Positions 1-53,528 of a DNA stretch of 53,528 nucleotides are shown here, piece after piece (position 1 is the first letter of the stretch; every line of letters starts with the position of its first letter). Source of the stretch: an uncultured Clostridia bacterium. GTDB taxonomy: Bacteria > Bacillota > DTU014. The position numbers and the translations under genes are program-made. Under the pieces are notes generated by a model. The model was not told the DNA's origin and did no database searches. It saw only the letters and a program-made list of their open reading frames with translations. The stretch is from assembly GCA_900016865.1 (NCBI GenBank), contig FIZI01000018.1:1-53528 (forward strand), given 5' to 3'.

Positions 1-263
1 TGTTGGTGATCTTCTTGTTCTCCTTTGTTTGGCAGTGGAATGACGTGTTTTACACGGGGATATTCATGAGAGGCGGTATGCCGCTGCTGCCGTTTAGCCT
101 GCGCAATCTGATGAGCAAGTATCACTGGAGTATCAGCGCGGAGTACAAGACGATTGTCAATAACACTGGCATGGTCTTGTTCCTAGTGCCCATCCTGCTG
201 TTTTACGTGTTCCTTCAGAGATACTTTGTCGAGAGTGTCGAAAGGACCGGGATTGTCGGCTGA
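1..263 (+). CDS. Carbohydrate ABC transporter permease, C-terminal fragment
   Basis: The 5' end lies outside the window. The visible 86 residues contain two hydrophobic stretches and end in QRYFVESVERTGIVG, the usual closing pattern of MalG-type (CUT1) sugar permeases, where a 'Q+YFV.G...G.VKG'-like tail follows the last membrane helix. By family knowledge this subunit would pair with a second permease, a binding protein and an ATPase to import oligosaccharides. It sits directly before the glycoside hydrolase cluster, so xylo- or arabino-oligosaccharide import is a reasonable inference. Substrate cannot be read from this fragment. Confidence 0.85.
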   Translation, partial: LVIFLFSFVWQWNDVFYTGIFMRGGMPLLPFSLRNLMSKYHWSISAEYKTIVNNTGMVLFLVPILLFYVFLQRYFVESVERTGIVG

Positions 264-369
264 AGCCGCTTATTGTGCCTGTTTTTGTCTCGACACAGCG
301 GAGCGAGCACGCAGCCGAGTTACAGGAGTATCGATGAGTGCTCTAGACTGGAATAGGGGAGGGTGACAA

Positions 370-2280
370 ATGGCATACTGCGACAATGATTTGACAGCTA
401 TACTGCCTGATGGACGTATGTTCGAGTTTTGGGAGGCGGAACCAGTTTTCGAGAGAGAGATTCATGTTGACAATCAAAACCCTGTCGCATCCGACGAGAA
501 TGACGGTACCATTGAACGCCCCCTCAAGACCATTAATGCGGCAGCTCAGATAGCGACTCCCGGTACAAGAGTGCTGATTCACCGCGGCATCTACCGAGAA
601 ACAGTCCAACCCGCTATGGGCGGGCTTGGCCCGGACAAGATGATCAGCTACGAAGCGTACCAAGGAGAAGAGGTAATCATAAAGGCATCTGTTGAAGTGA
701 TGGATTTCAAGCCTAGCGTCGGCTGGAGAGTCGCAAGAGGGTTTGGAGGCCGCACACCGGACGGGTTGAGGATATGGGAAATCGAGCTGAACCCTGAGGA
801 CCTCAAGGGCTACAACCCGTTCTGCGCAGTGAATATCTTACATGATCGCCTGTTTATCGAGTATGACAAGACTGACATGACTCCATACCTCAACAGGCGG
901 GGAATGGTGTTCGTAGACGGCAAGCCTATGAAGCAGGTTCCCCTATACTACATGTTGGCTGAGCATGAGAACTCCTATTGGGTGGAAGCCAACGGTCAGA
1001 AGGTTCACATACGCCTTGCAGGCGACGACGATCCAAGGAATCACACGATTGAGCTCACCAACCGGGAACAGTGCTTCGCTCCCAAGGTTCCTTTCCTGTC
1101 TTACATCCGAGTGAAAGGATTGACTCTGGCACACGCGGCGACCGGCGCTCCAGTACCCCAGCGTGGATCGCTTTCTCTCAATCGCGGGCATCACTGGATA
1201 ATCGAGGACTGTACGATTGACTGGTCAAACGCCACAGGAATTGACTGTGGGAATGAGTGCTGGCACCGAACCATATCAGATGGACAGATCATCGGGCACT
1301 CTGTCATCAGGCGATGCACGATCAAAGATGCGGGTGTGTGTGGCATAGCGGGCCTGGGTGCAAGAAACATGCTCATCGAAGACAACCTGATCGTGGGCAC
1401 AGGCTGGCAGCGTATGGAGCTCTCATGGGAGGCCGCAGGCATCAAGTTCCACCACTGCGCCAATTCTCTCATTCGCCGCAATGTTATCAAAGACTGCTAC
1501 GGGTGCGATGCGCTGTGGCTGGACGTCGGCAACGATAACAACCGCATCACCTCGAATGTTTTCCTAAACGGCGTTGATTCCAGAGAACACATATTCATTG
1601 AATGCACACGAGACTCGGAGAACCTCATTGACAACAATGTGATCTGGGGCGTTGATGGCAGATACGACAAGAACGCAGTGCCTGTGTTCAAGGGCTCTTC
1701 CGGATGGTACCGGACGACTGAATCAGAGGCCACCAATGGGTATGGCATCTATCTGGAAGGCACAGACAGGCTGCGGATTGTCAACAACCTGATCGGAAGG
1801 TGCAACAAGGCAGGCTATTTTGCAAAAGTTGTAGCGTTTCGCCTCCATCCCAAGCGTGGCGGGACGTCGAGGGAGAACAAGCTGTTCAACAACCTGTTTT
1901 ACGAATGCGGCGAAGCGGCCATAATCCTTCCCAATGAGCACAATGCGGTTGACGGAAATGTCTATGCCAAGATGCCGCCAGGATACCTTCGAGTCATGTA
2001 CCCTGAACCGGAGATGTGCCTCGATCTCGCTACATGGCAGGAATTCTGTGGATTCGACATGGCAGGCTGCACGTGTGACTTGGAAATCAGCATCGATAGC
2101 GACAACCTGATCATGGAGATTAGGGTTGGACAAGACTTGCCCGCAGTCAAGACAGACGAAAAGGTGCCTACTGACTTCTTTGGCTCCGAAGTAGGTGCGC
2201 AGAGGGTTGCCGGACCTTTCGCAGGACTGAAGGCCGGATCGATGCGGTTTAGCATTGATCCAAGGAAAAAGAGTGACTAG
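370..2280 (+). CDS. GH120-like beta-xylosidase (right-handed beta-helix)
   Basis: This 636-residue protein has no signal peptide, so it is probably cytoplasmic. The body is a right-handed parallel beta-helix with N-rich turns (residues about 45-540). From memory it aligns well with the GH120 beta-xylosidase XylC of Thermoanaerobacterium: IYRETVQP, the HAATGAP motif (residues 255-261), WIIED, AGIKFHH and LWLD. The positions equivalent to the reported GH120 nucleophile and acid/base appear to be Asp385 (in ALWLD) and Glu411 (in FIECTRD), both present. The expected reaction is release of xylose from xylobiose and short xylo-oligosaccharides. GGGGAGGGTG lies 5 bases before the ATG. The sugar permease upstream and GH5 downstream support intracellular use of imported oligomers. 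Another beta-helix family remains possible. Confidence 0.72.
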   Translation: MAYCDNDLTAILPDGRMFEFWEAEPVFEREIHVDNQNPVASDENDGTIERPLKTINAAAQIATPGTRVLIHRGIYRETVQPAMGGLGPDKMISYEAYQGEEVIIKASVEVMDFKPSVGWRVARGFGGRTPDGLRIWEIELNPEDLKGYNPFCAVNILHDRLFIEYDKTDMTPYLNRRGMVFVDGKPMKQVPLYYMLAEHENSYWVEANGQKVHIRLAGDDDPRNHTIELTNREQCFAPKVPFLSYIRVKGLTLAHAATGAPVPQRGSLSLNRGHHWIIEDCTIDWSNATGIDCGNECWHRTISDGQIIGHSVIRRCTIKDAGVCGIAGLGARNMLIEDNLIVGTGWQRMELSWEAAGIKFHHCANSLIRRNVIKDCYGCDALWLDVGNDNNRITSNVFLNGVDSREHIFIECTRDSENLIDNNVIWGVDGRYDKNAVPVFKGSSGWYRTTESEATNGYGIYLEGTDRLRIVNNLIGRCNKAGYFAKVVAFRLHPKRGGTSRENKLFNNLFYECGEAAIILPNEHNAVDGNVYAKMPPGYLRVMYPEPEMCLDLATWQEFCGFDMAGCTCDLEISIDSDNLIMEIRVGQDLPAVKTDEKVPTDFFGSEVGAQRVAGPFAGLKAGSMRFSIDPRKKSD

Positions 2281-2297
2281 GAGGTCGGCAATAGACG

Positions 2298-3953
2298 ATG
2301 AGGAGTCTGGTTTCTCACAGATACCTGGTTGTGCTGCTGGCTGTTCTGCTATTGGTCGGAGCAGGCTCGTCTAACACACTTGCTTGGGAAGGTATGCCAG
2401 TACCGCCTTTGCATGTTGAGGGCAATCAACTCAAAGATCCTGCTGATAATAGCGTGTTACTGCACGGCTGGATGCAGCCTACGGCGAGCTATTTCAACGG
2501 ACAAGGAAAATGGTACCTAGATCCGTGGAATTGGAAGCAGCTAAGGTCTCTGGTGGTGCGGGCCGGTGTGAGCGACCTACTGAGCTACATGAACGAAGTT
2601 GCAACGGTTATGAGCGACATCAGTCCAAGATACGGAAGGGATCATGGATGGTACTGCAACTTCGTTCGCGTAAACACAGATTCGGTGGGCGGCTGGTCTA
2701 GTGCCGAAGGACTAATAGACTCCGAGCAGTTTGATGCCTGGATAGCCAATTTCCTTGTTCCCTACGCCAATCACCTGTGGACCCGGGGTATCTATCTCGT
2801 ACTGTGTGCGACTGGTCCTGTAGTCGTAAACGTGGATGGAGACATGTCCAAGAATGCCAGTCAAGGCACTCAAGAAAGGTTGCTGACGTTCTGGGAGAGA
2901 GTCGCCAGCGCCCCGGGAGTCAAGAACGCCGACAACATAATGTTCGAGCTGATGAATGAGCCTGTGAAGATCGAATCTGCCCCGGGCAATGGTGTCTGGG
3001 GGATGGGGAGCGCCGTCTATTTCAAGGCCTTTGCCGAATGGTTGCAGCCAATCATCGACGTGATCCGCGGCACAGGTGCGAACAACATCATATGGGTGCC
3101 GACACTTGAATGGCAAGGCTCACCGCACCAGTGGGTCCAGTTCCCGTTTTCTGGGGAGAACATCGGAATTGCAGCCCATTTTTACCCTGCGTACGGAGGA
3201 GTCTTTAACAACGCTGAGGCCATACAGCGGTTGTGGCAGAGGCAGTACAAACCTGCTGCGGACCGGTGGCCTATGATTATCACAGAGATGTTCTGGACGC
3301 CTTATCCCGATGACCCCAGGAATCTCGTCAACGGGAGCACAGCTGGGTTTGGAAACAGTATCAAGAAGGCCATTGACGATCAAGGCAACGTCTCATATTT
3401 AGTAGGCTTCATCGGCGATCTCCTTGAGGATCTCAATCAGGCACGGCCAAGCGACTGTTCTCTGAGCCCAAGAGAGGGCGCACAAGCGTATTTCGATTGG
3501 CTAAAGGAATACGCTAGCCAAACCACGATATCGCATGGACATAGGGCGGTCCCTGGCAAGATCGAAGCTGAGAGGTACGAACGGATGTCAGGAATCAGAG
3601 TCGAATCCACTCCCAAGAACCTCTCCGATAGGTTCATCAGTTACACTGACTTGGGAAGCTGGGCAAGCTATTTGATCGGCGTTGCAGAGGCCGGCAGTTA
3701 TGTGATGGACTTCAGACTCGCAGCAGAAGTTGATGCATACGGTCAATACGGTGAACTGGCCGTAAGACACGAGTCTGGCGAGGTACTCGGGGTCTTGACA
3801 GCGGATTCCCCTCAGGCGGAGGACTGGCATGTTGGATCGATTGTTATTGACCTGGCTGAAGGCGAACAAGAGCTGGTCTTGGAGTTTCGGGGAGGGGGCC
3901 AGGTCAACGTGGATTGGTTTGAGCTAAGCCCCATGACAGATAACGATGACTGA
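2298..3953 (+). CDS. Secreted GH5-family glycoside hydrolase with C-terminal CBM6-like domain
   Basis: The N-terminus (Met, a few basic residues, then VVLLAVLLLVGAGSS) is a signal peptide. The catalytic region spans about residues 35-410, with the acid/base motif FELMNEP (Glu221) and a probable nucleophile in IITEMFW (Glu330), the standard GH5 TIM-barrel arrangement. The last 130 residues start at GKIEAERYERMSG and end GQVNVDWFEL, typical of CBM6/CBM35-type beta-sandwich sugar-binding modules. The likely role is endo-acting cleavage of a beta-glucan, mannan or xylan outside the cell. The GH5 subfamily, and so the substrate, cannot be fixed by eye. AGGAGGT overlaps the upstream stop codon and lies 12 bases before the ATG, so the gene is probably cotranscribed with the GH120-like gene. 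Confidence 0.82.
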   Translation: MRSLVSHRYLVVLLAVLLLVGAGSSNTLAWEGMPVPPLHVEGNQLKDPADNSVLLHGWMQPTASYFNGQGKWYLDPWNWKQLRSLVVRAGVSDLLSYMNEVATVMSDISPRYGRDHGWYCNFVRVNTDSVGGWSSAEGLIDSEQFDAWIANFLVPYANHLWTRGIYLVLCATGPVVVNVDGDMSKNASQGTQERLLTFWERVASAPGVKNADNIMFELMNEPVKIESAPGNGVWGMGSAVYFKAFAEWLQPIIDVIRGTGANNIIWVPTLEWQGSPHQWVQFPFSGENIGIAAHFYPAYGGVFNNAEAIQRLWQRQYKPAADRWPMIITEMFWTPYPDDPRNLVNGSTAGFGNSIKKAIDDQGNVSYLVGFIGDLLEDLNQARPSDCSLSPREGAQAYFDWLKEYASQTTISHGHRAVPGKIEAERYERMSGIRVESTPKNLSDRFISYTDLGSWASYLIGVAEAGSYVMDFRLAAEVDAYGQYGELAVRHESGEVLGVLTADSPQAEDWHVGSIVIDLAEGEQELVLEFRGGGQVNVDWFELSPMTDNDD

Positions 3954-4042
3954 GGCAAAGAAACCTCCAAGGGCCCGGAGGCCATGTCCAGGCTCTTGGT
4001 GTGTATCAATTGCTTCTAGTGCACTAATGAGGTGACAATGAC

Positions 4043-5875
4043 ATGAGCAGCATTTTGGTCTACACAAGAACACCGATTCCTGACAGCTACTCGACTTACC
4101 TGGCATACAGCGTTCACCTGGCCTACAGCAACGACGGAAAGACCTACATACCTCTTAACAGGAACTATGGCGTCTTGTTCGCTAAAGCGACGGTTGATAG
4201 CAGAAATGTCATCAATGCCAAAGGATTGAGAAAGCCCTACATTTTCCGCACTGCGGACAGAGGGTTTGGCATTGCTGCTGTAAAGACGAACTTCGACGGC
4301 AGCCGTGATCCTGAGTCCAGAGGCAAGATCCTGCTCTGGCTTTCTGAGGATTTGGTCAAGTTTGAAGAACAGGTCCTGCTGGATCTGAGGAAAGATGCCT
4401 ATGTAGAACGAGTCGCCTGTCATTACGACCCAACCACCGGCCAGTATCAGATCGAGTGGCAGGACTCTGAAGGCAAGTGCTACCGCAACGTTATGCGCGA
4501 CCTGAGAGATAAAGACAGTATTTCTTCACCGCAGCAAGTGGCTGCTCTGCCTTGCTCATCTAGCAGCAGTGTTGAAGGCCTGATGGCTCCCGAAGGAGCG
4601 GTGCCCGGAAACATCGTAGAGATAGACTCAGATCTCGCTAAGAAGCTTCGAGAGAAGTGGCTTCCCTTGGAGAACACGGCGATAGAGGTGCCCGGCCTGA
4701 TCCATGCCAGGTCAGAAGAAGACGTCGCAGCCGTCCACGCAACAGCGATTTACTCAGATGGTTCAACTGCAGCAAAACAGGTGAAGTGGGACACTAGCGC
4801 TATTGACTTTTCACGGCCTGGCACCTACGAAGTAAAAGGCACCGTAGTCCAGGAGAAATACGATTTTCCCCTGGCTGTCGGATATGCTGATCCGGTGATC
4901 ATTAGGTGGAAGGGTAAGTACTACTTCATAGCCACAAACGACAATGTCAACGATATAGGCATATTTGTCAGGAAAGGCGATAGAGTATCTGACTTGTTCG
5001 CCGAAGGGGTTGCCGAGTACCTGATCTTGGACCAAGACGAATCGCGAGGATTGATTCAGACTTTCTGGGCGCCCGAGTTTCATGTTATTGGAGGTCAGCT
5101 GTACATCCTCTTTGCAGTGAGTGGCAAGCAATGGGGCCCCCAGTGCCATGTTATGAGGCTCAAGGAAGGCGGAGAGATAACAGACCCGGACAGTTGGGAC
5201 GATCCCATCAGAGTAGTCAAGAAGGACGGAACTTATCTCACTGAAACAGGAATCACCCTCGACATGACCTATCTAGATGTTGAGGGCACTTCATATGTGA
5301 TCTGGTCCGAACGCTATCGCATCGGACAACCAGACGACTCGGGATCGATGCTGTATATCGCCACTGTCGATCCTGAGAAGCCATGGCAGTTGACGTCCGA
5401 TCCTGTGTTGTTGTCGAGACCCCTCTATGGGTGGGAGAACAACGAACGGACAATCAACAATGAAGGCCCGCATCCGCTGATCACTGATTCCCACGTCTAC
5501 ATTACTTATTCCGGTGGAGCTGCAAATGGCTATACCTATGTGATCGGTTTGCTTGCCATCGAAAAAGGCAAGGACTTGCTAGATGTTAGCAACTGGTACA
5601 AGGCCCCTGCGCCGGTGCTGTCCTTTTACTCCATCGAAGGTGAGTACGGGCCTGGGCACAATGCTTTTTTCACCAATGAACACGGCGATGTGATGATCAC
5701 CTACCATGCAGAACCAACCATGAGAGGCAGCAAGCGCTGCACAGCGATCAGGCGGGTGCATTTTGATATTGACGGTGAGCCGAGATTTGACTTGTCTCGT
5801 GAACGCGACCTGAACAACGATCTAGCGAGAGTAGCGACGAGAGTTGTTGTGGAAAAAAACAGCGTTTCTGAGTGA
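4043..5875 (+). CDS. GH43-family glycosidase with duplicated propeller portion and Big_4-like insert
   Basis: The 610-residue protein has no signal peptide and is probably cytoplasmic. Three blocks are visible. Residues 1-150 read like beta-propeller blades (SVHLAYSNDGKTYIPL, LRKPYIFRTADRGFGIAAVK). Residues about 205-272 form a bacterial Ig-like (Big_4) module with AIYSDGSTAAKQVKWD and PGTYEVKGTV. Residues about 278-600 are the GH43 five-bladed propeller, with the general base Asp283 in YADPVI, the pKa-modulating Asp in ITLDMTYL, and the acid Glu474 in NEGPHPLI. Such enzymes are usually alpha-L-arabinofuranosidases or beta-xylosidases. GAGGTGA lies 7 bases before this ATG. An ATG 5 bases upstream runs straight into a stop. 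Confidence 0.83.
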   Translation: MSSILVYTRTPIPDSYSTYLAYSVHLAYSNDGKTYIPLNRNYGVLFAKATVDSRNVINAKGLRKPYIFRTADRGFGIAAVKTNFDGSRDPESRGKILLWLSEDLVKFEEQVLLDLRKDAYVERVACHYDPTTGQYQIEWQDSEGKCYRNVMRDLRDKDSISSPQQVAALPCSSSSSVEGLMAPEGAVPGNIVEIDSDLAKKLREKWLPLENTAIEVPGLIHARSEEDVAAVHATAIYSDGSTAAKQVKWDTSAIDFSRPGTYEVKGTVVQEKYDFPLAVGYADPVIIRWKGKYYFIATNDNVNDIGIFVRKGDRVSDLFAEGVAEYLILDQDESRGLIQTFWAPEFHVIGGQLYILFAVSGKQWGPQCHVMRLKEGGEITDPDSWDDPIRVVKKDGTYLTETGITLDMTYLDVEGTSYVIWSERYRIGQPDDSGSMLYIATVDPEKPWQLTSDPVLLSRPLYGWENNERTINNEGPHPLITDSHVYITYSGGAANGYTYVIGLLAIEKGKDLLDVSNWYKAPAPVLSFYSIEGEYGPGHNAFFTNEHGDVMITYHAEPTMRGSKRCTAIRRVHFDIDGEPRFDLSRERDLNNDLARVATRVVVEKNSVSE

Positions 5876-5912
5876 ACGGCAAGGAACAACTGAGTCTATG
5901 GAGGAGATGACA

Positions 5913-8174
5913 GTGCAGTACTCGCTGGTAGTATGGGTTTCGTTGCTGATGGCTGTGATCGTTTGCTCAGCTTCCCTGCACGCCTTGGCTCAAGCCAGCG
6001 TCCAAGCCGTGTTCTACGTATCTCCTGATGGCAACGATCAAGGCCCTGGCACGATAGAACGCCCGTTTCGAGCCATTGAACGGGCCAGGGACGCGGTCAG
6101 GGAGATCAACGGTGACATGTGTGGAGACATAGTCGTCTACCTGCGAGAAGGCACCTATCAGATAGATCGGACGATTGAGTTTACCGAACAGGACTCCGGC
6201 ACAAATGGCTTTAGGGTCATCTACCAGGCCTATCCCGGTGAGAATGCGGTCATCAGCGGCGGCGTTCAGGTGATCGGCTGGGAACACCATGAGGGAAACA
6301 TCTACAAGACTCGGCTCGAAAGAGACACCAAGCTGAGGGCGCTGTACGTCAATGGGCGGAGAGCTGTCATGGCACGAAGGAACATAACAGCTCTTGGGGG
6401 CTATGGCACCTATCACGTAACAAAAGGAGAGGCCGACTGGGCTTGGATCGACTGTTCGTTCTACGACGGAGTCAAGTATAACGCTGCTGACCTACCAGAG
6501 ATCGAAAATCCTGAGGACTTGGAGATAACGACTTCTTCGACATGGAACCTGAACCTGGTAACGGTTCGGGATCAGATCAGCGTCGATGATCATCGAGTGT
6601 TGCTCCTGCAGCAGCCCTACGGGGCAGGAGCCCAGAGTTTTGGTTGGGGAACGGAGTTCAAGGTGTCTGGCGATCAGGTGCTTCACAATGCCTATGAGTT
6701 CCTGGATGAGCCGGGCGAGTTCTACTTCAATAAGAACACCCGGACCTTGTACTACTACAAACATGACGATGAGGACCTCGATACAGCGGTTGTCATTGCT
6801 CCAATGATTGAAGGATTGCTCAGCATAAAGGGCAGTTCGCGCGAAAGCAGAGTTGAGAACCTCAGTTTTGTTGGGATCACATTTGCCTATTCCGATTGGA
6901 ACTTAGTAAGAATAGGCGATTCTCGAGGCCAGGCCACGCTCCAGGGACCGACTGCCATCATTGCAATAGGCAACTTGAACTGGCATTTCGATGTCTACAG
7001 GGCATTTGACGTACCAGGAGCAGCGATAGAGGTCGAGAGCGCCAGATGGATCGTTTTTGAACGCTGTACCATCAAGCATACAGGCAACATCGGGCTGGCC
7101 ATGACAAATGACGTAAGCGAGTCAAAGATCATTGGCAACAGGATATTGGACACGGCTGGTTCGGCAATCGTCATGGGCCATCCTCAACATGTATACGAAG
7201 GCGATGGTCCAGAAATCAAGCATCCCTTTGGTGTCGGCATTGAGAAGGAGAAGTACCCGCCTGGCGTAGAGGGTGTTCCGAGGAACAATGAAATCAGCAA
7301 CAACTACATAGATGGAGCGGGAGTGCTGTTCCATGGTCAAAATGCGGTAATGGCTTTCTTCGTGGAAGGACTCCAGATCACTCACAACATAATCAAGAAT
7401 GTCCCGTATGGTCCTGTTAGTGTAGGATGGGGTTGGTGGAGTTTCAATGGTGACAGCGACAGTATCATACCTGGAATCCCTACCACTGTTGCAGGCAATA
7501 ACCAGATCAATAACAACAGGCTGATTGACTACGGACTAGTCTTGACCGATACAGGTGCGGTCTATTTGTTGGGGTCAATGCCTGGCACTACGGTCAACGG
7601 CAATTATGTCGTAGCTAGTCCGAAGTACATGTTGAACGCTATACATCCTGACGAAGGCACCTCGGGAGTCACTGGGAGAGGTAATGTTTTCGACATCGGT
7701 GACATGAACAATTTCGAACTGAACGATTGGGGCAGAAAGAACAACGTCCATTTCGATAATACCTACACGACGAGCAGGACTGTCCGATTGGGAGCTCCAA
7801 ACGTCTCCGTAACAAATCTGCGCGTGCATACTAGCGGTATCTGGCCGGTCGAAGCCCTTGGGATCATCGAAAACTCAGGCCTGGAGCCCGAATACATGGA
7901 TCTGGCTCCTCTTGACGAGGTGATGTTTGTCGCTCACGCGATGGCTGATGCTGGATCCCGGGTTCCTGTGAAACTCCCCACGAGCTTCAGCGGGAGTATC
8001 TGGTTCGCACCAATCGGCACGCAGGAGTTCAAGCCTAGTCCATATATGACTAAGGCTGATCTGGACAAAGGTGTGATTTACGCCCCGACAGAAGCGGGCC
8101 CCTACAAGCTTTACGCTTTGGACGATCAGGGCAATATCATTATGCAGTCTAAAGGCACGTTGCTGTGCAGGTAG
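5913..8174 (+). CDS. Secreted right-handed beta-helix protein, GH141-like
   Basis: The open frame extends further upstream, but GGAGG (5900-5904) points to the GTG at 5913. This is followed by a clear signal peptide (SLVVWVSLLMAVIVCSAS...ALAQA). The mature protein starts FYVSPDGNDQGPGTIERPF, then YLREGTY, YPGENAVISGG, LYVNGRRAVMAR, many beta-helix coils with N-rich turns, SVGWGWW and LTDTGAVYLLGSMPGT. This order of motifs is what I associate with GH141, a family that includes a xylanase and an alpha-L-fucosidase. The last 130 residues look like a separate beta-rich module. Between GH43 and two GH10 xylanases, an extracellular role on decorated xylan is inferred, with substrate unknown. A pectate-lyase-type beta-helix is the alternative. 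Confidence 0.65.
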   Translation: MQYSLVVWVSLLMAVIVCSASLHALAQASVQAVFYVSPDGNDQGPGTIERPFRAIERARDAVREINGDMCGDIVVYLREGTYQIDRTIEFTEQDSGTNGFRVIYQAYPGENAVISGGVQVIGWEHHEGNIYKTRLERDTKLRALYVNGRRAVMARRNITALGGYGTYHVTKGEADWAWIDCSFYDGVKYNAADLPEIENPEDLEITTSSTWNLNLVTVRDQISVDDHRVLLLQQPYGAGAQSFGWGTEFKVSGDQVLHNAYEFLDEPGEFYFNKNTRTLYYYKHDDEDLDTAVVIAPMIEGLLSIKGSSRESRVENLSFVGITFAYSDWNLVRIGDSRGQATLQGPTAIIAIGNLNWHFDVYRAFDVPGAAIEVESARWIVFERCTIKHTGNIGLAMTNDVSESKIIGNRILDTAGSAIVMGHPQHVYEGDGPEIKHPFGVGIEKEKYPPGVEGVPRNNEISNNYIDGAGVLFHGQNAVMAFFVEGLQITHNIIKNVPYGPVSVGWGWWSFNGDSDSIIPGIPTTVAGNNQINNNRLIDYGLVLTDTGAVYLLGSMPGTTVNGNYVVASPKYMLNAIHPDEGTSGVTGRGNVFDIGDMNNFELNDWGRKNNVHFDNTYTTSRTVRLGAPNVSVTNLRVHTSGIWPVEALGIIENSGLEPEYMDLAPLDEVMFVAHAMADAGSRVPVKLPTSFSGSIWFAPIGTQEFKPSPYMTKADLDKGVIYAPTEAGPYKLYALDDQGNIIMQSKGTLLCR

Positions 8175-8233
8175 TCCAAGGCCGCGCCGTGAGTGCCGAA
8201 GACTCTATCTTAGATCGACAGGAGGTGCCATTA

Positions 8234-10567
8234 GTGCGTGAGAGGGTACGGGTTATTTCAGCTTTGATCATGCTTTTCTTGCTGGTTGCTACTGTTGGCG
8301 TTCGGGGCCAGGTGGTCAACGTTGCCGTGGATTTTTCGGAAGGTCTGGCTGGATGGAGAGCCTTTGGTTCGGGTGTGCTCGATGTCACCATGGAACAGGC
8401 CAGGTCCGAACCTAAGGCGCTTAAGATGACTGGAAGGACAGCCGGATGGCATTCGGCTGCGCTTGATGTTGATTACCTTTTGGCCGACGGCGGCACCTAT
8501 AGGTTTGCAGTCTATGTGCGTCTGGTGTCACCACCTGGAAGTGAGATCTGTGGACACCTCGTTATGGGCGAGAATCTGCGCGATGGGACTACTAATTACA
8601 GATGGATCTCGGCTGATGTGCCACTGAGTAGCGACGACTGGGTGTTGATCGAGAGTGAACCCTATACTTTTGATGCAGAGGAGGTCAGCACAGCCTGGCT
8701 ATACGTCGAGATTGGCGATGACACGGCCTCTTACTACATCGATGATTTCTTAATTACCGGGGACAGAGCGCTTAGGGCACTATACCCTAGGACTTTCGAA
8801 AAAGACATTCCGGCCTTGAAAGACGTCTACAAAGACTACTTCCACCTAGGTGCCGCAACCGGACCGCAGTTTCTTAATGAACAGGATGTCTATGCGGGCT
8901 TTATCAGCTATCATTATGGTGTACTGGTAGCTGGAAACTCCATGAAGCCTGATGCTCTCCAGCCTGCAGAGGGACGCTTTAGCTGGAGAGACGCCGACCG
9001 CTTTGTGCAGTTTGCAGAGCGGCACAATATGCTGCTTCGCGGTCATACGTTGTTATGGCACAATCAGGTTCCTGCTTGGTTTTTTGTTGATCCTCATGAT
9101 AGCACTAAACCTGCGACCAGTGAGCAGCTGATCTCACGAATGGAAAATCACATCAAGACAGTCGTGGGCAGGTACAAGGGGAAGGTTCACTCTTGGGACG
9201 TCGTGAACGAGGTCCTCAATGATTCGGGCGGGCTACGGGGCGAAGCCGATGGCTCCAGATGGATGTCAATAATTGGGGATGTGGACGGTGACGGATTCGC
9301 CAGCGATTACATCGAGCTGGCGTTCAAGTTCGCCCGGGAAGCCGACCCTGACGCAAGATTGATCATCAACGATTACGGTCTCGAATCCGGCGGGGCAAAG
9401 CGCATGGGCATGTACAACCTAGTGAAGCGGATGCTCGAGAATGGGATTCCAGTAGATGGGGTTGGGTTGCAGATGCACATCTCCATATACGGACCGACAC
9501 CCAGTCAGATCGAGGAGACGATCGAGTTGTTCGCATCTCTGAAAGCGTACAACCCTGATTTCATGGTCGAAGTCACCGAGATGGACATGTCTGTTTACAG
9601 CTGGATGGAGCAGAAGAAAGAGATCACTCAGGAGCTGCTCGAGCTTCAAGCTGAGCTTTACGGCGAGATTTTTGAGGTGTTCAAGAGACAAGCTGCGAAA
9701 GGCAATCTCGATATCGTCGTTCTCTGGGGAACTGGTGATCACGACAGCTGGTTGAACGACTTCCCGATTAAGGGCAGGGGCGATGCAGGGCTCTTGTTCG
9801 ACAAACAGCTAGAAGCCAAGCCTGCATATTACAAGGTTGTGCAGCCGGATAAACCGTGGTACGTCACCAAGGCGGAGTTCAAAGGCGCTCTGAAGCTGAT
9901 CGGCAGCACCGGTCAGGTCATTGCCAATCTGCTGCCTGGCGAGTACACCCTCGACGAACTGCACTCAAGTTTCGACCTCAGCGATCTTGGAAAGGCCCAG
10001 CTGGCGAAGGGATACATCTTAGAGGTCTTAACTGCCCCAGATAACGCGTCGAGGATCTATGTCGGCGACGATCAGGTTTTTGACCTGGATTCCGCAGCAC
10101 TGGGTGCAAGAATAGTGATCAAAGAGGATACGGCGAGAAACGTGGTGATTGGCAAGCCAGTCACAGCCAGCCATCGTCAAGATCGCGCTGCCCGGGCTAT
10201 CGATGGGCAGCTCCTTTCCAGTTGGAGCGTCAGTGCAGAACCGCCATACTGGTTGAGCGTGGATTTGGAGAGACCGTATGTCCTGACACGGTGGGTTATG
10301 CACCACCGCGGCGGTGGCGGCCTGAGTTCGGAGCTTCTCGACGGGCCGTTGAACGCAGCTGATTTCCGTCTTCAGATCAGCGATGACGCACAATCGTGGC
10401 ACGATGTGGATGTCGTTGAAGGCAACCTATTGGCCAAGACCAATCGTGTGATAGATCCAGTCGTAGCCCGGTACGTGCGAGTGTTGATAACCAAGCCCTC
10501 ATCTATGCCGTGGGATAGTCAAGTGGTTGTCTACGAGTTCGAAGTGCATGGGTTTGAGACTGAATAG
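8234..10567 (+). CDS. Secreted multidomain endo-xylanase CBM22-GH10-CBM32
   Basis: GGAGGTG (8221-8227) places the start at the GTG at 8234, giving 777 residues with a signal peptide (ISALIMLFLLVATVGVRG). Residues about 27-176 are a CBM22/CBM4_9-type module (VDFSEGLAGW, YYIDDFLITGD). Residues about 185-535 are GH10, with acid/base Glu326 in WDVVNE and nucleophile Glu449 in VEVTEMDMS, plus the barrel motifs GHTLLWHNQVPAWF and INDYGLE. The C-terminal 140 residues (RNVVIGKPVTASH to VYEFEVHGFE) form an F5/8-type discoidin module like CBM32. A region of about 90 residues between GH10 and CBM32 is unassigned. The enzyme would cut internal beta-1,4 xylan linkages outside the cell. No SLH or dockerin domain is present, so it is probably free. 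Confidence 0.93.
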   Translation: MRERVRVISALIMLFLLVATVGVRGQVVNVAVDFSEGLAGWRAFGSGVLDVTMEQARSEPKALKMTGRTAGWHSAALDVDYLLADGGTYRFAVYVRLVSPPGSEICGHLVMGENLRDGTTNYRWISADVPLSSDDWVLIESEPYTFDAEEVSTAWLYVEIGDDTASYYIDDFLITGDRALRALYPRTFEKDIPALKDVYKDYFHLGAATGPQFLNEQDVYAGFISYHYGVLVAGNSMKPDALQPAEGRFSWRDADRFVQFAERHNMLLRGHTLLWHNQVPAWFFVDPHDSTKPATSEQLISRMENHIKTVVGRYKGKVHSWDVVNEVLNDSGGLRGEADGSRWMSIIGDVDGDGFASDYIELAFKFAREADPDARLIINDYGLESGGAKRMGMYNLVKRMLENGIPVDGVGLQMHISIYGPTPSQIEETIELFASLKAYNPDFMVEVTEMDMSVYSWMEQKKEITQELLELQAELYGEIFEVFKRQAAKGNLDIVVLWGTGDHDSWLNDFPIKGRGDAGLLFDKQLEAKPAYYKVVQPDKPWYVTKAEFKGALKLIGSTGQVIANLLPGEYTLDELHSSFDLSDLGKAQLAKGYILEVLTAPDNASRIYVGDDQVFDLDSAALGARIVIKEDTARNVVIGKPVTASHRQDRAARAIDGQLLSSWSVSAEPPYWLSVDLERPYVLTRWVMHHRGGGGLSSELLDGPLNAADFRLQISDDAQSWHDVDVVEGNLLAKTNRVIDPVVARYVRVLITKPSSMPWDSQVVVYEFEVHGFETE

Positions 10568-10590
10568 GGATAGCCTGCACGGCTATCCCT
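10566..10590 (+). terminator. Hairpin at the xylanase stop codon
   Basis: The arms AGGGATAGCC and GGCTATCCCT form a perfect 10-bp stem with a TGCAC loop, starting inside the stop codon of the CBM22-GH10 gene. There is no T-run after it (CTCAAG follows), so it could be a weak terminator or a 3'-stabilising hairpin. Confidence 0.55.
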
Positions 10591-10650
10591 CTCAAGTGGG
10601 TTAAGCCTTTCTCTAGACACACCCGATTTTCTTTGCTCCCAGCAGTCATA

Positions 10651-10697
10651 CAAAGACAATGGCAGCTGGGGCATTGTCTTTGTAGCTGACAGCTACA
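10651..10697. other. Two adjoining perfect hairpins in the xylanase intergenic region
   Basis: CAAAGACAATG and CATTGTCTTTG (10651-10682) form a perfect 11-bp stem with a 10-base loop. Sharing its last two bases, TGTAGCT/AGCTACA (10681-10697) forms a 7-bp stem with a 3-base loop, followed by AAAACA. Read on the minus strand the second hairpin is preceded by a T-run. Because they share bases, the two cannot both be fully closed. Function is unknown; a terminator or processing signal is possible. Confidence 0.5.
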
Positions 10698-10864
10698 AAA
10701 ACACGTCTGCGATGTTACGAATTGAGTCGCTCATTGATGTCCCAGGTGAATGCATTCCACATATCGCACCGTCATGTTGAGGCATGATTCTCGGCGCATG
10801 CAAAGGTATGCAGTGGAGACACGTAGAACTACCAAGAACCAGGGTGTTCTAAGGGGAGATGGAC

Positions 10865-10918
10865 ATGACTAATCTGGCCGAGCCTAGCCGCATGCCATCG
10901 GCCCGGGTTGCTCACTAG
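10865..10918 (+). CDS. Possible 17-residue leader peptide before the second xylanase
   Basis: AGGGGAG (10852-10858) sits 6 bases before an ATG that opens an 18-codon frame (MTNLAEPSRMPSARVAH, then TAG). GCCTAGCC inside it (10882-10889) is exactly complementary to GGCTAGGC at 10980-10987. A further hairpin (CTGAG-g-TCGG with CCGA-CTCAG, about 11024-11060) lies downstream, before the GH10 start at 11173. Good initiation signals plus competing base pairing fit a regulatory leader, but a chance short frame cannot be excluded. No T-box (AGGGTGG...CCGCG) motif is seen. The rest of the 580-base gap from 10591 to 11172 shows no recognisable gene. Confidence 0.3.
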   Translation: MTNLAEPSRMPSARVAH

Positions 10919-11172
10919 TTAGTCGAGAGCTAGGAGCCTACTGACTACACCATCAGGACTGAGAGACGCACACCCGGAGGGCTAGGCCTGAGGGGTGAGC
11001 TGTTTCTTCAGGGATTGGGGTTTGAGCTGAGGTCGGGAGCATTGCTTCCCTCCGACTCAGAGCTGAAGTAGATCTCTCAGCGTCGCTCTGATTGGAGGAG
11101 GCAGGGCATTTGCAGAGCAAGATTTAGGACAGTCGCACCTACGATTAGCGATTCTCTTGATGAGGTGATTTT

Positions 11173-12414
11173 GTGAGAAGGATAAATCGTATCTTGTTGG
11201 TGTCGCTTGCTGCGGTCCTCTTGATAGCGGCTACTATCGGCTATGCGGGTGCGGATGCCATTGTCGTCGACGGCTACGACATCACGGCTTCTGTCTCCGG
11301 AACACCTCTGAAGGACGCATATTCCGACTACTTCATGATGGGAGTAGGACTCAACGGGTACAACGTTGAGACAGACACGGTCAACTCTAAGGCGATGACA
11401 GAGATTATCAAGTACCACTTCAACAGCGTTACATATAGCAACTTGATGAAGCCGGTCTACTTCCTTGACCAAAATGGGAGCATAAGAAACCACGACGCAG
11501 GAAACCCGGAGCCGGCAGTCACGTTTGATTCTGCTATTAGGGGTATGGAGTTTTGCAAAAGCACCGGGATCAAGATGCGCGGCCATGTATTGGTATGGCA
11601 TACCCAGACACCTGATTGGTTCTTCCGCGAAGGCTACAGGGACGAAGGCGAATACGTAGACAGAGAGACTATGCTGGCCCGTCTCGAAAGCTACATACGC
11701 CAGGTCTTGGAGTTTTTCCAGACTGAGTATCCAAGCGTGATATACGCTTGGGACGTGGTCAACGAGGCAGTCGAGAACGGTTGGGGCAACTACGAGACTG
11801 AGTCTGGGTTCAACATCAGGACTAGGTACGACGGCACGAAGATAAACCCCTGGTATGCTGTGATTGGAGTGGACTACGTCGAGAAAGCCTTTGAATACGC
11901 CAGGAGATACGCTGATCCCGAAGTCAAGCTATTCTACAACGACTACAACACGTTTCAGCCTTCTAAGACACAGGCAATCTACAGGCTGGTATCCCATCTT
12001 AAGGAAAAGGGGCTCATAGACGGCATTGGCATGCAGGGGTACATGGATCTGTCCTATCCCGGGATTGAGAGCGGTAGAGACAATCTCAAGGATGCACTAG
12101 CGAAGTTTGCAGAGCTGGGGCTTGAGATTCACATTACGGAGTTGTCCATCAGGACCAATGGCTCCAGCGAGGAGTTGTTCAGGAGACAGGCTCAGCGATA
12201 CCAGGCTGTGTTCAACACGCTTGCAGAGATGGATACAGCTGGAGGAGGTCCGGCAAACATAACAAGTGTCACAGTATTTGGGCTAATGGACAACTACCTT
12301 TTCTACAGCGATGACACAACGACCACTCGTCTGTTTGACGGAAATCTCCAACCTAAGCCAGCGTTTTATAGCGTCTTGGGGGTCGCAGAGAGACTCAACG
12401 CACAAGTTGATTAA
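11173..12414 (+). CDS. Secreted GH10 endo-1,4-beta-xylanase
   Basis: This 413-residue enzyme begins at a GTG preceded by GAGGTGA. The signal peptide is MRRINRILLVSLAAVLLIAATIGYAGA-like. The rest is a single GH10 barrel with GHVLVWHTQTPDWF, acid/base Glu198 in WDVVNE, FYNDYN, GIGMQGYMDL and nucleophile Glu323 in IHITELS. No binding module is attached. It would hydrolyse internal xylan bonds outside the cell, complementing the larger CBM22-bearing xylanase upstream. Both could share a long transcript, although the 605-base gap with hairpins suggests separate control. Confidence 0.94.
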   Translation: MRRINRILLVSLAAVLLIAATIGYAGADAIVVDGYDITASVSGTPLKDAYSDYFMMGVGLNGYNVETDTVNSKAMTEIIKYHFNSVTYSNLMKPVYFLDQNGSIRNHDAGNPEPAVTFDSAIRGMEFCKSTGIKMRGHVLVWHTQTPDWFFREGYRDEGEYVDRETMLARLESYIRQVLEFFQTEYPSVIYAWDVVNEAVENGWGNYETESGFNIRTRYDGTKINPWYAVIGVDYVEKAFEYARRYADPEVKLFYNDYNTFQPSKTQAIYRLVSHLKEKGLIDGIGMQGYMDLSYPGIESGRDNLKDALAKFAELGLEIHITELSIRTNGSSEELFRRQAQRYQAVFNTLAEMDTAGGGPANITSVTVFGLMDNYLFYSDDTTTTRLFDGNLQPKPAFYSVLGVAERLNAQVD

Positions 12415-12455
12415 GGGTGAGATACTTACAACACATGCCGATGAGGGCGATTGCG

Positions 12456-12905
12456 GTGAAAAAGGCTCTAGTGACTGCGGTTCTTGTGATCGTGGTTGGA
12501 TCGTTGTGCACAGTGGCGGAGGCATATACAAAGAGTCATATTAGAGCTGCCGAGGAGCTGCTCCTGGTTATGGAGATGCCAGAGATGGTATCAGAGATGG
12601 TCGACATGGTTATCGAGTCTCAGTTTCAGCAGATTCCCGAGATGGCTCAGCTTGAGGATGTCTTTAGGACCTTTTTTGCGAAACACTTCAGCTGGGAGCG
12701 CCTCAGGAATCACTACATACAGATCTACGTGGAGGCATTCACTGAGCAGGAACTAAGAGAGATCATTGCCTTTTACCAGACTGAGACCGGCAAGAAGCTG
12801 TTAAGGCTCGGTCCTGAGCTGACAAGCAAAAGCATGATCCTCGGGCAGGAGATAGTGATAGAGCACATGCCTGAGCTAGAGCAGATGATACTGGAGCAGC
12901 TATAG
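12456..12905 (+). CDS. Exported DUF2059-domain protein
   Basis: The protein has an N-terminal hydrophobic export signal (VTAVLVIVVGSLCTVAEA) followed by a helical DUF2059-type domain with the diagnostic run FTEQELREIIAFYQTETGKKLLRLGPEL and a Met/Glu-rich tail. Molecular function of this family is unknown to me. The frame is open from a GTG at 12417, three bases after the GH10 stop. ATGs occur at 12435 and 12441, and GAGGGCG favours the GTG at 12456, so the start is uncertain. The tight spacing implies cotranscription with the xylanase, perhaps as an envelope or secretion accessory. Confidence 0.75.
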   Translation: MKKALVTAVLVIVVGSLCTVAEAYTKSHIRAAEELLLVMEMPEMVSEMVDMVIESQFQQIPEMAQLEDVFRTFFAKHFSWERLRNHYIQIYVEAFTEQELREIIAFYQTETGKKLLRLGPELTSKSMILGQEIVIEHMPELEQMILEQL

Positions 12906-12955
12906 TAGACGGGTGTCAGAACTTAGGTGCGGCTCTATGCATTGCTTATAGCAAA

Positions 12956-13159
12956 TTGCTGGTGGGCTGTCCGCTCTTGCATGGACATCGTTGGCCACCA
13001 GATGTGGTAATATGGTCTTGGCGAGCTCTATCTCGGTCTCCTGTAGCCGAAGATATCTTTGTGTGCTGCCGTGATGAGGTTGAACGCTGGCAACACTCCT
13101 GTAATCATGTCATTGCCAGAGCCCTGAGAGAGGGGAAGATCCTATATGGGAGCACATGA
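12956..13159 (+). pseudogene. Possible remnant of a nucleotidyltransferase (MNT-like) gene
   Basis: Only the end of this short frame is recognisable. RDEVERWQHSCNHVIARALREGKILYGS resembles the C-terminal tail of minimal nucleotidyltransferases, which often end in an 'ALREGKVLY' pattern. The preceding residues do not give the GSxx...DxD active site, no matching HEPN gene follows, and there is no good ribosome binding site. I read it as a decayed 3' fragment. The remaining bases of the 285-base gap show nothing else. Confidence 0.35.
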
Positions 13160-13190
13160 AGAGGCATGCCCATGAGAAGGGGGAGCAGAC

Positions 13191-13886
13191 ATGGCTGAAG
13201 TCTTGGACAACATCCCAGTCGAGTTTGATACAGAATCTTTGATCAAAGCCTGCCGTATAGAACCCATGAGTGAGGACGCTGATGCGTTTCACAAGTTGAT
13301 AGACAAGGCCCGCGAGATCGCAAGGCCCAAGGCCGTGTATCGCGAGGCTTTTATTGAGGATCGCAGTGATAACACGGTTGTCGTCGAGGGCGTCAAATTC
13401 ACGAGTGCGATGCTGGCAAAGAACCTCGCCGATGTCGAGAGAGTATTTGCCTTTGTCGCAACGTGCGGGCATGAGATGGATCAGGTAGATTTGCCAGTTG
13501 ACGATTTCTTGGCAGAGTACTGGTGGGACCAGATAAAGGCCGCAGCACTTGGATGTGCGTCTGCGTATTTGGACGAGCACCTAAGGAGCAGATTCCGTCT
13601 GGACAAGACCGCTCAGATGCATCCTGGGTCGGGAGAGGTCGAAGTGTGGCCGATTCAGCAGCAAAAAGAGCTGTTTTCTCTGCTTGGAGACGTAAGAGGG
13701 TTGATTGGAGTAGAACTGACGGAGTCTTTTCTCATGGTCCCGAATAAGAGTGTGTCCGGAGTTATCTTTGCAACGGGGAAGGACTTCCGTAGCTGCCAGG
13801 TATGTCAAAGGAACAACTGCCCAAATCGCATGGCTGAGTTTGACGAAAATCTGTGGAGAGAGATAGCGAAATTAGACGAGGAGTGA
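13191..13886 (+). CDS. MetH activation-domain-like protein (corrinoid reactivation)
   Basis: The 231-residue protein resembles the vitamin-B12-dependent methionine synthase activation domain as a stand-alone unit. Visible features are AKNLADVERVFAFVATCGHEM, the ALGCASAYLDEHL helix, MHPGSGEVEVWPIQQQKELFSLL, the MVPNKSVSGVIF strand (compare the 'KSVSG' signature) and a C-terminal CxxCx4C cluster, CQVCQRNNC. Known relatives bind S-adenosylmethionine and reductively remethylate inactive cob(II)alamin on corrinoid proteins. Three UroD-fold methyltransferase relatives occur elsewhere in the window, but no corrinoid protein does. GGGGGAGCAG precedes the ATG, and the stop overlaps the beginning of the GH78 frame, so the two are probably translationally coupled. 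Confidence 0.8.
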   Translation: MAEVLDNIPVEFDTESLIKACRIEPMSEDADAFHKLIDKAREIARPKAVYREAFIEDRSDNTVVVEGVKFTSAMLAKNLADVERVFAFVATCGHEMDQVDLPVDDFLAEYWWDQIKAAALGCASAYLDEHLRSRFRLDKTAQMHPGSGEVEVWPIQQQKELFSLLGDVRGLIGVELTESFLMVPNKSVSGVIFATGKDFRSCQVCQRNNCPNRMAEFDENLWREIAKLDEE

Positions 13887-13894
13887 TCACAGCT

Positions 13895-16624
13895 GTGACG
13901 TACAATCAGGATCAATGTCTAACTCCTACGCCGAACTCAAAGATCAATCCCCCCTCAAACCCGCCCAACGCAGCCGATAGGCCAATAGCAGTTGCAGGTC
14001 TGACATGCAATCATGTACGCAACCCTATAGGAGTGGATAGCCCCAAGCCAAAGCTTAGTTGGAAGCTCTACTCCAATGTCAGAGGACAGTATCAGACAGC
14101 CTACAGAGTGGTTGCCGCAAGCTCAGCGGATAGCCTTGATCAGGGATGTTACGACCTTTGGGACAGCGGAAAGGTCGAATCGTCCGACTCGATTTTTGTC
14201 GAATACGGAGGTAAGCCTCTAGGTTCACGTCAAAGATGCTACTGGAAGGTAATGGTATGGGATAAAGGCGGCAATGCCTCAGACTGGAGCGAGACTGCTT
14301 ACTTTGAGATGGGGTTGCTAGACAAGTCGGACTGGTCCGCAAGATGGATTGCAGTGGATCCGGGCTACACGACAACCCTCGAGACGCTTCCTGCGCCGTT
14401 TTTTAGGAAAGAGGTAAGGCTGGACCAAGATGTAGTCTCCGCCCGAGCATACGTCTGCGGGCTCGGATACTACGAGCTTACGATCAACGGGCAGAAAGCC
14501 GGGGACTCGGTCTTGACCCCGCTGTTCACGAGATACGACCGCACAGTACTGTATGACACGATTGACGTGACCAACCTGCTTAAGCAGGGCGACAACGCTC
14601 TAGGCGTTGTTCTCGGCAACGGATGGTACAACTGCTTCACCAGAGAGGTCTGGATGTTCAAGGAGGCGCCTTGGAGGCATAGGCCCAAGCTATTGCTGCA
14701 GCTTCACATAGAGCTGGCAGATGGCTCAACCGTTGTGGTTAACAGCGATACTAGCTGGAAGGTCACAACGGGGCCGATTGTCTTTGACGGCTTGCGCAAC
14801 GGCGAGGTCTATGATGCCAGATTGGAAATGCCAGGCTGGGATTTGCCCGGATACGACGACAGCTCATGGAGCAACGCGAGCATCATCGCACCGCCGGGTG
14901 GCGTTTTGAGGTCGTCGCTGGCGCCGCCGATACGAGTGACTGGTACCATTAAGCCGATCAGCGTCAAGGAGGTGTCGCCCGGCACTTGGGTATATGACCT
15001 TGGCCAGAGCATCTCAGGGTGGGCTCGAATCAGTGTTGAGGGGCCTGCAGGCACCGAGATCACTCTCAAGTACGCTGAGAAGCTGGCTGAGGATGGCAGC
15101 CTTGATTCGAGCAACATAGACGTATTCATCAAAACAGGTGAGTTCCAGACTGACCGGTACATCATGAAGGGAGAAGGTACGGAGGTTTGGGAGCCTCGGT
15201 TTACCTACCATGGATTCCGGTATGTCCAGGTCACGGGCTTCCCCCAAACACCGACATTGGACAACCTGTGCGGCAGAGTCGTACATACAGACTTCGAGCA
15301 GCGCGGCACCTTCGAATGCTCAGACGCGACCCTCAACAGCATACAGAAATGCACGCGGTGGTCAACACTGACCAACTACCATGGAATGCCGACAGATTGC
15401 CCTCACAGAGAAAAAAACGGCTGGACTGGCGATGCGCAGATTTCGGCTGAGCAGACTTTACTGAACTTCAACCCTGCCACGGCTTACGCCAAGTGGATGC
15501 GGGACTTCATCGATGTTCAGAGACCGAGTGGGCAGTTGCCGGGCATTGTCCCCACTGGAGGATGGGGATTCAACTGGGGCAGCGGCCCTGCTTGGGATAG
15601 CACTATAGTGCTCATTCCTTGGTATGTCTATCTTTATACAGGAGACATGACAATCATCGAGGAGACGTACGAGAACATCAAGCTGTATGTCGACTATATG
15701 ACTGACATGTCTGAGGATTATATCGTCGAATTCGGCTTGGGTGACTGGTGCCATCCTTACGACAAGGACCCGAACCACCCGAAGTGCCCAACTGCAGTCA
15801 CTGATACGGCCTACTACTACGTAAACGCACTGCTGCTCTCCAAGATGGCACGCTTGCTCGGACGGGATTCAGACGCTGCGAAATACGCTGATCTGGCTGA
15901 CAACGTCAAGAAGGCGTTCAGACAAAGGTTCCTTGACAGCTCAACAGGCATTGTCGAGGGCAACTGCCAGACGTCCTTGGCGTGTGCACTCTACCAGGGC
16001 CTGACCGAAGATGATGACAAGGAGCTCGTATTCGAAAGACTTGTTGAGCAGGTCGAGCTGCGTGATCGACATATAGACAGCGGCATCCTGGGCGCCAAGT
16101 ACGTCATGCACACTCTGACCGAAAATGGAAGGGCCGACTTGGCATATGCAATGGCTACGCAGAAGACGTACCCGGGTTGGGGCCACTGGATTGAGCAGGG
16201 CGCAACCACCCTCTGGGAGTCGTGGGACGGCGAAGCGTCGCGCAACCACCACTTTTTTGGCGACATCAGTGCCTGGTTTTACAAGGGGCTTGCCGGGATC
16301 AACCCGGATGACAACAAACCCGGTTTCAAGCATATTGTTATCCGTCCAAACCCTGTAGATGGACTTGAGTGGGTAAAGGCAACACACGAATCAATGTACG
16401 GCACCATCGTTTCGGAGTGGAGAGTCGATAACGGGAAGTTTGAGCTCAAGGTGAGTGTTCCGGTAAACTGCACAGCCACTGTCATGATACCCGCTCCGTA
16501 CTGTGAGTCCGTCTCTGAGGCGACGGCCCAGGCAGAGGGTAGTGACATAACCGTTTCACGTCTGGACAACATGGCGGCAATCGAAATAGGTTCAGGAGAC
16601 TACGTGTTTGTGGCATTTTTATAG
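13895..16624 (+). CDS. Cytoplasmic GH78 alpha-L-rhamnosidase
   Basis: The frame is open from 13853, overlapping the upstream gene, but GAGGAG (13876-13881) best serves the GTG at 13895 (about 909 residues). There is no signal peptide. Domain order is the N-terminal Ig-like region (VAGLTCNHVRNPIGVDSPKPKLSW), the jelly-roll (LGYYELTINGQKAGDSVLTPLFTRYD), a second beta domain, the (alpha/alpha)6 barrel with the family signature MPTDCPHREKNGWTGDAQ (residues about 500-517) carrying the acidic catalytic residues, and the TLWESWDG motif with the general-base Glu. The enzyme would release L-rhamnose from imported oligosaccharides or glycosides, which suggests pectic or xylan-terminal substrates. Confidence 0.93.
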   Translation: MTYNQDQCLTPTPNSKINPPSNPPNAADRPIAVAGLTCNHVRNPIGVDSPKPKLSWKLYSNVRGQYQTAYRVVAASSADSLDQGCYDLWDSGKVESSDSIFVEYGGKPLGSRQRCYWKVMVWDKGGNASDWSETAYFEMGLLDKSDWSARWIAVDPGYTTTLETLPAPFFRKEVRLDQDVVSARAYVCGLGYYELTINGQKAGDSVLTPLFTRYDRTVLYDTIDVTNLLKQGDNALGVVLGNGWYNCFTREVWMFKEAPWRHRPKLLLQLHIELADGSTVVVNSDTSWKVTTGPIVFDGLRNGEVYDARLEMPGWDLPGYDDSSWSNASIIAPPGGVLRSSLAPPIRVTGTIKPISVKEVSPGTWVYDLGQSISGWARISVEGPAGTEITLKYAEKLAEDGSLDSSNIDVFIKTGEFQTDRYIMKGEGTEVWEPRFTYHGFRYVQVTGFPQTPTLDNLCGRVVHTDFEQRGTFECSDATLNSIQKCTRWSTLTNYHGMPTDCPHREKNGWTGDAQISAEQTLLNFNPATAYAKWMRDFIDVQRPSGQLPGIVPTGGWGFNWGSGPAWDSTIVLIPWYVYLYTGDMTIIEETYENIKLYVDYMTDMSEDYIVEFGLGDWCHPYDKDPNHPKCPTAVTDTAYYYVNALLLSKMARLLGRDSDAAKYADLADNVKKAFRQRFLDSSTGIVEGNCQTSLACALYQGLTEDDDKELVFERLVEQVELRDRHIDSGILGAKYVMHTLTENGRADLAYAMATQKTYPGWGHWIEQGATTLWESWDGEASRNHHFFGDISAWFYKGLAGINPDDNKPGFKHIVIRPNPVDGLEWVKATHESMYGTIVSEWRVDNGKFELKVSVPVNCTATVMIPAPYCESVSEATAQAEGSDITVSRLDNMAAIEIGSGDYVFVAFL

Positions 16625-16685
16625 TCTCCAGTCAGTTGTGACGTAGAAGCCAGGCTGCAGAGGTGTTTGCCACACTTGAGACTAT

Positions 16686-16723
16686 GCCCGCCAAGAAGCG
16701 ATAGCGCTTCTTTGGCGGGCTTT
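16686..16723 (+). terminator. Rho-independent terminator after GH78
   Basis: GCCCGCCAAGAAGCG pairs with CGCTTCTTTGGCGGGC through a 15-bp stem with one bulged T and an ATAG loop, followed by TTT. It would end the transcript that contains the xylanase-to-GH78 genes. Confidence 0.85.
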
Positions 16724-16805
16724 GATCTTATGCGTCCGCAGCCATTACCGCGGGTTGAGTACGCATACGGGTTCGCATCAGGCGAGGCTTGTTTCCTAGA
16801 TGGGC

Positions 16806-16834
16806 TTGGAATCTTATCCTAAACATGCTATTCT
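16806..16834 (+). promoter_or_regulatory. Predicted sigma-A promoter of the GH51 gene
   Basis: TTGGAA (16806-16811) and TATTCT (16829-16834) are separated by 17 bases, each matching 4 of 6 consensus bases. The predicted start point, about 16841, falls 5 bases before the palindrome at 16846-16865 and about 90 bases before the GH51 start codon. An isolated promoter is expected here because a strong terminator lies just upstream. Confidence 0.5.
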
Positions 16835-16845
16835 CTATAGTAGCG

Positions 16846-16865
16846 AAATCTAACGGGTTAGATTT
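16846..16865. promoter_or_regulatory. Perfect 20-bp palindrome, probable repressor operator
   Basis: The sequence AAATCTAAC-GG-GTTAGATTT has 9-bp perfect arms around a GG centre. It starts immediately downstream of the predicted transcription start of the GH51 gene, a position where a bound repressor would block transcription. The form suits a dimeric GntR- or LacI-type regulator. No such regulator gene is in the window and no second copy of the palindrome was noticed. Confidence 0.6.
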
Positions 16866-16928
16866 TGGCCTAGTTGGGTTTTGGCGTGCCTCGTTAGCAT
16901 CACCAGCATAGAACCGGGGGTGGAATCG

Positions 16929-18407
16929 ATGATCAAGATGATTGTCAATTCGGACATCAGAAAGGGTACTATCGACAAGAACATCTACGGTCACTTTGCG
17001 GAGCACCTTGGACGATGCATCTATGAAGGCTTCTGGGTAGGTGAAGATTCATCCATACCCAACACTCGCGGGATACGCAACGACGTAGTTGATGCCCTCC
17101 GTAAGGTCCAGATACCTGTTCTTCGGTGGCCCGGAGGGTGTTTTGCTGATGAATACCACTGGAAAGACGGGATTGGCCCGCGTGATCAGCGCCCGTCTAT
17201 GATAAACACGCACTGGGGAGGCGTTACAGAGAACAATCATTTTGGAACCCATGAGTTCATGGACCTCTGCTCGCAGCTCGGATGTGAGCCATACATCTGC
17301 GGCAATGTCGGCAGCGGCACCGTTCGCGAAATGCAGGAGTGGGTTGAGTACATAACCTTTGACGGGAAATCTCCTATGGCCGACCTCCGAAGGATGAACG
17401 GCAGGCTGGAGCCGTGGAAGCTCACGTATTTCGGCGTTGGCAACGAGAACTGGGGCTGCGGAGGGCACATGCGCGCGGAGTATTACGCCGATGAATACCG
17501 AAGGTATGCGACCTACGTGAGAAACTTCTCTGGAAACACGATCCGCAAAATCGCTTGCGGGCCCAGTGACGCAAATTACCACTGGACCGAGGTCCTGATG
17601 CGCGAGGCGCGCAACATGATGTGGGGGTTGTCGCTCCACTATTACGTCGTGCCGACTGGACACTGGGGACACAAAGGTTCAGCGACAGAGTTTGACGATG
17701 ATATGTGGTACGCCACCATGAAGCGTGCGCTGTTCATGGATGAGCTGATCACCAAGCATTCCGCTATCATGGACAAGTACGACCCGGGCAAGCGGGTAGC
17801 GTTGGTGGTCGATGAGTGGGGCTGCTGGCACGATGTCGAGCCCGGAACAAACCCCGGTTTCCTGTACCAACAGAACAGCTTGAGAGACGCACTTGTCGCG
17901 GGAGTCACTCTCAACATCTTTAACAACCACTGTGACAGAGTCAAGATGGCTAACATAGCGCAGACCATCAATGTCCTGCAGGCTATGATCTTGACTGACA
18001 AGGAGAAGATGATACTCACCCCAACTTACCATGTATTCGACCTCTACAAGGTCCACCAGGACGCAGAGCTGCTTGATACCTACCTTGAGAGCCCGACGAT
18101 TCAGCAAGGCGACAACAGCATACCGCAGCTATCCGTTTCATCGTCTGTTGATCGCGACGGCGTGGTTCATGTTTCACTCTGCAACATGAGCCTCGAATCA
18201 GGCGTAGAGATCAAATGTGACATAAGGGGCATGGATGTGTCGTCAGTTACAGGGCGCATCCTTACAGCGTCTGAGATGAACGCTCATAACACATTTGAGA
18301 AGCCTGATGCTATAGAGCCCGCTGAGTTTGATGGAGCCGTGCTGAGCAAAGACGGACTGGTGGTCCAGCTTCCGGCCAAGTCAGTCGTTGTGCTGGCGAC
18401 TCGCTAG
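16929..18407 (+). CDS. abfA: Cytoplasmic GH51 alpha-L-arabinofuranosidase
   Basis: The frame opens at 16881, but GGGGGTGGA (16916-16924) sets the start at the ATG at 16929, giving 492 residues, the usual GH51 length. Motifs run [31 protein letters not shown], acid/base Glu173 in [11 protein letters not shown], and nucleophile Glu296 in [11 protein letters not shown], with the C-terminal beta-sandwich ending in [12 protein letters not shown]. There is no signal peptide, so it would release arabinose from imported arabinoxylan or arabinan oligosaccharides inside the cell. It has its own predicted promoter and operator. AraB in this window is the expected next step after arabinose isomerisation, but no AraA is visible. 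Confidence 0.95.
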
Positions 18408-18417
18408 CTGATGCGCG

Positions 18418-18459
18418 AGGCCAAACTCGCAGCCGCTCTGGCCGCGCTGCGAGTGGCCT
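18418..18459 (+). terminator. Long hairpin after GH51
   Basis: AGGCCA-aa-CTCGCAGC pairs with GCTGCGAG-TGGCCT, a 14-bp stem interrupted only by AA, with a 12-base loop. No T-run follows (AACCTG), so it may be a weak terminator or mRNA-stabilising structure. It begins 11 bases after the stop codon. Confidence 0.55.
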
Positions 18460-18603
18460 AACCTGCGCAATCGATCTGGCCTCTGGCCTCTTCATGGTTG
18501 CTTTATGGCTGCGACCTTGACCAAAGGCCATTGCGGATGAGCTTGAGGAGCGACCGTTCCAGATGAGCCTAATGAAAGGCCACCATAAAGGAGGAAGTGA
18601 ATA

Positions 18604-20586
18604 GTGGCATCCTTGCGTAAACCGTATTACGGAGCAGCCTACTACCCAGAAGATTGGCCTCTCGAGCAGATAGATCAGGATATCGCGTTGATGAAAGACG
18701 CTGGTCTCAATGTCATGCGAGTGGGTGAGTTTGCTTGGAGTCGCATGGAGCCTGTAGAAGGGCAGTATGACTTCGAATGGCTTCACCTCGTTGTGAACAA
18801 ACTAGGTGAGGCGGGCTTTGGGGTCATCATGTGCACCCCGACTTGTACGCCTCCAATATGGGTTGCTCAGCATTATCCCGAGTGCTTGGTGGTAGATGAA
18901 AATGGCGTGAAGATGCAGCACGGCGCTCGCCGCCACGCCTGTCCCAACAGCGCTATGTACAGGGAGCTGTGCAGGCGCATAGTCACAAAAATGGCCGAAG
19001 AGTTTGGCAACAACGAGTACATCATTGGTTGGCAGATCGACAACGAGCTCTTTACTGTCGGACGCAGGGGTTGTTGTTGTCCGGAGTGTCATCAGAAGTT
19101 CCAGCTGACTCTGAAGGAGCGGTATGGAACTATCGACAATCTCAATGAGGCATGGTGCCTCAATCTGTGGAGCCAGGCATACAGTTCATTTGGAGAAATC
19201 CCGATACCCAAGTCAACGATTTGGCACCACCCCTCACTCATCACAGCGTGGATGGACTTCCAGTCTGACAGTTATGTCGATTTTTGCAGCATGCAGGCTG
19301 ACTTGCTGCACGAGCTGACGAGTCATCCAGTGGGCACGGACATGATGCCGACAGGTGGAGTGAACTACGCGAAGATCCATCAAAAGCTTGATATGGTTCA
19401 GTTCAACCATTACACTCCTCCTGAGAGATTGCACAAGGTGACATTCTGGTTTGATTTCATCCGGACACTGTGTGACAGGCCTTTCTGGAACACTGAGACT
19501 GCAACCTGCTGGAATGGCTCAACGACTGCCAACGGTTACAAAGAAGAGGGCTTCTGCAGGGTAAACACCTGGTTGCCGATTGCCCTCGGAGGAGAAGCAT
19601 GCCTGTACTGGTTGTGGAGATCACACTGGGCTGGCCACGAGCTGATGCACGGATCAGTCGTGTCAAGTTCAGGAAGGCCTCTGCATATGATTGATGAGGT
19701 CAGAGAGGTATCAAGAGGATTTGAGGTATCTTCAGAGTTCTTGAGCAACACCGAAGTAGTGAAGCCAAAACTGGCTTTGCATTTCTCCTGCTTTGAGTGG
19801 CACCTGCTAGGGGCTCAGCCCATGGTCAGGGACTTCAGATATATCGATCAGTTGATCGACCGCTATTATGTCCCGATGACTGAGAGGCAATTGCGTGTCG
19901 ACGTCATTGACCCGTCAGCGTCACTCGACGACTACGACGTCGTGGTTTCACCCTTTGTCGCAGCACTTGACGAGTCAGGCCTAAGGGAGAGGCTCAAAAA
20001 ATGGATCGAGGACGGCGGCACGTGGATAGCTGGGCCTCTGACAGATATCCGGACTATGGACTGCACGAAGTTCACTCATTCGCCATTTGGTAGCCTGGAG
20101 GAGTGGACTGGTGTATATTGCAAGTATCAGATTCCCGGAGATCCTCGTGACTTCGCAATGAGGTACAGCGACGGCACTGAGGCTTTGGGCAAGATCTGGT
20201 ACGACGGATTTGTGCAGAATGGTGCTGAAGTGCTTGCTACTTACACCGAAGGCCCTCTGTCCGGCCTGGCTGCCATCGTCAGGAAGCGGATGGGGAAGGG
20301 CCAGATCATACTGCTGGGCACTGTCCCGGACCCTGATCACCTCGTCGGGATCATCAGCGAAGCGGGTTCATCAGAACTCGGGCCTTATTTCGAGGCATCT
20401 TCGAACGTGCTCGTGGTTCCGAGGAAGGGGAACGGCATGGAAGGTGCGGTCGTAATCGAACTCAAAAACGAGCCGGGCAAGATCGAGCTTCCATGCAGCT
20501 ACAAGGATCTGCTGACAGGGCAGAGCCTCAAGGGCGAGCTAGACGTCCCGGGATACACTGTAATGGTGCTTCAGAAAGAGAGCTGA
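18604..20586 (+). CDS. GH42 beta-galactosidase
   Basis: This 660-residue protein starts at a GTG with AAGGAGG (18588-18594) 9 bases upstream. The GH42 pattern is clear: PYYGAAYYPEDWP, VMRVGEFAWSRMEP, acid/base Glu148 in WQIDNEL, and nucleophile Glu298 in FWNTETATCW. A cysteine cluster (GCCCPECHQKF) next to the acid/base matches the zinc site of many GH42 enzymes. The trimerisation and C-terminal domains follow (residues about 390-655). It lacks a signal peptide. Cytoplasmic removal of beta-linked galactose from imported arabinogalactan or xylan side chains is the natural role. Some GH42 members act on alpha-L-arabinopyranosides instead. Confidence 0.93.
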   Translation: MASLRKPYYGAAYYPEDWPLEQIDQDIALMKDAGLNVMRVGEFAWSRMEPVEGQYDFEWLHLVVNKLGEAGFGVIMCTPTCTPPIWVAQHYPECLVVDENGVKMQHGARRHACPNSAMYRELCRRIVTKMAEEFGNNEYIIGWQIDNELFTVGRRGCCCPECHQKFQLTLKERYGTIDNLNEAWCLNLWSQAYSSFGEIPIPKSTIWHHPSLITAWMDFQSDSYVDFCSMQADLLHELTSHPVGTDMMPTGGVNYAKIHQKLDMVQFNHYTPPERLHKVTFWFDFIRTLCDRPFWNTETATCWNGSTTANGYKEEGFCRVNTWLPIALGGEACLYWLWRSHWAGHELMHGSVVSSSGRPLHMIDEVREVSRGFEVSSEFLSNTEVVKPKLALHFSCFEWHLLGAQPMVRDFRYIDQLIDRYYVPMTERQLRVDVIDPSASLDDYDVVVSPFVAALDESGLRERLKKWIEDGGTWIAGPLTDIRTMDCTKFTHSPFGSLEEWTGVYCKYQIPGDPRDFAMRYSDGTEALGKIWYDGFVQNGAEVLATYTEGPLSGLAAIVRKRMGKGQIILLGTVPDPDHLVGIISEAGSSELGPYFEASSNVLVVPRKGNGMEGAVVIELKNEPGKIELPCSYKDLLTGQSLKGELDVPGYTVMVLQKES

Positions 20587-20623
20587 TCGGCCGAAGTTTC
20601 AGATTGTGTATTGAGAAGGTAAT

Positions 20624-20672
20624 CGGCAGCGTATCCGACTTAGGCCGTAGTGTTGTCGGTCGGGCGCTGCCG
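20624..20672 (+). other. Two-tier hairpin upstream of the ABC-2 ATPase gene
   Basis: CGGCAGCG and CGCTGCCG form an 8-bp outer stem that encloses an inner stem, CCGAC with GTCGG. There is no T-run. It ends 26 bases before the GTG of the downstream gene and could be an untranslated-leader structure or a weak terminator after GH42. Confidence 0.4.
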
Positions 20673-20697
20673 ACGCTTGACAGAGGAGCGTGAGTAG

Positions 20698-21419
20698 GTG
20701 GCATTGGTAGTTGAAGAAGTCACAAAACGATTCGCCAATGTCGTAGCAGTTGACAGGTTGAGTATGGAGATCCCACAAGGGACAATGTTTGGCCTGCTAG
20801 GCCCCAACGGAGCAGGCAAGACTACAACAGTCCGCGTGGTACTTGGCATAATCAAAGCGGACGAGGGCAGGGTCACGTGGAACGGAAGGCCTTTTGGCAG
20901 AAGCCAGAACGTGTCTTTTGGCTACCTGCCTGAGGAGCGGGGTCTATACCCAAAGATGAAGGTCCACGAGCACCTGGTGTTTCTCGGACAGATCAACGGG
21001 CTCAGCAAAGCAGAAGCCAACAAGCGAGCGACGGAGTGGTCGGAGAGGTTTGGCATAGCGGAGTATGGGCGGCGAAGGGTGGATGAGCTGTCAAAGGGCA
21101 ATCAGCAGAAGGTCCAGATCATCGCGGCACTTATGCACGAGCCGGAGATTGTCTTCCTCGACGAGCCTTTCACTGGATTGGATCCGGTGAACTCCGAGAT
21201 CCTGAGCTTGAGTTGCTTGGAGAGCGTCCCGACTACGTTGAGCTCAAGATCCCACCCGGAATGGACTCCGACATAGTCCTCAAAGCAGCAATGCAGGCGG
21301 GGAAGGTGACTCGCTTTGAGCTGGTTGAGCCGTCTCTCCAACAGATCTTCGTCGAAACAGTTGGGAACAACCGTGTAAACGACGAGGACCCCTGGGTGAA
21401 GGGTGGTGTGGCATCGTGA
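20698..21419 (+). pseudogene. NatA-type ABC transporter ATPase with internal deletion and frame change
   Basis: AGGAG and a GTG start are intact, and the first part is a normal ABC-2 exporter ATPase: Walker A GPNGAGKTT, signature LSKGNQQK, Walker B IVFLDEP and the D-loop GLDPVNSEIL. Directly afterwards, near 21205, the frame breaks. The next recognisable segment, in another frame from about 21213, is the C-terminal DUF4162-like tail (LLGERPDYVELKIPPG, RFELVEPSLQQIFVETVG). The H-loop 'STH' region and roughly 80-90 residues are missing. The product could not be a working ATPase unless this is an assembly error. The GTGA overlap with the downstream permease gene is preserved. Confidence 0.85.
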
Positions 21420-22738
21420 GTAAGTTGGGTGTATTGATCGCTCGCGACTTCAACACACGGATCCGAGGCGGTGCCTACATACTCATGACAGTTCTAGGCG
21501 TCCTGCTTATCGTGGGATTGGCGTTCGGCCCCCACATTTTCTCCAAGATCCGCGATTCTTTCCAATCGGATGCTGTGGAGCTGCTTGTAGTTGATAACAC
21601 CGGCTATATGTATCCGCTCGTTGCGCAGGTTGCCGAAGAGAGAGGACCTGCAGCAGAAGTCCGCGGGGAGTTGATTGACGCGACAGGCATGCCGGGAGTA
21701 GGCGATGCGAGCTTCGGTAAGTGGGCCGCGCAGGCCTTGGCCGACAGTGGTAAAGACGGGATCTTGATCATAGACGAGGCTGGACAAGACAGCTACTCAC
21801 CTGCAGCCTTTACTGCTGTGCTCTACGACACATCGAACATAATCCTGAATGATTCCATACAGAACTTCCTGAATACCGTTGTGAGGAGGGCGAACGCTGA
21901 CAGGCTTAACCTGACTCTGAACGAGATAGCCCTGCTCTGGGCGTCCGCGCCGATGAGGCTTCAGCAGCTGACGACCGGAATTGCAGGTGAACAAGCGTCC
22001 ACCAAGGAGGTCGCCGAGGAAAGCAAGGCCTTGTCTATGGTACTCGCATACTTCCTGCTGTTTGTCCTGTACATGGCTCTGATCCTATATGGAAACATGA
22101 TTGCCACCGGAGTAGCTGAGGAGAAGAGCAACAGGATCATGGAGATCATGGTATCGACTGTGAGGCCAATCGAGCTCATGACAGGCAAGATAGTGGGCAT
22201 AGGATTGCTTGGGCTGTTGCAGTTTGGCATCTGGATAGCCACCGGGCTTGGCCTCAGCGTACTTGGACGGTCTGGGATCCTCAAGAACGCGTTGGGTGTG
22301 CCCGAAGTGACCTTGCTCCCGATGGACCTTCTGATCTGGTTTGGCGTGTTCTTCGTTCTGGGCTTTATCCTCTACGCAACACTGTTTGCTGCCGGAGGAG
22401 CGAGCGTCAGCAGGGTCGAGGACGTCAACCAGGTGTCGACCATGATTCTGATGCTGGTGGTTGTCGCTTTCTTTGTCGCCTACTACAGCTTCATCAATCC
22501 GAACAGCTCTTTGTCAGTGGTGTGCTCGATGATACCATGGCTCTCACCGATGGTCATGTTTTCTCGAATCGCACTCGGAGATCCTCCGGTTGTCGAGATA
22601 GTCACGTCACTAGTGCTTCTGGTTGTTGCGATAATCGGGAGTATGTGGGTAGCTGCCCGGATCTACAGAGTCGGCGTGTTGATGTACGGCAAGCGGCCCG
22701 GGCTCAAAGAGATACTGAGGTACGTCCGTGAGCCTTAG
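21416..22738 (+). CDS. ABC-2 (NatB/YhaP-like) exporter permease
   Basis: The 440-residue membrane protein has one N-terminal helix (YILMTVLGVLLIVGLAFG), a large extracytoplasmic domain of about 140 residues, and a block of six hydrophobic helices from about residue 205. The signature VAEEKSNRIMEIMVSTVRPIELMTGKIVG is typical of the ABC-2 transporter family that includes NatB and YhaP. The GTG overlaps the stop of the broken ATPase gene, so the two were one operon. Members export sodium ions, antibiotics or envelope components. The substrate here is unknown. It is intact while its partner is not. Confidence 0.88.
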   Translation: MSKLGVLIARDFNTRIRGGAYILMTVLGVLLIVGLAFGPHIFSKIRDSFQSDAVELLVVDNTGYMYPLVAQVAEERGPAAEVRGELIDATGMPGVGDASFGKWAAQALADSGKDGILIIDEAGQDSYSPAAFTAVLYDTSNIILNDSIQNFLNTVVRRANADRLNLTLNEIALLWASAPMRLQQLTTGIAGEQASTKEVAEESKALSMVLAYFLLFVLYMALILYGNMIATGVAEEKSNRIMEIMVSTVRPIELMTGKIVGIGLLGLLQFGIWIATGLGLSVLGRSGILKNALGVPEVTLLPMDLLIWFGVFFVLGFILYATLFAAGGASVSRVEDVNQVSTMILMLVVVAFFVAYYSFINPNSSLSVVCSMIPWLSPMVMFSRIALGDPPVVEIVTSLVLLVVAIIGSMWVAARIYRVGVLMYGKRPGLKEILRYVREP

Positions 22739-22799
22739 TGAGCATCGCGATCCCGCACCTCATGCTGACAATGCTTTGTGAACATCGCTGAGACAACAG

Positions 22800-22831
22800 A
22801 GAGCAGCCCATCGACGGTGGGCTGCTCTTTT
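22800..22831 (+). terminator. Rho-independent terminator
   Basis: AGAGCAGCCCA and TGGGCTGCTCT form a perfect 11-bp stem with a 7-base loop, followed by TTT. It ends the ABC-2 operon. Confidence 0.9.
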
Positions 22832-22955
22832 GGGTCTCCTAGGCGCTTTTTGAAGCTGGGAGTATGCGCCGGCTTGCTGGGCCGAGTGCGAGTAACAGGT
22901 GATCATGCCGGTAGCTGCGGCTCCTCGTCAACGCCTAACTGCTGACGGGTATGAA

Positions 22956-24281
22956 TCAATAGATGAACGGCGTCGTAGTGAAGGTCACATCAGACCCTAG
23001 CAGGTTGGTAGTTATGTCTGCAAACACTGCCTGCTTGCCGCTTTCGGGAAGAGGCAACTCAAACTCCACAGACGGCCCCTTTGCAGGCTCGCCAATCAGC
23101 GTCCACTCAGAGTTGCGGAAATCAGTGGTGTCAGACGAGGCCTGCCAGAGCTGTATTACTGAATCGTCAGATGCGCTGATAGATGCTTTGACGACTCCCC
23201 GCTCCTCGTCTACTGAGAAATCCCAGCTCAGATTTGGCAGCTCCAAGGTTCCTCCGACGTGACGGAGAAAAGCCATCACTCCGGTCAGAAGCCGATCCAT
23301 GTCGCCTGCTGAATGGCCTGCGTTGGGCATGATCATCAAGTAGTTGTCTCCCTTTAAGTCATCGAAGTATATGTTGACAGACCCGAGCGGCCAGTACGGG
23401 TCGTTTGAGCCGATCACGATTAGCTTAGGCATGTGCATCCTGTCGATATAGGTATAGGGATCAACGATCCTTGCCAGATCTGCACCTTGCTCGCTAGACA
23501 GGTAGCTCGGGATATCCAGATCCGTGTAGTCGTGAATCATTGGGCTGTACTCGCCCCAGGAAGCCAAGTGGTTATCGAGTTGAGCTTGCAAGTTCAGGTT
23601 GTCGTAGACCAGCGGAATGATGCCCATCACCCTGGGGTCTACAGCTGCAGATAGCCACGAGGTCCATCCGCGCTTTGATGCCCCTACGATCACGTACCCC
23701 TCAGGCTTGAACTTGCCTTGCGAAGCGAAGTACGAATCCAAAGCATCCATACATGCGACAGCACTCTTGGTCATCGGAAGAAGGAGAGGCCATGTTTCGT
23801 CCCCGGTCTCCATGTATTTTGCGAACGTATAGGCGATTAGCGCGTCCTCTTTCAGGCCGTACAGAGGCTGGTTTGGCACTCTGCCCAGGATTGCGAGCGG
23901 TGTCTGGGTTGCGACTGCAACAGCACTCAAGCCTTGCAGATCCTTTGACGGGGTCGCTCCTCCATTGACTAGGATCGTTACAGGACCGCTTTCTCTGCAG
24001 AAAAGCGGGACGTACATCGTTACGTTATGGATCCATGTAAATTCTTGCCACCTTTGGGAAAACAGCGTCAAAGTGACGACGGAGTAGAGGCCCTTATTGA
24101 CAGGCTCGCCGACAACTACATACGAATACGCGGGATCCTCGGCTGATATGTACCTGTCGAGAGCCGTTTCCAAGTCGCCGTTGCCGACAGATGCAGTTGC
24201 CGGCACTGTAAGGGCCAGAACGATTGCCAGCAGGGTTACTGATACGTAGCTCGTTCGTGATCGCTGTGACAGCATCATCAT
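22956..24281 (-). CDS. Exported PhoPQ-activated (PqaA-like) alpha/beta-hydrolase
   Basis: The frame extends to 24377, but GGAGGGA (complement of 24289-24295) fixes the start at 24281 (441 residues). A signal peptide follows (SVTLLAIVLALTVPATASV). The body matches the PqaA family, an alpha/beta-hydrolase fold, with VTMYVPLFC, the nucleophile elbow VGASKRGWTSWLSAAVDPRVMGIIPLVYDNLN, LIVIGSNDPYWPLGS carrying the acid, and MPNAGHSAG carrying the His. The C-terminal 90 residues form a beta domain. The family's reaction is not established to my knowledge. In Salmonella it is linked to antimicrobial-peptide resistance. It is a lone minus-strand gene among plus-strand genes. Confidence 0.83.
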   Translation of the reverse strand: MMMLSQRSRTSYVSVTLLAIVLALTVPATASVGNGDLETALDRYISAEDPAYSYVVVGEPVNKGLYSVVTLTLFSQRWQEFTWIHNVTMYVPLFCRESGPVTILVNGGATPSKDLQGLSAVAVATQTPLAILGRVPNQPLYGLKEDALIAYTFAKYMETGDETWPLLLPMTKSAVACMDALDSYFASQGKFKPEGYVIVGASKRGWTSWLSAAVDPRVMGIIPLVYDNLNLQAQLDNHLASWGEYSPMIHDYTDLDIPSYLSSEQGADLARIVDPYTYIDRMHMPKLIVIGSNDPYWPLGSVNIYFDDLKGDNYLMIMPNAGHSAGDMDRLLTGVMAFLRHVGGTLELPNLSWDFSVDEERGVVKASISASDDSVIQLWQASSDTTDFRNSEWTLIGEPAKGPSVEFELPLPESGKQAVFADITTNLLGSDVTFTTTPFIY

Positions 24282-24318
24282 GTCTTCGTCCCTCCGGTGT
24301 AAATGTATGATCAATCCT

Positions 24319-24327
24319 ATTGTACCA
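24319..24327 (-). promoter_or_regulatory. Possible extended -10 promoter for the PqaA-like gene
   Basis: Read on the minus strand the bases are TGGTACAAT, an extended -10 (TGn plus TACAAT, 5 of 6). It lies about 38 bases before the start codon at 24281. No good -35 was found, so support is modest. Confidence 0.35.
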
Positions 24328-24702
24328 CATGTCTCCGGGTTTACGCCCGCATTTGATAAACCCTGAGCGCCCGCCAAACAATGACTAGGAAGTCCAATGA
24401 AGGGGAGTTCAAGCTGATGTCGGCATCAGAAGGCGCTCTGGCCAACATGACAGTATGTGAGAACACGAGAGATGGAAAAAGGGAGGGAGACCAACCTCGA
24501 AGACAGTTTCTGGCCTTCGCATCTTGAAACAGGGCAAGCCTCTGGTGTAGAGTAGGAATGTGTCTCCGCATGGAGTATGCGCTGAAACTAATGCGTATAG
24601 CTTGATCAGGCGGATTGATGGAAGATCTAGCGCTCTCACTCGCCTGGGTATCTGGCGCTTAGAGGCTTCACAGCAACGATGGCTACAAGGAGGCTTTCTT
24701 TG
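24328..24702. other. Gap without a recognisable gene
   Basis: These 375 bases separate the divergent PqaA-like and UroD genes. Short frames occur on both strands, but none has a convincing start signal or family resemblance. The region must hold the promoter of the UroD gene, which I could not place. Confidence 0.5.
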
Positions 24703-25815
24703 ATGACGCGCAAGGAGATGAACTTAAGAGTCTTTAGGCGAGAGCCGTTGCCACACGTGTTTTTCCAACCGCGCTTTGAGCCGTGGTTTGCAATGCATTC
24801 GAATAGAGGGACACTGCCAGAACAACTCAAAGGAATGAGCCTGACAGACGTGTATGACTCGATCGACGCGTCTATGCGCACCGTTCACTATTACACAGGC
24901 CAGCCCTATCCAATCCGTGTCTCACTGTCCAATGAAGTGAAGGTCACTGAACGCCGAGAGAACGATTTGCTCAAGCGTTACTACGATACGCCGTACGGAC
25001 AGCTGAGTGCAACTGAACAGCTGACGACGGATGGGGCATGGAGGACTGTCGAGTTTGCGGCAAAGACTGAGAAGGACTTGCCGGCACTCAGATGGCTCAT
25101 GGAGCACACGATTATAACGTTCAGTGAGGAGGATTTCAAGCAAGGCGCTCAATACATAGGCGACAGGGGAGAACCACAGTTTTGGGTGCCCAAGAGCCCG
25201 TACATGGCACTCGCTCAGCAGTGGATGAGGTTCGAGGATTTCATCTATGCATTGGTGGACTGCCCACAGCAGATGGAGGATGTGATGAAGGCGATAGACG
25301 ACTCGTATGATCAGCTCTACGAGCAGCTTACGTCTTCGGGCCTGCTGAACATACTTAACTTCGGTGAGAACATCGCCAGTGCCTATTTCTCCATGGACTA
25401 CTTCGAACGCTATCTCCTGCCATGGTATGAAAAGCGGTCGAACCAGCTGCGCAATGCCGGGATCTACACACATATTCATATCGACGGGTACTTTAAACCC
25501 TTGCTGCCATACCTCAAGGACCTTCCCTTTGACGGGCTTGAGGCATTGACGCCGACTCCTCAGGGAGATGTGACTTTAGAGGAGATCAAAGAGTATATCG
25601 GCGACAAGATCCTATTGGACGGAATCCCCGCGATTCTTTTCCTGGATCACTACAGCCGAGAGGAACTCATGGAGTGCGTGGAGAAAATAGTAGAGTTATT
25701 CCACCCAAGGCTAGTCCTGGGTATATCCGATGAGTTTCCGGAGGGAAGCAATGAGGAGTCCTTTGAGCGGCTGAAGATGGTTGCAGAGTGGTGCAAGAAC
25801 CAGAAGACAGGCTAG
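24703..25815 (+). CDS. UroD-family protein, putative methyltransferase (1)
   Basis: The frame opens at 24679, but AAGGAGG (24687-24693) lies inside it and serves the ATG at 24703, giving 370 residues. The sequence has the uroporphyrinogen-decarboxylase barrel pattern (PHVFFQPRFEPWF near the start, SPYMALAQQWMRFEDFIYALVDCPQQMEDVM in the middle, HIHIDGYFKPLLPYLKDLPFDGLEALTPTPQGD near the C-terminus). True UroD has conserved arginines in its N-terminal motif that are not evident here, so it more likely belongs with the MtaA/CmuA-type corrinoid methyltransferase relatives. No corrinoid protein gene adjoins. Substrate unknown. Confidence 0.8.
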   Translation: MTRKEMNLRVFRREPLPHVFFQPRFEPWFAMHSNRGTLPEQLKGMSLTDVYDSIDASMRTVHYYTGQPYPIRVSLSNEVKVTERRENDLLKRYYDTPYGQLSATEQLTTDGAWRTVEFAAKTEKDLPALRWLMEHTIITFSEEDFKQGAQYIGDRGEPQFWVPKSPYMALAQQWMRFEDFIYALVDCPQQMEDVMKAIDDSYDQLYEQLTSSGLLNILNFGENIASAYFSMDYFERYLLPWYEKRSNQLRNAGIYTHIHIDGYFKPLLPYLKDLPFDGLEALTPTPQGDVTLEEIKEYIGDKILLDGIPAILFLDHYSREELMECVEKIVELFHPRLVLGISDEFPEGSNEESFERLKMVAEWCKNQKTG

Positions 25816-25884
25816 CCTGGATTTCGGCACAGCTTCGCTACGAGACTATGGACCGGGGGCACTCAGAGAGCGCGGAGGGATTGC

Positions 25885-26670
25885 ATGGCGTTTGGGACTA
25901 TAAGCTATCGTAACAATGCACTGTCGCAGACTGAGCCCTTGAGCATCATTCTTCCAGAGGCAGACGTTGGGGAGGGCCCTTTCCCAGTGCTGTACCTGCT
26001 GCATGGGATGGGCGATGATCACACTACCTGGATGCGAATGACACGCATAGAAAGCTACGTCAGGTCGTTGCCGTTGATCGTCGTAATGCCGATTACACAG
26101 TGGAGAAGCATGTACGTTGATGCGATCAATGGCCCCAAAGCCGCGACTGCAATCGCACAGGACCTTGTCGACTTCATCGACAGTCGCTTCAACACGAGGG
26201 TTGACCGCAGATACAGGGCTATCTGCGGCCTGTCCATGGGTGGCTACGGTGCGTTCCACCTGGCTCTCTCTCATCCTGAGCGGTTCGGTGCAGCCGTGAG
26301 CCACTCGGGAGTCCTGCTTTATGGCCATGTGAATGTCGATGAGTTGCCTGACGATGAGCACAGAGAAAGAATGAAGGCTATTGTAGAGCGCACAGTGGGG
26401 CCTACTCCGAAGGGCGGTGCGGCCGACCTGTTTGCCGCTGCAGAGCGCCTGGCTGTTGATCAGCGGCCAGCGTTGCGGTTTGACTGCGGTACAGAGGACT
26501 TCCTGATCGAGCATAGCAGGGCATTCCATCGTCATCTGGAGAGTATAGGCTATGATCATGAATATCAGGAACACCCGGGAGCTCACACTTGGGACTACTG
26601 GGATCAGCATGTGAAAGAGTCGATTGACTTCTTTTTCCGCAAACTCGGCTGGGAGACATCAGGTAGCTGA
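25885..26670 (+). CDS. CE1/EstA-like carboxylesterase
   Basis: This 261-residue alpha/beta-hydrolase has no signal peptide. It shows the oxyanion region LYLLHGMGDDHTTWMR, the nucleophile elbow GLSMGGYGAFHLAL (Ser in GLSMG), the acid in DCGTEDFL and the His in PGAHTWDYWDQH. This combination fits esterase-D/tributyrin-esterase and CE1-like acetyl or feruloyl esterases. In a hemicellulose-degrading organism, removal of acetyl or feruloyl groups from imported xylo-oligosaccharides is a fair guess. GGAGGGA lies 5 bases before the ATG. Confidence 0.85.
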   Translation: MAFGTISYRNNALSQTEPLSIILPEADVGEGPFPVLYLLHGMGDDHTTWMRMTRIESYVRSLPLIVVMPITQWRSMYVDAINGPKAATAIAQDLVDFIDSRFNTRVDRRYRAICGLSMGGYGAFHLALSHPERFGAAVSHSGVLLYGHVNVDELPDDEHRERMKAIVERTVGPTPKGGAADLFAAAERLAVDQRPALRFDCGTEDFLIEHSRAFHRHLESIGYDHEYQEHPGAHTWDYWDQHVKESIDFFFRKLGWETSGS

Positions 26671-26707
26671 TCACCGTCAGAAATGCCTGCCTAGGGCGAG
26701 ATCGAAG

Positions 26708-26878
26708 GTGGCAAAGAGCTTCACTTTGACAACCATTGGACTCGCAGTTGAGGAAGTGCGCCTTTCTGTCGATGATCCGGTGATCTCGTTCTTTCCTCAC
26801 GAACTGCCTACAGAGATCATCAGCAATCTTGCAGCAATGCAGGTCAAGCATCTGCTGACCATGTCAACCGGGCACACG
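26708..26878 (+). pseudogene. Decayed fragment of a beta-lactamase-family serine hydrolase
   Basis: The translated stretch (VAKSFTLTTIGLAVEEVRL, then SVDDPVISFFP...NLAAMQVKHLLTMSTGHT) is about 70% identical to residues around the active site of the intact serine hydrolase at 27982-29385. The serine of the SxxK motif is lost (the intact copy has SLTK) and no matching upstream or downstream sequence is present. It looks like the residue of a tandem duplicate, with the thymidylate-synthase-like gene now lying between the two copies. Confidence 0.75.
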
Positions 26879-27035
26879 CTTTGCATGCAACAACGACGCC
26901 GTTGCACAGGATGCACTCGTCCGGAAACTGGAATCCTTGGAAATAGCACATCCATCGGATCGACATCAGTGAGGCATGATAGCTAGTAGCTCTTGTGATC
27001 GCCCTATAGAACGCAGTTGTAAGGAGAGGATTAGC

Positions 27036-27887
27036 GTGACCGGCAATATACCCGTGCTGTTTGTTGAAGGGGACAGTTTGGCCGAGGCATGGGAGAAATC
27101 ACTCATCAGCCTCTATGAGAACGGATGCGACATCAAGACCGAGTATGACAAGCCCGGTGATCCGCCCAGCAAGGACGCAACAATGACTATAGTTGTTAGG
27201 GATCCGCTAGCAGAGCCGATGATACACAAGGATTTCCCAGGCGGGCTTGAGGACCTTCAGGAGTATGTATTGGAGGTCGTCGAGGGGATAAAGGACCATC
27301 TGGTGCGCGGCAGTGCTGATGATTCTGAAGATACGAAATGGGAGTACACATACCACCAAAGGCTAATGGCGTACGAGGTTCCGAGTATCCGGACTGCCTA
27401 TGACCAGATAGAGATTATCGCCGAGAAGCTCGCTCAGACGCCGCATTCTCGTCGCGCTCAGGCGATCACATGGAAGGTGTGGGACGACAACTACTGTTAT
27501 GACCCGCCGTGCTTGCAGAGCATTTGGTGTAGGCTGCTCCAGGATGATAAGGGGTTCTGGCGGCTCAATACAAACGTCAGGTTTCGTTCCAACGACGCGT
27601 ATAAGGCAGCGTTCATGAACATGTTCGCCCTCGTGCAGCTTCAGCTAGAGATCGCCGAACGCATCTCCGCCCTCGCGAATACTGAGGTCAAGCTGGGCCG
27701 CTACGTGCATTCAGCGGACAGCTATCACATATACGGGTCGTACTTCTCAGAGTTTGAAGGCAGGTTTCTCAAGGCTCTGAAAACGAGGTCCTTTGAAGAA
27801 CGCTGTTTCAGATACGAGGACGTGAAACCAATAATGGACGAGTTCATTCCAGCTATCAGGGAGAAAGCAGCTCGGATGGGACGCTAA
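27036..27887 (+). CDS. Thymidylate-synthase-family protein (archaeal-type)
   Basis: AAGGAGAGG sets the start at the GTG at 27036 (283 residues), although the frame is open from 26976. Family features are the arginine pair in HSRRAQAITW, the catalytic cysteine in DPPCLQSIW, the nucleotide-binding RFRSNDAYKAAFMNMFAL (compare RSHDAFxAWPxNAFGL in archaeal ThyA) and SADSYHIYG. All expected catalytic positions appear to be present. The reaction would be folate-dependent methylation or hydroxymethylation of a pyrimidine 5'-monophosphate, with dUMP likely since the Asn position is kept. The N-terminal 130 residues are less familiar. It could be the cell's thymidylate synthase or a specialised relative. 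Confidence 0.75.
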   Translation: MTGNIPVLFVEGDSLAEAWEKSLISLYENGCDIKTEYDKPGDPPSKDATMTIVVRDPLAEPMIHKDFPGGLEDLQEYVLEVVEGIKDHLVRGSADDSEDTKWEYTYHQRLMAYEVPSIRTAYDQIEIIAEKLAQTPHSRRAQAITWKVWDDNYCYDPPCLQSIWCRLLQDDKGFWRLNTNVRFRSNDAYKAAFMNMFALVQLQLEIAERISALANTEVKLGRYVHSADSYHIYGSYFSEFEGRFLKALKTRSFEERCFRYEDVKPIMDEFIPAIREKAARMGR

Positions 27888-27901
27888 AGCAACGCGGGTC
27901 T

Positions 27902-27928
27902 GCCGACTTGGATTCAAGTCGGCTTTTT
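27902..27928 (+). terminator. Rho-independent terminator
   Basis: GCCGACTTG-GATT-CAAGTCGGC is a perfect 9-bp stem with a 4-base loop followed by TTTTT. It lies 15 bases after the thymidylate-synthase-like gene. Confidence 0.95.
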
Positions 27929-27981
27929 GCTAACGTCGGCCGTTGTGAGGTCGGAGCCAGTTGATGAGTGGAGGGATTGCG

Positions 27982-29385
27982 ATGGAAAGAGCATCTGCAT
28001 TGATCCGAAAAGATCCTGAGACGCTTGGCATATCCTCTAGGGCCATCTCGGATTTCATCGATGCGGTGCATGAGAGCAAACTCGAGCTCCACAGCTTCAT
28101 GTTGCTGCGTCACTGCGCAGTAGCAGCTGAAGGCTGGTGGGCACCGTACGCGCCTGAGTTTCGACACGCCCTTTACTCACTCACCAAGAGCTTCACGTCC
28201 ACGGGCATTGGTCTAGCCGTGCAGGAAGGGCGCCTGTCACTAGACGATCAGGTCATATCCTTCTTTCCTGATGATCAGCCTTCAGACGTGAGTGAGAACC
28301 TCGCAGCTATGCGCATAAGGCACTTGTTGACAATGTCTACAGGACACTCAAGTGATGTGGTAGACGGCTTTCGACTTGGCGAGAGCGGTCTTGTTCGCGC
28401 ATTTCTGGAGTTGCCCGTCGAACATGTGCCCGGCACGCATTTCGTGTACAATACCCCTGCTTCGTGCATGCTGTCTGCCATAGTCACAAAGGTGACCGGG
28501 CAGACTCTGGCAGACTACCTCAAACCTCGTCTATTGGATCCACTCGGCATTGACGCAGACTGGGAGCTTACTGCTGAGGGTATAAGCAACGGCGGGTATG
28601 GACTAAGCATACGGACAGAAGACATAGCCAAGTTCGGCCAGTTGTACCTCAACAAGGGCGTATGGCAGGGTCGGCGCCTCCTACCAGAGGAATGGGTGAG
28701 TCAGGCGACTTCCAAACAGGTGTCTAATGGAAACAGCGATACCAGTGACTGGATGCAGGGATACGGTTACCAGTTCTGGATGTGCAGGTACGGAGCATTT
28801 CGCGGAGACGGGATGTTCGGACAGTATTGCGTAGTGATGCCCTCACAGGATGCGGTGGTCGCGATTACCGCCAATGTCACGGACATGCAGGCTGTGTTGA
28901 ACCTCGTATGGAAGCACTTGTTGCCAGCTATGGGTGATAGGCCCTTGCCGGAGGATCGTGAGGCCAGAGAGACACTAACGCAGAAACTATCGTCCCTTGC
29001 TATACAGCCTCCGGTGACTCGCACCAGTTCACCTATTGTCAGCGATGTATCAGGCAAGCGCTTCTCGGTCAAAGGTACAGATAGGGACCTGATATGGGAC
29101 ATCGTAGTGACGTTCAGCCAGGACAAGTGCGTTGTTGGCCTTGACCGTGGTAAGGAACACTATGACCTAGAGTGTGGTTTGGGGTACTGGCTGAGGAGCG
29201 AGACCAACCTGCCTGGGAGGCGCCTAGCCAAGCCCGAACCTGTGAAGATCGCGGCAAGCGCTGGATGGTCCGACGACAGCACTCTATTGATAGCCATCAG
29301 GCCGATTGAGACTCCTAGTGTGCAGACGGTGGCTCTGCGCTTTGATGGAGATTCGCTCACAGTTGAAACACGTAAGCCGCGGTAG
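27982..29385 (+). CDS. Beta-lactamase-family (class C/PBP-like) serine hydrolase
   Basis: GGAGGGA supports the ATG at 27982 rather than the earlier open frame (467 residues). The SxxK motif is Ser66-Leu-Thr-Lys69 (in LYSLTKSF) and the YxN motif occurs in HFVYNTPAS. VQEGRLSLDDQVISFFPD and RHLLTMSTGH are family-typical. No signal peptide is evident, so it may be a cytoplasmic esterase or amidase rather than a cell-wall enzyme. Residues about 335-467 form an extra beta-rich tail. A partial decayed copy lies at 26708-26878. Confidence 0.87.
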   Translation: MERASALIRKDPETLGISSRAISDFIDAVHESKLELHSFMLLRHCAVAAEGWWAPYAPEFRHALYSLTKSFTSTGIGLAVQEGRLSLDDQVISFFPDDQPSDVSENLAAMRIRHLLTMSTGHSSDVVDGFRLGESGLVRAFLELPVEHVPGTHFVYNTPASCMLSAIVTKVTGQTLADYLKPRLLDPLGIDADWELTAEGISNGGYGLSIRTEDIAKFGQLYLNKGVWQGRRLLPEEWVSQATSKQVSNGNSDTSDWMQGYGYQFWMCRYGAFRGDGMFGQYCVVMPSQDAVVAITANVTDMQAVLNLVWKHLLPAMGDRPLPEDREARETLTQKLSSLAIQPPVTRTSSPIVSDVSGKRFSVKGTDRDLIWDIVVTFSQDKCVVGLDRGKEHYDLECGLGYWLRSETNLPGRRLAKPEPVKIAASAGWSDDSTLLIAIRPIETPSVQTVALRFDGDSLTVETRKPR

Positions 29386-29452
29386 AGTCTTGGCTAGACA
29401 AGTGCTGCCTTTATGACACTTGACTCATGAGCCAACTGAGTGGTGGTGTGAC

Positions 29453-30970
29453 ATGCCCGGCAGGCCTCTATTCTCGATTGCCTCTTGGTCGCCCTGGCGT
29501 CGCGTCTTGGCTGGAGCCATCCTGTCCGGGCTGACAGCGGTCTTGTTCACGCTTGCCTTCCCACCGTACGAGCTGTGGCCTTTGATCTTTGTCGGGCTTG
29601 TGCCGATGATTCTGTCCCATCACCGTGTTATGCCGGAGAGGCTTGCAGGCTTGGCTTATGGTATAGGCGTTGGAGGCTTCTTTGCCGGCTACTTCGGAGA
29701 GATGTTCGCACACGCCCCGCTTTTCATGAGAATGCTCCCCCTCTACATCGCTGCTCTTGCAGGTTTTATAGGATCTCGCGACCGTCGGTTTCATCTCCGC
29801 ACAGGATATAGGTTCTTGGTGCCTCAAGGAGCAGCGGCCTGGGTTGGGATCGAGATGGTTCGCGGGCTGATTCCCGTGCTTGGCACTTGGGGCTTTGTTG
29901 GCTATGCACTGTACGATCAACCGTGGCTGTTGCAACCTGTCAGCATTTTCGGAGTCTATGGCTTGAACTTGGTCATCTTGTTGGTGAATTACTCGCTCGG
30001 GCTGTGCGCTCTGATGCTGTTTGACAGACTGTGTGCTCGAAGCCAATCTGAAAGGCCAGCTGAAGCATTCTCAGGTCATACTCGGTTCGTGGGTAAAGGC
30101 GCGACCGCGTGGGTGTGGGCTTCAGGGGCAGTGCTAGTCATATGGATTGGACTGTCACTCGCAATGGGCATGAGGCACGAAACTACAACCACAGTCAGAG
30201 TTGCTGCTATCCAACCCGGTCCCACTCTCCGATCGGATGAAGGCTTGGCGATACTGGCCTCCCTCACTCGAGAAGCTGCTGATGATGGCGCCAGGCTCAT
30301 AGTGTGGCATGAAGGCGCTTTGGCCTTTGATCCCAGAGTAGAGCACACGCAGCATCTCAGATCACTTGCATCAGAGATCGACGCTCATCTAGTGATAGGT
30401 TATGTTGCTCCAAACGGCAGGAGCGTTCGCAACGAGTCAATCGTGCTGACCCCTGAGGGCGAGTTTTTGGGCCCGTACGGCAAAGATCATCAGGTAGCAT
30501 GGTCTCGGGAGAAGAACGCGACTCGGGGCCCTTACGTAGCCTACGATACGGACCTTGTGAGGCTGGGAATGATCATCTGCTATGACATTGATTTCACTGA
30601 CACTGCTCGCAGGATTGCACGAGACGGCGCCCAGATCATAGCCGTACCTACACATGACTGGCCGGCAGTGGTAATGAAGCACTACACGCATGCTGTCTTT
30701 CGGGCAATCGAAAACAGAGTCGCGATCGTCAAAGCAGACGTAGGGTTTGATTCTGTGATTGTGGATTCTCTCGGAAGGATCGTCGCCAGGGAAGTCCAAC
30801 CAGTCATCAGGCAGGCGATTTTGGTCGCGGACGTGTCAATAGGAGGCGGCAGGACAATCTTTTCGTCGCTGGGAGACTGGGTAGGATGGATTGCCCTTGC
30901 CGCCATGCTCGGTTTTGTCGCTTTGGACCTGATCGGCTATCGCTCATCTGCAGGTAAGCGATCTCGGTAA
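29453..30970 (+). CDS. lnt: Apolipoprotein N-acyltransferase-like membrane protein
   Basis: The N-terminal half has about six hydrophobic helices (GLTAVLFTLAFPPYELWPLIFVGLVPM and following), then a soluble nitrilase domain from VRVAAIQPGP, and a last helix near the C-terminus. The Lnt catalytic triad seems complete: Glu in WHEGAL, Lys in YGKDHQV and Cys in ICYDIDF (Asp replaces the common Glu after CY). Lnt adds the third acyl chain to lipoproteins in diderms. The canonical enzyme is unusual in typical monoderm Bacillota, so the organism may have an outer membrane or use triacylated lipoproteins. The frame is open from a TTG at 29420, but the ATG at 29453 is preferred. Confidence 0.8.
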   Translation: MPGRPLFSIASWSPWRRVLAGAILSGLTAVLFTLAFPPYELWPLIFVGLVPMILSHHRVMPERLAGLAYGIGVGGFFAGYFGEMFAHAPLFMRMLPLYIAALAGFIGSRDRRFHLRTGYRFLVPQGAAAWVGIEMVRGLIPVLGTWGFVGYALYDQPWLLQPVSIFGVYGLNLVILLVNYSLGLCALMLFDRLCARSQSERPAEAFSGHTRFVGKGATAWVWASGAVLVIWIGLSLAMGMRHETTTTVRVAAIQPGPTLRSDEGLAILASLTREAADDGARLIVWHEGALAFDPRVEHTQHLRSLASEIDAHLVIGYVAPNGRSVRNESIVLTPEGEFLGPYGKDHQVAWSREKNATRGPYVAYDTDLVRLGMIICYDIDFTDTARRIARDGAQIIAVPTHDWPAVVMKHYTHAVFRAIENRVAIVKADVGFDSVIVDSLGRIVAREVQPVIRQAILVADVSIGGGRTIFSSLGDWVGWIALAAMLGFVALDLIGYRSSAGKRSR

Positions 30971-31011
30971 TCTTGCACCCGTTGTTGCCGCGTCATCAGG
31001 CTTCCACGTAC

Positions 31012-32019
31012 TCACGCCTCTGCCAAGTCGTGCGTTGCGAGGTAGCCTTTGATGCAGTCGATGGCAGTTTCCTCGGCTGTTTTTGCCTTCCTAAGAAGCT
31101 CTGCGGCTTCTCTCAGCTCACTTGGTGAGCGTTGCCCCTCCTTGGACAGTATTTCCCACACACCGATGAGGTGCTGTTCGACTTCGGCATAGGTGCTCGC
31201 GGCGGCCTTTAGCTGCTCAGCGTCGTCCAGCATGCCCGCAACCAGGTCCATGTAGCGCCGGGCGTAGTACCTCGCAGCCAAGTATGTGCCTGCATAGTAG
31301 CTGAGCGTGTCTTGCTCTCCGCAGTCAGCGAGCTTTTCCAGAGCGCTTGCCCAGGTCTCATACGCTGCAGGGCCGTCCTGGTACTCCGGACGCTCCAGCC
31401 ACTCACGCTGCTCTGCATGATCGACCGCTGTCTTTAGCGAATTGACGGCCGCCTGCTTTCTGTTCACACCATTGGGGCCGTGGATGATTGTGACCGACAT
31501 GATAGGGATTGCCCTTCTTCCAAGCTCTTCGTACTTAAGCTGCACGGGCTCTCCAAACACGTTGATCGCAGAGAACTCCAAAGCCTCATCGTCATAGCCG
31601 GTTATGACTCCCCACTCCGGAACACCAATATCCCAGCAAACCGGCACCTTTCCTTCCTGAAGCGCCCTCACTATCGCTCTGTGCGCAGCCTCTTGCCTCT
31701 CTTGAGCGACGTTTTCTTCATGCCACAGCCGACTGTGATAGTCACAGTTCCAACCCGCGTTCTCGACCCCTGCCGGCAGCAGAGACCAATCGAATACGCT
31801 GGTAGCACTAGGGCACAACTCGTGATGAGCCCAGATCCTAAAGGCTGCCCCCGATGCCCCTGCCACCCATACCTGGTCGACTTCACCTTCTTGGGCTTGG
31901 ATGGCTGTAAGCACCGCCTTTGTGTAAGAACTCAGGTACCAGGTAGGAATGGATGCGTCCGCAGCAGTATCGTGATGCCATCTGACGTTGTCGAGCTGGA
32001 GCTTAGGTATCGTCTTCAT
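31012..32019 (-). CDS. BtrH-N/C39-like papain-fold protein (function unknown)
   Basis: This is the second gene of a minus-strand pair. Its start at 32019 overlaps the end of the AraC-family gene by 17 bases. Of about 335 residues, the first 200 (AVLTAIQAQEGEVDQVWVAGASGAAFRIW, EGKVPVCWDIGVPEWGVITGYDDE) resemble the butirosin-BtrH N-terminal/C39-peptidase-like fold, where a 'WGVITGYD' strand normally carries the active His or Asp. The usual catalytic Cys is not obvious; in its place stands an Ala/Ser-rich segment. The C-terminal half is helical. I cannot assign a reaction. Coupling to an effector-binding regulator suggests a role in handling a small molecule. Confidence 0.55.
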   Translation of the reverse strand: MKTIPKLQLDNVRWHHDTAADASIPTWYLSSYTKAVLTAIQAQEGEVDQVWVAGASGAAFRIWAHHELCPSATSVFDWSLLPAGVENAGWNCDYHSRLWHEENVAQERQEAAHRAIVRALQEGKVPVCWDIGVPEWGVITGYDDEALEFSAINVFGEPVQLKYEELGRRAIPIMSVTIIHGPNGVNRKQAAVNSLKTAVDHAEQREWLERPEYQDGPAAYETWASALEKLADCGEQDTLSYYAGTYLAARYYARRYMDLVAGMLDDAEQLKAAASTYAEVEQHLIGVWEILSKEGQRSPSELREAAELLRKAKTAEETAIDCIKGYLATHDLAEA

Positions 32020-32908
32020 CCTTCTTCTCTCCCCTTTCATCAGGCATGATCGGGATATAGATCTCCTCGATGTAGGTCTTGCTGGCTTCGCAGTAGCACT
32101 CGAAGTCGAATGACGGGTCTATCGGCCACGGAGACGAAGGTATCCACTCCCTGATGATCCGATCCCACGTCCTCTGCACAGTTGTGACGAAAGTGCTGTG
32201 AGTGGAAGGCGGGGTAGTAAACACTGCATACCTGCGAGCGGGTATTTCCATCGAAACCAGCTCTCCGAGGTTGTCTTGGACACGCTGCACCGGCCTCCCG
32301 GCTATGTATGCCACGCTGCCGGACTCTCTGGTGGACACCCCAATGTCGTATTCCTCCATGTCCGGCAAGGGATAGAGGATGTTGCTCCGCAAATACTCTG
32401 CGTTGTAACGGTTCCACAGTCGCGGGATTTCGTCGCGAGCTTCGGCCCGCGACAGCATAACAGCATACCCGACTATTGTCATAGGAGGGAGAGCGACAAT
32501 CCTCGGCACCAACGGCACCTCAAAGCCATCCTCTGGGTCGGGCGACAACCCGCTTATGTCAGGCATTAGTTTCAGACAATTGCGAGCCCGGCGGTAGCTT
32601 GTAGGCGATATGCCGTGCACCCTCTGAAACGCCCTGATAAGCACTTCCTTGCATGAAAACCCCGAGGCCTCAGCCACACGGTCAAGATTCATGTCTGACC
32701 TGAGCATGAGTTCGGCTGCAACCGACAGACGTCGACGGCGTATGTACTCTGCCGGGGGCACTCCGAAGATCATGCGAAAGATTCGGTGAAAATGGTACAG
32801 CGAGTACCCTGCAGCTGCCGCACACCCATCCAGCGTGATGTCGCCTGCGAGGTTCTCCTCTATGTACCGCAAAGCGCGCTTCAAGTGGATGTGGTATACG
32901 CTTTGCAT
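32003..32908 (-). CDS. AraC-family regulator with GyrI-like effector-binding domain
   Basis: The start at 32908 is supported by AAGGGGCG and by a promoter 35 bases upstream; the longer frame to 32968 would begin before the predicted transcript. Residues about 5-110 are a double helix-turn-helix (LDGCAAAAGYSLYHFHRIFRMIFGVPPAEYIRRRRL, then VAEASGFSCKEVLIRAFQRVHGISPTSYRR). The remainder (residues about 130-295: VPRIVALPPMTIVGYAVML... to YCEASKTYIEEIYIPI) is a GyrI/SOUL-type effector-binding domain like that of Rob and BltR/MDR regulators. It probably senses a small hydrophobic compound and controls its own operon. Confidence 0.9.
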   Translation of the reverse strand: MQSVYHIHLKRALRYIEENLAGDITLDGCAAAAGYSLYHFHRIFRMIFGVPPAEYIRRRRLSVAAELMLRSDMNLDRVAEASGFSCKEVLIRAFQRVHGISPTSYRRARNCLKLMPDISGLSPDPEDGFEVPLVPRIVALPPMTIVGYAVMLSRAEARDEIPRLWNRYNAEYLRSNILYPLPDMEEYDIGVSTRESGSVAYIAGRPVQRVQDNLGELVSMEIPARRYAVFTTPPSTHSTFVTTVQRTWDRIIREWIPSSPWPIDPSFDFECYCEASKTYIEEIYIPIMPDERGEKKDEDDT

Positions 32909-32949
32909 AGCCGTGCGCCCCTTATTCCAAAGATTTGCCACTTGAACCG

Positions 32950-32978
32950 ATTGTACGTCACCTATCATGCTCAGACAA
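32950..32978 (-). promoter_or_regulatory. Predicted promoter of the AraC/BtrH-like operon
   Basis: On the minus strand TTGTCT (complement of 32973-32978) and TACAAT (complement of 32950-32955) are 17 bases apart. The start point would be near 32943, 35 bases before the AraC start codon. Confidence 0.55.
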
Positions 32979-33206
32979 TGACGATTCTTGCTAAGAGCGC
33001 TTCAGTCGAGCCCGCGCTGTATGCGGTCAGATACCGCTACTAGTCATATGCCTCTGGTGAACTGTCCGTCGTTGTCAAGCTTCGCACTACTCAACACCGA
33101 ACCAGGTAGGATTGCGTGAGTTGATGGCGAAGAAAGGCACGGTAGCCGACTGCCTCGGCACTACTAAGCACTCAAAATGACGCACCTAGACAGGAGGCCG
33201 AGATCT

Positions 33207-34091
33207 GTGAGCACATCAGTGAACTGGGCGAACCCTTATGAAAATCGCAAGGGCACATGGCTGCGCGGGAATCTGCATACTCACTCGAGTCCTGCCAGCG
33301 GCTGCGCAAGGGTCCCATTGGAGAGGACCCTTGAGCTATATGAAGGCGAAGGGTATGATTTCCTCTCAATCTCCGATCACATGACACTGACGAGGGTGTC
33401 TCACGACAAAATGGTCATTATCCCCGGTATCGAGTGGAATGCTCCGGGCGGCAGAAGGCATGTAGGCATATACTCTTGCAGCGGCGACCTGATAGAGCCA
33501 CACGCAAGCACGACGTCCCAGGATGATCTCCTTGAGGCCCTGAGCAGAGATGACGCATTGACAATCCTGAACCATCCAGACTGGGAACTGCGGCCGCACT
33601 ATCGACGCGAGGAGTTGGAGGCGCTATCCGGATACGACGGGATAGAGATCTTCAATGGGGTGATCCAGCGCTTTCAGGGAGACGCCATATCTACGGGCAA
33701 GTGGGACTACCTGCTTACAAAGGGCAAGCGAGTCCTCGGATTCTCAAGCGACGATTTTCACGAAGAGCGTGACCTCGCCCAGGGATGGATGATGGTTCGA
33801 GCGGAGTCCAGGACTCCCGAGGCCATCTTTGCCGCGCTGAAGTCAGGCAATTTCTACAACTCAACTGGGGTGGAGCTGACTGACATCCACAGAGAAGGCG
33901 ACATCATCACTGTAGAGAGCGTGGATGGCCAAGAGATCCGAATAATCGGGAACTACGCACTGCTCGAGCGGGTCTGCGATCATTCGGTATCTGTGGACAT
34001 ACGGCAATGGGGCGCGCCGTACGTACGATTCGAGGTCTATGGCCGCGGGGCGCAGATGGCATGGACTCAGCCGTTTTTTATGGATATATAG
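33207..34091 (+). CDS. PHP-domain metallohydrolase, CehA/McbA-like (copy 1)
   Basis: AGGAGG (33192-33197) fixes the GTG at 33207 (294 residues). The PHP metal-site motifs are complete: NLHTHSSPASG, SISDH, PGIEWN, LNHPDW and FSSDDFH. About 65 C-terminal residues (VESVDGQEIRIIGNYALLERV to MAWTQPFFMD) form a beta module seen in CehA/McbA-type proteins. Such enzymes hydrolyse phosphoesters or amides with bound divalent metals. The substrate is unknown. It is a close paralogue of the next gene (34242-35126) and lies before a UroD-family gene. Confidence 0.88.
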   Translation: MSTSVNWANPYENRKGTWLRGNLHTHSSPASGCARVPLERTLELYEGEGYDFLSISDHMTLTRVSHDKMVIIPGIEWNAPGGRRHVGIYSCSGDLIEPHASTTSQDDLLEALSRDDALTILNHPDWELRPHYRREELEALSGYDGIEIFNGVIQRFQGDAISTGKWDYLLTKGKRVLGFSSDDFHEERDLAQGWMMVRAESRTPEAIFAALKSGNFYNSTGVELTDIHREGDIITVESVDGQEIRIIGNYALLERVCDHSVSVDIRQWGAPYVRFEVYGRGAQMAWTQPFFMDI

Positions 34092-34241
34092 ATCGTGGAC
34101 TCAGCCATCCTAGGCAAAGCGTAGGCTTCTGAGTCGTTGAATCTACGATTCTGACATAAGGGGTACGTCACACGTGTGACAAAATACAGCCGAGGCGAAC
34201 TACCATCGCAGGGCTTTCGCACCGGACAGGAGGAGACATCT

Positions 34242-35126
34242 GTGAACACACTAGTGAATTGGGCCAATCCTTATGCAAATCGCAAGGGCACATGGATGCG
34301 CGGAAATCTCCACACGCACACGAGCCCTGCAAGCGGTTGTGGAAGGGTTTCACTTGAGGAGACACTCGAGATGTACACCCGAGAAGGTTACGACTTCCTC
34401 TCTATTACAGACCACTGGGTGCTGACTGAAGCATCCCACAACAAGATGGTACTGATCCCCGGAATTGAGTGGAACACCCCGGACGGCGGAGGGCATACCA
34501 ACATGATCGCTTGTGACGGCAGCATTCTACTGCCGCACTTACAAACACGGTGTCAACAAGAACTCCTTGACGACCTTTGGGCAAAAGGCGCTCTCACCAC
34601 GTTGAACCATCCTGATTGGCAGCTCCGCCCTCACTATCGGAGAGAGGAGCTAGAAGCACTGTCCAACTTCGATGGGATAGAGATCTACAACGGCGCATGC
34701 CAGGGAGCACATGGTTCTCCGCTGTCTACTGACAAGTGGGACTACCTGCTTACAAAGGGCAAGCGAGTCCTCGGATTTGCCGCTGATGACTTCCACGACC
34801 CTGGCCACCTGGCGCAAGGATGGATAGTCGCGCGGGTAGAAGAAAGGACTCCCGAGTCTGTGATGGCTGCAGTGAAGTCAGGTAACTTCTACTCTTCCAG
34901 TGGCGTGGAGTTGACTGACATCCGCCGCGAGGGCAACGTGATCACTGTTGAGAGCATCAACGGCGAGGAGATTCAGGTCATTGCAGACCACGGCATTGTG
35001 TGTCGAAAGATCAGAGACCGTGCTGTTTCTGTGGATGTCAGCGGGTGGAACACTAAGTACGTGAGGTTCGCAATCTACGGTTACGGGTCGGAGATGGCCT
35101 GGACTCAGCCGTTCTTCCTTGAGTAG
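34242..35126 (+). CDS. PHP-domain metallohydrolase, CehA/McbA-like (copy 2)
   Basis: AGGAGGAG before the GTG at 34242 gives a 294-residue protein in step with copy 1. It shares the stretch KWDYLLTKGKRVLGF and, at DNA level, a run of about 40 near-identical bases there (33700-33740 versus 34735-34776). Motifs are NLHTHTSPASG, SITDH, PGIEWN, LNHPDW and FAADDFH. Metal ligands are retained in both copies, so both could be active. The two have diverged most around residues 85-115, the likely substrate side. Confidence 0.88.
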   Translation: MNTLVNWANPYANRKGTWMRGNLHTHTSPASGCGRVSLEETLEMYTREGYDFLSITDHWVLTEASHNKMVLIPGIEWNTPDGGGHTNMIACDGSILLPHLQTRCQQELLDDLWAKGALTTLNHPDWQLRPHYRREELEALSNFDGIEIYNGACQGAHGSPLSTDKWDYLLTKGKRVLGFAADDFHDPGHLAQGWIVARVEERTPESVMAAVKSGNFYSSSGVELTDIRREGNVITVESINGEEIQVIADHGIVCRKIRDRAVSVDVSGWNTKYVRFAIYGYGSEMAWTQPFFLE

Positions 35127-35192
35127 CTTGTCTGCTCGTCATTTCCTATCACTAGACATCTACGACCTGACGTTTCGGGAGGTTCGACAGCA

Positions 35193-36248
35193 GTGAAGTA
35201 CTCACCCGATTACCGCAACATAGCTGGTGCAGCTACGAATAAGAGAACTCCGGTCATTCCACTCTATGAGCACATTATCTCTGCCAAGATCTTGTCGGAG
35301 ATCGAAGGCAGGGACATATTTGAGGCCGGATTTGACGGCAGTGAGGCTCGAAAAGAAACGTATAGGCGCTACATCGATGCAATCGTCAAACTCGGCTACG
35401 ATGCGCCGCCTTATGAGTTCTGCCTCACTTCTGTGTTGGAAGGCGCCGGAGCGTTGAACCGCTCGGAAGGCAAACAAGGATGCATAAGGGACATGGACGA
35501 TTTCCGCAGTTATCCGTGGGACGGGATTCTTGACGCATACGTCAGTACGTTCCGTCCGATGTTGGAAGACTTGAGCGAGGTCGTCAGTCAAATGGGAGTC
35601 AAGCTGATCGGTGGAGTCGGCAATGGCCTATTTGAGGCTGTGCAGGACCTTGTAGGATATGAGAACCTATGCCTCATTTCATACGACGATCCGGAGCTCT
35701 ATGCGATGCTGTTTGAGACTCTCGGTGACATCTGGTATAGGATTTGGGGTTGGATGCTTGAGAACTACGGGCACCTTTGGGCGGTTTGCCGCTTTGGCGA
35801 TGATTTGGGATTTAAGTCTTCCACTCTCCTTCCTCCAAGCGACATAACGAAGCACCTGATCCCTCAGTACAAACGAGTAATCTCATTGATACACTCCCAC
35901 GGAAAGCCGTTTCTTCTTCACTCGTGCGGAAACACATTTGCAGTCATGGATGACCTGATTGACGAAGCCGGAATAGATGCAAAGCACTCAAATGAAGACG
36001 CAATTGCCCCCTTTGACGAATGGATTAGGAGGTACAAGGACAGGATCGCCTTGTTTGGCGGGGTCGACGTGGACTTCCTCTGCACCAGCGATGAGGATGA
36101 CATAAGAGCATATGTCAAGGACCTGTATGACAGAGTGAATGACTTGCCGGGCATTGCACTTGGTTCCGGCAACTCGATTCCTGACTATATGCCCACCGAA
36201 AACTACCTTGCCATGGTAGAGACGATCCGGGAGGCTAGAGACCAATAG
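35193..36248 (+). CDS. UroD-family protein, putative corrinoid methyltransferase (2)
   Basis: This protein has 351 residues from a GTG, with GGGAGG 10 bases upstream. It is the most MtaA/CmuA-like of the three relatives. LLHSCGN supplies the His-x-Cys zinc ligands, followed by KHSNEDAIAPFDEW and ALFGGVDVDFL. In the MtaA group a third ligand Cys lies in a 'GTGCxxP' motif. Here the matching place reads GSGNSIPDYMPTENY, with Asn for Cys, so zinc chemistry may differ. Methyl transfer to or from a corrinoid is inferred from the family. Confidence 0.85.
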   Translation: MKYSPDYRNIAGAATNKRTPVIPLYEHIISAKILSEIEGRDIFEAGFDGSEARKETYRRYIDAIVKLGYDAPPYEFCLTSVLEGAGALNRSEGKQGCIRDMDDFRSYPWDGILDAYVSTFRPMLEDLSEVVSQMGVKLIGGVGNGLFEAVQDLVGYENLCLISYDDPELYAMLFETLGDIWYRIWGWMLENYGHLWAVCRFGDDLGFKSSTLLPPSDITKHLIPQYKRVISLIHSHGKPFLLHSCGNTFAVMDDLIDEAGIDAKHSNEDAIAPFDEWIRRYKDRIALFGGVDVDFLCTSDEDDIRAYVKDLYDRVNDLPGIALGSGNSIPDYMPTENYLAMVETIREARDQ

Positions 36249-36361
36249 AGGGCAGAAGCGGCGGGTGTCCAGGGCCAAATAGGGGTTCAGCTGCAAGACG
36301 ACAGCAGAGGATGAGGTCATCATGTCAGAATCATCTCACATTTCCCAAGTCAGTAGGGCAA

Positions 36362-36658
36362 GTGACGGTCTCAGTGGATGTAGGGAACACCGGAGGTATG
36401 GACGGAGACGAAGTGGTCCAGTTGTATGTCAGAGACCTGTACGCGAGTACGGCTTGACCTCTGAAGGAGCTAAAGGGATTCACACGTGTTCACTTGGCCA
36501 GAGGTGAGAAGAAGACGATAATTATGACTCTCTCTAGGCGCGAACTTGGGATGTGCGATAGGGATATGCAGTTTGCAGTGGCGCCTGGAGATTTTGAGAT
36601 CATGGTGGGCGCGTCGTCTGATGATATTCGGTTGACGGGGATTTTGACAGTCAAGTAG
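36362..36658 (+). pseudogene. Decayed C-terminus of a GH3 beta-glycosidase (FnIII-like domain)
   Basis: The reading frame encodes the GH3 fibronectin-III-like tail: VTVSVDVGNTGGMDGDEVVQLYVRD..., then PLKELKGFTRVHLARGEKKT and FEIMVGASSDDIRL, ending at a TAG at 36656. A TGA at 36455-36457 interrupts it at the place where relatives have Arg before PLKELKG. A single CGA-to-TGA change explains it, since the frame is unchanged on both sides. The catalytic GH3 domains are absent upstream, where the UroD gene ends about 110 bases earlier. This is a remnant, perhaps of a beta-xylosidase or beta-glucosidase. Confidence 0.88.
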
Positions 36659-36933
36659 ACCTTGCGTTAGCAGCTATAGGGTCACGGTAATCGGCCGACT
36701 CACGCAAGATCTAGAGGCTAATCCTAGGGAGTTCATTCTTTAGGGTAGTCTCTTTTGTTTAGGTTCAATCAGTGTGTTATGGAGTTTGGGACCAGCCACC
36801 GATAGGATACTGATGGGTTGCCGTAGAAGTATTCGCTGTTGCCGCTTACCAATCTGCGCACGCGGTGTCTTCGAGGCTGTGTTGACCCCTGCACCCTCAG
36901 TGAGCTGGCGGCATTAGACAGGGGGGGAGAGCT

Positions 36934-37461
36934 ATGGCGTTCATGGTTATATTTGGCTTTGTGCTTGCTATCGCTATCCTCTTGGTCAATTGGCGGACCA
37001 TACGCCGGACGTATTTTGGCCCTGAGGGACCGCGAAACCTATTGGCGCTGTTCTTTGCATTGGTCAGTGCTCTGGCTGCCGTAGTGACTGTATTCGTGCT
37101 CCGGGAGTTGTACCTTCCGAAGACAGATGAGATCCCTCATTGGTGGAGGTCTATTCAGGGGCTTGATGCGTTTTTCATCACCCTTTTGCTTGTCATGTGC
37201 GGGATACTGTTCTTCAACCTGAAGTCGTGGTATAGGCGTAATCCTGTACGCAGGTTTGCGTTCGTCATGTCCTTGCTGGCTTCCATAAGCGGTGCAGGCG
37301 GGCTTGCACGCGCTCTCAGCCTCGAGAGTAGCTCCGACTTGATCCGGCGGTGGAGAGCGCTCTTGATTGCAGGTGTGGCTGCACTGGTGCTCTGCATCGT
37401 GAGAAATCGCAAGAGCCTGCTTGGTGATCTGCGCGAGCTACTGCGGTCTGAGGACTACTAG
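36934..37461 (+). CDS. Small integral membrane protein of unknown function
   Basis: This protein of 175 residues has four hydrophobic segments (FMVIFGFVLAIAILLV, LLALFFALVSALAAVVTVFVL, FFITLLLVMCGILFF, LLIAGVAALVLCIV) and a basic cytoplasmic tail. A G-rich ribosome binding site (GGGGGGGAGAG) lies 4-14 bases before the ATG. I do not recognise the family. The 275 bases upstream, after the GH3 remnant, contain only a long-range CTTGCGT/ACGCAAG pairing (36661-36708) and no gene. Confidence 0.7.
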   Translation: MAFMVIFGFVLAIAILLVNWRTIRRTYFGPEGPRNLLALFFALVSALAAVVTVFVLRELYLPKTDEIPHWWRSIQGLDAFFITLLLVMCGILFFNLKSWYRRNPVRRFAFVMSLLASISGAGGLARALSLESSSDLIRRWRALLIAGVAALVLCIVRNRKSLLGDLRELLRSEDY

Positions 37462-37690
37462 GCGTGCCGAGTCTGCATTTATCGGTGAACTGCCTTTGAC
37501 TAGCCCGACTTGCGGCGTGCAATTCCATGCCGACTCCTGCTGAAGCTTTCTAAAAACCGTCCTTACGCAATCATCCCAATGGCTGCCGCATCCCCGTCTA
37601 GAGGATATCAATCGGCAGTGGAGAATCTACGCTACTGAGCTGGAGACCAATCCGAATAACCTCGTTAGGTCGATCATCAGGAGGGACGGT

Positions 37691-38515
37691 ATGCTGTCCA
37701 ACCAATCAGTCTTAGTGGCCTTTGCTCTCACACTTGTTGCAGGACTGTCTACAGGTGTTGGCAGTTTGATTGCGCTCTACGCCAAGTCGACCAACACTCG
37801 CTTGTTGACCGTCGCACTTGGTTTCTCCGGAGGAGTGATGGTGTATGTGTCTCTCGTAGACATGTTCATCACCTCGAGAGACCTCCTAATCGAGCAGCTT
37901 GGCAATAGGCCCGGTTACGGAGTTGCTGTAGCCTCACTGTTTTTGGGTATGCTGATTGCTGCTCTGATTGACAGGCTTGTCCCTGAAGCCGAGAACCCCC
38001 ACAGTGTCCGCAAGGTCGAGGACATGGATGACTGTGCAGAGATCCAGGAAGCCAATAGGACGGATAAGCTCCTCAGAACGGGTTTCCTATCGGCTCTTGC
38101 TATCGCCGTGCACAACTTCCCCGAAGGCATCGCGACATTTGTCGCATCGGTCAAGGACGTTAATCTGGGGATCGCGATAACGATCGCAGTCGCAATCCAC
38201 AACATACCTGAGGGCCTGGCTGTCGCTGTCCCCGTATACTACGCTACCAATGACAGGCGAAAGGCCTTCTGCTACTCGTTCTTGTCAGGACTCGCCGAGC
38301 CCCTAGGAGCCCTCGTCGGGTTCCTGGTCTTAATGCCGGTGCTCAATGATATTGCCTTTGGGGTCATATTTGCAGCTGTAGCAGGAATCATGCTGTTTAT
38401 CTCATTTGACGAACTCATCCCGACTGCCCGGGAATTCGGCGAAAACCACTTGGCGACATACGGGCTCATAGCGGGAATGGCAGTCATGGCAGTCAGTCTG
38501 GTCCTGTTGGGATGA
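37691..38515 (+). CDS. zupT: ZIP-family metal transporter (ZupT-like)
   Basis: The protein has 274 residues and eight predicted helices. The two metal-site motifs, HNFPEG and HNIPEG, lie in helices IV and V with the expected spacing. An acidic loop (VEDMDDCAEIQEAN) sits between helices III and IV. Family function is uptake of zinc and other divalent cations into the cytoplasm. AGGAGGGACGGT precedes the ATG. It stands alone, and no zinc-regulator box was identified. Confidence 0.93.
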   Translation: MLSNQSVLVAFALTLVAGLSTGVGSLIALYAKSTNTRLLTVALGFSGGVMVYVSLVDMFITSRDLLIEQLGNRPGYGVAVASLFLGMLIAALIDRLVPEAENPHSVRKVEDMDDCAEIQEANRTDKLLRTGFLSALAIAVHNFPEGIATFVASVKDVNLGIAITIAVAIHNIPEGLAVAVPVYYATNDRRKAFCYSFLSGLAEPLGALVGFLVLMPVLNDIAFGVIFAAVAGIMLFISFDELIPTAREFGENHLATYGLIAGMAVMAVSLVLLG

Positions 38516-38618
38516 TGCCAAACACTAGGGCGTGAAAGGCCTGAGGCTTTGGTTAGCTTAATGCGCAGGCTTCAGCAAAACAAGGATTCATTCCTGAGTA
38601 GGAGGGGGGCAAGAGATC

Positions 38619-39734
38619 TTGCTAGATCTGGATGTCGAGCAGTTCTGGAAAGAAGACAAGCTGGCACATGAGGACAACTGCTTCAGTGAGAGAGCTCCGC
38701 AGGTCGCACTTGGAATCAGGATGAGTGATGAATGTGTTTTTGCGGAGCTAGGCGAAGAGGGCAATCCTTGGGGCTACACTCCCCGTGAACGCAGGATCGA
38801 GCTCAACAAACGGTACAACGACAAAGCCGAGAAGATCGTTGGCCGTAGACTGCTTAGAGAGGAGTTTCCAGAGCCGGAGGAGATTCACCCTCCAATAAGA
38901 GGCATAGGTGAAGTGTTTGGCGGGCGATACGTCTTCGATGGCAACACGGAATGGCTGAAGGGTTCGTGCAGCACTCCCGATGAGCTCGAGAAGGTGCTTG
39001 ACAGAGTTGAGAAGATGGACCTTAGGGAGTTCATCCTGCCGCCCAATTGGGAGAGCGAGAAGAAGCGGATATACGAGGAGTACGGCCGCAAACCGCCTCT
39101 GTGGAGACATGTCAGAGGCCCTGTCACACTTGCAATGTCGATCTACGGCGTTGAAAACCTGATCTTTTTGATGGTTGACAATCCTGATCTTGCTCAGAGG
39201 TTCAGCCGAGTGATCGGCGACGTTATCTGTGGTATAGCCGAGATCATGGACCAAGAGGCCGGATATGCTCCTGGAGAAGCCCCTCCGGGGTTTAGTTTCG
39301 CAGATGACAACTGTGCCTTGCTCACTCCTGAGATGTATGAGTTCTTTGCATACCCGATCCTCAAGCGTGTCTTCGAACGATGGAGTCCCAATCCGGGTGA
39401 CTCCCGATATCAGCACTCAGACTCCGATATGGCGCACCTCTTGCCAATACTCGGAAAGCTCAACCTCACTGGCTGCAACTTCGGCCCCACTGTACTGGTT
39501 GATGAGATTAGGAAGTATATGCCCAGGACTCGAATTGATGGCTGCCTGTGTCCTCTCGCCTTTATGAGAAACGACGAGGAGGAGATCATCCGGCAGGTCA
39601 AGCGCGACTGCGAAATGGCGAGGGAGCACGGTAGAGGGCTCAACCTCAGCACTGCGGGATCAATAAACAACGGATCGCTACTTACCAGTATGAGACTTGT
39701 CATGGCGGTCATCCAAAACTACGGCAGATATTAG
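38619..39734 (+). CDS. UroD-family protein, putative methyltransferase (3)
   Basis: GGAGGGGGG (38601-38609) precedes a TTG start, giving 371 residues. The fold pattern is UroD-like (RHVRGPVTLAMSIYGVENLIFLMVDNPDLAQRFSRVI, then FSFADDNCALLTPEMYEFFAYPILKRVF). The usual HSCGN zinc motif is replaced by QHSDSDMAHLLPIL, and the end reads LNLSTAGSINNGS. The metal site is therefore altered relative to copy 2, and the substrate could be quite different. It lies 12 bases before the esterase-like gene, probably in one operon. Confidence 0.78.
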   Translation: MLDLDVEQFWKEDKLAHEDNCFSERAPQVALGIRMSDECVFAELGEEGNPWGYTPRERRIELNKRYNDKAEKIVGRRLLREEFPEPEEIHPPIRGIGEVFGGRYVFDGNTEWLKGSCSTPDELEKVLDRVEKMDLREFILPPNWESEKKRIYEEYGRKPPLWRHVRGPVTLAMSIYGVENLIFLMVDNPDLAQRFSRVIGDVICGIAEIMDQEAGYAPGEAPPGFSFADDNCALLTPEMYEFFAYPILKRVFERWSPNPGDSRYQHSDSDMAHLLPILGKLNLTGCNFGPTVLVDEIRKYMPRTRIDGCLCPLAFMRNDEEEIIRQVKRDCEMAREHGRGLNLSTAGSINNGSLLTSMRLVMAVIQNYGRY

Positions 39735-39746
39735 GAGAGGATTTTT

Positions 39747-40883
39747 GTGAAACCGGTCATTGGGGAGTATCACCCACTGGCGCAGTGGGCCATGAGCGAA
39801 TGCCCCTACTCGCTTTCGTATCTTGCGCACGAGTGGCCTGATGTAGACACTTGGAGGAGTACGGCGCGTTCCAAGGTGCTGGAGCTGCTGTCGTATCAGC
39901 CTCCTGAAACCCCTCTCAACCCCAGAGTCGAGCGCAAGGAGGAGAGGGATGGGGTTGTAGTTGAGCTGATCAGCTACGAGCAGCCTTTTGGCCCGCGCAC
40001 CGAAGGATATTTGCTATACCCAGCGAAGCGGAGCGGCCGTCTACCGGGTGTCGTGGCTCTGCATGACCACGGCGGATTCAAGTACTACGGGAAAGAGAAG
40101 ATTGTCGCACTCGATCACGAGCCCGAGATACTGCGTAAGTTCAAGAAAGAATCGTATGAAGGCAGATCGTGGGCAAACGAACTTGCAGCTCGAGGCTATG
40201 TCGTGTTTGTTCCCGACCTCTTTTTGTGGGGATCGAGGAAGATGGCGGTCGAGAGCTTCCCGGACGCCTTTGTCCACAAAATGAGCAAGCTGGAGCAGGA
40301 CAGCGACGAGTATATCAAAGCCTACAATGGCATGGCAGGCCAGTATGAGACGTTGATCGCCAAGACGCTTTTCTTGGCGGGAACGACTTGGCCGGGGATA
40401 GCGCTGTACGATGACAGGAGGGCAATCGACTACCTTGTCAGCAGAGACGAGGTTGATCCCGAGCGCATAGGCTGCGGTGGCTTGTCCGGAGGTGGCTTGC
40501 GCACGATTCTGCTCTCAGCGCTCGACGATCGCATCAAGTGCGCAGTGTGCGTAGGATTCATGTCCACTTTTCGCGAGGTGGTCGCGAACAAGGTGACCTA
40601 CCACACGTGGATGATGCACATCCCGCACTTGCCGAGGTACCTCGATATGCCAGATCTCGCGTCTCTGCACGCGCCGCTGCCATTCATGTGCCAGTATGAT
40701 GAGGATGATCCTCTGTGGACGCTGGAAGGCCAGAGACAAGCAGACGAGAAGCTCAGTGCGGTGTATGCAAAGATGGGCAGTGCCGACTCATACGCGGGCA
40801 GGTTCTATCCTGGCCCACACAAGTTCGACATCGCTATGCAAGAGGACGCGTTTGACTGGTTTGACAAGTGGCTGGCAAACTAG
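39747..40883 (+). CDS. Alpha/beta-hydrolase related to acetyl xylan esterases (Abhydrolase_7-like)
   Basis: This 378-residue protein has no signal peptide and starts at a GTG with AGGAGAGG close upstream. It has the long N-terminal extension (STARSKVLELLSYQPPETPLNPRVE) typical of this group, then VALHDHGGFKYYGKEK, GYVVFVPDLFLWGSRK, the nucleophile elbow GGLSGGGLRTILLS, the acid in CQYDEDDPLW and the His in PGPHKFD. Relatives include acetyl-xylan- and dienelactone-type hydrolases. Deacetylation of imported hemicellulose fragments is plausible but unproven. Confidence 0.8.
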   Translation: MKPVIGEYHPLAQWAMSECPYSLSYLAHEWPDVDTWRSTARSKVLELLSYQPPETPLNPRVERKEERDGVVVELISYEQPFGPRTEGYLLYPAKRSGRLPGVVALHDHGGFKYYGKEKIVALDHEPEILRKFKKESYEGRSWANELAARGYVVFVPDLFLWGSRKMAVESFPDAFVHKMSKLEQDSDEYIKAYNGMAGQYETLIAKTLFLAGTTWPGIALYDDRRAIDYLVSRDEVDPERIGCGGLSGGGLRTILLSALDDRIKCAVCVGFMSTFREVVANKVTYHTWMMHIPHLPRYLDMPDLASLHAPLPFMCQYDEDDPLWTLEGQRQADEKLSAVYAKMGSADSYAGRFYPGPHKFDIAMQEDAFDWFDKWLAN

Positions 40884-40891
40884 GCATTCGT

Positions 40892-42229
40892 CTATCCGCG
40901 CTTGAGCAGATCTTTCAGCCTGTTGAGAGGGAACGGCGGTGAGGACAGGGGCCTCACAGCGAGAGACAGTAGCAGGATCTCGTTGTCGTCGGCAGCGATG
41001 CGGTTGGAACTAAGCGCCCCGCACTCCTTGCAGCGATGGATGAGTGCCCATTCACCGCCGTGCCTGACCCACACTGCTATGGGTTCCATAAGCCCCCCGC
41101 AGTGCGCTGACCTATCGCCCGGCCTGTTGTCGAGATGCAGACTGTATAGGCAATTGGGGCAGTGGTTTCTATGGTGTGTACCTGCGTTCTCTGTGCCGAC
41201 GTGCTCTCCACAGTTGGCACACCTAAAGGGGCCCTCTGCATCGATTGTACTCGTAGTCAAGCTGCTCTTTTGGCCGCGTTTGCAGACGGCACTCTTGTCG
41301 TTTTTGGGGTTGTCTTCGCCCAGCAGCTGTAGGTAGCTTTCGTAACGGCTCCTGCGTATAGACTTGTCGTGCACAGCACGCTTTACAGCACAGTTGAGCT
41401 CACTGGTGTGGGTGCAGTCTCTGCGTTCGCATCCCGAAGCGCAGACGCGGAACTCAGGGAAATGCTCTTGGAGCTCTTGCGCGGTCATCCTTCTGATCCC
41501 GAAGTCTCTCAATCCAGAGGTGTCAATGACCTCTATTCCAGGCTTGGGTTGAAGCAGTATGGCTTGCATAGTAGCGGACCTGCCTCTTGCTCTGCCCTTT
41601 TGCGGCTGAGCGGCACTAAGCTCGGCATCGCGAAAGAGGGCGTCTATAAGCGACGTCTTGCCGACGCCCTTTTGCCCGATGAGGACTGACCTCTTGCCCT
41701 GCAGCATTTGTGCGAGCCTGTCTATACCTCGCCCGGTAACAACAGAGCAGACAACAACTTCCACGCCCATTTCGTTGTAAGCCAGAAGGCATGAGAGTTC
41801 TGGTGAGTTCTCTTCGTTCCTCAGCAGGTCGATCTTGTTGACGCATATGAGAGGCGTGACTCCGCTAATCCTCGATGCGACAAGAAACCTGTCGACAAGA
41901 CTTATCCTAAGTGAAGGCTCTGTTATGGTGACTACCAGCACTGCCAGGTCTATGTTCGCTGCAATGACCTGCTCCAGATCAGGACGTCTGGGATCAGCCT
42001 TTGAAAGAGATGTTCGCCTCGGGAGGACGCTCTCTAGCAGGTAGAGACCGCCGCTAGGGTGCATCAGCGTGACCTCGTCTCCGACAGCCAGTTCCGGCTC
42101 ACCTGCCGACCTGCTAGCGTTTTGGGCAATACAATCTACTACCTGGCCATCGACCCGGACTTTGCAGCCCCCGCGGACGACCATGGTGACAAGTCCTGTG
42201 GAAGCACGATTGCCTTGCCCTTCGGTCAC
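40892..42229 (-). CDS. rsgA: RsgA ribosome-assembly GTPase fused to an RNHCP zinc domain
   Basis: The 445-residue protein starts at a GTG with GAGG 8 bases upstream. Residues 15-70 are the OB-fold. Residues 90-260 are the circularly permuted GTPase, with NKID at 131-134, P-loop GQKGVGKTS at 185-193 and G3 DTSG at 236-239. The zinc segment with Cys263, Cys267, Cys272, His274 and Cys280 follows. Normal RsgA ends near residue 300. Here a linker leads to an RNHCP domain (about 334-425) with CANC, HHRNHCPNC, PGDRSAHCGGLMEPIAV and HRCKECG. The switch motif usually GRHTT reads GRSAT. RsgA acts late in 30S subunit maturation. The RNHCP domain may give extra RNA or protein contact. Confidence 0.92.
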   Translation of the reverse strand: MTEGQGNRASTGLVTMVVRGGCKVRVDGQVVDCIAQNASRSAGEPELAVGDEVTLMHPSGGLYLLESVLPRRTSLSKADPRRPDLEQVIAANIDLAVLVVTITEPSLRISLVDRFLVASRISGVTPLICVNKIDLLRNEENSPELSCLLAYNEMGVEVVVCSVVTGRGIDRLAQMLQGKRSVLIGQKGVGKTSLIDALFRDAELSAAQPQKGRARGRSATMQAILLQPKPGIEVIDTSGLRDFGIRRMTAQELQEHFPEFRVCASGCERRDCTHTSELNCAVKRAVHDKSIRRSRYESYLQLLGEDNPKNDKSAVCKRGQKSSLTTSTIDAEGPFRCANCGEHVGTENAGTHHRNHCPNCLYSLHLDNRPGDRSAHCGGLMEPIAVWVRHGGEWALIHRCKECGALSSNRIAADDNEILLLSLAVRPLSSPPFPLNRLKDLLKRG

Positions 42230-42294
42230 CAGACCAACCTCACACGCAGTAGCGGTTTAGTATAGACAGGACTGTGTTGCTACTGACTACCGCG

Positions 42295-42324
42295 ATTATA
42301 GCAAGCATGTATCAGAACAGTCAA
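42295..42324 (-). promoter_or_regulatory. Predicted sigma-A promoter of rsgA
   Basis: On the minus strand TTGACT (complement of 42319-42324) and a perfect TATAAT (complement of 42295-42300) are 18 bases apart. The start point near 42288 is 59 bases before the rsgA start codon. Confidence 0.7.
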
Positions 42325-42476
42325 TCGGAGCAGGAGTACATGTTGAGCAGGAGTACGGCCTACATCAAGCGAAGTGAAACAGAAACCTCGGCTACAAGCC
42401 GACTCGTGCTACCCTAGCACCTGAACTGATTCAGCGCGACCCGGGGCTATATAGGGTGCCGGAGGAGTGCGTCAAG

Positions 42477-42505
42477 TTGGAAACAGCGATTTTGGTAGCT
42501 ATTTG
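42477..42505 (+). promoter_or_regulatory. Possible promoter of cheX
   Basis: TTGGAA (42477-42482) and TATTTG (42500-42505) have 17-base spacing, about 108 bases before the cheX start. The same TTGGAA -35 is used in the predicted GH51 promoter. The bases from 42325 to 42476 show nothing further. Confidence 0.35.
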
Positions 42506-42540
42506 GCAGGATTTCGCCTCAGCGCGTAGAACTCTGCCAA
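42503..42540. repeat. Inverted repeat in the cheX upstream region
   Basis: TTGGCAG and CTGCCAA are perfect 7-base arms around a 24-base spacer (GATTTCGCC...AGAACT). The left arm overlaps the possible -10 box, so the element may be a DNA-level operator or, from an upstream start, an RNA hairpin. Confidence 0.45.
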
Positions 42541-42613
42541 GTGTTGGCTTGGGTAGTGTTGGGTATCGAGGTGCTAGACCGTTGTCTCGTCAAACTGGAT
42601 GGAGAGGTGTGCA

Positions 42614-43075
42614 GTGAAGGTAGAGTTTATAAACCCGTTCGCAAACTCAGTCTTATCAGTCCTTGAGAAGGAGGTCCCTGCAGATTGGACTCGCGGACAG
42701 CTGACACTGAGGCCGAGTCCGTTTGAGGGGCACGACATGAACGTCATCATCGGAGTCGCAGGTGATGTCGAGGGCCAGGTAATCCTGACAATGAGTAGCG
42801 CAACAGCAAAGAACATAGTTTCAACGATGATGGGCGAAACTGTGACGGAGCTGGACGAGATCGGTAAGAGCGCGATCGGCGAGCTAGGCAACATGGTTAC
42901 AGGCAACGCGTCGATTGCGCTGGCAGAGAACGGATACAGGTCAGTCTTGACTCCTCCCTCTTTGATCCAGGGCAAAGAACTGATCGTGACTACTGTAGTG
43001 CCGGTATTGAGCATTCCGATGAGAAGCGAGAAAGGCGACATCACCGTCTGCGTAGCTCTACGCGATACCAAGTAG
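42614..43075 (+). CDS. cheX: CheX/CheC-family chemotaxis phosphatase
   Basis: GGAGAGG (42600-42606) places the start at the GTG at 42614 (153 residues; CheX is normally about 155). The signature helix ELDEIGKSAIGELGNMVTGNASIAL contains the conserved Glu and Asn (E..N) that dephosphorylate CheY-P. The flanking strands VIIGVAGDVEGQVILTMS and IPMRSEKGDITVCVAL fit the family. The presence of cheX implies a motile or chemosensory organism. No other chemotaxis gene lies in the window. Confidence 0.9.
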   Translation: MKVEFINPFANSVLSVLEKEVPADWTRGQLTLRPSPFEGHDMNVIIGVAGDVEGQVILTMSSATAKNIVSTMMGETVTELDEIGKSAIGELGNMVTGNASIALAENGYRSVLTPPSLIQGKELIVTTVVPVLSIPMRSEKGDITVCVALRDTK

Positions 43076-43164
43076 ACAGCAGTTGTACGGTTTGTGACCG
43101 GTCAGCGCCAACGCATACATGGCCCGCATTGGCGAATCCTAGTAGGAGGACAAAGGAGCCGCTA

Positions 43165-43887
43165 GTGGGGCCTTTGTCGCGTTTGCCTGCTCCAAGAGTC
43201 GGTTTGTCAATGCCCCGGAGATCGATCGCTCGAGGTCCACAGTGGACAGAGTCCCTGCTGCGGTCGAGACTGTTAGCGGAAACAGCTTTTCTACTTTTCC
43301 AGGCGGCAAGGGTGCAAACCAAGCTGCCTGCGTAGGGATGCTGGGTGGTAACTGCATTTTTCTTGGCAAGGTCGGCGACGATCTGTTTGGAGGCCTCTGT
43401 ACTGACAGGACTAGCCGAGATACGCTCCTGCGAGGACGCAAGAACAGCATGCAGACGGCTGCTTGATGGGGGAGTGAATGCAGCTGTTGTAAAGCTGGGT
43501 GCCAACGGAGTAGTTGTTATGGCTCTTGACAAAGAGCCGGTCCACATACCAGGCCACAAGGTAAGAGCTGTGGACACCACGGCTGCGGGAGACGCTTTTG
43601 GAGCTGCGCTCGCAGTCGGCATAGTAGATGGGCTGGATCCGGTTGAGAGCGCGGTGTTTGCGAATGCCGCTGCCGCTTTGTCAGTTCAGCGGCCCGGAGC
43701 TCAATCGTCGATGCCGTCTAGAGCCGAGGTAGACGCGTTTTTTCAGGGCTTCGCCAGCCTCTTTGATCCGCCTTTAGGCAGGGCGCATAGCATGGCGTAT
43801 CACGGCAGTATCACTAGAGGAGCCAGAAGGCAGTTCGTTCGGGAGACCCGTCAGGCAGTAGGCCGGGCTGTCAGCGCGTCTGACTAG
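43165..43887 (+). pseudogene. Ribokinase/PfkB pseudogene with a large internal deletion
   Basis: A ribosome binding site (AAAGGAG) and GTG are present, but the frame is broken at least twice. A PfkB N-terminus is recognisable (ETVSGNSFSTFPGGKGANQAACVGMLGG, then GKVGDDLFGGL). Just after FGG, near 43395, the sequence jumps to the C-terminal third in another frame (EASVLTGLAEI, KLGANGVVVM, the catalytic DTTAAGDAFGAAL). About 120 residues carrying the lid and middle strands are missing. The start region also needs a small indel to join. The tail after residue SL is unusually long. The gene cannot encode an active kinase as read. Confidence 0.88.
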
Positions 43888-43890
43888 GAG

Positions 43891-43923
43891 TGTTGTTGAC
43901 GTTGAGTGTGTTGTTGACGCTGA
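43891..43923 (+). repeat. 18-bp tandem duplication at the cysK promoter
   Basis: TGTTGTTGACGTTGA (43891-43905) and TGTTGTTGACGCTGA (43909-43923) are near-identical with an 18-base period. Both carry a TTGACG box, and the second is the predicted -35. Confidence 0.7.
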
Positions 43924-43942
43924 CACCAGTGACTGGTATACT
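43914..43942 (+). promoter_or_regulatory. Predicted sigma-A promoter of cysK-Rrf2
   Basis: TTGACG (43914-43919) and TATACT (43937-43942) have 17-base spacing, each 5 of 6 to consensus. The AT-rich leader that follows (43950-43985) repeats TATACT at 43978-43983 and could contain a binding site for the Rrf2-type regulator encoded downstream. The start codon is 120 bases on. Confidence 0.7.
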
Positions 43943-44062
43943 CGCAATAGACGGATAATCCAATCGTTTTAATAAGATATACTTGAGCAAGACTGACTCG
44001 CGACCTGGCCTAGACTAAAGGTATCTGGGCTACGGCCACAAAGTGAAGTAGGGGGTCTCTCA

Positions 44063-44989
44063 ATGAAACTGCGTCCTCATGACAGTGTCATAGACCTTAT
44101 AGGCAGAACTCCTGTTGTCAGGCTTAACCGCCTCGTCAAGAGCGACAGTGCTGAGGTTCTTGTCAAGCTGGAGAGCTTCAATCCCGGCGGCAGCGTCAAA
44201 GACCGCATTGCCCTCAGCATGATAGAGGCTGCAGAAAGAGAAGGCAAGTTGAAACCAGGAGCTACTATAGTCGAGCCGACAAGCGGCAATACCGGTGTCG
44301 GGCTTGCGATGGTAGCTGCAGCCAAGGGGTACCACTTGATCCTCACAATGCCGGAGACAATGAGTATTGAGAGGCGGAAGCTGCTGAGTGCGTTCGGGGC
44401 AGAGCTGGTGTTGACGCCCGGATCAGAGGGAATGCCCGGCGCCATCAGGAAAGCCCAGGAGATCCTCAACGAACGCAGCAATTGCTTTATGCCGCAGCAG
44501 TTTGAGAACCCCGCAAACCCTGAGATCCACCGCAGGACTACTGCGTTGGAAATACTTGAGCAACTGGACCGACGCCTCGATGCGTTTGTGGCAGGAGTAG
44601 GCACTGGAGGTACGCTCACTGGCGTTGGCGAGGTGCTCAAGAGCGAGATCAAAGGCGTGCAGGTGATAGCAGTCGAGCCGGCTGATTCACCTGTTCTTTC
44701 GGGAGGAGCCCCGGGGCCGCACGGCATCCAGGGCATTGGAGCCGGGTTTGTCCCAAAGGTGCTCAACACTGAGATCTACGATCGAGTCATCCCGGTTGAA
44801 ACCCGCGATGCGATGGCGATGTCCGCAAGGCTCGCTCGAGAAGAGGGCATCCTTGCAGGTATTTCATCCGGAGCTGCAGTAGTGGCGGCTCTCCAGGTCG
44901 CCGAGGATTTGGGCCCGGGCAAGAGGGTGTTGGCAGTGTTGCCCGACACCGGAGAGAGATACCTCTCGATTGAAGGCATGTTTGATTGA
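44063..44989 (+). CDS. cysK: Cysteine synthase (O-acetylserine sulfhydrylase)
   Basis: This 308-residue PLP enzyme has the usual length. Motifs are [11 protein letters not shown], the PLP lysine in [14 protein letters not shown] (Lys in SVKDR), the phosphate/substrate loop [24 protein letters not shown] for the PLP phosphate and a conserved SSGAA near the C-terminus. It makes cysteine from O-acetylserine and sulfide in the cytoplasm. GGGGG lies about 8 bases before the ATG. An IscR-type regulator gene begins 48 bases downstream, so the two probably share a transcript. Confidence 0.96.
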
Positions 44990-45037
44990 GGGTATGCTTG
45001 ACTGACAATCTGCATTGAGGCCGGAGGTTTCTATACA

Positions 45038-45490
45038 ATGAGAACGTCCACAAAGGGACGGTACGGCGTCAGAGCCATGCTTGATTTGGCGAGAAATAGA
45101 GATGCTGCTCCAGTGCCCCTGCGGGATATCGCAGAGAGACAGGGCATATCAGAGCATTACCTCGAGCAGCTTTTTGCGGCTCTCAGAAAGGCGGGCCTGG
45201 TCCGAAGTGTGAGGGGTACAAAAGGCGGGTATCAGCTTGCCGGCGACCCGTCCGACATCACAGTAGGCCAGATCTTGAGGGTGTTGGAAGGCCCAATAGG
45301 CCCGACTGCCTGTGTATCGGATGACGAGTCGATGCACTGCGAGCGTGAGGAAGCATGTGCGACAAGGCGTCTTTGGCAAAAGGTGCACGACGCGATATCC
45401 GACGTGGTAGACACTACTACGCTCGCCGACCTCGTGGAGACGGCTGATCAGCTAGAAAACGAGTCCACCCCGCCTATGTACTACATATGA
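45038..45490 (+). CDS. Rrf2-family regulator with Fe-S cysteines (IscR-like)
   Basis: The 150-residue protein starts MRTSTKGRYGVRAMLDLA, the Rrf2 hallmark, followed by the winged helix (LRDIAERQGISEHYLEQLFAALRKAGLVRSVRGTKGGYQL). Cys92, Cys101 and Cys107 match the IscR pattern of three cysteines (92/98/104 in E. coli), so a [2Fe-2S] cluster is likely. Next to cysK, control of cysteine or Fe-S supply is inferred. In Bacillus the relative CymR is itself bound by CysK, and CymR lacks the Fe-S cysteines, so this protein mixes the IscR chemistry with a CymR-type neighbourhood. Confidence 0.9.
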   Translation: MRTSTKGRYGVRAMLDLARNRDAAPVPLRDIAERQGISEHYLEQLFAALRKAGLVRSVRGTKGGYQLAGDPSDITVGQILRVLEGPIGPTACVSDDESMHCEREEACATRRLWQKVHDAISDVVDTTTLADLVETADQLENESTPPMYYI

Positions 45491-45515
45491 GCGACCTCTC
45501 AGCGTGAGCTATGTT

Positions 45516-47744
45516 TCAACCGGTCTGCGTCGGATCGAACCCCCTCAGCCTGAGGGAGTTGGTGACCACGCTTACTGAGCTGAGAGCCATTGCAGCGCCT
45601 GCGATTATCGGTGACAGGTAGCCAAGCGCCGCAATTGGAATGCCTATCGAGTTGTACGCAAAAGCCCAGAACAAGTTTTGCTTGATGATCCGCATGGTCT
45701 GTCGAGACAGGCGAATCGCAGCCGCGATGCCATGCAGGTCGCCACTCATCAGGGTGATGTCGGCAGCCTCCATGGCGATGTCTGTGCCTGTCCCGATTGC
45801 AATGCCTACGTCCGCTACTGCGAGAGCGGGAGCGTCGTTGATCCCATCTCCGACCATCGCAACGCTCTTGCCTTCTCTTTGTAGTTTTTGGATTTGCTCT
45901 GCCTTGTGTTCGGGCAACACCTCGGCAAGCACTTCGTCTATGTCTACCTGTGATGCGATCGCTCTGGCGGTCCTCTCATTGTCGCCTGTCAGCATGTAGA
46001 CAGTGATCCCCATATGCTTCAGTGCTTGGATGGCAGGTCTAGATGTCCCCTTTACAGTGTCAGCTACGGCAATCAGTCCTGCCACCTCATGATCAACAGC
46101 AACGATCATGACTGTCTTGCCCTCGTGCTCGAGTTTGCCCAAGAGCTCGTTGGCTGCACTTGTGTCTATGCTTGACTCTGACATGAGGCGTGCGTTGCCA
46201 ACTAGTACTCGCTTGCCTTCGACTGTTGCTTCGACCCCTTCACCAGGGATGGCTTTGAAACCAGATGGGGAGGGGATATCGATACCCTCCTTGTCCACGT
46301 ACCTGACAACCGCTGCAGCCAGAGGGTGCTCTGAATCGCGCTCCGCGGCGGCAGCCAGTCTGAGGAGGTCCGGCCGCGAGAACCTTAGCTCCACGACATT
46401 AGTTACCTCCGGCTCGCCCTTTGTGATTGTGCCCGTCTTGTCCAGTACGATCGTGTCTACCTTATGTATCTTTTCCAGGTGCTCTCCGCTGCGGATCAAG
46501 ATGCCCTTTTCAGCTCCTTTGCCTGTCCCAACCATGATTGCAGTGGGTGTCGCCAGCCCGAGAGAGCACGGACAGGCGATAACCAGCACAGCGGTAAAGC
46601 GTGTTAGCGCCTGGGTAAAGCCTACGCCGAGGCCGTAGGACACCGCGAAGGTAAGGACTGCTACTGCGACTACCGCAGGAACGAAGTAGCCGGATACCAC
46701 GTCTGCGAGCCTCTGGATCGGTGCCTTGGACCCTTGTGCCTCCTCGACGAGCCTTACAATCTGTGAAAGCACAGTGTCTTTTCCTACCTTGGTTGCTCTG
46801 AACCGAAATGAACCGTGTTCGTTTATGGTGCCACCTACCACCTCGTCGCCGATAGTCTTGTCAACGGGGACGCTTTCGCCTGTGAGCATAGACTCGTTTA
46901 CAGCTGACGAACCCTCGATGATCACTCCGTCGACGGGTATCCTCTCTCCAGGGCGTGTGACAACGATGTCTCCTACCACCACTTGCTCAATCGGCACGTC
47001 GATCTCGACTCCATCGCGCACCACTCTCGCAGTGCGAGGCTGTAGGCCAATGAGCTTTCGAATAGCCTCTGAAGTCCTGCCTTTGGCTATTGCCTCCAAG
47101 AGCTTGCCCAACAGGATGAGAGTGATAACGAGCGCAGATGTTTCGAAATATACATCTCCCTCACCAAAGAACGTGATTATCGTGCTGTAGACATATGCTG
47201 CCGTAGTGCCGAGTGCTATGAGCACATCCATGTTTGCACTGCGCGATTTGAGCGCGTTGTAGCTGCCGCGGTAGAACTGCCACCCGGCTACAAGCTGGAC
47301 GGGAGTTGCCAGAACAAACTGCAGATAAGGGTCTAGCAGGAACCGCCCGGCCTCGAGGTCAAGCATGTGCACGAACATCCCCAATAGCAGGGGAAGGGAC
47401 AACAACGCTGCCAGTACGAATCTGACCGTTTGATGCCTGATCTCGGTTTCCCGTGCGATCTTTTCCTTGTCTCTAGCCTCTGTTGTATCGACGACCTCCG
47501 AGGCTCCGTACCCGAGGTTGACTACCGCCTCAATAAGCTGCTCCGTGTTGATCTTGTCTGACTCATGGGCAACAGTGGCCCGCTCTGTGGCGAGGTTCAC
47601 TGCTGCTTCACGGACACCTTGCAGTGCTGCCAGCGAAGTCTCCACCCGCCTTGCACACGCTGCACAGTGCATACCTGTGATCCGTAGAGTTGTATGCCTC
47701 AACCCGACCGGACGTGGCGCGGAGTTGCGCAGTTGCTCAGCCAT
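45516..47744 (-). CDS. copA: Copper-translocating P1B-type ATPase
   Basis: GAGGTGATC supports the start at 47744 (742 residues). Domain order is one heavy-metal-associated domain with [11 protein letters not shown], two leading helices, actuator loop TGES, the transmembrane CPC motif ([14 protein letters not shown]), phosphorylation site DKTGT, HP motif [10 protein letters not shown], and [18 protein letters not shown]. It exports Cu(I) across the cytoplasmic membrane. No CopZ chaperone or CsoR/CopY regulator adjoins. The gene is convergent with the cysK operon, 25 bases from the Rrf2 stop, with no obvious terminator between. Confidence 0.95.
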
Positions 47745-47901
47745 GCTGATCACCTCGTTTTCACTTGGGACGCGGCTGCTTGAATCACGCCTTGACAATG
47801 CCTCGCGCCGCGTCAGCTGAATGCTAGTGCTGCTTGCAAGTACAGTCTACCCGAGTCCGAAAGGAAAGTGAAGAGTGATTATTATGAACTACAAGGTATA
47901 A

Positions 47902-48702
47902 TCAGATGTCTTCATGGCAAAACACAGCCACAGTCGCAGCTAGCAGCAGCGCAATCATAAAGGGAACGGCAATCAAAGGTGCGGGCGAAGTCAGTGAGCT
48001 ATCCAACACATACGCCTTAACGAGGTCGGGAAGGCTCCAAGGCATTACATACATGAGCTGTGGAATGAGTGACAGGAAAAACTGCTGCCCAAAGATAAGG
48101 ATGAGCGAAATGGCGACTACAGGGCCCTTGTGTCTGAATACAGCGCTGAGGAACAGGCACAGAGCCAAATAGAACAGCAAGCCAACCGTAGAGATCACCA
48201 TACCAATGCCAAACCGTGCCATTGGCAACCGAGTCCCTGCTATTACCCAAGTCTGAATGTACGCCACTATCCCCGGAATGAGCACAGAGGTGACAAAGAT
48301 GCCTATAGCGTTTGAGACAAACTTTGCAAGCACAAACGAGGCCCTTGATAGGGGTTTTGAGAGGGTGAATGCCAAGGTGCCGAGCTCTCGCTCAGCTATT
48401 ATCGCATCCAAGGCTGCTATCACAACGCCTACAGATGCAAACATGGCGACGAATTGGCTGTACGTGTCAACCGCGAGCGCAGCGAGCCTGAGGGGCTCTG
48501 ACCCGCTCTTGCGCTCAGTGATCAAGACCAAGAGCATGATCCCGTTTATCATTCCGATCCAGATCAAGCTCGTCCACAGCGGCGTAATGCCTGAAAACCA
48601 GTCCCGCAGTTCTTTGTGCAGAAGATTTGACAGGCCGCTCCACCGACTGTCACCCGTGACGGTCATCAGGCCCGTAGATCCGGTGTTTGATGTTCGCTTC
48701 AT
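47902..48702 (-). CDS. ABC-2-type exporter permease
   Basis: This 266-residue membrane protein has about six helices. The conserved cytoplasmic signature IIAERELGTLAFTLSKPLSRASFVLAKFV is typical of ABC-2 permeases of the NosY/YhaQ-linked type. The ATG overlaps the stop of the upstream ATPase gene by four bases (ATGA). It appears intact although its ATPase is broken. Substrate unknown. Confidence 0.87.
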   Translation of the reverse strand: MKRTSNTGSTGLMTVTGDSRWSGLSNLLHKELRDWFSGITPLWTSLIWIGMINGIMLLVLITERKSGSEPLRLAALAVDTYSQFVAMFASVGVVIAALDAIIAERELGTLAFTLSKPLSRASFVLAKFVSNAIGIFVTSVLIPGIVAYIQTWVIAGTRLPMARFGIGMVISTVGLLFYLALCLFLSAVFRHKGPVVAISLILIFGQQFFLSLIPQLMYVMPWSLPDLVKAYVLDSSLTSPAPLIAVPFMIALLLAATVAVFCHEDI

Positions 48703-49515
48703 TCAAGCCCACCGCCTTGGACAATGCTAACAAAGACTTCTTCGAGATCCAGATGTTTTCTGTCGAATTTCGTTACAACTGCTTCATCGACACTCAGAAT
48801 AGCCCTCAGCAAGTGCTGTTCTGCTGCTTGGGCATCTGAGACTGTTACGGCCCACGATTCAAAAGCGTCGCCGGTACTCTTTAACTCGACTCTGTCCACA
48901 GACCTGACAAAAGGAAGGCCTGATACTAAACCGTACACTGCGGGCAGGTTGCCCTTGAGGGTAATTGTGTACGTTACAGAGGCTTTGTCCGACAAGAAGT
49001 CGTCAATGGGTGCTTGGATGACTAGTTCTCCCTTGTTCATGATAGCTACGGTGTCGCTGCCTCTCTCCGCCGGAGAGGACACCAACCCGTCTATCCTTCA
49101 GATCGTACAAGCCAACCAGGTCCAGCATTTCGTCGACTCTAGCTTCTAACGCCCGCTTGGGGCCCGAGTAAAAGAAGCGCGAGACGTACATGAGTGTTTC
49201 CCGCACAGTCATATTTGGGTAGAAGCGCGGATCCTGAGCCAGGTACCCTACACGTTGGCGGATCTTCACGGAGTCAGTCTCGATGTCCATGCCGAGCACC
49301 CTGCCTGAGCCGCTCGACGGCCGTGTGAGTCCCAGCAACATCTTGATCGTGGTTGATTTGCCCGCCCCGTTTGGCCCGAGGAACGCATAGATCGAGTTGC
49401 GCTTTACCTTGAGGCTCAGGGATCTCACGGCATGCACACTGCCAAACGACTTGCTCAGCTCAAAGGTCTCAATCACCGTGTCGGCATTGCGACCAGTGCC
49501 TACCTCAACAGCCAC
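48699..49515 (-). pseudogene. ABC-2 exporter ATPase with internal deletion and frame change
   Basis: From a GTG at 49515 (downstream of the predicted promoter) the sequence is normal through Walker A (GPNGAGKST), the Q-loop (YLAQDPRFYPNMTVRE) and the signature LSGGERQR. Immediately after, near 49065, the frame shifts to RGSDTVAIMNKGELVIQAP and the normal C-terminus. Walker B, the D-loop and the H-loop, about 55-65 residues, are missing. The joint GGAGAGAGGCAGCG can be read both as GGERQR and as ERGSD, so a deletion between short repeats is likely. The stop overlaps the permease ATG as in an intact operon. Confidence 0.87.
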
Positions 49516-49552
49516 TTGTCCGTCACCCCGCCAACTCCGACGTTTTGCCTGA

Positions 49553-49581
49553 ATAATACTCCTGACTATACCGCCAGTCAA
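49553..49581 (-). promoter_or_regulatory. Predicted strong sigma-A promoter of the ABC-2 operon
   Basis: On the minus strand TTGACT (complement of 49576-49581) and TATTAT (complement of 49553-49558) are exactly 17 bases apart, each 5 of 6. The start point near 49546 rules out the longer reading frame to 49581 and supports the GTG at 49515. Confidence 0.75.
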
Positions 49582-49679
49582 ACTATATAAGGCTTACATA
49601 TGGAGGTATTTGGCGTGGCCGTGTCAAAAAGGATGTAGGAGCAGGTGCGTCATGCCACTTTGATATGGAGGGACTGGCG

Positions 49680-51359
49680 ATGTCAGATCGATTGGTGATT
49701 GGAGTCGATTTTGGGACCGATTCTGTGAGAGCAGTGGTCGTGGATGCTAGGACTGGAAAGGAGGAGGCCACCGACGTTGCACACTACAAGCGCTGGAGTG
49801 ATGGGCTGTATTGCGACCCGGGCAAGAACCAGTTTCGTCAGCACCCACTGGACTACATAGAGGGCCTGGAGGAGTGTATCAAGGGCGCACTCGCCAAGCT
49901 TCCGTCCGGATCTGCCAGCAGAGTCGCTGGCATCGGAGTCGACACAACAGGCTCTACTCCGTGCGCTGTCGATGAGAACGGCACACCACTCGCACTGATC
50001 GAGGAGTTCGCAGACAATCCGAATGCGATGTTCGTCTTGTGGAAGGACCACACGGCAGTAGATGAAGCCGCCAGGATCAACGAGATCGCCAAGACATGGG
50101 GAGGAACGGACTTCACGAAATACGAGGGAGGCGTCTACTCGTCTGAATGGTTTTGGGCCAAGATCCTGCACATCCTGAAGCACGATAGCAAGATCCGGGA
50201 GGCAGCCTACTCGTGGGTTGAGCACTGCGACTACATCCCGGCTCTGTTGACAGCGACCTGCAATCCTAAGGTCATGAAGCGAAGCAGGTGCGCGGCAGGG
50301 CACAAGGCTATGTGGCATGCCGAGTGGGGAGGCCTGCCCAGCGAGGAGTTCCTTGTTGCGGTAGATCCACTGCTTGGCGGGCTGAGGGACCGGCTCTATA
50401 CAGAGACATACACATCAGACGTGAGCGCAGGGCAACTGGTACCGGAGTGGGCGGACAGACTTGGGGTGCCTGCAGGTATACCTGTTGCGGTAGGAGCATT
50501 TGATGCACACATGGGCGCTGTCGGCGGCGGGATCGTCGAGAAGGCCCTCGCCAAGATCATGGGGACATCGACCTGTGACATGATGGTGGCAAGGTACGAA
50601 GTTATTGGCGACAAGCTGATCAAGGGTATCTGTGGACAGGTTGACGGGTCAATCATTCCGGGAATGATAGGGCTTGAGGCCGGACAGTCGGGCTTTGGCG
50701 ACGTGTACGCGTGGTACAGGAGCCTGCTGCAATGGCCTTTTGAGGCTGTGTTGACTGACGTCGAGGGCCTTGATTCGACTATAGCTGATAGGATCAAGGA
50801 AGTGGCTCACAGCCGGATGTTGGTGCGCCTCACCCAAGAGGCTGCAAAGATTGAACCCGGCAGCACGTCTCTGTTGGCTCTCGACTGGCTAAACGGCAGA
50901 AGAACGCCATACGCGAACCAGACCCTCAAGGGAGTCATTGCCGGCCTTACACTAGGCACCACTGCACCTGCGGTATTTAGGTCGCTGGTTGAGGCCACTG
51001 CCTTTGGCGCCAAGGCGATCGTCGACAGGTTCACCGATGAAGGAGTAGAGATTGATCAGGTGATCGCTCTGGGCGGCATCCCTCAGAAAAACGAGCTAGT
51101 CATGCAGATCACATCGGATGTGCTGGGAATGCCGATCAAGGTCGCTGCCTCCGAGCAGACCTGCGCAGTCGGAGCTGCTATGTTTGGAGCAGTCGTAGCA
51201 GGGCTTTATCCGAATGTAGAGGAAGCGCAGAACGCGATGTTCAGCGGGTTTAGCAAGACGTATGAACCGATACAGAGCAATGTCGAGCTCTACAAGGACC
51301 TCTACAACGAATACCTTGAGATGGGCAAGTCTTTGGAAGATCAGCTTGGCAGACTGTAG
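49680..51359 (+). CDS. araB: Ribulokinase (AraB-type FGGY kinase)
   Basis: GGAGGGA (49667-49673) sets the ATG at 49680 (559 residues, the usual AraB length). Features are the ATP-site VIGVDFGTDSVRAVVVDA, the CDPGKNQFRQHPLDYIEGLE loop, GIGVDTTGSTPCAVDENGTPLAL, LWKDHTAVDEA, YEGGVYSSEWFWAKILHI, and the C-terminal LDWLNGRRTPYANQTLKG and ALGGIPQKNELVMQITSDVL. It phosphorylates L-ribulose to L-ribulose 5-phosphate, continuing arabinose use downstream of the GH51 and GH43 enzymes. AraA and AraD are not in the window. A weak promoter (TTGCCT, 16 bases, TATACC at 49545-49572) overlaps the divergent ABC-2 promoter. Confidence 0.95.
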   Translation: MSDRLVIGVDFGTDSVRAVVVDARTGKEEATDVAHYKRWSDGLYCDPGKNQFRQHPLDYIEGLEECIKGALAKLPSGSASRVAGIGVDTTGSTPCAVDENGTPLALIEEFADNPNAMFVLWKDHTAVDEAARINEIAKTWGGTDFTKYEGGVYSSEWFWAKILHILKHDSKIREAAYSWVEHCDYIPALLTATCNPKVMKRSRCAAGHKAMWHAEWGGLPSEEFLVAVDPLLGGLRDRLYTETYTSDVSAGQLVPEWADRLGVPAGIPVAVGAFDAHMGAVGGGIVEKALAKIMGTSTCDMMVARYEVIGDKLIKGICGQVDGSIIPGMIGLEAGQSGFGDVYAWYRSLLQWPFEAVLTDVEGLDSTIADRIKEVAHSRMLVRLTQEAAKIEPGSTSLLALDWLNGRRTPYANQTLKGVIAGLTLGTTAPAVFRSLVEATAFGAKAIVDRFTDEGVEIDQVIALGGIPQKNELVMQITSDVLGMPIKVAASEQTCAVGAAMFGAVVAGLYPNVEEAQNAMFSGFSKTYEPIQSNVELYKDLYNEYLEMGKSLEDQLGRL

Positions 51360-51360
51360 T

Positions 51361-51500
51361 TACCATACATGCACGGACAGGATGGCTGCCGGATGGGCCG
51401 GGCTGGATAAGGTTCGGCAGCCACTATACATGTATGGACAGGATAGCTGCAGGTGAAGCCGGACTAGGCGGAGTTCAGTAGTCACCGTACATGTGTGGAC
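51361..51500 (+). repeat. Imperfect tandem repeat with an exact 61-bp period
   Basis: CATACATG (51364), TATACATG (51425) and CGTACATG (51486) mark three copies spaced 61 bases apart. Copies 1 and 2 share 'TACATG.A.GGACAGGAT.GCTGC' and a diverged remainder; copy 3 keeps only about 18 bases (TACATGTGTGGACAAGAC). The array starts at the araB stop codon. There are no spacers of CRISPR type. Confidence 0.8.
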
Positions 51501-51586
51501 AAGACGTCGTTCGCCACGCAATAGGCTGGGTTTATGACACAGCTGGCGCAGACGTAGTGACAGGACTTAGAAAGGAGGTGCCTTGG

Positions 51587-51715
51587 ATGTCTGAAGAAGT
51601 AAACAAGGACTGCAAATGCCCATCGGTCAACTGCAAGAGGCATGGAAAGTGCAAGGAGTGTAGGGAGTACCACGCAAAGCAAGGTGGAAAGACGTGGTGC
51701 GGTCGTGGCGCCTAG
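51587..51715 (+). CDS. Small cysteine-rich protein (DUF6485-like)
   Basis: A near-perfect ribosome binding site (AAAGGAGGTG, 51571-51580) fixes the ATG at 51587, giving 42 residues. The sequence has six cysteines as CKCPSVNCKRHGKCKEC...WCG plus RHG and EYH, typical of a tiny protein family common in Clostridia. Paired cysteines and two histidines suggest metal binding. Function is unknown. It lies between the 61-bp repeat and a terminator, so it is probably its own transcription unit or the last gene after araB. Confidence 0.8.
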   Translation: MSEEVNKDCKCPSVNCKRHGKCKECREYHAKQGGKTWCGRGA

Positions 51716-51724
51716 ATTGACAAA

Positions 51725-51769
51725 CTCCCGGCCGCCTGACTGCGTATAGACCAGTCGGGAAGCCGGGAG
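51725..51769 (+). terminator. Terminator-like hairpin after the cysteine-rich gene
   Basis: CTCCCGGC/GCCGGGAG forms an 8-bp stem and, inside it, CCTGACTG/CAGTCGGG continues with one mismatch, closing a 9-base loop. The tail GTTGTAT is only partly T-rich. Confidence 0.7.
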
Positions 51770-51807
51770 GTTGTATCGGCTATCGCTCTGATTGGAGTGT
51801 CACAGTA

Positions 51808-52719
51808 TTGAGGCAACGCAGGGAACGGACCAAGACAAGCTCATTTGGGACAGCTGGCCGGATCAGTCACGACTCGTCAAGATTCTACAGCAGTAGGCTG
51901 TACGATGAGCTTGAAGTGCCTTCTGACATCGAATACATCGAAAATCCGATAGACGAGTCCTTGCTCAATCGGGTCTACTGCAAGTCAAGTGAATCAATGG
52001 AGGAGATACCAGACTCGTCTGTGCACCTTATGGTGACTTCACCCCCGTACAACGTCAGCAAGGAATACGATGAGGACCTTTCGATTGACGAATATCGATC
52101 CCTAATAAGAAGAGTCATGAGCGAAACTTACCGCAAGCTGGTACCGGGCGGAAGGGCCTGCATCAACATAGCCAATGTGGGCCGGAAGCCCTACATCCCC
52201 CTGCACGCCTTTATCATTGAAGACATGCTCTCAATCGGCTATTACATGCGAGGCGAAATAATCTGGGACAAAGGATCCAGCGCCGGAGTGTCGACGGCTT
52301 GGGGGAGCTGGAGATCAGCTGCCAATCCTGTGCTGAGGGATGTGCATGAGTACATACTCGTATTCTGCAAAGGGACGTTTTCCCGAAAGGCGCGGGGAAG
52401 GAACAGCACAATCGAACGAGAAGAATTTCTAGCCTGGACCAAGAGCGTTTGGTCCTTTCCTTCGGTATCGGCAAAGAGCATCGGGCATCCCGCTCCGTTT
52501 CCTATAGAGCTTCCTCGTCGGTTGATACAGCTCTATACATTTGAGGGAGACGTAGTGCTGGATCCATTTTGTGGGAGTGGGACTACTTGTTTGGCGGCGC
52601 TAGAGAGCGATCGCTATTACATCGGATATGAGATCAAGCAGGAATACGTCGACCTAGCCATGCGTAGGATCAGAGAGGAATCAGTCCAACAGCACGGAGA
52701 TACTGAGAACAATGAGTAG
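51808..52719 (+). CDS. Orphan beta-class DNA methyltransferase
   Basis: The 303-residue protein begins at a TTG with GGAG 10 bases upstream. It has catalytic motif IV (TSPPYN, residues 78-83) before the S-adenosylmethionine motif I (DPFCGSGTT, about residue 252), the beta-class order. The family methylates the N6 of adenine or the N4 of cytosine; TSPPY does not separate the two. No restriction endonuclease or specificity gene lies beside it in the window, so it may act alone in regulation or protection, or its partner may lie elsewhere. The target site cannot be read from sequence. Confidence 0.92.
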   Translation: MRQRRERTKTSSFGTAGRISHDSSRFYSSRLYDELEVPSDIEYIENPIDESLLNRVYCKSSESMEEIPDSSVHLMVTSPPYNVSKEYDEDLSIDEYRSLIRRVMSETYRKLVPGGRACINIANVGRKPYIPLHAFIIEDMLSIGYYMRGEIIWDKGSSAGVSTAWGSWRSAANPVLRDVHEYILVFCKGTFSRKARGRNSTIEREEFLAWTKSVWSFPSVSAKSIGHPAPFPIELPRRLIQLYTFEGDVVLDPFCGSGTTCLAALESDRYYIGYEIKQEYVDLAMRRIREESVQQHGDTENNE

Positions 52720-52857
52720 AGAGCGTGGCTAGTGATAGATGAAAGAGTTGGACCGCCGAATTGCTGGGACGCCTCGGTTAGGCAGAGCGGATGTGGCAAG
52801 TGCCTGCCACAGTGTCTAGAATGTGTGCAATACTCAATACGGAAGGCGTGGGGTTAG

Positions 52858-53528
52858 ATGCGCTACGAGCTTATTGGCCTGAGAATGCACGTCGAGCGGC
52901 GACGTTCCAAAGGTGTAGGCCCTGTCCAAGCGGGCTTGCTGCTTGCGGCCTTGTTGGTCATAGCTGCTATTACTGTGTGGAGTATGAACCCTCCTGAACC
53001 TAGGGACGCTGCTGGAGTGGGTGAGTTTTCAGCTCAACGTGCATTGGAAGACATTGCAGCCATTACCGCTTACGGCCCTCATCCAACCGGATCACACGCG
53101 AACGAGCTGGTCAAAGACTACCTGATTCAGAGGCTTGAGTCGTTGGGGTACAAACCCGAGGTCCACAGAGAGTTTGTCACCAAGGCAAGCTGGAATCGGG
53201 ATGTACTTGTCAAGAACATCGTAGCCAAACTTGACGGCGAACAGCCCGGCCCCGCGCTGATGATAACTGCTCATTATGACTCTGTGCATTCGGGACCCGG
53301 CGCGATGGACGATGGTGCCGGAATTGCAGTATTGCTGCAGATAGCCGAGGCGATGGCTCACAGAAAGGTGCGTAATCCGGTCATCTTCCTTTTGAGCGAC
53401 GGTGAGGAACTGAGTCTGTTGGGAGCTACCGCCTTTGTGACCTACAGCCCTCTGGCTGAGCAAGTAGCTGTTGTCTTGAACCTGGAATCTCGCGGTTCGA
53501 GCGGCTTGGCACTGCTGTTTGAGACCGG
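52858..53528 (+). CDS. M28-family metallopeptidase, 3' end outside the window
   Basis: Translation from the ATG at 52858 stays open to the window edge (223 residues). A basic N-terminus and one hydrophobic segment (AGLLLAALLVIAAITVW) anchor the protein or act as signal. The peptidase motifs are ITAYGPHPTGSHAN, the zinc ligands in TAHYDSV (His, Asp) and MDDGAGIAVLL, the catalytic Glu region SDGEELSLLGA, and VVLNLESRG. M28 enzymes are aminopeptidases or carboxypeptidases with two zinc ions. The chain ends inside the domain, so a transmembrane C-terminal half as in some large M28 proteins cannot be checked. Confidence 0.88.
   Translation, partial: MRYELIGLRMHVERRRSKGVGPVQAGLLLAALLVIAAITVWSMNPPEPRDAAGVGEFSAQRALEDIAAITAYGPHPTGSHANELVKDYLIQRLESLGYKPEVHREFVTKASWNRDVLVKNIVAKLDGEQPGPALMITAHYDSVHSGPGAMDDGAGIAVLLQIAEAMAHRKVRNPVIFLLSDGEELSLLGATAFVTYSPLAEQVAVVLNLESRGSSGLALLFET

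Follow-up and report, generated by a model that had tools for sequence, protein, structure and literature searches.

RsgA (YjeQ/YloQ/CpgA) is the closest described relative of the protein studied here. In the parts of PMC6912228 that were available to us, RsgA-GTP is described as touching the 30S subunit through three domains (OB, G and zinc finger) and as checking helix 44, and its catalytic mechanism is called unresolved. The accessible text of PMC8579695 places a catalytic histidine in switch I of RsgA, two residues before the G2 threonine, and the available portion of PMC10475562 reports that E. coli with an excess of RsgA forms less 70S and grows less well. A second RsgA in one genome has also been described in Streptomyces, where the pair SCO6149/SCO5211 appears, in the portion of PMC7157823 at hand, among paralogues of WblC-activated genes, and we liken it to the present case by this description.

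The DNA analysed here, called the window, is a stretch of 53,528 nt of the genome labelled G000; its RsgA-RNHCP gene is called the window copy, and the sister genome is G001. We know of no function or structure for the RNHCP domain (PF12647), and a literature search by domain name and accessions found no paper on it. An earlier note made from the sequence had claimed that a complete RNHCP zinc domain follows RsgA in the window, and this was borne out because PF03193, TIGR00157 and PF12647 all match above their cut-offs (Table 1). The protein scores 180.2 bits with the RsgA model TIGR00157, for which the cut-off is 100, and the PF12647 match is near-complete, covering profile positions 3-89 of 90 with the RNHCPNC motif present. 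The window copy shares with RsgA the G4-G5-G1-G2-G3 order of the permuted GTPase domain, the fold over residues 4-308 and the zinc finger of three Cys and one His, but it differs in having GRSAT, DTSG and S187K, an extra C-terminal RNHCP domain and a canonical rsgA alongside. The G5 motif, read directly, is CSV, and Pfam RsgA_N itself gave no match to the N-terminus, where strands are predicted and the RsgA fold match begins. Switch I lacks the GRHTT sequence with its catalytic histidine and keeps the G2 threonine, T220. Judged from the motifs, this departure weakens the case for a normal GTPase cycle more than that for membership in the family because the overall scores pass the curated cut-off.

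Table 1. Features of the RsgA-RNHCP fusion gene and its upstream region in the window
Feature	Positions	Strand	Basis
RsgA-RNHCP fusion gene, 445 aa, GTG start, stop included	40892..42229	-	open frame and profile matches
Circularly permuted GTPase domain PF03193, residues 68-245	41495..42028	-	131.8 bits, cut-off 30
RNHCP domain PF12647, residues 334-420	40970..41230	-	127.8 bits, cut-off 24
N-terminal region, residues 10-78, predicted beta-strands, OB-fold position	41996..42202	-	fold match to RsgA/YjeQ from residue 4
G4 motif NKID, residues 131-134, canonical	41828..41839	-	read directly
G1/P-loop GQKGVGKT, residues 185-192; S187K and S192T relative to near-invariant columns	41654..41677	-	alignment
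G2/switch I GRSAT, residues 216-220; H218S and T219A, T220 kept	41570..41584	-	alignment
G3/switch II DTSG, residues 236-239; P238S	41513..41524	-	alignment
RsgA zinc finger ligands C267, C272, H274 and C280, all kept	41390..41431	-	motif C-x4-C-x-H-x5-C
Linker, residues 307-333; pLDDT <50 at 307-328	41231..41311	-	structure model
Sigma-70-like promoter match TTGACT-18-TATAAT with TG, 11/12, about 65 bases upstream of start	42295..42324	-	motif scan
GAGG, possible ribosome-binding site, 8 bases before GTG	42238..42241	-	by eye

The model of the full protein (pLDDT 81.0, pTM 0.66) is poorly ordered in switch I at residues 205-211 and disordered in most of the linker. Its residues 4-308 match RsgA on the 30S subunit (7boi_W, Z 29.1, rmsd 2.9, 288 aligned), and the 14 top fold matches are RsgA/YjeQ/YloQ entries. 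The RNHCP domain modelled alone with AF2 (pLDDT 82.3) gave 514 Foldseek matches, none of them with E ≤0.001, and a missing match is no proof of a new fold. Its best VIA-align match was NrdR (Z 3.6 over 45 residues), several zinc proteins of the ribosome or of RNA polymerase I are among the weak fold matches, and the structure search found no solved relative of RNHCP. The promoter scan found one match where 0.8 were expected in shuffles, and since this promoter-like site stands upstream of the start codon the fusion gene may be transcribed alone. Around the fusions CheX is the only recurrent neighbour once pairs of close relatives are set aside, with a CheX-like gene close to the fusion in the window (42599-43075), in the sister (L011 5131-5616) and in two genomes of the Armatimonadota survey (L151 8104-8703 and L152 2642-3250). 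A PfkB-type sugar kinase at 43242-43887 of the window looks broken, with its N-terminal piece (43242-43466) and its C-terminal piece (43345-43887, covering profile positions 193-301 of 302) in different frames, and its homologue at the sister locus L011 is a 457-aa open frame.

A second, canonical rsgA, a point raised by the earlier note, is present in the window genome (G000:C13:91604-92095, 178.2 bits), which has a single RNHCP match. The standalone rsgA (L001 1324-2196) reads GRHTT and DSPG and lies between an ORF with PASTA domains and rpe (ribulose-phosphate 3-epimerase). The same note had pointed to GRSAT in place of GRHTT and DTSG in place of DTPG, and both are real departures as identity among 34 comparison RsgA rows is at least 90% in each of the columns 218 (His), 219 (Thr) and 238 (Pro), in a set without the window copy, G001, G385, G1259 (almost a duplicate of G1258) and L047 (the same sequence as G405_r1). 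Seven of the 34 near-invariant RsgA columns are altered in the window copy (R77K, S187K, S192T, H218S, T219A, P238S and G289K), five of which are in G1, G2 or G3 (Fisher p 0.10 for enrichment in the pocket). R77K and S192T are mild changes, and residue 187 corresponds to Ras position 12. The sister fusion departs at one of these columns (H218F) and the other fusions at 0-2, with the exception of G385, which departs at ten and shares five changed positions with the window copy, among them 187, where both have a basic residue, 192 (Thr) and 289 (Lys). The hypergeometric p of 0.014 for this overlap treats the columns as equally changeable and is a guide only. Kept in the window copy are K191, T220, D236, G239, K132, D134 and all zinc ligands. 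Since the GTP-binding residues and the zinc ligands are kept, nucleotide binding appears plausible and hydrolysis doubtful.

The residue at the position of the catalytic histidine, as placed in the accessible text of PMC8579695, is Ser218 in the window copy. The histidine is kept in 11 of the 14 fusions found in this study, and is replaced by Ser in the window copy and by Phe in G001; in G385 a Met stands at the aligned position. GRSAT with DTSG was found only in the window copy among these 14, the sister having GRFTT with DTPG. The codons at this position are TCC in the window and TTC in the sister, one base apart, and therefore a single loss of the histidine in their common ancestor followed by a further change would be a simple path; the histidine codon of the G332 fusion is CAT. 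The standalone RsgA of G1100 (L182 1288-2118), which adjoins an ORF with PASTA-like repeats recognised by eye, has GRNTT, and the G1100 fusion keeps the histidine. In all four genomes with a loss of the histidine another RsgA copy keeps it.

The spread of the two domains was surveyed in Bacillota and Armatimonadota by testing long open frames for both with BLAST. RNHCP was above the cut-off in 14 of 398 genomes drawn evenly from the phylum of the window. The order to which G377 belongs (Bacillota) had it in 88 of 245 genomes, that of G385 in 1 of 73, the class of G332 in 1 of 29, and the Armatimonadota draw in 54 of 291. Within this survey the fusion is in 14 genomes, seven in each phylum: five of the 14 RNHCP genomes of the phylum draw (G000, G001, G332, G385 and G377), two more in the order of G377 (G943 and G1100) and seven in the Armatimonadota draw (G1327, G1258, G1259, G1260, G1196, G1202 and G1198). 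A scan of named genomes, in which 80 loci were kept of 202 relatives, gave 2 fusions, 8 loci with RsgA only and 70 with RNHCP only, and no rsgA was found in the available flanks of any of these 70. The rsgA copies were counted in 13 of the 14 fusion genomes, G1259 being left out. Another RsgA is present in eight of them (G000, G001, G332, G385, G377, G943, G1100 and G1327), and the fusion is the only RsgA found (E up to 1e-15) in five, all Armatimonadota (G1258, G1260, G1196, G1202 and G1198). Therefore, the fusion must be the ordinary RsgA factor in these five genomes, for which completeness was not given so that a second copy may simply lie in a gap. Three RsgA copies are present in G385, where the fusion is at L094 1408-2700. 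The histidine is lost in three of the eight fusions that have another rsgA beside them and in none of the five sole fusions (Fisher p 0.23). The RsgA-only relatives are the only RsgA found in six of their eight genomes.

Six of the Armatimonadota fusions (G1327, G1258, G1260, G1196, G1202 and G1198) have the same two domains in the same order as the window copy, and that of G1327 is 43.4% identical to it in RsgA and 76.9% in RNHCP. Unlike the window copy, all six keep GRHTT or GTHTT and DTPG, and in five of the six genomes no other RsgA was found. The view of the earlier note that the fusion and the altered motif together make one specialised type does not hold, given the intact histidine in 11 of 14 fusions and the fusion as sole RsgA in five of 13 genomes. 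The fusion is recurrent, mostly with an intact switch, and the link between fusion and motif is wrong. Nor does the lineage have the fusion as a standard feature with an identical GRSAT, since both genomes sampled of the window's class carry the fusion but their motifs differ. What stands of that view is that a specialised paralogue, likely in the window's lineage, agrees with the second rsgA and with the changes at near-invariant positions of the GTPase; what falls is the combination as a package.

Trees of the two parts were made without G1259. The RsgA tree pairs the window and sister copies at 100/100, outside a starred clade (100/99) which holds the Bacillota housekeeping copies, and the place of this pair among rows of Armatimonadota, Acidobacteriota and Planctomycetota is on weak deep branches. 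Branch lengths in this tree are 0.60 for the window and 0.29 for the sister, and 0.28 and 0.35 for their canonical copies. In relative-rate tests the RsgA part of the window copy was faster with all seven outgroups, but with p <0.05, uncorrected, for only three of the seven, and one of the four tests on the canonical copies also gave p <0.05; RNHCP, tested with three outgroups, had no such trend. In the RNHCP tree, which included 38 chosen standalone rows, the Clostridia-side fusions of G1100, G385, G377 and G943 form a starred clade that is nested on weaker branches among standalone domains of Clostridia, and the other fusions fall near Armatimonadota rows without resolution. A single clade of all fused RsgA parts was rejected (p-AU 1.8e-23, and 4e-63 without G385). 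Such a clade could be broken as well if relatives later lost RNHCP, and the AU test alone gives no count of fusions. The fusion would thus have arisen at least twice or have been lost repeatedly, and the AU rejection and the RNHCP tree together favour at least two fusions.

We propose, with a probability of roughly 0.55, that the window copy is an Armatimonadota-like RsgA-RNHCP paralogue which has been relieved of housekeeping and which probably binds GTP and the 30S subunit and hydrolyses poorly. Of this, the computations show the domain architecture, the second rsgA, the lost residues, the retained residues for GTP and zinc, recurrent fusion and purifying selection on the window copy; poor hydrolysis, attachment to the 30S subunit, the part played by RNHCP and a gain by transfer are inferred. 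Its GTPase half would come, perhaps by transfer, from the RsgA lineage of Armatimonadota, Acidobacteriota and Planctomycetota and not from the Bacillota housekeeping clade, and RNHCP would have been joined to this half via a flexible linker. Because the genome retains a separate housekeeping rsgA, the window copy would be free to change. It would still bind GTP and dock at the decoding region of the 30S subunit via its N-terminal domain and zinc finger, and GTP hydrolysis would be slow or absent owing to the loss of the switch-I histidine, the switch-II proline and the P-loop serine. RNHCP, as the best conserved part, would be what the window copy brings to the subunit, probably as an RNA- or ribosome-binding zinc domain. 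A copy that keeps its 30S contacts but hydrolyses poorly should stay longer on the subunit, and the effect of excess RsgA, as far as it is reported in the available portion of PMC10475562, makes a subunit-holding role possible. A regulatory role in which RNHCP would be the working end is equally open.

The alternative that survives best is that the window copy is an ordinary working RsgA, redundant in its genome, with a tolerated change of motif in which Ser, Phe or Asn still allows 30S-stimulated hydrolysis. This would be consistent with the retention of all GTP-binding and zinc residues, and with the GRNTT of the G1100 rsgA, whose place by PASTA-like repeats is the housekeeping position and which indicates that loss of the histidine may be tolerated. 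The selection data also suit it. In a rough comparison between the window and G001, in which dS is near saturation, dN/dS is about 0.25 for the RsgA part, close to the value of about 0.19 for the canonical rsgA, and is 0.05 for RNHCP; the dN of the RsgA part is only 1.26 times that of the canonical copy. However, the near-invariance of the histidine column in the 34 comparison rows and the further changes of S187, T219 and P238, all in the pocket, speak against a tolerated change, and we consider it unlikely.

More improbable is that the window copy is a decaying duplicate, in which the GTPase part drifts to loss, selection keeps RNHCP only and RsgA is a passive carrier. The window and sister fusions are 84.6% identical in RNHCP and 54.3% in the RsgA part, as decay would predict, and the canonical copies of the two genomes are 60.5% identical. 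An extreme form of the same pattern would be the G385 fusion, with its ten changed positions, five of them among the seven of the window copy; it is 80.8% identical to the G377 fusion in RNHCP and 25.5% in RsgA. Nevertheless, the RsgA part has an open frame and a low dN/dS, and neither its zinc ligands nor its GTP-binding core has been damaged. In addition, RNHCP identity exceeded RsgA identity in every fusion-fusion pair compared, including those with an intact switch, and this contrast alone is not decay. A very improbable source of the changes is error in the sequencing or assembly of this metagenome-derived genome, here in 59 contigs: the reading frame is uninterrupted, there are several changes and they cluster at functional sites, and the histidine is missing independently from the sister genome, where the codon is one base apart.

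Among 69 RNHCP sequences 42 columns are invariant. Standalone RNHCP proteins of Clostridia, Armatimonadota, gut phages and others have the same domain, 60-75% identical in the best loci, and differ from that of the window copy in being unfused. The zinc ligands of RNHCP vary among the fusions: that of G1198 (L156 4519-5997) is without the last Cys pair (HRSAEGG) and that of G332 (L097 379-1827) reads RNHSPYC. RNHCP-like proteins, 42-68% identical, are in six unannotated human faecal phage records (MT836461, MT835506, MT836270, MT836031, MT835680 and MT838448). Clustering of the neighbours of standalone RNHCP at 70 loci gave no family common to most. The largest clusters are RNHCP itself (34 loci) and an antisense frame with the same start (29 loci), and the next is present at 11 loci with a representative that is ABC-F ATPase-like by eye. 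Longer RNHCP frames (L140, L141, L142, L157 and L158) had no second domain above the cut-off, and RNHCP matches below the cut-off were found in long frames of G975 (719 aa) and G1170 (583 aa).

The repeated fusion with RsgA suggests that RNHCP acts at the small ribosomal subunit. A bolder and rather doubtful extension of our proposal is that RNHCP is a small-subunit domain recruited more than once by RsgA, and that in the window's lineage a GTP-locked, hydrolysis-deficient fusion acts as a ribosome-parking factor, keeping 30S subunits from translation, and the canonical RsgA runs the assembly checkpoint. RNHCP occurs in 88 genomes of the sampled Bacillota order and in 54 of the Armatimonadota draw, and its recurrent fusion with RsgA, being the sole RsgA found in five genomes, gives a testable hint at small-subunit action. 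The window copy is a natural RsgA without the switch-I histidine and as such is a tool for asking what the role of this residue is.
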